Virus record (IMG/VR): IMGVR_UViG_3300012000_000049
Coordinates: 1 to 40,293 of that record
Source: a virus
Reading direction: 5' to 3' (one strand)
DNA: 40,293 nucleotides
The position numbers and the translations under genes are program-made. Every line of letters starts with the position of its first letter. The first letter of the stretch is position 1. Below, one piece after another: positions 1 to 40,293 of this stretch. The notes beneath the pieces were generated by a model, which was given only the letters and a program-made list of their open reading frames with translations, was not told the DNA's origin and ran no database searches.

Positions 1-1
1 T

Positions 2-2245
2 TGTTTTTCTATCTCTACTGCACCAAACAAAAGGGTTCCTAAATTAATACGCAAACCCCGCCGCTACTTCCGTTACCAGTCAGGTAAGGGAATGCAGTTC
101 TCAACAGGTGCACAGCTAACTCCTGTATTTGACGTAGAAAGCATGATTATTTCTGGCGGCTCTATTGGGCTTAATACAGTCACTGTTAGAACAGTACAAG
201 ACCACGGTATGCAGGCTGGCGTAACAATTGATATTGAAGGCGTTAAAACTCGCTATACCTACAATCCATTTAACGGTAACGATATTCTTGTTACTCGTAT
301 TGTTGATGTTAATACATTTGAATATCAAGTAACTCTTACACAGACCCTTCCAACTATTGACCAGAGCCCTGCTGGTACTAACGTATACGTACACGCTCGT
401 AAGTGGTACGGTGCGGTTACCCGTTGCGGTATGTTTGATGAGCAGAACGGTTTCTACTTTGAGTACGATGGACAAAAGATGTATGCAGTACGCCGTCACT
501 CAGAAAAAGAAGGAATTGGACGTATTAACGTAACAAGAAACTCAAGCTTTGTTACTGGTCTTAACACCCAGTTCCGTAAACAACTTACAGTTGGTCAGTC
601 AATTGTTATCAAGGGTTCTTCTTACAAAGTTATCTCTATTAACAGCGACACCTCTCTAAACGTTGCACCTGCTTACCGCGGTGCTACAGGTGTTCGTACT
701 CGTTACCTTATTACACAGAGCGACCGTTTTCCTCAAGACCAGTGGAACATTGACAAGTTTGATGGTCTAGGACCATCTGGCTTTAAGATGGACGTTGGTC
801 GTATGCAGATGGTTTACATCGACTACACATGGTACGGTGCAGGAACCATTCGTTGGGGTATGCGCGGTGTTAATGGAAAGATTATCTGGTGCCACCGTGT
901 ACCTATGAATAACGTTAACAACGGCGCTTACCAGCGTTCAGGTAACTTGCCTGCTCGTTATGAAGTTGTTAATGACCCATCAATCTTTACAAAAATGGTT
1001 GCTGGTCCTACAGGAAACCTTGGAACACAGCTTGGGGCCAACGATACAGTGATGTACGTAGAAGACGCTTCTTCATTTCCTCCAGCAGGATTCATCTATG
1101 TTCGTGACGCTACTAATTGCGAAATCATGCGCTACTCATCTATTGGGGCATATGACTCAGTCAAGCGCGGATGGCCAATTAATATCTCTCAGCGTCGCGC
1201 ATCTATTACAAACGTCTATCCAGACCAACCATTTACATTCTCAGGAACTACGACTTCAGTAGTGTTTACTCCAGACTCATCTATTACAGGTGTGGGTGGA
1301 GACGCTCAGGTTGCCGTTCAGTCTATTCTTCAAAACTGCGCCCCAATCATCAGCCACTGGGGTTCTTCAGTTATGATGGATGGTCGTTTTGATAACGACG
1401 TAAACTTTATCTTTACTGGTGGTATGACCAAGCTTCTTTCTGTAGCAGCTGGTGTTACCCGTCCGCTACTTGCAGTACGTCTAGCTCCTTCTGTAGATAA
1501 CGCTATTGCTCGTAACTTTGGTGTGCGTGAACTTGTTAACCGCATGCAGTTGCAGATGAACTCAATCGGTGTTTCTACCAACGGACAGTTCCGTATCGAT
1601 GGAATCTTGAATCCTTCACAGATTCTTTATACCAACTATACAAACCCATCATCACTTAACTCTACACGTTCAAGCGTAACTGGAAGCGCTGGACAAAACA
1701 CCATTACTATTAACGACACGACAGGTACTGTGGGTATTGTTCCAGGTATGACAGTAACTGGTTCAGGTATTGGAACTGGAGCACAGATTGCATCTGTAGC
1801 AGCTAACATTGTTACCCTTTCTGTGGCTAACTCAGGTACTGTTTCAGGCGTTATTACCTTCACCCCTCAGCGTGGCTACGTAGGTCTACCAGATGACTGG
1901 ACCCGTGACCAAGTTGGTTCTGGTTCTCTAGCCCAGATTATCTACTTTGATAACTCTGGCCCTGGAGCAGGTAACGTTCAAGCTGCCTCTGGACGCGTTA
2001 TTGGTGGTGACTCTGTAGCCTCATTCTTCACAGAAAACGGCGGTGGTGGAACCAACTACAACGTCTCTAACTACGACCTTCGTTCTATTCGAGACCTTGG
2101 TAACTCCATTATCTCTGGTGACGGCAACGTATCTAGCCCGTCCTACCCTAACGGCCCAGACGTCCTGGTTTTGACGGCTACTAACATTGGAACTGCGGCT
2201 TCCAACATCTCAGCCCGTATCTCATGGACAGAAGCTCAGGCATAA
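2..2245 (+). CDS. Large virion structural protein (5' truncated by window edge)
   Basis: The reading frame is open from base 2, well upstream of the ATG at 92, and encodes a sensible basic stretch ending RRYFRYQSGKG directly before that Met. The true start is therefore outside the window and 92 is an internal Met. About 748 residues are visible. The basic RYFRYQSGKG segment followed by an STG motif resembles virion structural proteins of T4-like phages; this is family memory, not a search. The protein is beta-rich. It carries a KQLTVGQSIVIKG-type beta module near base 600 and a 60-residue Gly/Thr/Val module at about 1669-1866 that recurs three times in the adhesin at 2988. It is probably a fibre, whisker or baseplate-attached protein. 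The exact role is unknown. Confidence 0.6.
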   Translation, partial: CFSISTAPNKRVPKLIRKPRRYFRYQSGKGMQFSTGAQLTPVFDVESMIISGGSIGLNTVTVRTVQDHGMQAGVTIDIEGVKTRYTYNPFNGNDILVTRIVDVNTFEYQVTLTQTLPTIDQSPAGTNVYVHARKWYGAVTRCGMFDEQNGFYFEYDGQKMYAVRRHSEKEGIGRINVTRNSSFVTGLNTQFRKQLTVGQSIVIKGSSYKVISINSDTSLNVAPAYRGATGVRTRYLITQSDRFPQDQWNIDKFDGLGPSGFKMDVGRMQMVYIDYTWYGAGTIRWGMRGVNGKIIWCHRVPMNNVNNGAYQRSGNLPARYEVVNDPSIFTKMVAGPTGNLGTQLGANDTVMYVEDASSFPPAGFIYVRDATNCEIMRYSSIGAYDSVKRGWPINISQRRASITNVYPDQPFTFSGTTTSVVFTPDSSITGVGGDAQVAVQSILQNCAPIISHWGSSVMMDGRFDNDVNFIFTGGMTKLLSVAAGVTRPLLAVRLAPSVDNAIARNFGVRELVNRMQLQMNSIGVSTNGQFRIDGILNPSQILYTNYTNPSSLNSTRSSVTGSAGQNTITINDTTGTVGIVPGMTVTGSGIGTGAQIASVAANIVTLSVANSGTVSGVITFTPQRGYVGLPDDWTRDQVGSGSLAQIIYFDNSGPGAGNVQAASGRVIGGDSVASFFTENGGGGTNYNVSNYDLRSIRDLGNSIISGDGNVSSPSYPNGPDVLVLTATNIGTAASNISARISWTEAQA

Positions 2246-2260
2246 TATCTATGGTTTACG

Positions 2261-2288
2261 GTGACCCTATATTTAAAAACGCTATACT
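2261..2288 (+). promoter_or_regulatory. Candidate sigma70-type promoter
   Basis: In the 74-nt gap after the first structural gene there is GTGACC (2261-2266), a 16-nt spacer and TATACT (2283-2288). These match the TTGACA/TATAAT consensus at 4 of 6 and 5 of 6 positions. A start near 2295 would leave a 25-nt leader containing the purine-rich GGAAGGTAGG Shine-Dalgarno region before the ATG at 2320. The gap has no terminator hairpin, so this would be an internal promoter. Confidence 0.35.
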
Positions 2289-2319
2289 TTTAATGACCTC
2301 GGAAGGTAGGTAATCCCGT

Positions 2320-2658
2320 ATGCCAGACTATACATCGCTTAGCACGCAGATTGAGGCGGTTAAGTCAGAAATTACTGCTAGCTTAAACGCTAGTACATAT
2401 ACTGCACAAGACCTCATCTATGTTGCTAAAGCTCTTGAAACTATGGGCACCCTTCTCGGTGTCAACGATATTGTTGCTGCAACCGCTGACCGCGTAACAG
2501 CAATCACAACTGCTGGTACAACACAGGTAACTGCTGTTAACACCGCAGGCACAACACAGGTCTCTGCAGTAAATGCTGCAGGAGCAAGCAGGCTTGCTGC
2601 AGTAAATGCAGCAGCTGATAACTTAACCGTACTAGCGTATATAGGAGTACTCGACTAA
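2320..2658 (+). CDS. Small repeat-containing virion/fibre protein
   Basis: A 112-residue protein with GGAAGG upstream of its ATG. The N-terminal half is predicted helical. The C-terminal half has short repeats built on AVNxAGxxQV (about residues 70-105: AITTAGTTQV, AVNTAGTTQV, AVNAAGASRL, AVNAAADNL). Alanine and valine recur with heptad-like spacing, which suggests an elongated trimeric coiled coil or fibre shaft. It lies between the large structural protein and another small virion protein and ends in a TAATG overlap with the next gene, so the two are likely translated together. I do not recognise a named family. A fibre-associated or oligomerising spacer protein is an inference. Confidence 0.55.
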   Translation: MPDYTSLSTQIEAVKSEITASLNASTYTAQDLIYVAKALETMGTLLGVNDIVAATADRVTAITTAGTTQVTAVNTAGTTQVSAVNAAGASRLAAVNAAADNLTVLAYIGVLD

Positions 2659-2963
2659 TGCCTACAACCGTAACCCGCTTTAGGGCACTTACCGCTGGAA
2701 CCACGGATGGCAGCGCTTATTCGGTTCCAGCTCTTAACACAGCAATTATCACAAATGTGGTCTTAGCAAATAAGACTGCAGCAACAAGAACAGTGACCGT
2801 CACAACTGGTGGTTTTGCGTTTTGCCAGGGTCTACAAGTACCAGCAAACGGCACTGTAAACTTTGATGCTCGCGTAGTTTTGAACGCAGCTGAAACAATT
2901 TCAGTCACAGCAGACGTTGGTTCTGCAGTTGACGTTTTGATTTCAGGCGTATTGATTTCTTAA
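2658..2963 (+). CDS. Small beta-sandwich virion protein
   Basis: A 101-residue protein whose ATG overlaps the previous stop (TAATG); AGGAG at 2642-2646 supports this start. The sequence alternates hydrophobic and Thr/Val residues throughout (for example TRTVTVTTGG, AETISVTADVG), as expected for an all-beta sandwich such as a phage head or tail decoration protein. It has no signal peptide or catalytic motif. It resembles the 94-aa protein at 8983 and the 127-aa protein at 6946 in length and style: short beta proteins beside structural genes. The function is unknown; minor virion or fibre-tip protein is an inference from context. Confidence 0.5.
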   Translation: MPTTVTRFRALTAGTTDGSAYSVPALNTAIITNVVLANKTAATRTVTVTTGGFAFCQGLQVPANGTVNFDARVVLNAAETISVTADVGSAVDVLISGVLIS

Positions 2964-2987
2964 TAAAGGAAAAGGACAGGTATATAA

Positions 2988-5900
2988 ATGGCAATCTCCT
3001 CAAGTAAAGACTTTATTGTCTTCCCGAATGACAATTCGGGTCGTTTGTTTATTCAAGAGGCCACCTTTACAGCCAGTGGTACCTGGACTGCTCCTGCTGG
3101 TGTAACCAGTGCTCAGGTCATCCTCGTTGGTGGCGGCGGCGGTGGCGGCGGCGGTTCTCAAGACATAGCTGGTGGCGGTGGCGCTGGTGGTCAGGTAATC
3201 GTTCGTAACCTAACAGTTGTTCCTGGAACAACCTACTCTGTAACAATTGGTGCAGGTGGACAAGGTGGTCAGGGCGCAATTAACGGTGCTGCTGATACAA
3301 CCAACACCCTTCCTGGCGGTAATGGTTCAGCAACCATTTTTGGTAACATTACTATTGCAAACCTTCTTGTAAACCCAGACTTTGATTACAGCATTCAGTC
3401 ATGGGATTCAGCTACATACTACCGTTCAGCAACTGGTGTTTCTGGTGCATCTGCTATTACTGTGTATCCAAATGCTGCTGGTCTATCTGTAGGTCAGCGT
3501 GTAACTGGTACTAACCTTGGAGCTAACGCTAACATCGTAGGTATCTCAGGAAACGTAGTTAGCGTATCAGTGGCTAACACAGGTACAGTTGCTACTGTTG
3601 TTGGTTTTTCACAAGGTGAGTCTGTTGTACGTCCATCAAACGTGTTCTTCCACAACATCTCTTCTGCTGGTTCAGACATTACAAATAACACACAGGCTGG
3701 TAATACAGCAGGTTCTCCATACACACAGAACCTATCAAACAACATCCTACAGCCTCAGGTTGCTCAGCTAGAAGATGCTACAATCGTTTCAAACAACTTA
3801 GTACGTCAATTTGGAACCGCACTTGCATCCTTTACCGTAGCTAATACAGGTGTACCAGCTAAGCTTCCAGAAATGGTTGGTGGATACAGCCGTACAGCTA
3901 CAACAACCCTTTCCTCAACCACAGTAACTCTCAACTCTACTTTGGATGTTTATCCAAACATGTACATCGTAGGAACTATGTTTGCTACAGGAACAACAAT
4001 CCTTAGCGTTGATAGCTCTACACAGGTTACAGTTTCTGCAGCTGCTACACAGAACGCAACTAATGGTGCAGTAACAATTTCTTACTCAGGCGCATCTGGT
4101 GTTAACGCGCTTATTGCTGGTACTAGCGTATCAACAACTAGCGGTGCTGCTACATGGGTTCAGTTCTCAACAATGAACTCAACATCAACATCTAACGGTA
4201 CCCAGACATCTACAGGTACCCAAGGTGTTCCATATATCCCAGGCGCTAGCTACACAATGAGCTGCTATATCTCTACAAACGTTGATGTTTCTCAAACTAC
4301 ATCACTTCTATTCCAGCTTCGTTCAGCAGGCGCTTCTTGGAACGCAGTTTCAAACGTTGTCTACACTGGCGGCTCTAACTCAGGTACTTCAAACTCAATT
4401 GATGCTGGTCAGGCTAACGGATTCTTTGTCCGTCAAGCTACACCTCAGCCACTTGCTGGGTACGGCGGTTCTGTATCAACTACTGCTACAGCTGCTAATG
4501 GCGCAACCTCAATGACCGTTACAGATACAACAGGTATCTTGATTGGTATGGTTGTTACTGGTTCTGGACTTCAGTCGGATACTCGTGTTAGCAGCGTTGC
4601 TGGTAACACAATCGGTATCAACAAGACTACCCAGTCTCCACTTAGCTCTACAACTGTTACATTTGCTAACCCAAGCAACATTCAGATTCTTAGCTCAGCA
4701 ACAACAGCTGGTCAGACAGGATGGCGCCGTATTTCTGCGACATTCACAACCCCAGCAATCGGTACCACACTTGCTAATGGTCAGTATGCGTTCGGTTCAA
4801 CACCACAGTTTATTCACCCTGTGATTGTGTTCCAGCAAGGTTCAGTAAACTATTATATTGATAACCTACAGCTTGAAGTTGGTAACACCTGCACCACATG
4901 GCGTATGCCTGTGTACCGTGAGGCTCAGTCAATGCTTATGCAGACTAACTCTGCATCAGGTTCAAACCTTGAGACTTCTCACCGCTTTGTACGTGTATCA
5001 CCTAATACTCAGTACTCAGGTTCTGCATTCGTAGTTGCTACTGGTACATCTAATCAATACCGCCCAGTACGTGCCTACATTGAATATTTTGATGCTGATT
5101 ACAACTCTGTACTTCGTACAGAAGGTAACAACGTATTCTTGCCAATCTCTGGTGTAGCAACATCTACACAGCAGATGCCTAACGTTACCTATCCAGTACG
5201 TGTTACTGTAAATGGTGCTACATCACCAATAACTGCTCGTTTTGCTAAGTTTGGTATTATGCAGCTTAACGGTGCCCAATCAGTAACTGGTTCAGCAATT
5301 GAACACCACATCGTTGCTCCACAGCTTGAACCAGCAGCTACCCTTACTACCTACAAGAGAGTTGATAACGTCAACTTCTTCTACGCTGGTCAGCCAGGTA
5401 TGACTCCAATTGTTTCTTCTCTTGGAACACTTGCTGCAGAAGGCGGCGGAGGTGGTGGTACTTGGAATTCCAACTCACGTCACTGGCAGTATGGTCTTGA
5501 AGGTGGCAACAACGGTGGCCACGCAATTCAAGGCGGTAGCACTGTTACAACCCTTGCGGGCGGTGGCGCTGGTGCTGGTGGATACGGACAGCCTGCTCGT
5601 TACTACGGTGTAGGTGTATCTGGTGGTAACTCACAAGATGGTTACCGTACATCTGCTGGTGGTGCTATTCAGACCTGGCCTCTACGCGGTCACCTTGGTG
5701 GTTACGCAGTAACCAACTCCAACACCAACAACGGCCACGTAATGGGTGAAGCTGGTCATGGCGGTCCTGGTGTTCTACTTAACGGCCTTAACTCAGGCTC
5801 ACCTCAAGGCATTCCACTTGGTGGTGGCGGCGGTGGCGCTGGTTGGAACGCATCTAACTCTATTACTCAAGCAACCCCTGGTATTGGCCAGAACGGTGGC

Positions 5901-6656
5901 GGTAAGGGTGCTCCAACATGGTTGATTACACAAGCTTCAACCACTGGTGACTACTATGCTCGTGGTCTTGATGCTATTGCTAACACTGGCGCAGGTGGCG
6001 GTGGTGGTGGTTCTAACTGGACTAACACACCTAACACACTGCTTAACCACAACTCTGCTAACGCAGCGGTTAACTATGAAGCGCTTTCATCTGAATTCTT
6101 TAAGTGGAATCCAATTTACAATGCTTCTACCTCAATTGTTGGTGGTTCCATCATGTACGGAACTAACTCACTTCGTGTAACAATTCAGGATACAGGTAAT
6201 GCTAAGGTAACAACCTCATGGCAGTCCTTCCCAATCCTTCCACGTATCCCACTAGTATTCCCTGGTGTGGCTGCACGTCTAACAACTGCTCCTGGTGGTG
6301 CAACATCATCCCAGTTCACTGGTTTGCCAAAGCGTGTACGTCCAACAGTTCGTTGGAAGAATGACCGCAACGTCATCATTCGTGAAGACCGCCCTCCATT
6401 TGATATCCAGTTCTCTGGTGTTAACACTGTTACCTTCTTAGGTGCTACAGGCGCTACCTCAGGTTACTGGCAGACACTGGCAGCTCCAGCAGATGCATCA
6501 TTCTTCGATGTTACATGGGAGCTCCTATACATGGATGCTGGCGATGTCATTGACGTTGACTTTGGTGGTTGCCAGTACTACGGCTACATGTCATTCGGCG
6601 GTAACGGCGCAGATGGCTACGCTATGATTCGCTGGTTCGACAAGGCAGTACTCTAA
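2988..6656 (+). CDS. Glycine-rich tail adhesin / receptor-binding protein
   Basis: A 1222-residue protein with an AAGGA ribosome site upstream. Residues 24-122 are the first half of a glycine-rich adhesin domain (GTWTAPAGVTSAQVILVGGG, then VTIGAGGQGG). A second glycine-rich block occupies about 810-1010, with several G5-G6 runs. The roughly 690 residues between them hold three copies of a 60-residue Val/Thr/Gly beta module and CBM4_9-like jelly-roll pieces (NLLVNPDF near 126; a YYIDNLQLEVG segment near 625). The C-terminal 200 residues form a distinct beta domain. Polyglycine-sandwich adhesins such as S16 gp38 recognise host surface receptors, so a receptor-binding role at the tail tip is likely. 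Several out-of-frame ORFs across the repetitive DNA are shadows. Confidence 0.75.
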   Translation: MAISSSKDFIVFPNDNSGRLFIQEATFTASGTWTAPAGVTSAQVILVGGGGGGGGGSQDIAGGGGAGGQVIVRNLTVVPGTTYSVTIGAGGQGGQGAINGAADTTNTLPGGNGSATIFGNITIANLLVNPDFDYSIQSWDSATYYRSATGVSGASAITVYPNAAGLSVGQRVTGTNLGANANIVGISGNVVSVSVANTGTVATVVGFSQGESVVRPSNVFFHNISSAGSDITNNTQAGNTAGSPYTQNLSNNILQPQVAQLEDATIVSNNLVRQFGTALASFTVANTGVPAKLPEMVGGYSRTATTTLSSTTVTLNSTLDVYPNMYIVGTMFATGTTILSVDSSTQVTVSAAATQNATNGAVTISYSGASGVNALIAGTSVSTTSGAATWVQFSTMNSTSTSNGTQTSTGTQGVPYIPGASYTMSCYISTNVDVSQTTSLLFQLRSAGASWNAVSNVVYTGGSNSGTSNSIDAGQANGFFVRQATPQPLAGYGGSVSTTATAANGATSMTVTDTTGILIGMVVTGSGLQSDTRVSSVAGNTIGINKTTQSPLSSTTVTFANPSNIQILSSATTAGQTGWRRISATFTTPAIGTTLANGQYAFGSTPQFIHPVIVFQQGSVNYYIDNLQLEVGNTCTTWRMPVYREAQSMLMQTNSASGSNLETSHRFVRVSPNTQYSGSAFVVATGTSNQYRPVRAYIEYFDADYNSVLRTEGNNVFLPISGVATSTQQMPNVTYPVRVTVNGATSPITARFAKFGIMQLNGAQSVTGSAIEHHIVAPQLEPAATLTTYKRVDNVNFFYAGQPGMTPIVSSLGTLAAEGGGGGGTWNSNSRHWQYGLEGGNNGGHAIQGGSTVTTLAGGGAGAGGYGQPARYYGVGVSGGNSQDGYRTSAGGAIQTWPLRGHLGGYAVTNSNTNNGHVMGEAGHGGPGVLLNGLNSGSPQGIPLGGGGGGAGWNASNSITQATPGIGQNGGGKGAPTWLITQASTTGDYYARGLDAIANTGAGGGGGGSNWTNTPNTLLNHNSANAAVNYEALSSEFFKWNPIYNASTSIVGGSIMYGTNSLRVTIQDTGNAKVTTSWQSFPILPRIPLVFPGVAARLTTAPGGATSSQFTGLPKRVRPTVRWKNDRNVIIREDRPPFDIQFSGVNTVTFLGATGATSGYWQTLAAPADASFFDVTWELLYMDAGDVIDVDFGGCQYYGYMSFGGNGADGYAMIRWFDKAVL

Positions 6657-6667
6657 GGAGATAGATA

Positions 6668-6946
6668 ATGGCTAAATACGCACTCGTTGATAACGATAAA
6701 ATTACACAGGTACAGGTTGCTGATGATATTGATGCTCTTGGACCTCTTGGACTTCTTTTTGAAGTAGTTCAAATTGACGGCTTGGAACCAGAACCATCAC
6801 GTGGCTGGGAACGCCATAACGGTGCATGGCTTCCACCTGCAGTCCCAGACGCAGCTAAAGACCTTTGGAATGGCGCTGGGTTTGATGACCCAGAAGCCGC
6901 AAAGGAAGTTGAAGCTCCTAAAGAAGAAAAGAAAGCGAGCAAGTAA
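6668..6946 (+). CDS. Small acidic protein downstream of adhesin (possible fibre chaperone)
   Basis: A 92-residue protein with a strong AAGGAG site 12 nt after the adhesin stop. The N-terminus (MAKYALVDNDKITQVQVAD) and the central RGWERHNGAWLPP segment resemble the small proteins encoded after phage adhesins that assist fibre assembly or cap the fibre. The C-terminus is a charged Glu/Lys tail (EAPKEEKKASK) likely to be disordered. Its stop overlaps the next ATG (TAATG), so the two are coupled. The assembly-factor role is inferred from position only; no catalytic motif is visible. Confidence 0.5.
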   Translation: MAKYALVDNDKITQVQVADDIDALGPLGLLFEVVQIDGLEPEPSRGWERHNGAWLPPAVPDAAKDLWNGAGFDDPEAAKEVEAPKEEKKASK

Positions 6947-7329
6947 TGGCAATTTCCTCACAGCCAACGGTATTGACTCAGTCAAATGATGCCTACATTA
7001 ATGTGGGGGTTACTGGCCGTCTTCAGACCTTCTCTGCAGCAACGGGAACACTTAGCATCAACCCTACTAACGGTTCATTTATCCGCATCACCAACCTTGT
7101 TGGTGCGGTAACTGTTAACTGGACAGGCGTGCCTTCTGGTTACGGAACTCGTTGGCAGGTTGAAGTCCGTAACCGTGGCGCTAACGCAGTTGCATTTAAC
7201 GGAGTTACATGGGATGGCGGCTCTGCTCCAACCATTGCTTCTGGTACAAATGCATCAGTTTTAACTTTCTACTCCCCAGACGGTGGAACAACCATCTATG
7301 GACGTCTAGAGTTCTCAAACCTCGTCTAA
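6946..7329 (+). CDS. Small beta-rich virion protein
   Basis: A 127-residue protein translationally coupled to the upstream gene by TAATG. It begins MAISS, as the adhesin does, and reads as alternating beta strands (TVNWTGVPSG, GTRWQVEVRNRG, VLTFYSPDGGTT). It ends 15 nt before a strong terminator and so is the last gene of the fibre/adhesin operon. The strand pattern and the repeated NGxxxWDGG turn resemble small phage receptor-binding or decoration proteins. The family is not recognised. Confidence 0.5.
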   Translation: MAISSQPTVLTQSNDAYINVGVTGRLQTFSAATGTLSINPTNGSFIRITNLVGAVTVNWTGVPSGYGTRWQVEVRNRGANAVAFNGVTWDGGSAPTIASGTNASVLTFYSPDGGTTIYGRLEFSNLV

Positions 7330-7344
7330 TATAGATTAGAAAAG

Positions 7345-7372
7345 CCCCCAGACTACAACCTGGGGGTTTTTT
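7345..7372 (+). terminator. Rho-independent terminator after fibre operon
   Basis: CCCCCAG (7345-7351) pairs perfectly with CTGGGGG (7360-7366) across an 8-nt loop and is followed by six T (7367-7372). It closes the adhesin operon and separates it from the glycosyltransferase unit. Confidence 0.93.
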
Positions 7373-7376
7373 AATT

Positions 7377-7389
7377 TATACTGTACTTA
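7377..7389 (+). promoter_or_regulatory. Possible leaderless promoter for the glycosyltransferase unit
   Basis: TATACT (7377-7382) lies directly after the terminator T-tract, and the ATG at 7389 is exactly six nucleotides past it, where transcription would be expected to start. There is no Shine-Dalgarno sequence near the ATG (the nearest G-run is the terminator stem). Leaderless mRNAs are common in Actinobacteria. The -35 region is poor. Confidence 0.4.
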
Positions 7390-8447
7390 TGAAAATAGCC
7401 GTATACACCATCGCATTAAATGAGGAACAGTTTGTAGAACGCTGGTATGAATCAGCTAAAGAAGCTGACTACCTAATGATTGCTGACACAGGCTCTGTTG
7501 ATGAGACTGTGAGTAAGGCTGAAGCCCTAGGAATTGTGTGCCACAAAATTAGCATACGTCCATGGCGCTTCGATGACGCCCGCAACGCAGCCCTAGCTTT
7601 ATTACCAGATGATATTGACTACTGCATTTCCCTAGATATGGATGAGATGCTTGCTCCTGGTTGGCGTGAAGAGATGGAGAAAGTTCCAGCTGGTACAACA
7701 CGTATACGCTACAACTACACATGGAACTTTAATCCAGATGGTACCCCAGGTCTTACTTTTGGTGGAGACAAGATTCATGCTCGATATGGGTATAGATGGA
7801 TGCACCCTGTCCACGAATGTTTATATACCGACCGACTTGTAGAAAAAGAATATTGGACACAGCTTGGACTATGGCACAAGGCTGATGACACCAAGTCTCG
7901 TGGACAGTATCTACCGCTACTTAAATTATCTGTAGAGGAAGACCCACACAATGACCGCAACGCATACTACTACGCTCGTGAGCTGTTCTTCCATGGCAAA
8001 TATGAAGAAGCGTTAGTTGAATTTAAACGTCATTTGTCTTTACCTAAGGCAATATGGAAAGCTGAACGAGCCGCATCCATGCGGTACATAGCAAAATGTT
8101 CTACAGAAGAATCGGAAAAACTTAAGTGGTGGAAGCTAGCTATTCAAGAAGAGCCTGGTAAACGAGAGGCTTACGTTGAGCTTGCCCAATACCACTACGA
8201 CCAAGGACGCATTGAAGAGTGTTACATGTGGGCTAAGAAGGCAATCAATATTAAACACAAGAGTATGGACTATTTAAATGAGGCTTTTGCCTGGGGCTCT
8301 CAGCCATACGACCTAGCAGCCGTATGTGCGTTTATGATTGGAGAGAAAGAAAAAGCACTTGAGTATGGCACTACTGCGGCGGAGTTGAGCCCTACAGACG
8401 AACGAATAGTGGGTAACCTTGTATTCTACAAACAGGGAGTAGAATGA
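7389..8447 (+). CDS. Family 2 glycosyltransferase with C-terminal helical repeats
   Basis: A 352-residue protein. The N-terminus (MKIAVYTIALNEEQFVERWY) is the nucleotide-sugar-binding start of a GT-A fold. It is followed by DTGSVDET (33-40) and the metal-binding DxD as SLDMDEM (DMD at 83-85). After about residue 185, helical segments (YYARELFFHGKYEEALVEF, AYVELAQYHYDQGRIEECY) look like TPR repeats, an arrangement known in SPBc2-type phage and bacterial GT2 enzymes. The expected reaction is transfer of a sugar from an activated donor to a protein or surface glycan; the acceptor is unknown. Lying among virion genes, it may glycosylate a structural protein or the host surface. It follows a terminator and possibly has its own leaderless promoter. 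Its stop overlaps the next gene (ATGA). Confidence 0.85.
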   Translation: MKIAVYTIALNEEQFVERWYESAKEADYLMIADTGSVDETVSKAEALGIVCHKISIRPWRFDDARNAALALLPDDIDYCISLDMDEMLAPGWREEMEKVPAGTTRIRYNYTWNFNPDGTPGLTFGGDKIHARYGYRWMHPVHECLYTDRLVEKEYWTQLGLWHKADDTKSRGQYLPLLKLSVEEDPHNDRNAYYYARELFFHGKYEEALVEFKRHLSLPKAIWKAERAASMRYIAKCSTEESEKLKWWKLAIQEEPGKREAYVELAQYHYDQGRIEECYMWAKKAINIKHKSMDYLNEAFAWGSQPYDLAAVCAFMIGEKEKALEYGTTAAELSPTDERIVGNLVFYKQGVE

Positions 8448-8974
8448 GAGCTCACGCACCAGGCGGTCGTTTTGACGCAGACTTTGAAACCAACAAGGTC
8501 CTAGACGGTATTGATAAAGACCTCAAGAGACCTGTAGGAACTACTGCTAAGTGGTTTGTATGGGACCCAGAAGCAACTGTGCTTGACCCTATCTACGATG
8601 TTGGCCAAGACCTATCTACATCTACAGGTGGACGTATTTGGCGCGGCCCGTTTGACCTACCTGTTATTCGTGCAGTAATTAAACAAGGAAGCATTAAGAA
8701 CAGTCAGCGCGGTTACTATGGGGCTGACTCTTTACACCTAACCCTAAACGCTGAAGATGTTGAGCGCGTTGTACCAGGAGTCATTGGCAACCCAGACCTT
8801 CAAGCTCGTGGTCGTATCCTATGGAAGGGCCAGGTTTATCGCCCTTATTTTATTCAACAGGCAGGCATTGTTGCTGAAAGATATACCCTCATCATTGTAG
8901 AATGTATGCAGGTTATGGCCGACGAAATGGTCAATGACCCACAGTTCCTAGCTCTTGCTGGGTACATTAAATAG
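8444..8974 (+). CDS. Hypothetical structural/neck-type protein
   Basis: A 176-residue protein coupled to the glycosyltransferase by an ATGA overlap, with GGGAG upstream. It has no signal peptide, membrane segment or catalytic motif. The WFVWDPEATVLDPIYDVG segment and the WKGQVYRPYFIQQAGIVAERYTLIIVE segment are typical of beta-rich connector or head-tail joining proteins. The conserved-looking tail YTLIIVECMQVMADEMVNDPQF is amphipathic. The neighbours are small virion-type proteins. A neck or head-completion role is a context-based inference. Confidence 0.45.
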   Translation: MRAHAPGGRFDADFETNKVLDGIDKDLKRPVGTTAKWFVWDPEATVLDPIYDVGQDLSTSTGGRIWRGPFDLPVIRAVIKQGSIKNSQRGYYGADSLHLTLNAEDVERVVPGVIGNPDLQARGRILWKGQVYRPYFIQQAGIVAERYTLIIVECMQVMADEMVNDPQFLALAGYIK

Positions 8975-8982
8975 GAGGCCAT

Positions 8983-9267
8983 ATGGCTTTAAATCATCAA
9001 GCGTTTACCGTAGGAACTACTCCCGTCCTACTTGTACACCTTGGACCAAAAGAACCTACCACTACAGTCACAATCGTTAACGACGATAATAACTCTATCT
9101 ATGTTGGCGATGCTCAAGTTGCTACTTCTGGAGCAGACAAAGGCCTTACTGTAAAGAAAGATTCTGCTTATAGATTTGACCTTAACGCTGGGGACAAGCT
9201 ATATGCAGTAGCCGCTATCACCACGGGTGCTAACGCAGTATCCGTAGTCTACTCAACAGTATTCTAA
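8983..9267 (+). CDS. Small beta-sandwich virion-type protein
   Basis: A 94-residue protein with an excellent AGGAGG site before the ATG. It is all-beta in pattern (TTVTIVNDDNNSIYVGD, GLTVKKDSAYRFDLNAGDKL, AVSVVYSTVF) and resembles small capsid- or tail-decoration folds. No cysteines or catalytic motifs are seen. Its TAA overlaps the ATG of the first of five tiny basic ORFs (TAATG). Function unknown. Confidence 0.5.
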   Translation: MALNHQAFTVGTTPVLLVHLGPKEPTTTVTIVNDDNNSIYVGDAQVATSGADKGLTVKKDSAYRFDLNAGDKLYAVAAITTGANAVSVVYSTVF

Positions 9268-9413
9268 TGCCATTCAAATCTCAACAGCAGCGTAAGTTCA
9301 TGTACGCCAAGCACCCAGAGATGGCTAAGGAGTGGGAGGAAAAAACCCCTAAGGGTAAGGCTCTTCCTAAAAAAGTTAAGAAAAAAGGAGCATCAAGTGG
9401 CAAAAAAAGATAA
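9267..9413 (+). CDS. Tiny basic protein, MPFKSQQQRKFMYAKHPEMA type
   Basis: A 48-residue ORF starting in the previous stop (TAATG). It begins MPFKSQQQRKFMYAKHPEMA, a pattern I recognise from short conserved phage and bacterial proteins of unknown function. The rest is lysine-rich (14 Lys in total), ending KKKGASSGKKR. It overlaps the next ORF by 17 nt. The strong N-terminal motif and the precise gene coupling support translation. A nucleic-acid-binding role is possible from the charge, but unproven. Confidence 0.65.
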   Translation: MPFKSQQQRKFMYAKHPEMAKEWEEKTPKGKALPKKVKKKGASSGKKR

Positions 9414-9567
9414 GCCAGTCTGGGATAAGAAAGACCCAACCCCAGGTAAATCCAGTAAACTTAGTAAGTCGCAGAAAGCATCTGCAAAGGCTAGGGCGAA
9501 AGCAGCAGGCCGTCCCTATCCTAACCTCGTAGACAACATGGCTGCTGCAAGAAAGAAGAAAAAGTAA
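9397..9567 (+). CDS. Tiny lysine-rich protein (GTG start)
   Basis: A 56-residue ORF starting with GTG at 9397, six nucleotides after GGAG (9387-9390). The product is highly basic, about 15 Lys plus 3 Arg, with the segment KLSKSQKASAKARAKAAGRP and a C-terminal KKKK. The middle RPYPNLVDNMAAARKK pattern recurs in small basic phage proteins. Its stop forms TAATG with the next gene. It is likely disordered except for a short helix. Function unknown. Confidence 0.6.
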   Translation: MAKKDKPVWDKKDPTPGKSSKLSKSQKASAKARAKAAGRPYPNLVDNMAAARKKKK

Positions 9568-9743
9568 TGTGCGCTACATGTGGATGTATGGGTAAGAAAA
9601 AGAAAGCCCCTGCAAAGAAGGCTGCTAAGAAGGCTGCTCCAAAGGGCATGTCACCTAAGCAGAAGAAGCTTGATGTAGATAAGGATGGAAAGCTAGAAGG
9701 TTCTGACTTTGCTGCCCTCCGTGCTAAGGGAAAGAGGAAGTAA
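9567..9743 (+). CDS. Tiny MCATCGC protein with lysine-rich linker and EF-hand-like loop
   Basis: A 58-residue ORF coupled by TAATG on both sides. It opens with MCATCGC, a CxxCxC cluster suited to metal binding, followed by KKKKAPAKKAAKKAAPKG, a histone-tail-like basic linker. The C-terminal DVDKDGKLEGSD (36-47) fits the 12-residue EF-hand loop: D at positions 1, 3 and 5, G at 6, a hydrophobic residue at 8 and an acid at 12. The next ORF shares the same seven N-terminal residues with different codons. No known named family; function unknown. Confidence 0.65.
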   Translation: MCATCGCMGKKKKAPAKKAAKKAAPKGMSPKQKKLDVDKDGKLEGSDFAALRAKGKRK

Positions 9744-9886
9744 TGTGCGCGACTTGCGGCTGTGGACAACCAAAGAACAAGCACGGAATGAAGACCCTGC
9801 AGGCAGCGAACAAGAAGTTTGCTGCAAAGAAGGGTGCACCTGCAAAGGCTAAGAAAGCATCTATGGTCAGAAAGAAGGGCATGTAA
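9743..9886 (+). CDS. Second tiny MCATCGC protein (paralogous N-terminus)
   Basis: A 47-residue ORF with TAATG overlaps at both ends. It begins MCATCGCGQPKNKHGMKT, so residues 1-7 are identical to the preceding ORF while four of those seven codons differ synonymously (Ala3, Thr4, Cys5, Gly6). That is a sign of selection on the CxxCxC motif. The rest is Lys/Ala-rich (ANKKFAAKKGAPAKAKKAS). The EF-hand-like loop of its neighbour is absent. Function unknown; small metal- and nucleic-acid-binding peptide is an inference. Confidence 0.65.
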   Translation: MCATCGCGQPKNKHGMKTLQAANKKFAAKKGAPAKAKKASMVRKKGM

Positions 9887-10089
9887 TGGCTAAAGGTTTT
9901 ATGAGTGGCAAGTACACAGAAGCCAAAGACAAGAAGAAAGATGCCCAGATGACCAAGGGTATGACCCCTGCTCAGAAGGCAAAGTTTGAAAAGGCTGATA
10001 AAGCCCATGGCAAAAAGAAGAAGCCAAAGACTATGGCGGAAGACAAGAAGATTGATGCCGCTATTATCAAGAAGATAAAAAAGAAGTAA
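9886..10089 (+). CDS. Small lysine-rich protein ending the unit
   Basis: A 67-residue, very basic protein (MAKGFMSGKYTEAKDKKKDA...), coupled to the previous ORF by TAATG and followed eight nucleotides later by a strong terminator. About a third of the residues are Lys. A helical MTPAQKAKFEKADKAHG segment sits in the middle, and the end is IIKKIKKK. It is the last of five small basic ORFs in a row. It may bind DNA or RNA or serve as an internal virion protein; this is inferred from charge only. Confidence 0.6.
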   Translation: MAKGFMSGKYTEAKDKKKDAQMTKGMTPAQKAKFEKADKAHGKKKKPKTMAEDKKIDAAIIKKIKKK

Positions 10090-10097
10090 TCCGCTTA

Positions 10098-10123
10098 GGG
10101 CCCCGAAAGGGGCCCTTTGCTTT
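10098..10123 (+). terminator. Rho-independent terminator with GAAA tetraloop
   Basis: GGGCCCC (10098-10104) and GGGGCCC (10109-10115) form a perfect 7-bp GC stem closed by a GAAA tetraloop, followed by TTTGCTTT. It ends the transcription unit that begins near 7389. Confidence 0.93.
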
Positions 10124-10133
10124 ATCCTAGTAG

Positions 10134-10152
10134 TGAATCCATGCGGGATTCA
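10134..10152 (+). repeat. Short inverted repeat in intergenic leader
   Basis: TGAATCC (10134-10140) and GGATTCA (10146-10152) can form a 7-bp hairpin with a 5-nt loop, 45 nt before the next start codon. There is no T-tract, so it is not an obvious terminator. It could be an operator, an RNA-stabilising hairpin or chance. The 107-nt gap it lies in (10090-10196) otherwise holds only the terminator and the AGG site of the next gene. Confidence 0.4.
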
Positions 10153-10196
10153 TAGCTTCACCCCTGCGTTGTACCCTGCGAAAACCTAGGATGTCC

Positions 10197-10355
10197 ATGT
10201 CTGAAAAAATATCTTCAGCCTCTGATACAGATTTCAGAGAAGAGATTGGCAAGGCTATTCCTCAGGCCCACACTGCGGCAATGTTGGCTGGAGCTGTGAC
10301 TGGGTACCTATTAGGGAAGAAGACTAAGCGTGTCAAGCGTAGAAAATCTAATTAA
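10197..10355 (+). CDS. Tiny protein with possible short membrane segment
   Basis: A 52-residue ORF. Two in-frame ATGs exist (10191 and 10197); the second is preferred because AGGA (10188-10191) lies five nucleotides before it. The N-terminus is polar and acidic. Residues 26-40 (HTAAMLAGAVTGYLLG) form a short hydrophobic Gly/Ala helix, and the C-terminus is strongly basic (KKTKRVKRRKSN), as in a single-pass peptide with a positive-inside tail. It overlaps the next ORF by 26 nt. The hydrophobic stretch is short for a membrane helix, so membrane insertion is uncertain. Function unknown. Confidence 0.5.
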   Translation: MSEKISSASDTDFREEIGKAIPQAHTAAMLAGAVTGYLLGKKTKRVKRRKSN

Positions 10356-10659
10356 AGATAACGCTAGCAGGGTCGTAGACGATATGACTTACGACCTCCG
10401 TTCCCGCGCCAAAAAATCTGGGTGGTCTGAAGAGCTTATTAACTCTGTGCAGGTTGGTCATCAAAATGATGACATCAAAGTACTGTATCCAGAGAGCAAA
10501 GAAGAAGAGTTTTATAACTCGGAGTATGGCTCCATGTCTGAGCCCCACAAGGCGGCTATCAGACCCCTCTCATACAATTTAGATAAGTACCTAGCCCAGA
10601 TAATTGATGACGTTGTTATTGACGCCATCATTGAAGAGACTAGAGCCTTCCATGGGTAA
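10330..10659 (+). CDS. Hypothetical tail/neck-module protein
   Basis: A 109-residue protein starting with GTG at 10330 inside the previous ORF. It is mostly helical (MSSVENLIKDNASRVVDDMTYDLRSRAKKSGW; LDKYLAQIIDDVVIDAIIEET) around a short beta part (VQVGHQNDDIKVLYPE). The YNSEYGSMSEPHKAAIRP segment resembles small HK97 gp10-like or neck proteins that mature the head-tail joint. It lies immediately before a tail-terminator-like protein and the sheath gene, the usual place for such proteins. The assignment is tentative. Confidence 0.5.
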   Translation: MSSVENLIKDNASRVVDDMTYDLRSRAKKSGWSEELINSVQVGHQNDDIKVLYPESKEEEFYNSEYGSMSEPHKAAIRPLSYNLDKYLAQIIDDVVIDAIIEETRAFHG

Positions 10660-11317
10660 TCCGTTTCTTATCGCTGAGGATGAAGCCCTCAAGACATTTG
10701 TTCAAGGAATGACCGTTGCAGATGAGAAGTCAGCTGCCGCTAACGGACCTACAGGGACCATCAAAACCCGACCAGTAAAGGTGTGGTTTGGATATCCAGA
10801 TGTAGAAGTTAGAGCGCAAGAGTTTCCATTTGTAACCATCGACCTGGTGGATATTATTCATGCTAACGATAGACAACATCAAGGTCGTCTATTTGATACA
10901 GATTTTATGGGAACCCAGCAGCCTGAAACTGGATATACATACGAATATGACATCCCAGTTGCTTTTGACATTATCTACCAGATAACCACACACGCAAGAC
11001 ACCCACGACATGACAGGGCAATCCTGTTTCAGATGTGGAATAAGTTTCCAGCTAAATATGGAAAGCTGCCAGTAAGTAACCAACTAGGTACTCAAACTGG
11101 ATGGCGTTCTATGTTTGTAGATGGATATGTAAAGAGGGATACGTTTGAGGATTCGGAAAGTGGAAACCGAAGACTTCTACGTAACGTTTTTACAGTAAGA
11201 GTAATTAGTGAGCTTACCCCAGCAGTAGCCGCTCAAAGAGTTCAGGCTGTTGAAGAGGTATTCATTAATAATCCAGTAGAAAATACGTCTATACCTTCTG
11301 ACCTAACAATCGTTTAA
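10652..11317 (+). CDS. Tail terminator / neck-type protein
   Basis: Start chosen at the ATG at 10652 (MGNPFLIAEDEALK), which overlaps the previous stop by eight nucleotides; a longer frame opens at 10604 but would overlap the upstream gene by 56 nt. The product is 221 residues. The N-terminal helix is followed by mixed alpha/beta (VKVWFGYPDVEVRAQEFPFV, YEYDIPVAFDIIYQITTHAR), then LRNVFTVRVISELTP, consistent with the small terminator proteins encoded just before contractile-tail sheath genes. It would cap the tail tube or sheath and join it to the neck. The functional call rests mainly on gene order. Confidence 0.55.
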   Translation: MGNPFLIAEDEALKTFVQGMTVADEKSAAANGPTGTIKTRPVKVWFGYPDVEVRAQEFPFVTIDLVDIIHANDRQHQGRLFDTDFMGTQQPETGYTYEYDIPVAFDIIYQITTHARHPRHDRAILFQMWNKFPAKYGKLPVSNQLGTQTGWRSMFVDGYVKRDTFEDSESGNRRLLRNVFTVRVISELTPAVAAQRVQAVEEVFINNPVENTSIPSDLTIV

Positions 11318-11332
11318 TACATGGACTTTATA

Positions 11333-11338
11333 TATAAC
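11333..11338 (+). promoter_or_regulatory. Possible -10 element before the sheath gene
   Basis: TATAAC at 11333-11338 in the AT-rich 42-nt gap before the sheath gene matches the -10 consensus at five of six positions. No convincing -35 is visible. AAGGAG follows at 11344-11349, well placed for the ATG at 11360. Extra transcription of the abundant sheath and tube proteins would make sense. Confidence 0.25.
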
Positions 11339-11359
11339 CTAACTAAGGAGATTATCTAA

Positions 11360-12862
11360 ATGGCATTTCAACGCCCTGGGGTATACGTTCAAGAAACGTT
11401 AAATCCCGTACAACCACTTCCTGGAGCTGCATCACAGTTTGTATCTGCTCTTGTCGGCGTGAGCGACCGAGGCCCAATCAGCTCACCAACGTTGGTAACA
11501 TCTTGGAGCCAGTATGTAACAAAGTTTGGCTCATGGAATACTTACACAAGCAATGACCTACCACTTGCAGTTTATATGTTCTTCTCAAATGGTGGAAGCC
11601 AACTATACGTAACCCGCATTGCAGCAAGCGCACAGACAGCTACACGCTCTCTGAACGACCGTGCTGTAAGCCCATCTGCAACACTACAGGTTCTTGCTAA
11701 GAACGCTGGTCGTTGGGGTAACGATTTAAACATCTCTGTTTCTAACTCTATTGAAACTGGATACTTTGACCTAACCATCTATAACGGCGGAGTAACTGAC
11801 GCAGATATCGTAGAGACATTTACTCAGCTTTCAATGACTGCAACCGACTCTCGCTATGCACCAGATACAGTTAACACTGTTTCTAATTATGTCACTCTTG
11901 TAGACCTTAACTCTGGAAATACTGGAAGCACAAGAAACCCAGCAGTTGTAACTAACCAAGCTCTATCAGGTGGAACTACAGGGAACGCTGTAGGTCTTAC
12001 TGATTACTCAGCAGGCCTTTCAGCTCACGATACAGTTAGAGAATCTTTGGTTCTTAACCTACCTGGTCAGACATCAGCTAACGTAGTTAATGCAGCTATC
12101 AGCTATGCTGAAGGACGCGATGACGTATTTGTTGTTGTTGATGGCGTAAACGACACCCCAGCTAACCAGTTAACTCTGGCTGGAACATACACTGCATCTT
12201 CTTTAGCTGCGGTTTACTATCCACCACTTGTTATCTCAGACCCAACTCTTGAACTAGGTGCAGTCTCAGGTAAGACACTTACTGTAGGAGCAGGAGCAGC
12301 TGTTGCTGGTCTTATCGCCTCTACTGACACATCTCGCGGAGTATTCAAGGCACCAGCGGGACTTCAGGCACGTCTTGCAGGTGTTGTATCAACACGCCTA
12401 CTTACAAACGCAAACCTTGATGCCCTTAACACCGCAGCAGCTCCTGTAAACGCTATTCGTTTTATTCCAGGTTCTGGCTTTGTTGTAATGGGTGCACGAA
12501 CACTAAAGCGTGGATATGTAGACAAGTACGTACCTGTACGTCGTAGCCTTATTTACTTACGCAAGTCTCTAACAGACTTGACAGAGTTTGCAATCTTTGA
12601 GCCTAATGACCCAGCTCTATGGCGTCGTTTGGAAACTGCTTGCACATCTTTCTTGACCCAGTTCTGGAGTCAGGGAGGTCTTCGTGGAGGAACTCCATCA
12701 GAAGCATTCTTCGTTAAGGTAGATGCTGAGAATAACCCTCAGTACCTTATTGATAACGGAGAGGTACACATTGAAGTTGGCGTTGCTCTACAGCGTCCAG
12801 CCGAATTCGTGGTCATCAAAATTGGTCAGTTTGACGGTGGAACCACCGTTACTGTGGCGTAA
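11360..12862 (+). CDS. Contractile tail sheath protein
   Basis: A 500-residue protein with AAGGAG upstream. The N-terminus MAFQRPGVYVQETLNP is the characteristic sheath start. ALVGVSDRGPISSPTLVTSWSQYVTKFG and the FFSNGGSQLYVTRI segment (about residues 72-85) are hallmark sheath motifs. The C-terminal half has RFIPGSGFVVMGARTL, YVPVRRSLIYLRKSL and the end IEVGVALQRPAEFVVIKIGQ, matching the conserved tail_sheath C-terminal domain that exchanges strands between subunits. It polymerises around the tube and contracts to drive the tube through the envelope. This gene establishes myovirus morphology. The tail tube gene follows 14 nt later. Confidence 0.95.
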   Translation: MAFQRPGVYVQETLNPVQPLPGAASQFVSALVGVSDRGPISSPTLVTSWSQYVTKFGSWNTYTSNDLPLAVYMFFSNGGSQLYVTRIAASAQTATRSLNDRAVSPSATLQVLAKNAGRWGNDLNISVSNSIETGYFDLTIYNGGVTDADIVETFTQLSMTATDSRYAPDTVNTVSNYVTLVDLNSGNTGSTRNPAVVTNQALSGGTTGNAVGLTDYSAGLSAHDTVRESLVLNLPGQTSANVVNAAISYAEGRDDVFVVVDGVNDTPANQLTLAGTYTASSLAAVYYPPLVISDPTLELGAVSGKTLTVGAGAAVAGLIASTDTSRGVFKAPAGLQARLAGVVSTRLLTNANLDALNTAAAPVNAIRFIPGSGFVVMGARTLKRGYVDKYVPVRRSLIYLRKSLTDLTEFAIFEPNDPALWRRLETACTSFLTQFWSQGGLRGGTPSEAFFVKVDAENNPQYLIDNGEVHIEVGVALQRPAEFVVIKIGQFDGGTTVTVA

Positions 12863-12876
12863 AGGAGAGCCAGTAA

Positions 12877-13533
12877 ATGACAACAAGCATTATCAATAGA
12901 TTCTCTACAATAGCGTCAGACCCGTTACGCTCGTTTCGGTTCGTTGCAGAGTTTTCACCAGCAGCAGCTGAGGGTGGAAAGCCTGAGAATCTTTTTAGCA
13001 CAAAAATTAACCAGAGCGACAAGAAGACCCCTTTCGTAGAAGGTAAGTCCAACGGTTGGCTTGGTGGCTTCAGCCAGATTTCTGGTCTAAGCATTAACAC
13101 ACAGTCTATCCAGTATCGTGAAGGTGGCTATAACACTACCGTTCACCAGATTCCTGGTATGACTACCTTTACCCCTGTTACCTTCCAGCGTGGCGTGCTA
13201 TTTGGCAATGACCAAGCTATTACATGGATGCGTGGTCTATTTGCCGCAGCATCTGGTGAAGGTATCGCAATGCGCTCAGATACTTCAACATCTAAGAGCT
13301 TCCGTGTAGATATCAACCTTTATGTAATGGACCACCCAAACACAAAGGGCATCACTGAAGAAGGCGCAAACATTCCTCGTATGGCGTTCAAGATTCACAA
13401 CGCTTGGATTACTACGCTAAACTATACAGACCTAAATGCTGCGGACGGCGCGATTCTATTTGAATCTATGTCGCTTGTACATGAAGGTCTATCGGTCACC
13501 TTCGTGGATAAAGACCGCAAAGCAATCGTTTAA
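12877..13533 (+). CDS. Tail tube protein (gp19-like)
   Basis: A 218-residue protein right after the sheath, with AGGAG upstream. The segments DPLRSFRFVAEF, GGFSQISGLSINTQSIQYREGG, TTFTPVTFQRGV and ITWMRGLFAAASG follow the T4 gp19 / tail-region-protein family in order. So does the late KIHNAWITTLNYTDLNAADGAILFESMSLVHEGLSV. These proteins form hexameric rings stacked as the inner tail tube. The length and position (sheath, then tube) are typical. The reverse strand has a long ORF across its 3' end, which is a shadow. Confidence 0.93.
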   Translation: MTTSIINRFSTIASDPLRSFRFVAEFSPAAAEGGKPENLFSTKINQSDKKTPFVEGKSNGWLGGFSQISGLSINTQSIQYREGGYNTTVHQIPGMTTFTPVTFQRGVLFGNDQAITWMRGLFAAASGEGIAMRSDTSTSKSFRVDINLYVMDHPNTKGITEEGANIPRMAFKIHNAWITTLNYTDLNAADGAILFESMSLVHEGLSVTFVDKDRKAIV

Positions 13534-13558
13534 TAACGATATGAAATAGGAGTATAAG

Positions 13559-14353
13559 ATGTCAGAAATTATTACGGATGCACAACTTGTAGCTAAGTTT
13601 GCTGAACAGGCTATGGAGGAGCCAGCGAAACAGATTAAAACGCTGGCCCCTTCAGAGTCTGAGGTACAACTGCCTGGTGGGTTTGTAGACCTAGATGGTG
13701 TGCTACACACTACGGCAGAGGTAAAAGAGCTTACAGGCTCAGATGAAGAGGCAGTTGCTAAGACTGGTTCTTCTGGCAAAGCCCTTAATGCTCTTCTACA
13801 AAGAGGTCTAGTAAAGCTTGGTAATAAAAATGCCACCTCTACTGACCTAGATATCTTGCTAGCGGGAGACCGCGACGCGATTCTATTGGGTATCAGAAAG
13901 GTAACATTTGGACCAACAGTAGACCTAAAGGTTCGGTGCTTCTCCTGTAACGATGAGCACACCGCATCTATTGATTTAGCTACTGATGTTCCAGTGAAAG
14001 CTCTAGAAGACCCAATTGAAGATAGGCAATGGGAGGTAAAGACTAAGCTGGGAACAGCCGTCGTTGCACTTCCTAACGGAATAACACAAAAGCGTCTTAT
14101 GGAAAATGTTGATAAGACGCCAGCGGAAATTAATACCCTATTACTATCTGGTTGTATTGTTTCACTAAATGGAGCACCATCTGTTGGCGCGGGAACTGCA
14201 CTTGCACTTGGCATGGCAGACCGCACAAAGATAATCGATGAGATTATCGCACGTAACCCAGGCCCACGCCTAGGGGAGGTGAAGAAGGCTTGCAAGGCAT
14301 GTGGTGAGTTAATGGACCTACCACTTAGCTTGCTAGATTTGTTTCGTATATAG
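13559..14353 (+). CDS. gp26-like baseplate hub / tail assembly protein with zinc site
   Basis: A 264-residue protein with AGGAG upstream. The central DLDILLAGDRDAILLGIRKVTFGP followed by C127-x2-C130 and a later C245-x2-C248 match the T4 gp26-like baseplate protein family, in which two CxxC pairs probably bind one zinc. These proteins assist baseplate hub or tail assembly and, in many tail modules, occupy the chaperone position before the tape measure. The ORF ends at a TAG at 14351, but coding clearly continues in the +1 frame to the tape-measure start (see next feature), so a longer frameshifted product is likely. Confidence 0.75.
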   Translation: MSEIITDAQLVAKFAEQAMEEPAKQIKTLAPSESEVQLPGGFVDLDGVLHTTAEVKELTGSDEEAVAKTGSSGKALNALLQRGLVKLGNKNATSTDLDILLAGDRDAILLGIRKVTFGPTVDLKVRCFSCNDEHTASIDLATDVPVKALEDPIEDRQWEVKTKLGTAVVALPNGITQKRLMENVDKTPAEINTLLLSGCIVSLNGAPSVGAGTALALGMADRTKIIDEIIARNPGPRLGEVKKACKACGELMDLPLSLLDLFRI

Positions 14354-14498
14354 CGAAACCGATTACGAAGACCTTCTGGACCAGTATGAGGTTCTAACAA
14401 GAACCTTTCCTGGTTGGACCCTAACAGATATACGCAACCTTTCAGTTCGTGAAAGAAAGAACTGGTTGGAGCGTTCACAACGATATAGAGGAACATAA
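14337..14498 (+). CDS. Probable +1 frameshift extension of the tail assembly protein
   Basis: After the TAG at 14351-14353 the +1 frame reads SETDYEDLLDQYEVLTRT and on through FPGWTLTDIRNLSVRERKNW to a TAA at 14496-14498. That TAA overlaps the tape-measure ATG (TAATG), as in the neighbouring coupled genes. The frame is open only from 14337 and has no ATG, GTG or TTG start, so it is best read as a C-terminal extension reached by a +1 shift from the upstream gene between about 14337 and 14353. TTT-C (14342-14345, Phe UUU to UUC) followed by CGT ATA TAG is a plausible slip site. Acidic DYEDLLDQY plus basic SVRERKNW is typical of frameshifted tail-chaperone tails. The coordinates cover the open +1 frame. 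Confidence 0.7.
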   Translation: MCFVYSETDYEDLLDQYEVLTRTFPGWTLTDIRNLSVRERKNWLERSQRYRGT

Positions 14499-16765
14499 TG
14501 GCTGAAGACCCAATCAAGTCTTTAAACCTACTGTCACAGTTGCGGAGCTATGCCTCCGATATTCGTCGTGACTTCTCAGCCATTGGTTCTTCAACAGCTA
14601 GTTGGGGTAACAGCCTATCCTCTGCATTAGGAAAGTTAAGAGGCTTTGGAGATAGCGGGGGCGGTTATGGTGGCGGCCCTGCCTCAAACCAAGTTGCCCC
14701 ATATCCAGTATTTACTGTAACTGGTTCAGGTAATGTATTTCCTCCTGGCGGAGGGCCAGATTCTAATTTAGTTTTCAGACCACCATACCCTGTTGATGTT
14801 AGGTCATCTAACGTTCAGTATGGAAATGCCACACCTATAGATAGAGACGGTAGCGGTCGCACCTTTGCACGAGGCACCGCGCTATTTGCTGCAGGAGCTG
14901 GCAGCATGGCTATGATGCCAGGAACCAAAGAAGCTGTTGAAATGCAATTAGCAACTTCTCGTATGGTGTTTTACCAACAGCAGGCTGGTTTAACAGCAGC
15001 TGGTTTAGGACGTCGCGGACCTGACGGACAGGTTCAGCCATTTAACAATAACCCTGTTGCTGGGTTCCTTGACGCTACAAAAAATTCACAAGATAAAGCG
15101 TATAAAGAAGCAACTGTTCTTCTACAAGAGATTGCAAAGCAGGGAACCATAACCTCAAAGATGGACCCAGCAAAGATGATGGAGACCTTCCGACAGTTTG
15201 GTATTGGTGGTCCTAGCATGCTTGGCGTTGCTTTGGGTTCTGCACAGATGTCAAACATTACTCCAGGTATGGGTGTTGAAGGTTCAGCACGTGCATATGG
15301 CTCTATTCAACAAGCGCGTAACGTCAACATGCTACGTGGTATCGGTATTCGTATCCGTGGTGAGGACGGCAGCCTTAAGCCTATGCCACAGATTATTGAT
15401 GAGATTTGGGCTAAGTTAAACAGAGAAAAAATGGGCAGTGAACCAATCACTGTACAAGATGTACAGATATCTTTACAGCCTGGTAATGCTCTTGCATCTA
15501 TGCTTGACCAATATTTTGGAAACGACCCCCTTCTTCGTAAGCAAATAGAAGATGGCCTTATGCTTAAGGCACGAAGTGGTGGTCAACGATTTGCAGGCAG
15601 AGACCTCAAGAAGCTAGGAGAAAAGTACGGAGCAACCACTGCTGCCGTAAGTTCTATCAGCGAAAGAACTGCTCAGTCTATGACTACCTTACAACAGGTA
15701 GCGCCAACTATGGCTGCGGCATTTACATTTGCTAACCGAATTCTTGGTTACATGAATGGGTTCTTTAACCTTATTGATAGGTTTGCTGGAGTATTAAAGA
15801 CCATTGGATTCTTCAAGAGCGGTGGAGAAACCTTATCCTCTGGAGTTGCTGGCGGTGCTGGCGCATTTATGAACGCGGCATGGGCAGGCTATCTATTAAA
15901 GCGTGAGCACGGCGGTAGTGTAGAAAATAAAACCCCATACGTTGTCGGCGAGCGCGGACCAGAGCTATTCGTACCTCACGTTGATGGTCGTATTGTTCCT
16001 AACCATGAATTAAAGAACTACCCATTTAGAGGAGACGGCGGGGATGTTACCGCTGGTGGCTATAGCGCTAAATCATGGGCAACAGAATTAGCAAAAAGAC
16101 TAGGCGCAAAGAAGCCCACTAATGAGGCCATCGATGCGTTGATGACCTGGATGAGGTTTGAGGGAGGACACTGGGTTAACACAGCAGAGTTCAATCCACT
16201 AAACACTACACTTAATAAAACTGGCGCTAAGTCTATGAACCCAGTAGGTGTTAAAGCTTATACATCTTGGGAGCAAGGTTTTGATGCAACTATCGATACC
16301 CTTACTGGCAACAAGGCAAAAGAACGCGGTTACACAGCAATTGTTGAAGCTATTAAAAAGGGTAACAAAGAAGCAATCCTAACTGCCGTAAACAACTCTG
16401 CTTGGAGAACAGGCAAGGCTGGTGGCGACGGAACCTATAAAGGCATGCTTGGTTCTAGCGGCGGGGGTTACGGTGAAGGTCCTGGTAAAGGAGGACCTAG
16501 TGGAGAATCTGAAGATAAAAAGTCTGCAAGGTTCTCAATGGGAGATTTCTTAAAGTCTGGAGACAATACTAGTAGAAATCTTTTAGCAGGTTTTGTAAAA
16601 GACTTTATTGGTGCTGGTCCAGTACAGGCGCCTAATAGCACTACATATAACTACGGAGGAGTTACTGTAAACCTAAGCGGTGTCGGTAACCCAGAAGCAA
16701 ACGTAGCTGCTCTCAAGGCGGCTCTTACTAGCCAAGAAACAATAGCGAAAGCAGCAGGTAACTAA
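14498..16765 (+). CDS. Tail tape measure protein with peptidoglycan-hydrolase domain
   Basis: A 755-residue protein starting in the stop of the frameshift extension. Long helical stretches (about 130-440) and the phage-tail signature YVVGERGPELFVPHVDGRIV (about 480-500) mark a tape measure. Residues about 520-650 (WATELAKRLGAKKPTNEAID, FNPLNTT, SWEQGFDATIDTL, YTAIVEAIKKGNKEAILTAV) look like the lysozyme/transglycosylase-type domain found in phage tails and actinobacterial phage hydrolases. The C-terminus is Gly-rich and then helical. It sets tail length and probably helps local cell-wall digestion during injection. At roughly 1.5 angstrom per residue, a tail a little over 100 nm would be expected. 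Confidence 0.82.
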   Translation: MAEDPIKSLNLLSQLRSYASDIRRDFSAIGSSTASWGNSLSSALGKLRGFGDSGGGYGGGPASNQVAPYPVFTVTGSGNVFPPGGGPDSNLVFRPPYPVDVRSSNVQYGNATPIDRDGSGRTFARGTALFAAGAGSMAMMPGTKEAVEMQLATSRMVFYQQQAGLTAAGLGRRGPDGQVQPFNNNPVAGFLDATKNSQDKAYKEATVLLQEIAKQGTITSKMDPAKMMETFRQFGIGGPSMLGVALGSAQMSNITPGMGVEGSARAYGSIQQARNVNMLRGIGIRIRGEDGSLKPMPQIIDEIWAKLNREKMGSEPITVQDVQISLQPGNALASMLDQYFGNDPLLRKQIEDGLMLKARSGGQRFAGRDLKKLGEKYGATTAAVSSISERTAQSMTTLQQVAPTMAAAFTFANRILGYMNGFFNLIDRFAGVLKTIGFFKSGGETLSSGVAGGAGAFMNAAWAGYLLKREHGGSVENKTPYVVGERGPELFVPHVDGRIVPNHELKNYPFRGDGGDVTAGGYSAKSWATELAKRLGAKKPTNEAIDALMTWMRFEGGHWVNTAEFNPLNTTLNKTGAKSMNPVGVKAYTSWEQGFDATIDTLTGNKAKERGYTAIVEAIKKGNKEAILTAVNNSAWRTGKAGGDGTYKGMLGSSGGGYGEGPGKGGPSGESEDKKSARFSMGDFLKSGDNTSRNLLAGFVKDFIGAGPVQAPNSTTYNYGGVTVNLSGVGNPEANVAALKAALTSQETIAKAAGN

Positions 16766-17976
16766 TGCCATCTAAAAGTTCGTCAGAGCTAAACAAAAAG
16801 ACTGCAAGTGTTTTAATACCTCCTACTGTAAACGCCCCAGGTGGTAGAGGATATATTAGATATCAGTCTTCAGAAGCCATTGCTGCCCAGACCGCTGCTA
16901 ACCCTAACTATACAGTAGGTCCTGCCGTTGGAAGAGGAGCACGTCCACCTCAATCCGCTGTGTATTCTCAAGTAGAAGTAGACGCTATTAAAAAAACCTA
17001 TGGAACAGGCACCACTGGTGGAACAACAAATAAGAAGAGAAAAAAGAAAGGACCAGCTGAACCAAAGCTTCCTGGAAATACTCCGCCAGACGACTATGAA
17101 TTTAATCTACCTCCTCATGCTTGGAGCTTGCCTGTAAGACCCGTTGAGGTTTTAAGAAACGGCATGACAGATGACGGCATATTTGTTAACAACAATCCTT
17201 TAGGAAATAGTATCCACAGAGAACGTCGTGGAGTTATTTGGCATTGGGATGATGGTGGTCTTGTGTCTACTGTAGACAGTGAGTCTTTAGAAATCACTAC
17301 GTCTTCTGCAGAGCAGGCAAAAAAAGATGCTGAAAAGAAAAGTAAAGTTGGAGACCGAAGCGGCAAGAACAACTATGCTTTTGGTTTTCAATTTCTTTGG
17401 AACCCAGAGACGATTCAACAAAACATTGAAAGAAACATGGATGTAACGCCATCATCTGCCGATAGATTTAGAAGCGTTGCTGGAGCCTTTCCTGGTCAAG
17501 AGACTTATAGTTTTACCATTACCCTTGATAGAGTAAACGATTTTGCCTGTATTAAAGAGTGGGCAAACAACCCAGAAAAGTTACAGTTCTTTATAGACAA
17601 CTACTATAAGTATGGTTATGGAGAGGCTAGTGCAACCAAAAAGCTGCAAAAACTTAAAGACCTTGCAGCTTATGGAACTATGGCTGACCTAGAGTATTTG
17701 TTTAAAGCGTTGAACGGAACAGGTATTGGTTCTGACCCTAAAGATAAAAACAAAACATGGACCACATTGTTAAAGAAGCCTACAGCAAATATTGGATTCC
17801 TCTCACCATCCTTATTGGCTTTTAGACTTGGACCAGATGCTACAAAGTCTTTGTCGTTTGTTGGTTGGATTACCAGCTTAAACATAAATCATATTATGTT
17901 TACTGAAACCATGATTCCTCTTAGAACAACTGTATCCTTCTCTTGCGCTGCATTCGCAGGCTCTACTATCGCTTAG
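16765..17976 (+). CDS. Baseplate/tail hub protein, CIS-tube (FQFxxNPE) type
   Basis: A 403-residue protein coupled by TAATG. The first 115 residues are low-complexity and basic (NKKRKKKGPAEPK). The folded part includes YAFGFQFLWNPETIQQNIERN (about 205-225) and GQETYSFTITLDRVNDF, the pattern of contractile-injection-system tube/hub proteins that precede a LysM protein. The C-terminal GFLSPSLLAFRLGPDATKSLSFVGWI and FTETMIPLRTTVSFSC complete that fold. The next gene is a LysM-domain protein, so together they probably connect the tube to the baseplate hub (roles filled by gp48/gp54 and gp53 in T4). Confidence 0.65.
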   Translation: MPSKSSSELNKKTASVLIPPTVNAPGGRGYIRYQSSEAIAAQTAANPNYTVGPAVGRGARPPQSAVYSQVEVDAIKKTYGTGTTGGTTNKKRKKKGPAEPKLPGNTPPDDYEFNLPPHAWSLPVRPVEVLRNGMTDDGIFVNNNPLGNSIHRERRGVIWHWDDGGLVSTVDSESLEITTSSAEQAKKDAEKKSKVGDRSGKNNYAFGFQFLWNPETIQQNIERNMDVTPSSADRFRSVAGAFPGQETYSFTITLDRVNDFACIKEWANNPEKLQFFIDNYYKYGYGEASATKKLQKLKDLAAYGTMADLEYLFKALNGTGIGSDPKDKNKTWTTLLKKPTANIGFLSPSLLAFRLGPDATKSLSFVGWITSLNINHIMFTETMIPLRTTVSFSCAAFAGSTIA

Positions 17977-17983
17977 GATAAAC

Positions 17984-18265
17984 ATGACAATCTATATTGG
18001 CTCTAGATATGACGACTCTATCGTAGACTTTTTTTCTGTAACGCCTAATGGACCAGAGAATCCAACTGTATTTTACGATTTTCCAGACATAGGTTTTTTA
18101 TCGTTTTTTACTCACACGTATGCAAGCGGAGAAAGACTAGACCAAATAGCTCATAAATACTATCGACGTCCTTCAATGTGGTGGTACATATTAGATTACA
18201 ACCCTGAGATTACAGACCCATTAAACATAGCTCCTGGAACAATACTTAGGATACCTAATGTTTAA
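17984..18265 (+). CDS. LysM-domain baseplate protein (gp53-like)
   Basis: A 93-residue protein with AGGA just before the ATG. The C-terminal half, TYASGERLDQIAHKYYRRPS then MWWYILDYNPEITDPLNIAP and GTILRIPN, is a clear LysM fold, here as the phage baseplate type with the bulky MWWYI helix. Such proteins (T4 gp53, P2 gpX relatives) fasten baseplate wedges to the hub or tube. It overlaps the gpD-like gene by eight nucleotides. Confidence 0.85.
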   Translation: MTIYIGSRYDDSIVDFFSVTPNGPENPTVFYDFPDIGFLSFFTHTYASGERLDQIAHKYYRRPSMWWYILDYNPEITDPLNIAPGTILRIPNV

Positions 18266-19598
18266 ACCAATAAAGGTAACCTTTCCTGATGGCAATGCTG
18301 ATGAACCACAATTCATTTATAAAGCTGTCTTGTACCAAAAAGTATACGAGCATGAAATGTTGGTGCTTACCTACAGAGATTGGGACCCCTCTTATAACAC
18401 TATAAAAGCTGGTACTCCAGTGCTAGCTTCTATAACTGGAGATAAGACTTCTAGAAATTTTACTGGATACGTACATCACATTCAACCAAGCATTACTCCT
18501 GGTAAAAACTATACCGATGTAGTAGTTATTGGCGGGTCGTTTCCTATGAAACAGGCGTCTCAAAAAGTGTATCGAGAGCACACGGCTGACCAAGTGGTTA
18601 AGGCTATTGCGTTACAGCATAAATTAAACTTTATTGGTGTGCCTCACAAACGAGTGTTTGAACAAATATCACAGGCTGGCTACACAGGTTGGCAAATGGC
18701 TGTAAGACTTGCTAAGCAGGTTGGATACACACTACGAGCTGAAAACACTGAAGTGTATTTTGAACCTATACTTACAGACTACCAAAGATACCGTACGCAA
18801 TGCCCTAAGTTCATACTACGAGATGCTCAAAACCCTAAGGGTTCAACCCTATACTCTTTCAGACCAGTAATTGGTGAGTCTATTGATTGGGATGGAAACC
18901 CAAAAGCAGCAGTTGCTGTAACTGGTGTTGATAGATTTTCTAAGGTACCTGTTAAACAAACAGTACAAAAAAGAAACGCTAAGACAAGAAGCGTAAGCCA
19001 AGAAGAGTTTTTTGATAGGTTTGAGTCTTTAGCGGTTACCCCTAACCCAGAGATTGCCAAGTTTGAGTCTCAAGCAGCTGAGGCAAGAACCGCATTTCCA
19101 TACCGTGGGAGCGCATCTGTTTTGGGAGACCCATCGATTAGACCTAACATTCCTGTATATCTTCAGGGAGTTGGCGATACCTATTCTGGATATTGGACCG
19201 TCTTAGGCACAGAGCATGTAATTGTAGAAACTGAAAGAAACGTTTACACATATACTACTAATATAAACGTTGGTTCTGACGCTGTTGGCGGAGCAACTAG
19301 ATGGGCTGATGGCACTCTAATCACATCCCCACCAGATACCCCTACAAGATTTATTTCTCCAGGAGTATCGCAAACTAAAAGAAACCCTAACAGTAAGCTG
19401 ATTAAGAGTAACCGTAGAACCAGTAATAGAAAACAGGGCAGCTTTGGTAAAATTGATAACAGAAAAAAAACAACAACTAAAGTAAGAACCCCATCTACTT
19501 GGCGAGCTGCTAGCCCTACCCCTAAAATACCAGCACCTCCTAAGGTTAATAAACCCAAGGCAGTTACTGACAGATTAAGAGCAAAGGCCCTTCGATGA
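18258..19598 (+). CDS. Baseplate hub protein, gpD/gp27-like
   Basis: A 446-residue protein. Early segments (VYEHEMLVLTYRDWDPSYNT, GTPVLASITGD, FTGYVHHIQP) form the first beta-barrel domain of the gp27/gpD (late control D) family. YREHTADQVVKAIALQHKLN and AGYTGWQMAVRLAKQVGYTL match the family's helical segment. A second barrel and a GxxxPNIPVYLQG-type segment (about 295) follow. The last 80 residues are very basic (SKLIKSNRRTSNRKQGSFGK and onward) and likely disordered. A trimer of this protein forms the central hub that carries the spike encoded next. It overlaps the spike gene by four nucleotides (ATGA). Confidence 0.82.
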   Translation: MFKPIKVTFPDGNADEPQFIYKAVLYQKVYEHEMLVLTYRDWDPSYNTIKAGTPVLASITGDKTSRNFTGYVHHIQPSITPGKNYTDVVVIGGSFPMKQASQKVYREHTADQVVKAIALQHKLNFIGVPHKRVFEQISQAGYTGWQMAVRLAKQVGYTLRAENTEVYFEPILTDYQRYRTQCPKFILRDAQNPKGSTLYSFRPVIGESIDWDGNPKAAVAVTGVDRFSKVPVKQTVQKRNAKTRSVSQEEFFDRFESLAVTPNPEIAKFESQAAEARTAFPYRGSASVLGDPSIRPNIPVYLQGVGDTYSGYWTVLGTEHVIVETERNVYTYTTNINVGSDAVGGATRWADGTLITSPPDTPTRFISPGVSQTKRNPNSKLIKSNRRTSNRKQGSFGKIDNRKKTTTKVRTPSTWRAASPTPKIPAPPKVNKPKAVTDRLRAKALR

Positions 19599-20155
19599 TT
19601 GATGATAAGAGATTTTACGGAATCTATTCGGGTGTTGTTATTGATATTGAAGACCCTGATAAAGATAACCGTATTAGATTGCAAGTACCCCAGGTACTTG
19701 GCGAAGAGCCAACGGAGTGGGCTAGAGGCTGTTTGCCAGTTACGTCAAACAGCAACCATCCAGACCACAAAAAGCACCTAGCGTCTGAGGTAGCCGCTTT
19801 GTTACAGGCTCACGCTACACACGCTACCCACGCTTCTCATTCGACCACTATTACCAGTGGCGCCGCATCAGCGGGAACAGCGCATACTCATCCTGTTGTA
19901 ATTAGCCTTGCTCATGACGCTCATGACGCACACACTAATAACCACACAGGTAAAACCCCAGACTCCACATGGAACCTAGACCATGAACATGAAACAACTG
20001 CTGATACTGATAACAAATGGAACGATGACCAGGAGACAAACCTGACACCTGAGCATACACCGCATAGACTAGTACCTAAGATAGGTCAAAAAGTGTGGGT
20101 TATGTTTGAGGGCGGAGACCCTAATTTTCCAGTATGGATGGGAGTTGAGCTATGA
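19595..20155 (+). CDS. Tail spike/needle protein (gp5/gpV OB-fold) with histidine-rich insert
   Basis: A 186-residue protein. Residues 1-50 (FYGIYSGVVIDIEDPDKDNR, IRLQVPQVLG, EWARGCLPV) and 158-186 (RLVPKIGQKVWVMFEGGDPN, FPVWMGVEL) are the two halves of the gp5/phage_base_V OB fold that sits on the hub. Between them is a roughly 100-residue insert with 17 histidines (residues 55 to 157; none elsewhere), many spaced every third residue as in HATHATHASH and HDAHDAH. Membrane-piercing spikes of P2 and phi92 bind iron through HxH sites, so metal binding is plausible here. The short length leaves no room for a lysozyme domain. It is coupled to gp25 by ATGA. Confidence 0.82.
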   Translation: MIDDKRFYGIYSGVVIDIEDPDKDNRIRLQVPQVLGEEPTEWARGCLPVTSNSNHPDHKKHLASEVAALLQAHATHATHASHSTTITSGAASAGTAHTHPVVISLAHDAHDAHTNNHTGKTPDSTWNLDHEHETTADTDNKWNDDQETNLTPEHTPHRLVPKIGQKVWVMFEGGDPNFPVWMGVEL

Positions 20156-20553
20156 GCGAGCGTGCTATATCCCTGCCGTTTTCTTTTAACTCTCTTGGAG
20201 AAGTTGCTTACACTACTGATGAAAAAAAGATTATCCAAGACCAAGTACTGTTGACTGTTATGACTAAGTTTGGCGAGAGAGTTATGCGTCCAAACTTTGG
20301 TAGTGATGTAAATAGGTCTTTATTTGAGAACATAGAAGAAAGCACCGAGACCATTAGAAGCTCAGTAGCTACTTGTTTTGCTACCTGGCTTCCAGGTTTA
20401 GAGCTATTAAATGTTAACCCAATTGTAGATACAGATAATGGTCTTATTGAAGTTGAGATAGAATATAGAAAGGGTCTTGTCACATTGACTCAATCATTAC
20501 AGTTGACTAGCGGATTCTTCAGCAGGTCTGGCGAGTTAATCAGGAAGGCATAA
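20152..20553 (+). CDS. Baseplate wedge protein gp25-like
   Basis: A 133-residue protein of the GPW/gp25 family. Motifs in order are LPFSFNSLGEVAYTTDEKKI, IIQDQVLLTVMTKFGERVMR and RPNFGSDVNRSLFEN, then a beta C-terminus (DNGLIEVEIEYRKG, TLTQSLQLTSGFF). The family is universal in contractile injection systems, where gp25 fixes the sheath to the baseplate wedge. Length and position, between spike and gpJ-like wedge, are standard. The ATGA overlap with the upstream gene supports the start. Confidence 0.92.
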   Translation: MSERAISLPFSFNSLGEVAYTTDEKKIIQDQVLLTVMTKFGERVMRPNFGSDVNRSLFENIEESTETIRSSVATCFATWLPGLELLNVNPIVDTDNGLIEVEIEYRKGLVTLTQSLQLTSGFFSRSGELIRKA

Positions 20554-20555
20554 CA

Positions 20556-22319
20556 ATGGCAACTAATTACATCCCGCAGGTTGACTATACCTCCAGAGAC
20601 TACGAGTCCTTGAGGCAAGAGTTAATTGACCTAATTCCATACTTTGCCCCTAAGTGGACCACTCGTGACCCAGCAGACTTTGGCATGACCATGCTAGAAC
20701 TGTTTACATATATTGGCGACCAACTTAATTATTATATTGACCGTTCTATTAATGAGTCTTTTATTACAACGGCAAGCCAAAGAGATAACGTATTAAAGCT
20801 AGCTAGATTGCTAGGCTATCAGCCTATTGATTCTACAGCTGCTTCAGTCATTCTCACCTTTTCTAACTCAACCGCTAACCCTATTGTTGTACCAAAGAGA
20901 ACCCAGGTTGCTACCAGCCAAATCTCTAGTGGACAGCAGGTACAGGTAGTTTTTGAAACAGATTCACAAGTTACGGTTCCTGCAAAGGTAGGTACTACAA
21001 ACGGTTCTGTAACTGTAACCGCTACTCAAGGAGAGTCTAGAGGGTATGGGGTTGATGAAGATAATGGAAAGATTGGAGACTCAGATGGGTCTCCATATCA
21101 AGTCTTTCAGATTCCAGAAAGCCCTGTTGTAAATAACAGTGTTGAAATTTATGTTTCTGGCGTTAAGTACACTCAAGTACCTTACCTAATTGATTATCAA
21201 GGATATGACCCTGTGTTCTCTGTTATCACTAATAGTGACGGGGAAACGTTTGTACAGTTTGGAGATAACATCAGTGGACGTATTCCAAACAATGGTGCAG
21301 AGATTTTTGCATATTATAGAATTGGCGGCGGTACTATTGGAAACGTATCAGCTGGAAGTATCAAATACATATTGACAAACTTCACTGCTGGTTTAACAGT
21401 AGGTAATCCAAATATTGGAGAGACCTCTGGAGCAGGCTCTGGCGGAGCTGACCCAGAAGCTACGGACTCAATCAGAGTTAACGCTCCTAAAAGCGTAAGG
21501 TCTCTTAATAGAGCAGTGTCGTTAGCAGACTATGCCGCTTTGGCTATCCAAGTTCCAGGAGTAGCAAAGGCTGTTGCTGATGCTGGTGTATTTAGTAGCG
21601 TAACTTTATTCTTAGCTCCATACGGAGACTCTGGCCTTCAAGCTGATGGCATCACATCTTCTGTGGTATTTAACAACCTTTCTGAAGTAGTGTTTGACTA
21701 TTTCACAGATAAAATTCCACCTGGGGTTTCACTAACTCTACAGCCACCTACCTATGTAGATGTAAGAATTAAATTAGACTGCGTTATTCTTTCACAGTAT
21801 AAGAGCTCTCAAGTAGTAGCTAATATTACTTCGGCTATAAATCAGTTGTTTGCTTTTGATAACGTATCGTTTAATGACAGTATCTACCCAGCTGACCTAT
21901 ATAAAGTCCTTGGGGAAATTGAAGGTATCAGCAGAACTACCCTTATTAAGATGGTAAGAAAAGATGAAGACAAGGTCTTTTCTATTAGCAATAAGGCTTT
22001 AACTAGCAACGTTGCTACCTTGACCACGTCTGCAACTCACAACTATAGGATTGGAGAAACAGTATTAATCTCGGGTGTTGGTTCTCCATTTGATGGCACA
22101 TCTGTAATAACAGGGGTAACCACTAATACCTTTACCTATGCGCTTGTTAGTGACAACGTCAACTCATCTGCAGTAACTCCTGTAGGTAAAGCGTCTTTGG
22201 TTACTGTAAAAGACATCCTATGTTCTAAGAGAGAGCTACCTCAACTAGAAACAACAAGAACTGGTGGAGTTGTTACTGTTATTGGCCTAGACCTAACAAC
22301 TAGTGGAGGCATTAGTTAA
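20556..22319 (+). CDS. Baseplate wedge protein gpJ/gp6-like
   Basis: A 587-residue protein with AGGAAGG upstream. The N-terminus (YIPQVDYTSRDYESLRQELI, DPADFGMTMLELFTYIGDQL, NYYIDRSINESFITTASQRD, NVLKLARLLGYQP) is diagnostic of the Baseplate_J family. The core contains GADPEATDSIRVNAPKSVRS and AVSLADYAALAIQVPGVAKA. Near residues 480-540 an extra beta module (YRIGETVLISGVGSPFDG) has been inserted; related modules occur in the next gene. It forms the core wedge ring with gp25 and the following gpI/gp7-like protein. The stop overlaps the next ATG. Confidence 0.92.
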   Translation: MATNYIPQVDYTSRDYESLRQELIDLIPYFAPKWTTRDPADFGMTMLELFTYIGDQLNYYIDRSINESFITTASQRDNVLKLARLLGYQPIDSTAASVILTFSNSTANPIVVPKRTQVATSQISSGQQVQVVFETDSQVTVPAKVGTTNGSVTVTATQGESRGYGVDEDNGKIGDSDGSPYQVFQIPESPVVNNSVEIYVSGVKYTQVPYLIDYQGYDPVFSVITNSDGETFVQFGDNISGRIPNNGAEIFAYYRIGGGTIGNVSAGSIKYILTNFTAGLTVGNPNIGETSGAGSGGADPEATDSIRVNAPKSVRSLNRAVSLADYAALAIQVPGVAKAVADAGVFSSVTLFLAPYGDSGLQADGITSSVVFNNLSEVVFDYFTDKIPPGVSLTLQPPTYVDVRIKLDCVILSQYKSSQVVANITSAINQLFAFDNVSFNDSIYPADLYKVLGEIEGISRTTLIKMVRKDEDKVFSISNKALTSNVATLTTSATHNYRIGETVLISGVGSPFDGTSVITGVTTNTFTYALVSDNVNSSAVTPVGKASLVTVKDILCSKRELPQLETTRTGGVVTVIGLDLTTSGGIS

Positions 22320-25129
22320 TGGCACGTTACGGTCTTGATTACTACTCCTCCTCCGACTTCCCTCTTAGTTACTACGGTAGCGATAACCCCCTTAACTATG
22401 ATGCGGAGCCTGTAACAACCCTGTCTTCAGGTTATGCTCAAATAACTGTTAAGTGGGTTAGCCCTATTGGTAACTGGGCTAAGATGAGGATTGTACGTAG
22501 CCCTTATGGTTTTCCTGTTAATTTTACTGATGGTGAATTAGCTTTTGAAACCACAAGACGAAACGACCCTCAAATATTTACTGACGTTTTACCTGATACT
22601 AAGAACACTAAAACCTACTACTACTCAATTTTTGTACTTGACGTAACTCAACTTACATGGGTATTGGCTGGGCGAGCCACAGGACTGTCTGTAAAGAACT
22701 ACGGAACTGGTGACCTGCTGTATCAATACATGCCTTTAATCCACAAGATTACAACCCCTAATATAGCTTCTGAACCAACCGACAATGAAGACCTAAGGGC
22801 TTTCTTATCTTTATTTGGTTTTGCGTTTGATAAAACACGTGGTCTTATTGACCTTATCTCTGACCGTTACAACTTTGAAAAAGTAACGGGAACTACTATC
22901 CCACTTATTCTTAATCAGATTGGTATAGCTGCAGAGCCTGAAATCGGATACCAGCAATCTCGCATCCTAGTAAGAGACTCTGTTCAGCTAACAAAAGAAA
23001 AAGGTTCTACTCAAGGAATTAGAGAATACATTAAAGCTTTTTCTGGATGGTCTTGCCCATCTCCTGTTGATAGCACCCCTAATCCAACGCTTGAAGGGTT
23101 ACAGGTAAGCCATAACTTAATGCTTAGTTACAACGATTCTTCCTTTGAACAAGGCATTGGAAATTGGGTGTCAGGAGATAGCACAGGTTCTATAAGCCAG
23201 TTGGGAACACTAGAAGTAACTCAGTTCCTAACTAATAATAACAATGTTCTTCGCATGATTGTAGGCCCACACGGCTACAAGATTGGTGACAAAATTACAA
23301 TCAGTGGCTTTAGAACCCCTGGGTGGAACAAAAGCCCTATTACAATTATAGGAACAGACCCTCTTAGTTACATAGAAGTATCTGTTACTACAACAGAACA
23401 GCCTTTAACTAATGCAAGAAACATTGACACGCAAGCGTATCCAATTGTTAAACCTTACCCAGCTCCTTATTTAGAACCTACAGCACCTGCGTTATATCCA
23501 AATAAAGCAAAGGGAATTCTTTCTTTAGCAAACGCAACTGGAACTGCACAGGTAGTAACCATAAACTGTGGAAGCGCTTCCCCAGTACAGCTTGGTATAC
23601 CAGTAACTTCTGGTGATACATACACATTTAGTGTGTACAGTGCTGCTCTAAGTACTACTAGAAGTTTTACTGCTGGTATTAACTGGTACGACCGTTTTGG
23701 CGTATTTATGTCTACAAGCACTGGTAACCCAGCTACAAATGCAACTGGTTCTCTGTCAACAAGAGCAACCGTAACAGCCGCAGCGCCTTGCGCTATTACT
23801 CTTAATCCTTTCTTTGGTACTGCTGGCTCTGGATATACGGACGGAGCTTATACAAACGTGCCTTTAACTCGCGTAAGTGGAAAAGCTTTCTCTATAGCAC
23901 CTAGAGCCAACATCTCTATTAGTGGAGGGGTTGTACAAAGCTGCGTTATTGTTAATGGAGGAAAGGGTTCAGACCCTACAACTGTTTACTCTTTTGATAA
24001 AGCATCTATTGGCAGCACTGGTGGTTCTGGATTCCTTGTAACTATTGCGCGAGTTCAAGAGTGTTATTACGCAGCTCCAGCTATTGCTGTATCGGCTGTA
24101 GGAAACGCGGCAAGCGGCGAGCGCCATTATTTTGACGCTGCTCAATTTGAAAAAGCCAATGTAGTTACCGACTTTGACGAAGCACGCCAGGTTCATATAA
24201 CTATGAAGGCAACAAGAATCAATGAAATTAAAAACCCAACGTTCAATAGCGCAAATAGCTTTGCTCCTTGGGGATTTACCAACGCTACAGCAACCGCAAG
24301 CGCTAGTGAGTCTGACCCTATAGCAGACGTATTTACTATTCAGGGGTACCAACAGTCAGCTACGACTGCAACAGTTACCCTGTCTACAGTTCATACTTAT
24401 AAAATTGGAGACATAGTTTTAGTATCTGGTTTGCCATCTCCATACTCTGGGGTAAAAACTATAACTGGTGTACAAGACTTTACTTTTGACTACACAGTAA
24501 GCCCAAGTGCATCTGTAATATTTACACAAGCATCTGGGTCTGTAGCAAAAACAGGAAGCGCTTGTATTATTAACAAAACTGCTACTGGTAATACAGAAGT
24601 TGCAGCAGCAGCAACGTCTGTTAACTATTTAAATATCCATTACCCATCTACATATTACACATTTAGTGTGTATGTAAAACGTGTTACAGGAACCACTGCA
24701 CCAACAGTGCGCCCAGTAATTTACTGGTATGACAGCACCAAGACCGCTATCTCTAGCACGCTTGAACCTTTAGTAACTATAAATAGCAATACGTCATGGC
24801 AAAGAATTTCGTCCTCTGCAATTGCTCCTGAAAATGCGGCTTATGCAAACGTATCCTTTATCTGGACTAACGGAGCGGCTAATGACCAGATTGTTGTGGA
24901 CGACGCGTTATTTGAGAACAGCCCTTTTGCCCTACAGTACTTTGATGGCAACCAAGGCTTTGGTTCTAACGCCGAGTTGTTCTGGGAAGGCCAGGTACCT
25001 AATAACTCTCGAAGCCATTACTATAAAAACTATATAGCCATATCAGACCGCCTTGCTAAAGGGGCGTTGGACGAATGGCTAACCTCAGGCTCTAGCTACG
25101 CTATATACCTCGCACAGCCAAAAACGTAG
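22319..25129 (+). CDS. Baseplate wedge / gpI- or gp7-like protein with carbohydrate-binding-type domains
   Basis: A 936-residue protein coupled by TAATG. Residues 1-130 hold a fibronectin-like beta domain (YAQITVKWVSPIGNWAKMRI). Residues about 135-250 (LLYQYMPLIHKI, DLRAFLSLFGFAFDKTRGLI, DLISDRYNF, LILNQIGI, TQGIREYIKAFSGW) match tail protein I / gp7-like wedges. The long remainder consists of beta modules: two YKIGD-type repeats (near bases 23240 and 24360) and two CBM4_9-like jelly rolls (YTFSVYSAAL; YYTFSVYVKRVTGTTAPTVR). This suggests a wedge protein that also contacts surface glycans or holds fibres. It is the last gene of the tail block. Confidence 0.72.
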   Translation: MARYGLDYYSSSDFPLSYYGSDNPLNYDAEPVTTLSSGYAQITVKWVSPIGNWAKMRIVRSPYGFPVNFTDGELAFETTRRNDPQIFTDVLPDTKNTKTYYYSIFVLDVTQLTWVLAGRATGLSVKNYGTGDLLYQYMPLIHKITTPNIASEPTDNEDLRAFLSLFGFAFDKTRGLIDLISDRYNFEKVTGTTIPLILNQIGIAAEPEIGYQQSRILVRDSVQLTKEKGSTQGIREYIKAFSGWSCPSPVDSTPNPTLEGLQVSHNLMLSYNDSSFEQGIGNWVSGDSTGSISQLGTLEVTQFLTNNNNVLRMIVGPHGYKIGDKITISGFRTPGWNKSPITIIGTDPLSYIEVSVTTTEQPLTNARNIDTQAYPIVKPYPAPYLEPTAPALYPNKAKGILSLANATGTAQVVTINCGSASPVQLGIPVTSGDTYTFSVYSAALSTTRSFTAGINWYDRFGVFMSTSTGNPATNATGSLSTRATVTAAAPCAITLNPFFGTAGSGYTDGAYTNVPLTRVSGKAFSIAPRANISISGGVVQSCVIVNGGKGSDPTTVYSFDKASIGSTGGSGFLVTIARVQECYYAAPAIAVSAVGNAASGERHYFDAAQFEKANVVTDFDEARQVHITMKATRINEIKNPTFNSANSFAPWGFTNATATASASESDPIADVFTIQGYQQSATTATVTLSTVHTYKIGDIVLVSGLPSPYSGVKTITGVQDFTFDYTVSPSASVIFTQASGSVAKTGSACIINKTATGNTEVAAAATSVNYLNIHYPSTYYTFSVYVKRVTGTTAPTVRPVIYWYDSTKTAISSTLEPLVTINSNTSWQRISSSAIAPENAAYANVSFIWTNGAANDQIVVDDALFENSPFALQYFDGNQGFGSNAELFWEGQVPNNSRSHYYKNYIAISDRLAKGALDEWLTSGSSYAIYLAQPKT

Positions 25130-25141
25130 TAGGATGCTCCC

Positions 25142-25420
25142 ATGCTGGAGCTTATATTAGTGGGGTGCTTTACAGGGTTCTTCCTGGCTACAGTTCGTAA
25201 CCTGGTAGAAGTACTAAGTATCTTTATACCTATTTCCGTAATTAATGCTGTACTTTCAATTATATTCTCGGCTGTAGCCGTATATTTAGTTGAAGTTTCA
25301 ACTACCCGACAGTATGTCCTATGGACAGTAGCTGGGGCGTTCCTAGGAGCATCTTTACTTGCCATAGTGGAACGGGTATCCGTATACAAGCCAGCCGTTA
25401 TTAACACTGCCCGAGATTAG
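25142..25420 (+). CDS. Small membrane protein, holin candidate
   Basis: A 92-residue protein with three hydrophobic stretches: residues 2-18 (LELILVGCFTGFFLATV), about 24-50 (VLSIFIPISVINAVLSIIFS and on) and about 58-78 (YVLWTVAGAFLGASLLAIVE). AGGA lies upstream of the ATG. Size and topology fit a class I holin, which would permeabilise the membrane at lysis, and the position after the tail genes is common for lysis genes. No endolysin is adjacent, so another small membrane role is possible. Confidence 0.5.
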   Translation: MLELILVGCFTGFFLATVRNLVEVLSIFIPISVINAVLSIIFSAVAVYLVEVSTTRQYVLWTVAGAFLGASLLAIVERVSVYKPAVINTARD

Positions 25421-25433
25421 TGGTAGGGTACTA

Positions 25434-25451
25434 GGGACCTAAGGAGGTCCT
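25434..25451 (+). promoter_or_regulatory. Hairpin enclosing the Shine-Dalgarno of the acidic-protein gene
   Basis: GGACC (25435-25439) pairs with GGTCC (25446-25450), extended by a G-U pair (25434/25451), with a loop of TAAGGA. The strong AAGGAGG site (25441-25447) is therefore in the loop and 3' arm, four nucleotides from the ATG at 25452. Sequestration could tune translation. Confidence 0.4.
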
Positions 25452-26114
25452 ATGAACAAGTACTATGTTTTGGTAGCAGGCAAAGGCTCTACCAGTAGGC
25501 AAAACGTAGAAGCATTAATGGAAGACCACTACTACGCTAAAGGCGATGGTGGAACTCTTATTATTCCTATTGATAAACAAGCAACACCGTCACAGGTTTT
25601 TGTTGCACAGTTTGCTAGGGATAAAAACAAAGAGATTGTTTTAATTGCTAAGGAAGACGCAGATGTTGCGAACATGCCAGCGGCATCTATTGTCTACGAT
25701 GCAGACCCAATTAAAAAATCTGTAGAGATAGTGGCAGGCTCCGATACAACAGCTTTCTTATTGTGGGATGACGGTGACGACTCATCACTGGCTACCCTAG
25801 CGGCTTGTACAACAGCGGGCATCAAATGCTACGACCTACTCAACGGACTATCAGAAATCACCCCATCAGCATCAATTGCAGAACCCGAACAGATTAAGTT
25901 TCCAGAGGCAGAGATGGTCTCAGAAAGCGAGGAAGACGACGATGAGGAGGAAGAAGAAGTCGGTGAGGAAGAAGACGACGAAGAAGAGTACGAAGACGAC
26001 GAAGAAGAAGCCGAAGATTTTGAAGATATCTACGCGGGAGTCGAAGCAATAGCCCGTGTCTTTGCTCGCGCCTTCATAGCCGAGTGGAAAGCCCAGAATG
26101 AGCCTAAGCCCTAA
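25452..26114 (+). CDS. Protein with long acidic tract, function unknown
   Basis: A 220-residue protein. Residues 1-130 look like a small alpha/beta domain (MNKYYVLVAGKGSTSRQNVE, GTLIIPID, EIVLIAKED, FLLWDDGDD, AGIKCYDLLNGL). Residues 158-192 are almost entirely Asp/Glu (EEDDDEEEEEVGEEEDDEEE within it). The end (IYAGVEAIARVFARAFIAEW) is an amphipathic helix. I recall similar layouts in phages of actinobacteria without a known role. The acidic tract could mimic DNA or bind basic partners; that is speculation. It has a very strong AAGGAGG site, partly within a hairpin, and overlaps the replication gene by 17 nt. Confidence 0.5.
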   Translation: MNKYYVLVAGKGSTSRQNVEALMEDHYYAKGDGGTLIIPIDKQATPSQVFVAQFARDKNKEIVLIAKEDADVANMPAASIVYDADPIKKSVEIVAGSDTTAFLLWDDGDDSSLATLAACTTAGIKCYDLLNGLSEITPSASIAEPEQIKFPEAEMVSESEEDDDEEEEEVGEEEDDEEEYEDDEEEAEDFEDIYAGVEAIARVFARAFIAEWKAQNEPKP

Positions 26115-27045
26115 GACCCTAGGTGTATTCCTGACCATAGCCAGATATGGGGCTCCAAGGGGCGTACAGGGCCTTATGGAGGCCAATGGCTGGGGTAGGT
26201 ATGAGACTGAGTCAGCCATCACTGAACTGGTCTCTATTGGCCTTGTAGCCCGTTCTAGCGGTAAGACCGCCAAGGGAACCTTTTGGCATACCCTAGAGCT
26301 GACCACCCAGGGTAAGGCCTATGCTTTTGACTGGAGTACTGGGTCACCGTTGCAGGTTTTCCCGAACGGTGAAACCTACATCTCCATATCACAGAATAGC
26401 AATATAGCTGATACCTATATAGCAGATATTCCATATAGCACAGAGCAGTATGGTTTATATGCTAATTCAGTTAACCAAGGCGTGAAAATGAATTTTCACG
26501 CACGGAAAGAAGAAACAACAGAAGGAGAAGCCATGAGTTTAGGCTCAATGCCAATAGACCCAGATGACCTAGAGCAGGAACTAAAGAAGGAGGCTGAGCG
26601 CAAGAAGCGCGAACGCCAGGAGCAGTCGCAGGAGCATTTTAAGAAGCGCCAGATTGCCAGGGCTAAGAAGACTGTAGACCGTTGGACTCCTACCGACATC
26701 ATTAATTATTTTGCGGAACAGTGCAAGACCCTATGGCAGGTAGAGCAGGTTGCTCTGACTCAACGCCCTAGGTTGGTAAAAGCTATGTATCAGTTCCGTG
26801 TAGACAACGACACTAACGGCGAGCTAGATAAGCGTCTGTTGGACATGTTTATTGCTAGTTACAAGTTTGAACACCGTAAGTTATATAACCCTGAACAGTT
26901 GTTCTGGACCTTCTTAAATTATGCGCCTACTAAGATTGATGAAGTACGACGTGCTATGAAACCTGAGGACTTAGATGTAGTATCCGCAGCAAGAGCCAAA
27001 GCACGTGCGGAACGTGAAGAATATTTAAGGAGCGGTGGGAAGTAA
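26098..27045 (+). CDS. Winged-helix replication initiator-like protein (lambda O-like position)
   Basis: A 315-residue protein. Residues 1-75 form a winged helix (LSPKTLGVFLTIARYGAPRG, RYETESAITELVSIGLVARS, and a GTFWHTLELTTQGKAY wing). Residues about 84-150 are a polar linker whose DNA contains a palindrome and direct repeats. Residues 152-185 are a charged helix (KKEAERKKRERQEQSQEHFK). The C-terminal domain (TPTDIINYFAEQCKTLWQVE onward) is helical, similar to the helicase-loader-binding domains of phage initiators. An AAA+ loader follows directly (TAATG), then a DnaB helicase. The order wHTH-linker-helical followed by loader matches lambda O and P. The role in origin binding is inferred. 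Confidence 0.6.
   Translation: MSLSPKTLGVFLTIARYGAPRGVQGLMEANGWGRYETESAITELVSIGLVARSSGKTAKGTFWHTLELTTQGKAYAFDWSTGSPLQVFPNGETYISISQNSNIADTYIADIPYSTEQYGLYANSVNQGVKMNFHARKEETTEGEAMSLGSMPIDPDDLEQELKKEAERKKRERQEQSQEHFKKRQIARAKKTVDRWTPTDIINYFAEQCKTLWQVEQVALTQRPRLVKAMYQFRVDNDTNGELDKRLLDMFIASYKFEHRKLYNPEQLFWTFLNYAPTKIDEVRRAMKPEDLDVVSAARAKARAEREEYLRSGGK
26346..26501 (+). other. Candidate replication origin inside the initiator-like gene
   Basis: Within the linker-coding DNA are: an inverted repeat ACCGTT/AACGGT (26346-26351, 26365-26370); four ATAGC repeats (26396, 26404, 26419, 26435), three of them as ATATAGC spaced 15-16 nt; a visibly AT-rich stretch to about 26465; and a perfect palindrome with 10-bp arms GCGTGAAAAT/ATTTTCACGC separated by GA (26480-26501). 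Iterons plus an AT-rich segment inside an initiator gene is the lambda O arrangement. It is also coding DNA, so the repeats may partly reflect protein sequence. Confidence 0.4.
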
Positions 27046-27731
27046 TGTACGTATTAGAAAAACAAAAAGTACGACGTCGCACATGGATACAGGCTGCAGG
27101 CATACCTAAATCTAAACTTGGCTGGACTCTTGAAGATTGCAATGACTCAGACCCTGAAGACATCGTTGAAATTAGTGGTTGGCTTAGTATTTTTAACGAA
27201 GGCTCAGTAGTTCGCGCCTCTGGTAACAGGTATTGTGGCCGAGGTCTTTTGTTGGCTGGGCTACCTGGTCGCGGAAAGTCGACAGTTGCAGCAGCAACTA
27301 TCCAGACTATCATGCTTAATTCACCCCTACAGGCCTTTGATGTATCGGAAGAGTCCGTATTAATCAGGCCTTGTTATTTCATAACATTTAATGACGTCCT
27401 AGCACTGCAAGGTCGCATGATGGATAGCCCGACAGACTGGGAGGAGGTGCTCTACTATGGGATTCTAGGCGAAGCGCACGACCCCTATAACATCAGGGTT
27501 CTAGTAATTGATGATGTAGGTAAGGAGCACGCCAGCCTAAGTGGATGGCAGAAAAACGTTCTCCACCATGTATTGCGTACGCGATACAACCAGGGCCTGC
27601 CAACCATCGTGACCACCAACGTGATGCTTGAAGATTGGAATAGTCTTTACGGCGATGCAACCGAAAGCTTTGCTAAGGAAGCGTTTACATATCTACCGAT
27701 GGTTACGAGTAAAGGAGACCTACGAGAATGA
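27045..27731 (+). CDS. AAA+ helicase loader (DnaC-like)
   Basis: A 228-residue ATPase. Walker A is GLPGRGKS (72-79) and Walker B is VLVIDDVGKE (152-161). A sensor-type TIVTTNV follows, then a C-terminal arginine-bearing region. The YFITFNDVLALQGRM segment is typical of DnaC/DnaI loaders. The N-terminal 60 residues are a short non-ATPase domain (RRRTWIQAAGIPKSKLGWTL). It should load the DnaB-type helicase encoded at 28443 at the origin marked by the preceding wHTH protein. It is coupled upstream by TAATG and downstream by ATGA. Confidence 0.85.
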   Translation: MYVLEKQKVRRRTWIQAAGIPKSKLGWTLEDCNDSDPEDIVEISGWLSIFNEGSVVRASGNRYCGRGLLLAGLPGRGKSTVAAATIQTIMLNSPLQAFDVSEESVLIRPCYFITFNDVLALQGRMMDSPTDWEEVLYYGILGEAHDPYNIRVLVIDDVGKEHASLSGWQKNVLHHVLRTRYNQGLPTIVTTNVMLEDWNSLYGDATESFAKEAFTYLPMVTSKGDLRE

Positions 27732-28036
27732 GTGCAATAATGGATACAAAGTTGGTTCAGGTGTTCCTCAGCCAAACACAGTCGCCTGGTCCTGGCATCT
27801 ACGAGGTGTCTGTAGACGACAACAACAAGTTGTATTGCACCTGCCCTGGCTACAGAGGACGTAGCACCTGTAAGCATGTTAAGTTTGTCAGCGCTCGCAT
27901 TAAAGCAAACGGCGGCGACACCTACCCGCTAGAGTTCTCTAGCCGTGCTCAGGCTGACGATATTGCAACCGCTAGGTCATCAAAAGAAGCCTTCCGAGAT
28001 TTTGTAATTAGGTTCGGTAAGATTGAAGTCTTCTAA
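27728..28036 (+). CDS. SWIM-type zinc-finger protein
   Basis: A 102-residue protein with C37-x-C39-x8-C48-x-H50 (KLYCTCPGYRGRSTCKHVKF), the CxCx(n)CxH signature of SWIM zinc fingers, which bind DNA or mediate protein contacts. The flanking parts are a short beta N-terminus (GIYEVSVDDNN) and a helical C-terminus (KEAFRDFVIRFGKIEVF). It sits between helicase loader and helicase in a tightly coupled operon (ATGA and TAATG overlaps). A role in replication or DNA binding is inferred; it could instead be a regulator. Confidence 0.75.
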   Translation: MSAIMDTKLVQVFLSQTQSPGPGIYEVSVDDNNKLYCTCPGYRGRSTCKHVKFVSARIKANGGDTYPLEFSSRAQADDIATARSSKEAFRDFVIRFGKIEVF

Positions 28037-28446
28037 TGAAGCATGGGGATATCAGTAACGAACTCCCCAAAAGGATACTAGTTACCCCCGACATTATTAT
28101 GGACGTGGAGATTAATATAAAAAAGAAACTATTAATCATCCCGACTGTAAAGATAGAAAAGAAGTTTAGACGCGACGCTTTGTCGTACCTTTACGTTTTT
28201 ACAACCAGAGCTGGCTTTACCCTAGAACTTGTTTCCTTTGACCTACGGGATGAGGATTTACAAGAGGTTATGGACATGCTTGACAATATGGGCACTAACC
28301 CATTTAGATACTACACGGCGTATGAATCGGACAAACACTTGCTCAGCGAACTTCCCTATAGACCAGAAGTAGTTGGCGTAGTTGATGTAGACTCGCGCCT
28401 CCTACGTTACGGACACTGGGGAAGGACATTCGCTGACTTACAATGA
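28036..28446 (+). CDS. Hypothetical replication-operon protein
   Basis: A 136-residue alpha/beta protein coupled by TAATG and ending in an ATGA overlap with the helicase gene. Visible parts are RILVTPDIIMDVEINIKKKL, LSYLYVFTTRAGFTLELVSF, LQEVMDMLDNMGTNPFRYYT and PEVVGVVDVDSRLLRYGHWG. The strand-helix alternation and the VVGVVDVD end faintly recall HAD-like folds, but the catalytic DxD near the N-terminus is not evident, so I do not assign that family. I recognise it only as a conserved-looking protein in this position. Confidence 0.45.
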   Translation: MKHGDISNELPKRILVTPDIIMDVEINIKKKLLIIPTVKIEKKFRRDALSYLYVFTTRAGFTLELVSFDLRDEDLQEVMDMLDNMGTNPFRYYTAYESDKHLLSELPYRPEVVGVVDVDSRLLRYGHWGRTFADLQ

Positions 28447-29669
28447 ACAACGAATATAAATTACTAAGCAAGATATTAGAGAGCCGCGACCTTCCATACT
28501 TATACGAACGCGGTATTAAAGATAGTTGGTTTGTCGATAGCGAAGTCCGACGTGTTTGGGTATTTGTTCGTGAACACTTTGCAAAGTACGCAGAGTGCCC
28601 CAGCCTTGAGGTAATCAATCAAAACTTCCCTACATGGAAGCAGTATGAATCACAGGACAATATCGATTATCTAGTAGATAACGTCGTAGCCTCACGTAGA
28701 GCAGCCTCTGTAATAAAGATGATAGAGGCAGCGGCTATTGCACTAGATAAAAGCCGTGACCACGAAGAAGCATTACGTATTTTCCAAGCTGGAATTATTA
28801 GCCTAGAGGAAGACGGGCTAAGCAAAACCAGCGATATGAACCTCATAGAAGACCCAAAGAAACGTTGGGAAGAGTATCTATGGCGTAAGAACAATCCAGG
28901 ACTTCTTGGCACTGGAACAGGGTTTCCTAGTGTAGATAAGGTTACTGGAGGACTACAGCCTGGTCAGTTAATTGTTGTCGTAGCGCCTCCCAAGACTGGT
29001 AAATCAACTCTTGCTTTGCAGTTTGCACAGAACGTTCACCTACAAGATAAATCAGTTATGTTCCAATCTTTTGAGATGAGTAACCACGAACAGCAAACTC
29101 GTTACGATGCTATGCGTGCACGTATATCTCATACCAGATTAATTAACGGTGTTTTGGATGCTGAAGAAGAGTCTCGTTATCAGGCAAAGTTAAATTCTAT
29201 GGAGCAAATGCGTAAGCCTTTCTGGTTGGTTGACTCTGCTAATGGCTCCACGGTTTCAGGTATTGCTAGCAAGATACAGGTTCTTCACCCAGAGATTGTG
29301 TTTATCGATGGTGTTTACTTGATGATTGATGAGCAGACTGGAGAAGCCAACACTCCACAGGCCATCACTAACATCACCCGTTCGCTTAAGCGCATGGCAC
29401 AAAAGTTTAAGGTTCCAGTAATTATTACTACCCAGGTTCTTAACTGGAAGATGCGTAAGGGTCAGGTTACTGCAGACTCTATTGGTTACTCATCTTCTTT
29501 CGTACAAGATGCTGACGTGGTATTTGGTTTACAAAGAGAAGACGAGAACGTAGACGACACCCGTGTACTAAAGGTTCTTGAAAGCCGTAACTCTGGTCGC
29601 ATGGAGATATCGCTTATCTGGGCGTGGGATACAGGTACGTTTAGGGAGATAGACATCAATGACCTCTAA
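28443..29669 (+). CDS. dnaB: Replicative DNA helicase, DnaB-type
   Basis: A 408-residue RecA-fold helicase. Residues 1-135 form a helical N-terminal domain. GLQPGQLIVVVAPPKTGKST holds Walker A (181-189), VMFQSFEMSNHEQQTRYDAM is motif H1a-like with the catalytic Glu, IVFIDGVYLM (285-294) is Walker B, and VPVIITTQVL and a late VFGLQRED with LKVLESRNSGR complete the DnaB family pattern. It unwinds the fork 5' to 3' as a hexamer. It lies after its probable loader and directly before a primase. It starts in an ATGA overlap and overlaps the primase by 11 nt. Confidence 0.92.
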   Translation: MNNEYKLLSKILESRDLPYLYERGIKDSWFVDSEVRRVWVFVREHFAKYAECPSLEVINQNFPTWKQYESQDNIDYLVDNVVASRRAASVIKMIEAAAIALDKSRDHEEALRIFQAGIISLEEDGLSKTSDMNLIEDPKKRWEEYLWRKNNPGLLGTGTGFPSVDKVTGGLQPGQLIVVVAPPKTGKSTLALQFAQNVHLQDKSVMFQSFEMSNHEQQTRYDAMRARISHTRLINGVLDAEEESRYQAKLNSMEQMRKPFWLVDSANGSTVSGIASKIQVLHPEIVFIDGVYLMIDEQTGEANTPQAITNITRSLKRMAQKFKVPVIITTQVLNWKMRKGQVTADSIGYSSSFVQDADVVFGLQREDENVDDTRVLKVLESRNSGRMEISLIWAWDTGTFREIDINDL

Positions 29670-30570
29670 TGTAGAAGACACACTAGAAACCTTAGGATTA
29701 AAGGTAGTATCTATTCGCGGCAATGAAATTCAACTGCACTGCCCCGCTCACAAAGAGCGAACTGGTAAAGAAGATAACAACCCTTCTTTTTGGATTAACG
29801 GAGATAGCGGTTTATTTATCTGCTTCTCTTGTGATTGGAAGGGTGGTTTAAAAACTTTAGTTAACTACCTTGGTGCTGGTGATATAGAGATTGATGATAT
29901 TGATAGAACAGTTTCTCGTTTAACTGCAAGAATCAAACAGTTAGTAAGAGGCGATAAGCCAGAGCAAGAAGAAATGGTTCCTATCCATGAGTCCATGCTT
30001 TTGGCGTTTAAATCTGTACCTGAAGATGTATGTAAAAGCCGAGGACTGCTTCCAAACTTAGTTGATAAGTACGGCATAAAGTGGAACGCTTTACAGGGTA
30101 ATTGGATTATCCCAATACGTGACCCTATGTCAGGAAAGCTTCTTGGCTGGCAAGAAAAAGGTCACAAGACCAGGTTCTTTAGAAATTCAACAGGTGTAAA
30201 GAAGAGCGAAGCCCTTTTTGGTTATGAGCACTACAGGGGCGGTGACATGATTGTTGTTGAGTCACCACTAGATGTAGTAAGGCTAGCCTCCGTTGGTGTA
30301 GAGGGGGCGGTTGCTACCTATGGCTGCGCTATATCAGGAACGCAATGGAGTCTTATTCGCGGAGCTACGCGACCTATATTTGCTTTAGATAATGATGACG
30401 CTGGCAAGTCTTGTACTAACGCTATTAAAGATATGGCTTTAGATATTGGGCTACCTTGTTGGTTCTTTAACTACGACAGTACCGACCAAAAGGATGTTGG
30501 TGGTATGTCAAGAAAAGAAATAGAATGGGGTTTGCAATTTGCTAAACATCTAATAGGGTACCAACCATGA
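29659..30570 (+). CDS. DNA primase, CHC2 zinc-finger and Toprim
   Basis: A 303-residue primase. C28, H31, C55 and C58 (LHCPAHKERTGKEDNN; LFICFSCDWKGG) form the CHC2 zinc ribbon that reads template. The Toprim part holds MIVVESPLDVVRLASVGVEG (E201, D205) and IFALDNDDAGK (D244, D246) for metal-dependent RNA primer synthesis. It is shorter than bacterial DnaG and lacks a C-terminal helicase-binding domain; the helicase is the separate upstream gene. It overlaps the helicase by 11 nt and the next gene by 4. Confidence 0.9.
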   Translation: MTSNVEDTLETLGLKVVSIRGNEIQLHCPAHKERTGKEDNNPSFWINGDSGLFICFSCDWKGGLKTLVNYLGAGDIEIDDIDRTVSRLTARIKQLVRGDKPEQEEMVPIHESMLLAFKSVPEDVCKSRGLLPNLVDKYGIKWNALQGNWIIPIRDPMSGKLLGWQEKGHKTRFFRNSTGVKKSEALFGYEHYRGGDMIVVESPLDVVRLASVGVEGAVATYGCAISGTQWSLIRGATRPIFALDNDDAGKSCTNAIKDMALDIGLPCWFFNYDSTDQKDVGGMSRKEIEWGLQFAKHLIGYQP

Positions 30571-30761
30571 GCGGCACAACAAGGTGGATGGCAGCTGGTC
30601 CTCTCCGCGATTACCTAGAGAAGGTTTCTGCAGAGAATAAAGAAAGAGCTAAGTATTGTTCTTTTTGCGACAAACCAACTGCAGACCATTGGGAAGCCCT
30701 ACGAGGTTCTGCTACATTAATTAGAGCATGTAAAGAGTGTTGTCCAGAGGAGCATGAATGA
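30567..30761 (+). CDS. Small zinc-ribbon protein
   Basis: A 64-residue protein with C31-x2-C34 (KYCSFCDKPT) and C55-x2-C58 plus C59 (RACKECCPEE), a four-cysteine zinc ribbon. The N-terminus (MSGTTRWMAAGPLRDYLEKV) is helical. It is coupled by ATGA on both sides between primase and dNMP kinase, so it is probably real and expressed with replication genes. No specific function recognised. Confidence 0.6.
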   Translation: MSGTTRWMAAGPLRDYLEKVSAENKERAKYCSFCDKPTADHWEALRGSATLIRACKECCPEEHE

Positions 30762-31300
30762 TTATCGGATTATCGGGATACGCACAGTCTGGCAAAGACA
30801 CTGTTGCAGAGATTCTTGTACGTAGATTTGGCTTTCAACGCGTAGCCTTTGCTGACCCCATTAGGGAGTTCTGCTATGACTTCAATCCTATTGTTGGCCA
30901 TGTTGCAAACGAACCTATCTTTTTACGCAATGTGGTAGACCGTGATGGGTGGGAGGCTGCAAAGAAAAACCCACAGGTTCGCCACACCCTACAAGCTGTT
31001 GGGGTATCTGCCCGTAAGGTTTTTGGAGAAGACTTCTGGATTAAACAAGCAATAAATAAAACAGATGTATACGGCAAGTGGGTTATCACTGATGTTAGGT
31101 TTAAAAATGAAGCCACAGCTATCTGGGAGTTGCCTGGTGGTCAGGTGTGGAGAGTTGAACGCCCAGGGGTAACTGCTGTTAACGGCCATGTATCAGAGAC
31201 TCAGATGGACGACTACCCTTTTGACCATATCATCGTCAACGCTAGCAGCCTTAAAGACTTAGAGCTATTGATTGTTACTAGAATGCAGGCATATGTTTAA
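30758..31300 (+). CDS. Deoxynucleoside monophosphate kinase
   Basis: A 180-residue P-loop kinase beginning MIIGLSGYAQSGKDTVAEIL, with GYAQSGKDT (7-15) as the nucleotide-binding loop. FADPIREFCYDFNP is the substrate-binding start seen in T4 gp1-like dNMP kinases. RHTLQAVGVSARKVFGEDFW and WVITDVRFKNEATAI are further family motifs. It phosphorylates dNMPs to dNDPs to supply replication. It is coupled to its neighbours by short overlaps. Confidence 0.85.
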   Translation: MIIGLSGYAQSGKDTVAEILVRRFGFQRVAFADPIREFCYDFNPIVGHVANEPIFLRNVVDRDGWEAAKKNPQVRHTLQAVGVSARKVFGEDFWIKQAINKTDVYGKWVITDVRFKNEATAIWELPGGQVWRVERPGVTAVNGHVSETQMDDYPFDHIIVNASSLKDLELLIVTRMQAYV

Positions 31301-32879
31301 AGGAACTCTACTCCCCTATCAACCTGAAGCGGTCGACAAGATGTGCGAACGTGGCAAGGTTCTAGTGGCGTATGACCTCGGACTAGGTAAGACCGTCCTT
31401 ACCATTGCGGCTATAGAACGTTTGATGGATGAGCGGAAAGTAAAAGAACCAGGTCTTATAATTTGTCTATCCTCATTGAAATATCAGTGGGCTAATCAGA
31501 TAGAGAAATTTACAGATGGTACTTCACGTGCTTTGGTCGTTGACGGAACGCCAAAGAAAAGAGCAGAGCAGTACGACCTTGCGAAAGACTGGCGTAATAC
31601 AGGGGTTGATTACATCATCCTTAATTATGAGCAAGTTGTTAACGACTGGGATACCGTCAAAGACTTACCAAGAGGATTTGTCGTCCTTGACGAGGCCACA
31701 GCCATCAAGTCATTTAAATCAAAGCGTTCCAAAGCCGTCAAAAAACTTATCAACACACCATATAGGTTTGCACTCACGGGTACCCCTATTGAGAATGGTC
31801 GTCCAGAAGAGTTGTATAGCATTATGCAATTCGTTGACGCCAGCGTACTTGGTAGGTTTGATATCTTTGACGCGGCTTTCATTGTAAGAAACTCTTGGGG
31901 CGCACCCCAGTATTACCGCAACTTGTCTACCCTTCACAATAAGATGAAGGAAGCTTCTGTGCGTAAGGCACAAAAAGACCCAGATGTTGCACCTTTCTTG
32001 CCTGACACAATTCACAAAGACCCAATTACTGTCATATTTGATAGAGCATCATCAAAGGTTTATACCAAGATAGCTCAAGACTTGCTTGCAGACTTAGATG
32101 AGGCACAGGATTTATTTGGTTCTAACTTTAACATCATGGCTCACTACGGCATGGAATCTCGACGTGGTGGCCCAGAGGATGAGATGCGTGGAAAGATTAT
32201 GTCTAAGATTGGAGCACTTAAGATGCTCTGCTCTCATCCAGACTTGTTACGCAGCAGCGCTACTAAATTTAAACAAATGGGCGGAGAGGGTTCCGCATAT
32301 ATAGCTGAGCTTGTCGATAATGGGGTTTTAGATAGCTGCAAGGATTCACCTAAATTAGATTACCTAGTTAGGTATGTTCAAGAGTTTCTAGAACAAAGCG
32401 AAGAGAATAAGGTTGTTATATTTGCTACCTACGTTGACATGCTAGACAAGATTACCGATGCACTTGGGGCAGATATCTGTCGCCAATACTCTGGGAGGAT
32501 GGATGCTCGTACTAAAGAATCTAACAAAACTGACTTCAATACTAATCCCGCTGTACGCGTACTGGTTAGTTCTGACGCTGGGGGCTACGGTGTGGACCTT
32601 CCTGCTGCTAATCTCCTTATCAATTACGACCTCCCTTGGTCTTCGGGCAGTGCAACGCAAAGGAATGGCCGCATACAAAGAGCATCATCAACTTGGCCCT
32701 CAATCGTAATTCAAGATTTAATTATGGCTGGCTCTATTGAAGAACGCCAGCACGATATGCTTCAACAGAAGTCCTCTGTGGCTAACGCCATCATAGATGG
32801 CAATGGCATAGAAGACGGTGATAAACTTTCCATGACGGTCGATAGCCTCAGGTCCTACCTGACTAACGGCAACGTTTAG
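31293..32879 (+). CDS. SNF2-like superfamily 2 DNA helicase/translocase
   Basis: Start chosen at the ATG at 31293 (MFKGTLLPYQPEAV), which overlaps the kinase stop by eight nucleotides; a frame start at 31272 adds only seven residues and a larger overlap. The product is 528 residues. Motifs: Q-like LLPYQ, Walker A DLGLGKT (28-34), Walker B VLDEATAIK (131-139), motif III ALTGTPIENGR (160-170), then KVVIFATYVDML, LVSSDAGGYGVDLPAANLLI and motif VI QRNGRIQRASS. This is the SNF2/RapA subtype common in phages, probably a fork-remodelling or recombination translocase. The stop is adjacent to tRNA-Asn. Confidence 0.9.
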   Translation: MFKGTLLPYQPEAVDKMCERGKVLVAYDLGLGKTVLTIAAIERLMDERKVKEPGLIICLSSLKYQWANQIEKFTDGTSRALVVDGTPKKRAEQYDLAKDWRNTGVDYIILNYEQVVNDWDTVKDLPRGFVVLDEATAIKSFKSKRSKAVKKLINTPYRFALTGTPIENGRPEELYSIMQFVDASVLGRFDIFDAAFIVRNSWGAPQYYRNLSTLHNKMKEASVRKAQKDPDVAPFLPDTIHKDPITVIFDRASSKVYTKIAQDLLADLDEAQDLFGSNFNIMAHYGMESRRGGPEDEMRGKIMSKIGALKMLCSHPDLLRSSATKFKQMGGEGSAYIAELVDNGVLDSCKDSPKLDYLVRYVQEFLEQSEENKVVIFATYVDMLDKITDALGADICRQYSGRMDARTKESNKTDFNTNPAVRVLVSSDAGGYGVDLPAANLLINYDLPWSSGSATQRNGRIQRASSTWPSIVIQDLIMAGSIEERQHDMLQQKSSVANAIIDGNGIEDGDKLSMTVDSLRSYLTNGNV

Positions 32880-32952
32880 TGCCCTATAGCTCAGTTGGCA
32901 GAGCATCGCACTGTTAATGCGAGTGTCCCTGGTTCGAGTCCAGGTGGGGCAG
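32880..32952 (+). tRNA. tRNA-Asn (GTT)
   Basis: A full cloverleaf. Acceptor TGCCCTA pairs with TGGGGCA, the D stem is GCTC/GAGC, and the anticodon arm is TCGCA-CTGTTAA-TGCGA with GTT at 32913-32915. The T arm is CCTGG-TTCGAGT-CCAGG. Discriminator G fits Asn identity. CCA is not encoded. It starts one base after the helicase stop. Confidence 0.93.
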
Positions 32953-33214
32953 CAGAGTAACACTTTGTATGGCTTCTCATTGGTTGGAAGTTTACGCAAG
33001 TATCTAAGGGTTTCTAGAGCCGCTTAGACGGTCTCGTCAGGGGACTCGGTTAATCCTTACGGCGTGGTTTAAACCGACCTGACATTTTTGGTACTAAGGC
33101 TGCGTTGCGGTAAGACCGACTCCTGACGAGGACAGCTGGAGGACAACGAGCTTGTGTAAATCCTCATGTATCATGGCTGGTAGGTTAGTCTGCTCGTAGA
33201 CTTACTAGCCGCTT
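32953..33214 (+). ncRNA. Candidate structured RNA between tRNAs
   Basis: These 262 nt contain no convincing ORF but fold repeatedly. TCTAAG/CTTAGA (33003-33008, 33023-33028) is one hairpin. CTCGTCAGG/CCTGACGAG (33033-33041, 33122-33130) continues as ACTCGGT/ACCGACT (one C-C mismatch) and CTTAC/GTAAG (33056-33060, 33110-33114) on one long stem. A palindrome GGTTTAAACC (33066-33075) lies inside it. A hairpin at 33175-33211 (GGCT/AGCC outer, AGTCT/AGACT inner) ends just before tRNA-Gly. The 5' arm can pair instead with AACCG-A-CCTGAC (33072-33083), which is followed by ATTTTT, a terminator-like alternative. It may be a phage ncRNA, a switch or a tRNA-precursor processing structure. No family recognised; the exact ends are unknown. 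Confidence 0.45.
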
Positions 33215-33290
33215 GCGGTTGTAGCTCAGTTGATAGAGCGGTACCTTGCCAAGGTACAGGTCGCGGGTTTGAGCCCCGTCAACCGCTCCA
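33215..33290 (+). tRNA. tRNA-Gly (GCC)
   Basis: Acceptor GCGGTTG/CAACCGC, D stem GCTC/GAGC, anticodon arm GTACC-TTGCCAA-GGTAC with GCC at 33248-33250, and T arm GCGGG-TTTGAGC-CCCGT. Discriminator T and an encoded CCA (33288-33290) follow. Confidence 0.95.
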
Positions 33291-33291
33291 T

Positions 33292-33365
33292 TCCCCTCTC
33301 GTCTAACGGTAGGACAGCGCACTCTGGATGCGCCAGTTGTGGTTCGAATCCATGGGGGGGAGCCA
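33292..33365 (+). tRNA. tRNA-Gln (CTG)
   Basis: Acceptor TCCCCTC/GGGGGGA (one G-U), D stem GTC/GAC, anticodon arm GCGCA-CTCTGGA-TGCGC with CTG at 33324-33326, and T arm TGTGG-TTCGAAT-CCATG with two wobble pairs. Discriminator G fits Gln; CCA is encoded (33363-33365). It begins two bases after tRNA-Gly and so is probably co-transcribed. Confidence 0.92.
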
Positions 33366-33368
33366 GTA

Positions 33369-33391
33369 CACCCAACATTTATCGTTGGGTG
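33369..33391 (+). repeat. Hairpin directly after the tRNA cluster
   Basis: CACCCAAC (33369-33376) and GTTGGGTG (33384-33391) form a perfect 8-bp stem with a 7-nt loop, three bases after the tRNA-Gln CCA. Only two T follow, so it is a weak terminator at best; a processing or stabilising hairpin is equally possible. Confidence 0.5.
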
Positions 33392-33407
33392 CCCTTACAC
33401 TATAAGA

Positions 33408-33557
33408 ATGCCTAACTCGCCTAAGACCCCCACACGTACTATTCGTGTGTCCGATAACCTTTGGACGGCTGTGCAACGAAAAGCTGCAGCTGAGAAGGTT
33501 ACGGTTACCAGCGTTATTATCCGCGCTCTTCAAAACTATATTAAAGAAGATAAATAA
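33408..33557 (+). CDS. Ribbon-helix-helix DNA-binding protein
   Basis: A 49-residue protein; the ATG at 33408 is used because the longer frame from 33339 begins inside tRNA-Gln. RTIRVSDNLWTAVQRKAAAE is the RHH strand and helix 1, and KVTVTSVIIRALQNYIKED is helix 2, as in Arc/CopG repressors that bind DNA as dimers. No Shine-Dalgarno is present; TACACT ends exactly six nucleotides before the ATG, which fits a leaderless transcript. It is probably a small phage regulator. The target is unknown. Confidence 0.75.
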   Translation: MPNSPKTPTRTIRVSDNLWTAVQRKAAAEKVTVTSVIIRALQNYIKEDK

Positions 33558-33558
33558 A

Positions 33559-33717
33559 ATGGGGAAACACCAAGATAAGATAGCCGCCGCCCTAAAGTGG
33601 CGACAGGACAACATGCCTAAGGGCACTGGGTTTAAGAAGCCAGGCAGCATGAACAAGAAGAAGACTGGCTATCGCAGCTACACCGCAAAAGAAGCAGCAC
33701 GCATCGTCAGTAAGTAA
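33559..33717 (+). CDS. Small basic protein, function unknown
   Basis: A 52-residue protein starting one base after the RHH gene stop at the ATG at 33559; a longer frame from 33445 would overlap the RHH gene in another frame and is rejected. The sequence (MGKHQDKIAAALKWRQDNMP, KGTGFKKPGSMNKKKTGYRS, YTAKEAARIVSK) is basic with a short helical end resembling a degenerate HTH. The Shine-Dalgarno is weak, so translation may be coupled to the RHH gene. Confidence 0.5.
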   Translation: MGKHQDKIAAALKWRQDNMPKGTGFKKPGSMNKKKTGYRSYTAKEAARIVSK

Positions 33718-33718
33718 C

Positions 33719-33771
33719 TTGACACTGTCATAGTCATCCATTAAGTTCTGCCTAACAAGCTAAACGTTAGG
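33719..33771 (+). promoter_or_regulatory. Possible promoter and RBS hairpin upstream of 33778
   Basis: A perfect -35 TTGACA lies at 33719-33724, but the -10 at 17-nt spacing (TAAGTT) is weak. Downstream, CCTAAC (33751-33756) can pair with GTTAGG (33766-33771), placing the AGG of the ribosome site in the 3' arm seven nucleotides before the ATG. Both could act on the next gene. Confidence 0.3.
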
Positions 33772-33777
33772 AAACTT

Positions 33778-34170
33778 ATGGACATTGAAGCAATCAAAGA
33801 AGACATCCGCCAATTCAAGGCGTTGAAAGATAACGTCGACCTTCTAACCAAACGTCAGTCAGATATTAAAAAGCGTCTGACAGATAACATTGAACAGTTT
33901 GGTACAGAGGATGAAAAAGGACACATCGTTCTATCTGTAGATGAGAACGAACAAATCATGAAACAAAAGCGTGTGTCAAAGAGTCTTGATATCAGTGCAG
34001 CAGAAATCATTCTTACCAAAAAAGGTATCCGTGAGACCTGCATTAAAATGGTTCCAACATTAGATGAGGCAGCGATTATGGCTGCTTTTTATAACGGTCA
34101 TCTATCTGAAGAAGATATTGATACCATGTTCCCAGCAAAGGTGAGTTACGCGTTTATCGTTGGGAAGTAA
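33778..34170 (+). CDS. Hypothetical protein with N-terminal coiled coil
   Basis: A 130-residue protein with TTAGGAA before the ATG. Residues 1-42 are a charged heptad helix (DIEAIKEDIRQFKALKDNVD, LLTKRQSDIKKRLTDNIEQ). A short beta part follows (GHIVLSVDENEQIMKQKRVS), then helices (LDISAAEIILTKKGIRETCI; TLDEAAIMAAFYNGHLSEED). It is not recognised as an enzyme. It comes after small DNA-binding proteins and before a MerR-like protein and an SSB-like protein, suggesting a DNA-metabolism accessory. Its end lies two bases before the next ATG. Confidence 0.5.
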   Translation: MDIEAIKEDIRQFKALKDNVDLLTKRQSDIKKRLTDNIEQFGTEDEKGHIVLSVDENEQIMKQKRVSKSLDISAAEIILTKKGIRETCIKMVPTLDEAAIMAAFYNGHLSEEDIDTMFPAKVSYAFIVGK

Positions 34171-34171
34171 T

Positions 34172-34639
34172 ATGTCAGATGAAATTGATGCGATGTTTTC
34201 TGACTTGGATACATACTATCCAGGCAGCAAAAAGAAACGTCGTGAGACAAAAGAAAAAAATAAAAGAATAAATAAAGATGGTTCTGACTGGACTACTACT
34301 GCTGTATTCAGGAAACTACCATCAGGAGAACTACACGAGTTTTATCAGGTAGGCGCATTAGCGCAGGCTTTGGGTAGACCCCTTGTAACAATCCGTTACT
34401 GGATTAAAGAAGGCTATATCCCACAGGCGCCATATCGTTTGGCTGATAAAGAAACAAAGAACGGCGAAACACAAAGAGGCCGCAGGTTATACTCGCGGGC
34501 TCAGATTGAAAAGGCGGTAGAGTTGTTTGGAAAGGCTGGACTTCTAGATAAAACTAGGATACAATGGCCTAACCAGCAATTGACTAACGCAATAGCTGAG
34601 GCTTGGGACTCTATAAAGAGTGCCGAGCTTAATAGATGA
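34172..34639 (+). CDS. MerR-like helix-turn-helix protein
   Basis: Start chosen at the ATG at 34172 (MSDEIDAMFSDLDTYYP), with GGGAAG upstream; a TTG at 34160 adds four residues. The product is 155 residues. After a basic N-terminal segment (KKKRRETKEKNKRINKDGSD), ELHEFYQVGALAQALGRPLV and TIRYWIKEGYIPQAPYRLAD form a MerR-type winged HTH. GRRLYSRAQIEKAVELFGKA is the second half after a short insertion. It probably acts as a regulator or DNA-binding structural factor. It overlaps the next ORF's possible start at 34636. Confidence 0.7.
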   Translation: MSDEIDAMFSDLDTYYPGSKKKRRETKEKNKRINKDGSDWTTTAVFRKLPSGELHEFYQVGALAQALGRPLVTIRYWIKEGYIPQAPYRLADKETKNGETQRGRRLYSRAQIEKAVELFGKAGLLDKTRIQWPNQQLTNAIAEAWDSIKSAELNR

Positions 34640-34665
34640 AACAACAGAAACTAGGAGAAAAATCT

Positions 34666-35328
34666 ATGGCAGTCGACCGTACCGAAGAGTACATGACTAC
34701 AACCGACGCGTTTGCAACCACAAGTGTTGATGACCGTCCAGCAGTACCATCAAGCAATGCAGTTCAATCAGGTTGGGCAGCAGCAGAACAGCTGACAACC
34801 GCATCAGGTGACTACCCAACTGAGTTTAAATTTAACGACGGAGAGTTCACTGTAGTTAAATTCATCGACCAAAATGGTCCTTTCGCTATCTACAAGCAGC
34901 ACTTCCTACAACAGAAGACTGTTGGCAAAAAGTCTTACGTCTCACTCGGACCTAACGACCCATTGTGCACCAAGCTTGGAAGCAAGCCTGAAGATAAGCG
35001 TGCCTTTACCATCGCAGTTATTACTCCATCTGGTGTTCAGCGCCAAATGCTAATTGCAAGCCCACGTCTTTATAAGACCTTGCACTCAGCAGAGTTCTCA
35101 CCACAGGGTCCATTGACCAAGAACTATTGGGCAATCAGCCGTACTGGAAAGATGCAGCAGACTGTTTATCACCTACAAGCAATCAAGTCACGTGACCTTA
35201 TGGAGGATTGGGGTATTGACCCTGATAAGACAGAAGCAGAAGTGGCAAAGATTGAGCCTTACACACGTTCCGTTATTAAGGAACACACATGGGAAGAGCT
35301 AGAAGAAATCGCTAATTCCCTTCTTTAA
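34666..35328 (+). CDS. Probable single-stranded DNA-binding protein
   Basis: The ATG at 34666 (MAVDRTEEYMTTTDAF) is preferred because AGGAG (34653-34657) lies eight nucleotides before it; an upstream ATG at 34636 adds ten residues. The product is 220 residues. EFTVVKFIDQNGPFAIYKQH, KKSYVSLGPNDPLCTKLGSK and YWAISRTGKMQQTVYHLQAI follow the layout of phage SSB proteins that carry a zinc CPLC site; here only one Cys remains. The acidic C-terminus (EEIANSLL) is typical. It sits just before DNA polymerase and ends at a strong terminator. Confidence 0.6.
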   Translation: MAVDRTEEYMTTTDAFATTSVDDRPAVPSSNAVQSGWAAAEQLTTASGDYPTEFKFNDGEFTVVKFIDQNGPFAIYKQHFLQQKTVGKKSYVSLGPNDPLCTKLGSKPEDKRAFTIAVITPSGVQRQMLIASPRLYKTLHSAEFSPQGPLTKNYWAISRTGKMQQTVYHLQAIKSRDLMEDWGIDPDKTEAEVAKIEPYTRSVIKEHTWEELEEIANSLL

Positions 35329-35337
35329 TCAATAGTG

Positions 35338-35384
35338 TTAGGCTGGGGGTAGAACGTGCTCTGTCCCCAGCCTATACTTTTTTT
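35338..35384 (+). terminator. Rho-independent terminator between SSB-like gene and polymerase
   Basis: GGCTGGGG (35341-35348) pairs with CCCCAGCC (35365-35372), extended by two A-T pairs, across a 16-nt loop. Seven T follow at 35378-35384. TATACT (35373-35378) overlaps the tail of the hairpin and could be a -10 element restarting transcription for the polymerase. Confidence 0.88.
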
Positions 35385-35392
35385 AGGATGAT

Positions 35393-37360
35393 ATGAACAT
35401 AATAACTACGCGTGAGCAACTAGATGAAATGGTTGCGTACTATCTAAAACAAGATGCTTTTGCCTTTGATACTGAAACCGTTGGCGAACGTCGAGGCGTT
35501 CCTGTTGTAAATGAAATTATGTGGATTAGCTTGTCTACATACGGTAGAGGAGATGTAATCCCTTTAGGCCATCCAAATGGAGAACTGGCTGAAGTTATAA
35601 AGCCGCTTACTGGTCAGGGCGCAAAGCGTGCTGAAAAAGGCCTAACTATAACTGATGATGATTATTCTAAAAATAAAAAGCTTCACACACATGTTTTTAC
35701 AGAGCCACCTGCTCAGCTATACCCAGCAGAGGTGTTTGCTGCTCTACGTCCCCTGTTCTTCAATGACGCTACAAAGATAGGTCACAACTTAGTATTTGAC
35801 CTATGTTCTATTGCTAAATATTTTGGTGGCGAGATTCCTAACGGCCCTTACTTTGACACCATGGTTGGCTCTTTTGTTTATGACAACCGTAATAAAAACA
35901 AATGCGGTCTTGATGATTGCTTGAAGCGCGAACTTGGGTATGAGATGGAGAAGGGCGTAGGCGCTCAGGTGGAGATTCACCCCTTCAGCGTGGTTGCTAA
36001 ATACGCCTATTTAGATGCTAAGTACACCTTTATGCTCTGGAAGGTAGTAAAGCAAAAGCTTGAAGATGCTGGGGTTTCCAACATCATGGATTTGGAGATG
36101 GACGTATTACGAGTTTTATGCTCTATGAAACTTGCTGGAGCACCTATTGACCAAGATGCTTTGTCTAGCCTGCATGTTCAACTAGAAGAAGACATTGAAC
36201 GCGCTCGCGGTGAGATTTATAGTGCTGCAGGTACTGTGTTTAATATTAATTCCAATAGAGAAAAGCAACAGTTGCTATACCTACCAGTTCCAGAAGGACG
36301 TGGTCTAAAGCCAAAACTTCTAACTGGTAAAGGCAATAAAAAAGAAGCAGAAGGACTTGCTTTAACAACTGATGACTTCTCTGTTTCCGCAGAGGCGTTA
36401 GAACCTTACAGAGAGTCCGACCCCCTAGTTAAGGCTTTATTAGAGTATGCAGATTTAAATAAGTTGTTGAGTACCTACGTTATTCCGTATCTTGGTGGCG
36501 AGGTTACTAAGACTACGGGCGGTAAATCTAAAACAGAGTATAGGGAAAGCCTACTTGTTGATGGCCGTATTCATGCTGACTTCATTCAGCACGGTGCAGA
36601 GACTGGTCGTTTCTCTAGTCGTAACCCCAACTTGCAGAATGTTCCCAACCCAGCCACAGCCCATGGCAAAGCTATTAGAAACCTGTTCTATGCCCCAGAA
36701 GGTTACAAACTAGTTGTAGCAGACTACTCACAGATTGAGCCCCGCATCATTGCGTCCATGTCTATGGACCCCATCATGATGAAGAACTACAAAGAGGGTG
36801 GCGACATCTATACAACTGTAGGAGATGTTATGGGCGTTAACCGTCAGGCAGGTAAGGTTCTTGTTCTTTCCATGGCCTATGGTGTAGGACCAGATAAGAT
36901 TGCTCGTTCTATTGGCTGCACTGTAAATGAGGCAAAGAAACTACTACAAGACTTTGGCGATAAGTTCCAGAACGTAAGTGCCTACAGAGCCAAGGTTGTA
37001 GGGGTTACCCGTAAGGTTGGTTACGTATCCACCATATTTGGTCGTAAACGTTACCTACCAGAGATAAACAGCAGGAATATAGGTGAGCGTGCGGGCGCTG
37101 AGCGTCAGGCGTTCAATACCCGTATCCAGGGGTCTGCCGCAGACATCATGAAGCTTGCTATGATTAGGGCTCATAAGATGGTACCTAACGAGGCCAGCCT
37201 CCTTCTTACCGTCCACGATGAATTAGTAACTATAACCCCAGATAGTTTGGTCGAAGAGACTAGAGAGGCAATCAGAGAATCTATGGAAGGTATCAACGTG
37301 TTAGATGTCCCTCTTATTGCCGACGTCACGGTTGTGCAGCGATGGGGTGAGGCAAAGTGA
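35393..37360 (+). CDS. Family A DNA polymerase with 3'-5' exonuclease
   Basis: A 655-residue polymerase with AGGA upstream. The exonuclease has ExoI FAFDTETVG (D26, E28), IGHNLVFDL (ExoII) and AKYAYLDAKYTFML (ExoIII-like). The polymerase motifs are motif A VADYSQIEPRIIASM (D444), motif B RQAGKVLVLSMAYGVG and motif C LLTVHDELV (H608-E610). TGRFSSRNPNLQNVP is the conserved T7/PolI thumb-palm segment. It has no 5'-3' exonuclease domain, as is usual in phages. It is the replicative polymerase, working with the helicase and primase upstream. Pro replaces the common Leu in DYSQIELR. The stop overlaps the next GTG (GTGA). Confidence 0.95.
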   Translation: MNIITTREQLDEMVAYYLKQDAFAFDTETVGERRGVPVVNEIMWISLSTYGRGDVIPLGHPNGELAEVIKPLTGQGAKRAEKGLTITDDDYSKNKKLHTHVFTEPPAQLYPAEVFAALRPLFFNDATKIGHNLVFDLCSIAKYFGGEIPNGPYFDTMVGSFVYDNRNKNKCGLDDCLKRELGYEMEKGVGAQVEIHPFSVVAKYAYLDAKYTFMLWKVVKQKLEDAGVSNIMDLEMDVLRVLCSMKLAGAPIDQDALSSLHVQLEEDIERARGEIYSAAGTVFNINSNREKQQLLYLPVPEGRGLKPKLLTGKGNKKEAEGLALTTDDFSVSAEALEPYRESDPLVKALLEYADLNKLLSTYVIPYLGGEVTKTTGGKSKTEYRESLLVDGRIHADFIQHGAETGRFSSRNPNLQNVPNPATAHGKAIRNLFYAPEGYKLVVADYSQIEPRIIASMSMDPIMMKNYKEGGDIYTTVGDVMGVNRQAGKVLVLSMAYGVGPDKIARSIGCTVNEAKKLLQDFGDKFQNVSAYRAKVVGVTRKVGYVSTIFGRKRYLPEINSRNIGERAGAERQAFNTRIQGSAADIMKLAMIRAHKMVPNEASLLLTVHDELVTITPDSLVEETREAIRESMEGINVLDVPLIADVTVVQRWGEAK

Positions 37361-37827
37361 ATTGGTTTAATCGTAAAAAGAAAAAGATAGATTTAGATTT
37401 TGAAATCATAAGAAAAGACATACCTGTAACAGATATAGCCAGGTGGTTTATTTATGACACGGGTCTAAGCGACCCTAATGAGATGGCTAGTATTCTTGGT
37501 ATAAATCCTGATAGTGAAGAAGGTCAGGAGAAACAAGAAGAAGACAGCGATATTCGCATGGAAGAGATTTCTTACCTAGTTCCCTTTATGGAGTTAATGG
37601 CTGACATTGTTGCTAACGCCATAACTGGTATACAGGTGGCAGAGATAAGTGAAAAAGAACCAGAGAACATAGAAGAGATTAAACGTGAAACCACCACTAT
37701 GGGCACCATGTACAAGGTTATTGCTATGACCAGTTTGATGAGTGCTTTTTCTGCTGCTATGGAGATAGGCCTTATCAGTCACGGTGAGATAGAATTAACC
37801 GATACGAAAGAGGATGACGATGAGTAA
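37357..37827 (+). CDS. Hypothetical acidic protein after polymerase
   Basis: A 156-residue protein starting with GTG at 37357 in the polymerase stop, with a purine-rich GGGGTGAGG upstream. It has a basic N-terminus (NWFNRKKKKIDLDFEIIRKD), an acidic middle (DSEEGQEKQEEDSD) and two hydrophobic helices (YLVPFMELMADIVANAITGI; MGTMYKVIAMTSLMSAFSAA) that look buried or dimer-forming rather than membrane-spanning. It ends in an acidic DTKEDDDE. No family recognised. It is coupled to the polymerase and to a zinc-ribbon protein. Confidence 0.45.
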   Translation: MNWFNRKKKKIDLDFEIIRKDIPVTDIARWFIYDTGLSDPNEMASILGINPDSEEGQEKQEEDSDIRMEEISYLVPFMELMADIVANAITGIQVAEISEKEPENIEEIKRETTTMGTMYKVIAMTSLMSAFSAAMEIGLISHGEIELTDTKEDDDE

Positions 37828-38188
37828 TCAATCATGGTGGGCAAATAAACTTGCTGGACAGTCTGCTCCACAGCAGCCAGCACAGCCTCCGTATGTTGCT
37901 CCCCAGCCAGCAACCTATGTACAGCCACAGCAACCCCAATATCCACCTAGTCAACAAAGAACACCACAAGCAGAGCGTTGCCCAGGTTGTGGTAGTAACA
38001 ACTATGGTGGCGCAACACCTGAGTCTCGTAAGAGATGTTATGACTGTGGGTACCCAATAGTACAATCAGGCAGTGGTATGGGTCGTGGCATTGTCTCAGG
38101 ACAACAAACGGCAGGCGCACCACAGCCAGCAAGACAAGTGGCAAATGGCGGATGGAATCCAACAACTATTATAGGAAAGATTGAATAA
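37820..38188 (+). CDS. Pro/Gln-rich zinc-ribbon protein
   Basis: The start at 37820 (MSNQSWWANKLAG) is favoured over the ATG at 37814 because AGAGG (37809-37813) lies six nucleotides before it. The product is 122 residues. Residues 18-50 are Pro/Gln-rich and disordered. C54-x2-C57 (RCPGCGSNNYGG) and C73-x2-C76 (KRCYDCGYPI) form a zinc ribbon. The C-terminus is low complexity, ending GWNPTTIIGKIE. It is coupled by TAATG to recA, so it may be an accessory factor for replication or recombination, though no direct homology is recognised. Confidence 0.6.
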   Translation: MSNQSWWANKLAGQSAPQQPAQPPYVAPQPATYVQPQQPQYPPSQQRTPQAERCPGCGSNNYGGATPESRKRCYDCGYPIVQSGSGMGRGIVSGQQTAGAPQPARQVANGGWNPTTIIGKIE

Positions 38189-39237
38189 TGAAAAATGCAG
38201 AGTTAATTAAAACAATTACAGGAATTAACAAAAAGTATGGCGAAGGAACCATTGTATTAGGTTCAGAAATTATTGAACAGCCTGCTCGATTTACATCGGG
38301 TTCATTGGCGTTAGACGTTGCACTAGGTGGTGGCTGGCCTGCAAACCAGTGGCATGAACTTATTGGTGAAGCCAGTAATGGAAAGACCGCTATTGCACTT
38401 AAGACTGTAGCAGCTAATCAAAAGCGTGACCCAGAGTTTACAACTGTGTGGGTAGCCGCTGAACAATGGGTAGATAGTTACGCCAAGATGTGTGGCGTTG
38501 ATACCTCACGTGTGTATGTAGTTTCAACTAACATCATGGAGGAAGCGTATGAAGCCGTTGTCAAACTTACAGAAAGTAGAGCGGTGGATTGTATTGTTGT
38601 TGATTCGCTACCTGCCTTGGTCCCTACAGCAGAGGACGATAAGGAGATGGAGGAATCTACTGTAGGTCGCGGTGCCCTCCTTACTAACAAGTTCTTCCGC
38701 AAGGTTGGCAAGGCGTCTAAGCGCTCCCTAGTAGAGGTAGAGCGCCCATTTATTGGCATCATTATTAACCAGTGGCGTTCAAAGATTGGCGTCATGTACG
38801 GAGACCCACGTACCACCCCAGGTGGATTAGGCAAGGACTATGCCTTCTTTACCCGTTGTGAAGTGCGTCGTGATGAGTGGATTGAGGTAGGAGCTGGGCA
38901 AGAAAAGCGTCGTGTAGGCCAGTCAATTAAGGTTCGAGTATTAAAGAACAAGTCAGCAGCCCCCTCTCAGGTGGCTACCTTTGACTTCTACTTTGCTGAT
39001 GGCGGTCTTATCCCTGCTGGCGAGGTGGATTTTGCTAAAGAGATTATGGCCATGGGTATCCTTAATAAGGTCATTAAGCGCACAGGCGCCTACTACAACT
39101 ATGGCGATAGAAAGTGGATGGGCCAAGATGGTATGCTTGGAGCCATACGGGAAGAGATTGACCTTAAGGAAACCCTTGAGCGCGACGTACTAGATGCCCT
39201 ACGGGCAGGTTCAAAGTTCGTAGCTGATGAGGAGTAA
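38188..39237 (+). CDS. recA: RecA-like recombinase
   Basis: A 349-residue RecA-family protein. RFTSGSLALDVALGGGWPAN precedes Walker A GEASNGKT (60-67; bacterial RecA has GPESSGKT). TTVWVAAEQWVDSYAKMCGV carries the catalytic Glu (92) and the RecA-type helix. CIVVDSLPALVPTAE (about 135-149) is Walker B. FIGIIINQWRSKIGVMYGDP and TTPGGLGKDYAFFTRCEVRR are loop L2-region motifs. It promotes strand exchange in phage recombination and fork repair, together with the resolvase-like and Cas4-like nucleases downstream. It overlaps the resolvase gene by 11 nt. Confidence 0.92.
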   Translation: MKNAELIKTITGINKKYGEGTIVLGSEIIEQPARFTSGSLALDVALGGGWPANQWHELIGEASNGKTAIALKTVAANQKRDPEFTTVWVAAEQWVDSYAKMCGVDTSRVYVVSTNIMEEAYEAVVKLTESRAVDCIVVDSLPALVPTAEDDKEMEESTVGRGALLTNKFFRKVGKASKRSLVEVERPFIGIIINQWRSKIGVMYGDPRTTPGGLGKDYAFFTRCEVRRDEWIEVGAGQEKRRVGQSIKVRVLKNKSAAPSQVATFDFYFADGGLIPAGEVDFAKEIMAMGILNKVIKRTGAYYNYGDRKWMGQDGMLGAIREEIDLKETLERDVLDALRAGSKFVADEE

Positions 39238-39568
39238 AGGCCAAAAGGAATCTCAGAAGCACGAGGCTCGACTAGCAAAGCTTGTTGGTGGTAAGCGTAA
39301 TGCTGCCAGTGGCGCGTTTTGGAGTCGTAAGGGTGATGTTAGGTCTAAGGACTTGTTAATAGAACACAAGTGGACTGGCAAAACTCAGGTAACTGTCAAG
39401 GCAGCAGTACTAGAAAAGATTGTTAACGAAGCCATCGTTGATAGTCGGACACCCGTCCTCGGTTTCAGTCTTAACAATAACAATTACATATTGCTAACTG
39501 AAGATGATTTTCTGGAAATGCGCCAGAACCTTCAGGAGCATAATTGTACGACGACGCAGGTCACGTAG
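39227..39568 (+). CDS. PD-(D/E)xK nuclease, probable Holliday-junction resolvase
   Basis: A 113-residue protein. ASGAFWSRKGDVRSKDLLIE with HKWT gives D37 and E46-x-K48, the PD-(D/E)xK catalytic set, preceded by a GxxxASG substrate-binding loop and followed by a helix (VKAAVLEKIVNEAIV) and a strand (TPVLGFSLNNNNYILL). This resembles small phage and archaeal-type Holliday junction resolvases. Lying next to RecA, it would cut recombination or replication junctions. A different nick- or branch-specific endonuclease is possible. Confidence 0.72.
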   Translation: MRSKGQKESQKHEARLAKLVGGKRNAASGAFWSRKGDVRSKDLLIEHKWTGKTQVTVKAAVLEKIVNEAIVDSRTPVLGFSLNNNNYILLTEDDFLEMRQNLQEHNCTTTQVT

Positions 39569-39861
39569 AGGGTTGGCGACATAACGCCAAATGCCGCGGC
39601 ATGGACACCGAACTTTGGTTTCCACCACGTGATAAAACTAAATATAGAAAAGTAGCAACAATATCTAAGGGTGTCTGCTTTGGCCGTGACGGCCTGCCAG
39701 AATGCCCAGTACGCAAGCAGTGCTTGTTGTACTCAGACCAGATGGATGAACAGCATGGTATCTGGGGTGGTCTTAGCCATCGAGAACGTAACGCGTTAAA
39801 GCGTAAATTAAAAAAAGAAGGCAAGACTTTAAAGGAGCACCTATTTGATGATAAGGTCTAG
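39544..39861 (+). CDS. WhiB-like Fe-S transcription factor
   Basis: A 105-residue protein starting with TTG at 39544, chosen because AGGAG lies just upstream and a later ATG would lose the first cysteine. C17, C45, C54 and C60 are the cluster ligands. AKCRGMDTELWFPP, ECPVRKQCLLYSDQ and GIWGGLSHRERNALKRKL are classic WhiB motifs. In actinobacteria these [4Fe-4S] proteins act with sigma-A; phage copies can rewire host regulation. The second and third Cys are eight residues apart (CFGRDGLPEC), not the usual two. This gene is the main evidence for an actinobacterial host. Confidence 0.9.
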   Translation: MYDDAGHVEGWRHNAKCRGMDTELWFPPRDKTKYRKVATISKGVCFGRDGLPECPVRKQCLLYSDQMDEQHGIWGGLSHRERNALKRKLKKEGKTLKEHLFDDKV

Positions 39862-39863
39862 AC

Positions 39864-40293
39864 ATGAAAGCACAAAAGCCACAACAGGTAACAGGGGCAC
39901 TGAAAGCATTTGTAGACGTGTCTAGAAAGAAAACACGTGTATTAGGCTCACTTGAGCGCCATCTAATTGCAAAGCCACGAGATTTAAGCCGTCGTACCGA
40001 TGTACTGCATCCGTCAGATATGGTTAAAAAAGAGTGGTGCCACAGAGCTTCTTATTACCATTTGATGGGTAAGGCTCCTGTAGCCAACCGTTCTATGACT
40101 CTACGTACAGCATCGGTATTTGCTGAAGGCCATGCTATTCACGCTAAGTGGCAACGATGGTTTCAAGATATGGGAACGCTATACGGTAAGTGGTACTGCA
40201 TAGAGTGCGGTGAGATGTTTTTTGGCGGTTCTGATTGCCATGATGGACCGTTAGAGTATAGAGAGGGTTCGCTCTTTTTCGAGCCCCTTCGTT
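39864..40293 (+). CDS. Cas4/RecB-like PD-(D/E)xK exonuclease (3' truncated)
   Basis: The ATG is at 39864, with AAGG a few nucleotides upstream; 143 residues are visible before the window ends. LHPSDMVKKEWCHRASYYHL resembles the N-terminal Cys-containing motif of Cas4-type nucleases. AEGHAIHAKWQRWFQ supplies the motif-I-like His helix. WYCIECGEMFFGGSDC is a zinc or Fe-S-like Cys set. The catalytic D/ExK part would lie outside the window. In phages, such stand-alone genes serve recombination or DNA end processing, consistent with nearby RecA and resolvase. It is not part of a CRISPR locus: no array or other cas gene is seen. Confidence 0.65.
   Translation, partial: MKAQKPQQVTGALKAFVDVSRKKTRVLGSLERHLIAKPRDLSRRTDVLHPSDMVKKEWCHRASYYHLMGKAPVANRSMTLRTASVFAEGHAIHAKWQRWFQDMGTLYGKWYCIECGEMFFGGSDCHDGPLEYREGSLFFEPLR

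Follow-up and report, generated by a model that had tools for sequence, protein, structure and literature searches.

Two families of small structured RNAs in phage tRNA arrays

The window, i.e. the whole stretch of DNA that was analysed, is the IMG/VR record IMGVR_UViG_3300012000_000049, positions 1 to 40,293 (40,293 nt). The loci and records compared with it carry L numbers; L001 is the window itself and L002 is the same phage. The spacer bounded by tRNA-Asn and tRNA-Gly, as delimited by ARAGORN, comprises positions 32954-33214 and is 261 nt long. It had been described in a first-pass annotation as a non-coding stretch of 262 nt (32953-33214); its non-coding nature was confirmed, and its extent had to be corrected. 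Stops interrupt all six frames. The tRNA-Asn gene, which starts at 32880, directly abuts the end of a helicase ORF at 32879 without a spacer. An inverted repeat (ACCCAAC/GTTGGGT, approximately 33370-33392) is located 3' of tRNA-Gln and may mark where the transcript of the array ends or belong to a 5' UTR. The features of the locus are as follows.

32880..32953, + strand: tRNA-Asn(GTT), 5' neighbour of the spacer (ARAGORN, Rfam).
32955..33084, + strand: RNA family alpha, 130 nt (124.6 bits with R1, the alpha covariance model, the window being one of its 15 training rows; alignment A1; 20/20 IMG/VR records).
33085..33089, + strand: T5 linker at the alpha/beta junction; its U-tract had been taken as part of a terminator (count of T-rich tails).
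33090..33214, + strand: RNA family beta, 125 nt (alignment A3, pair counts, matches of R2, the beta model).
33215..33290, + strand: tRNA-Gly(GCC), 3' neighbour (ARAGORN).

Relatives of the locus were collected via the helicase gene just upstream of the array, which yielded at least 80 IMG/VR loci. Among the matches listed, any tRNA was present in 45 of the 81 loci compared (window included), and both tRNA-Asn and tRNA-Gly were present in 40. In these 40 loci, again among the matches listed, the gap between the two genes measures 3 nt in 34 and 6 nt in four (38 related loci), and 261 nt only in the window and L002. Two contigs whose assembly numbers differ (3300014050 and 3300008962) carry the identical 261 nt; the spacer is therefore not an artefact of a single assembly. 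Neither alpha nor beta was detected in the 50 related records that were searched whole (50 of 79, among the matches listed). The spacer is an insertion in the lineage of the window, or it was lost by the relatives.

Direct BLAST recovered only near-identical copies of the spacer. Distant copies of alpha were found by means of spaced seeds, for which the spacer was translated with stops read as serine. The first of these copies, L097/L098 and L100, match the left half of the spacer with 78-80% identity, and each is flanked by tRNAs. A motif pattern built from them led to 20 IMG/VR records, two of which are the window phage. R1 matched all 20 motif-found records with one copy each, and these contain 16 distinct alpha sequences. 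Fifteen of them were aligned by using MAFFT (A1); the sixteenth was completed later and is outside the pair counts. In A1, 19 positions were fixed by the search pattern, so that their invariance reflects selection of the copies. Columns 105 and 115 and the stems P1, P1b, P2, and P3 were free to vary under this pattern.

In 17 of 17 copies checked, alpha starts 0-1 nt 3' of a tRNA, and in 12 of these 17 the downstream tRNA starts 1-5 nt after its end. The upstream tRNA is of isotype Asn, Met, Glu, Trp, Asp or Leu, and the close downstream tRNA of isotype Gln, Gly, Lys, Asn or Ser. The first bases of alpha at the tRNA junction are not conserved. In the window, alpha is followed by beta and not by a tRNA. 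In L111, L113, and L115, the next tRNA lies 277-867 nt past alpha and a CDS start follows instead; L114 contains no tRNA between alpha and the nearby contig end. This CDS reads about 80 codons in L111 and L113, its start was also seen in L114 and L115, and the product of L111, the only copy scanned, matches DUF7455. Because the address is kept while the neighbours change, alpha resembles an RNA gene of the array more than a cis-regulator. In the stretches compared, the alpha loci have no ORF in common with the window by blastp, and alpha therefore seems to move between phages. No protein partner common to all alpha phage groups was found. Four of the seven groups, which were set by hand from shared ORFs, have Hsp20-related ORFs close to the tRNA array. 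These ORFs are located in L101, L104, L105, L106, L108, L110, L112, L118, L129, L130, and L133; the copy of L101 matches Hsp20.

The helices of alpha were assigned on A1 and have the following positions in the window.

32962..33001, + strand: P1 (32962-32968/32996-33001) and P1b (32972-32977/32986-32991); 3 and 4 double-changed pairs, respectively.
33003..33028, + strand: P2 hairpin, loop 33009-33022 with the palindrome TCTAGA at 33013-33018; 4 double-changed pairs, palindrome test.
33030..33046, + strand: S1 (33030-33034/33042-33046), whose loop is the 5' strand of P3; a GC/CG/AU pair, 15/15 rows paired.
33036..33083, + strand: P3 (33036-33041/33078-33083), previously proposed as fold A; 3 double-changed pairs, all cells paired.
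33046-33051/33072-33077, + strand: P4a, alternative inner pairing; seen in A1.
33060-33063/33073-33076, + strand: P4b, alternative inner pairing, the last pair being C-A in the window; A1 pair count.

P4a pairs UCGGUU with AACYGA and P4b pairs CRGY with RCYG; the two are alternatives. For the six helices, 97.0% of the 495 cells of A1 are paired, compared to 31-39% in slid versions. Double changes were observed in 17 of the 33 pairs (mean of shuffles 13.0; 1 of 500 shuffles as high) and in 75 cells (26.8 in shuffles). The covariation score is 0.462 versus 0.201 in shuffled alignments, none of which reached this value in 500 trials. One control did not back the structure: further pair types in alpha were no more numerous than in the shuffles, 468 of 500 of which were as high. 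In the tree of alpha, which has poor resolution, five of 12 inner branches are well supported; the double changes were therefore not counted as independent events.

A scan of all column pairs of A1 revealed S1, a helix of 5 bp that encloses the 5' strand of P3 in its loop. Columns 105 and 115 of S1 pair as C-G in seven rows, as G-C in five, and as A-U in three. Only two of the 7657 gap-free column pairs combine three Watson-Crick types with Watson-Crick pairing in all 15 rows; one belongs to P2 and the other to S1. Strictly Watson-Crick, double-changed column pairs amount to 13, and nine of these are inside the proposed structure. Thus, S1 and P3 form a predicted H-type pseudoknot, shown by covariation, and the fold deduced for alpha in the same way comprises two hairpins and this pseudoknot. 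Three G-U or U-G pairs are kept (102-118 in 15, 15-67 in 14, and 106-114 in 13 of 15 rows). A kept G-U pair would read A-C on the other strand, which argues that the folded molecule is an RNA in the sense of the tRNAs.

The P2 loop carries a central palindrome, which is TCTAGA, TTCTAGAA, TTCTGCAGAA, CCTGCAGG or GCTAGC, depending on the copy. Nine of the ten distinct loops have a palindrome of at least 6 nt; in L109/L117 it is the 4-nt palindrome CTAG only. Compared to shuffled loops, the p value is 5e-5 for the ten loops, which are related, and 7e-4 for five representatives. Palindromes of 6-8 nt also occur in single other loops, namely in P1b of L101 and L109 and in columns 119-134 of L109. 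Adjacent bases in the middle of a palindrome are unable to pair with each other within one molecule; a centre that changes as a unit therefore speaks for intermolecular pairing. The same argument is made in a passage of PMC12286853, a paper on GOLLD, ROOL, and OLE RNAs. The palindromes suggest that alpha might form kissing-loop homodimers via its P2 loop. A further palindrome of 10 nt, GGTTTAAACC, had been reported for the window and is indeed present at 33066-33075.

Beta, the right half of the spacer, has matches in the alpha loci L106, L107, L109, and L117, all of which have the order tRNA-Leu, beta, tRNA-Trp, alpha. R2 matched six of the 20 alpha records, two of these being the window phage. 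The helices of beta, all taken from A3, are located in the window as follows.

33090-33094/33168-33172, + strand: P1.
33098-33102/33133-33137, + strand: P2.
33108-33110/33116-33118, + strand: P3.
33121-33124/33129-33132, + strand: P4.
33139-33143/33161-33165, + strand: P5.
33175-33186/33199-33210, + strand: P6.

Double changes were found in ten of the 36 pairs, compared to 0-3 in slid versions, in an alignment of five rows of which two are nearly identical; most of these changes distinguish the window from the rest. The cells are paired to 98.9% versus 30-44% when the helices are slid. Further pair types in beta were not above the shuffles (137 of 500 as high). The predicted fold, shown by covariation, is a multibranched domain followed by a 3' hairpin. 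An origin of the right half by tandem duplication was rejected, as 240 of 1000 shuffles reached the score; the region is beta instead.

Folding energies were calculated for comparison. None of 200 shuffles folds as well as the whole spacer (z -3.3). However, a stronger z value was obtained for 17 of 308 tiles of the window, and folding energy alone is therefore weak evidence. Alpha on its own was not significant by this measure (z -1.4 in the window, 0.19 and -0.3 in two relatives), nor was the right half of the spacer (z -0.3). The convincing evidence for structure is the covariation in the relatives and not the folding energy. Protein-family scans of the six frames yielded DUF5473 as the best Pfam match, below its cut-off (E 0.065), and a best PHROG match with E 0.15. 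In conclusion, the spacer is real, non-coding, and structured.

An Rfam search of the spacer at E<=10 gave a miRNA family as the sole match (E 4.1), in agreement with the initial view that it is a structured RNA without a known family. Neither alpha nor beta matched an Rfam family above the gathering threshold. The best match below threshold on the alpha side was SECIS_4 on L118 (17.4 of 38 bits, E 0.16), and the only one for beta had an E value of 7.3. A BLAST search of INPHARED with the window spacer, with alpha of L100, L097, L109, L113, and L101, and with beta of L106 gave no or short matches only. The best of these, in Providencia phage PSTCR7lys, was rejected: it lies within an annotated CDS and covers 25-26 nt (92-96% identity, E 0.03-2), the alignment with R1 is limited to 20 positions there (15.7 bits, E 0.0004 in 2 kb), and the match is probably a chance fragment. 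A plasmid search returned four records with E values of 0.8-10. Two scans of GTDB genome contigs with 12 window seeds gave 137 and 355 stretches, among which no relative was confirmed. Exact 17-18-mers of the window recovered near-identical copies and one match in an unrelated stretch (L083). R1 and R2, applied with default filters to the tRNA arrays of cultured phages (L093, L140-L143), had no match at E<=1, and no description of alpha or beta RNAs was recognised among the open-access papers searched.

Taken together, we regard it as probable that phage tRNA arrays carry, in alpha and beta, two genes for small structured RNAs, which are released by tRNA-processing enzymes and act in trans. 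Both would be transcribed together with the array. Trimming of the upstream tRNA 3' end by RNase Z-type enzymes or exonucleases would generate the 5' end of alpha, and cleavage at the 5' end of the downstream tRNA by RNase P would release the RNA. The expected products are stable RNAs of about 130-160 nt for alpha and 125 nt for beta. Alpha would dimerise via its P2 loop, as suggested by palindromes that are kept through sequence change, and both RNAs would act on a host or phage target. In the lineage of the window, alpha and beta would have been gained together as one insertion of approximately 258 nt.

The first-pass annotation had instead viewed the spacer as one RNA of 262 nt with two mutually exclusive folds, a kind of pairing typical of switches and attenuators. 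On this reading, a single 5' arm would enter either a terminator hairpin or a longer stem, and the choice would control the downstream tRNAs. Both pairings exist in the window: the stem 33036-33041/33078-33083 is followed by ATTTTT, and the 9-bp stem 33033-33041/33122-33130 is present as well. As the transcript grows, the terminator-like pair has a probability of 0.76 at RNA ends 33085-33090 and of 0.07-0.58 up to 33125, and it is gone at 33130. In the window, a model without pseudoknots favours fold B by about 10 kcal/mol over the fold keeping P3 of alpha. A smaller ambiguity exists family-wide, since the strand ACYGA has two possible partners, UCGGU and CRGY. However, only fold A is a helix of one family, namely P3 of alpha; fold B joins alpha to beta. 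The second 3' partner, 33110-33130, corresponds to P3-P4 of beta and pairs with covarying strands of beta itself. In the four other beta-bearing loci, beta sits upstream of alpha, with tRNA-Trp in between. The single RNA thus resolves into two separable families. A tail with at least five T in eight positions follows P3 in five of the 16 distinct copies, and at least six T occur only in the window and L106. As so strong a tail is confined to these two, the terminator is not a feature of the family; 11 copies lack a T-rich tail, and no + strand site was called when 32500-33900 was scanned for consensus terminators. Moreover, no consistent downstream gene exists that might be controlled, as alpha is followed by a Gln, Gly, Lys, Asn or Ser tRNA, by beta, or by a CDS. 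The switch reading is therefore weak, and we deem it quite unlikely. Fold B may compete with alpha in the uncut precursor of the window, as a peculiarity of this phage, and some alpha copies may also terminate after P3.

The flush position of alpha at the tRNA 3' end in 17 of 17 copies would also fit a spacer that serves for processing or insulation, perhaps as a ribozyme, and aids the maturation of the flanking tRNAs without a role of its own. Yet alpha occurs only once per record, in arrays with several tRNAs, and the lack of conservation at the junction is unusual for a self-cleavage site; we consider this explanation unlikely. One copy in each of 20 records is also at odds with a mobile DNA element that would use tRNA 3' ends as insertion sites and its hairpins as a folded single-stranded recombination site. 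The insertion polymorphism in the window phage group, the occurrence in loci without an ORF in common with the window by blastp, and the differing tRNA neighbours are in line with such an element, but the kept G-U pairs favour RNA and no duplicated target was seen by eye at the insertion in the window, which makes this origin very unlikely. That the spacer is left over from the decay of tRNAs or a protein gene, an explanation already raised in the first pass and suggested by the location in a tRNA cluster, has a practically negligible probability: no tRNA (RF00005) match was obtained in the spacer at E<=10, none of the six frames gave a credible protein family, and the compensatory changes that the first pass had asked for in homologous spacers were observed in the relatives of both alpha and beta.

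With alpha and beta taken as RNA genes of the array, they can be compared to known RNAs. The T4 array contains rnaC (species 1, 139 nt), located 1 nt after a tRNA, and rnaD (species 2, 119 nt), located 6 nt after rnaC. The function of RNA C and RNA D is stated as unknown in passages of PMC3014915 and PMC9697503. They share with alpha and beta their size range and their location in a phage tRNA array, with the first RNA directly downstream of a tRNA. In contrast, no match in sequence and structure to either model was found in the 3.5-kb T4 region (L128) with filters off (best E 1.9 for R1 and 0.8 for R2). The best reading is that alpha and beta resemble T4 RNA C and RNA D in position and not in sequence, the T4 RNAs being the closest in size and place. 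GOLLD and ROOL are described in passages of PMC12286853 as structured phage RNAs of unknown function that are often near tRNA islands and form kissing-loop multimers; for GOLLD and OLE, loops are reported there in which self-complementary letters change together. Alpha is likewise near tRNA genes in phages. Alpha and beta are much smaller than these RNAs (GOLLD is often longer than 800 nt according to the same passages), and unlike GOLLD and ROOL they have no Rfam match above the gathering threshold. Among known RNAs, alpha and beta come closest in kind to GOLLD and ROOL.

For YrlA and Y RNAs, a Ro-like protein is annotated in or beside the tRNA array of three cultured actinophages (L140, L141, and L142). 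In contrast to such loci, none of the 20 alpha records, many of which are fragments, contains a TROVE domain (the control matched in one of 14 genomes), and YrlA was not among the Rfam matches of alpha or beta. The gaps between the tRNAs of L140, L141, and L142 may hide Y-like RNAs. We regard alpha and beta as undescribed families of a known kind, namely orphan structured RNAs of phage tRNA arrays, and the compact pseudoknotted, possibly self-pairing form is a variant.

A more speculative proposal is that the pseudoknotted alpha RNA of about 135 nt self-assembles via its palindromic kissing loop, is released with the tRNAs, and that, sometimes with beta, an RNA-only complex or one with a host protein disarms a host function, e.g. 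a tRNA-targeting defence. We hold this for improbable; if true, alpha would be a compact counterpart of GOLLD and ROOL, passed among unrelated phages. Several alpha phages may plausibly have an actinobacterial host, given the kinship of the window helicase, whose nearest named relatives are those of Streptomyces phages (about 39%), the DUF7455 protein, and a marginal proteasome-like ORF. Viral tRNA clusters can carry structured RNA genes besides tRNAs. Two more families that have an address like that of T4 RNA C and RNA D, show covariation, and bear signs of horizontal spread suggest that structured non-tRNA genes are regularly housed in phage tRNA arrays. The models R1 and R2 and the pseudoknot are direct handles for probing the two RNAs.

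Other gaps of the arrays are occupied as well. In L018-L023, L025, L028-L030, and L040, tRNA-Gly and tRNA-Gln are 535 nt apart and an open frame fills the space; it was translated for L018, and its TKTGDTGT motif suggests a putative cobalamin adenosyltransferase. The corresponding gap of L027 measures 503 nt and holds a stretch that, judged by its motif, is presumably an HNH-nuclease gene. It is preceded by a piece resembling the 5' part of tRNA-Gln, an arrangement that looks as if the gene had been inserted at tRNA-Gln.
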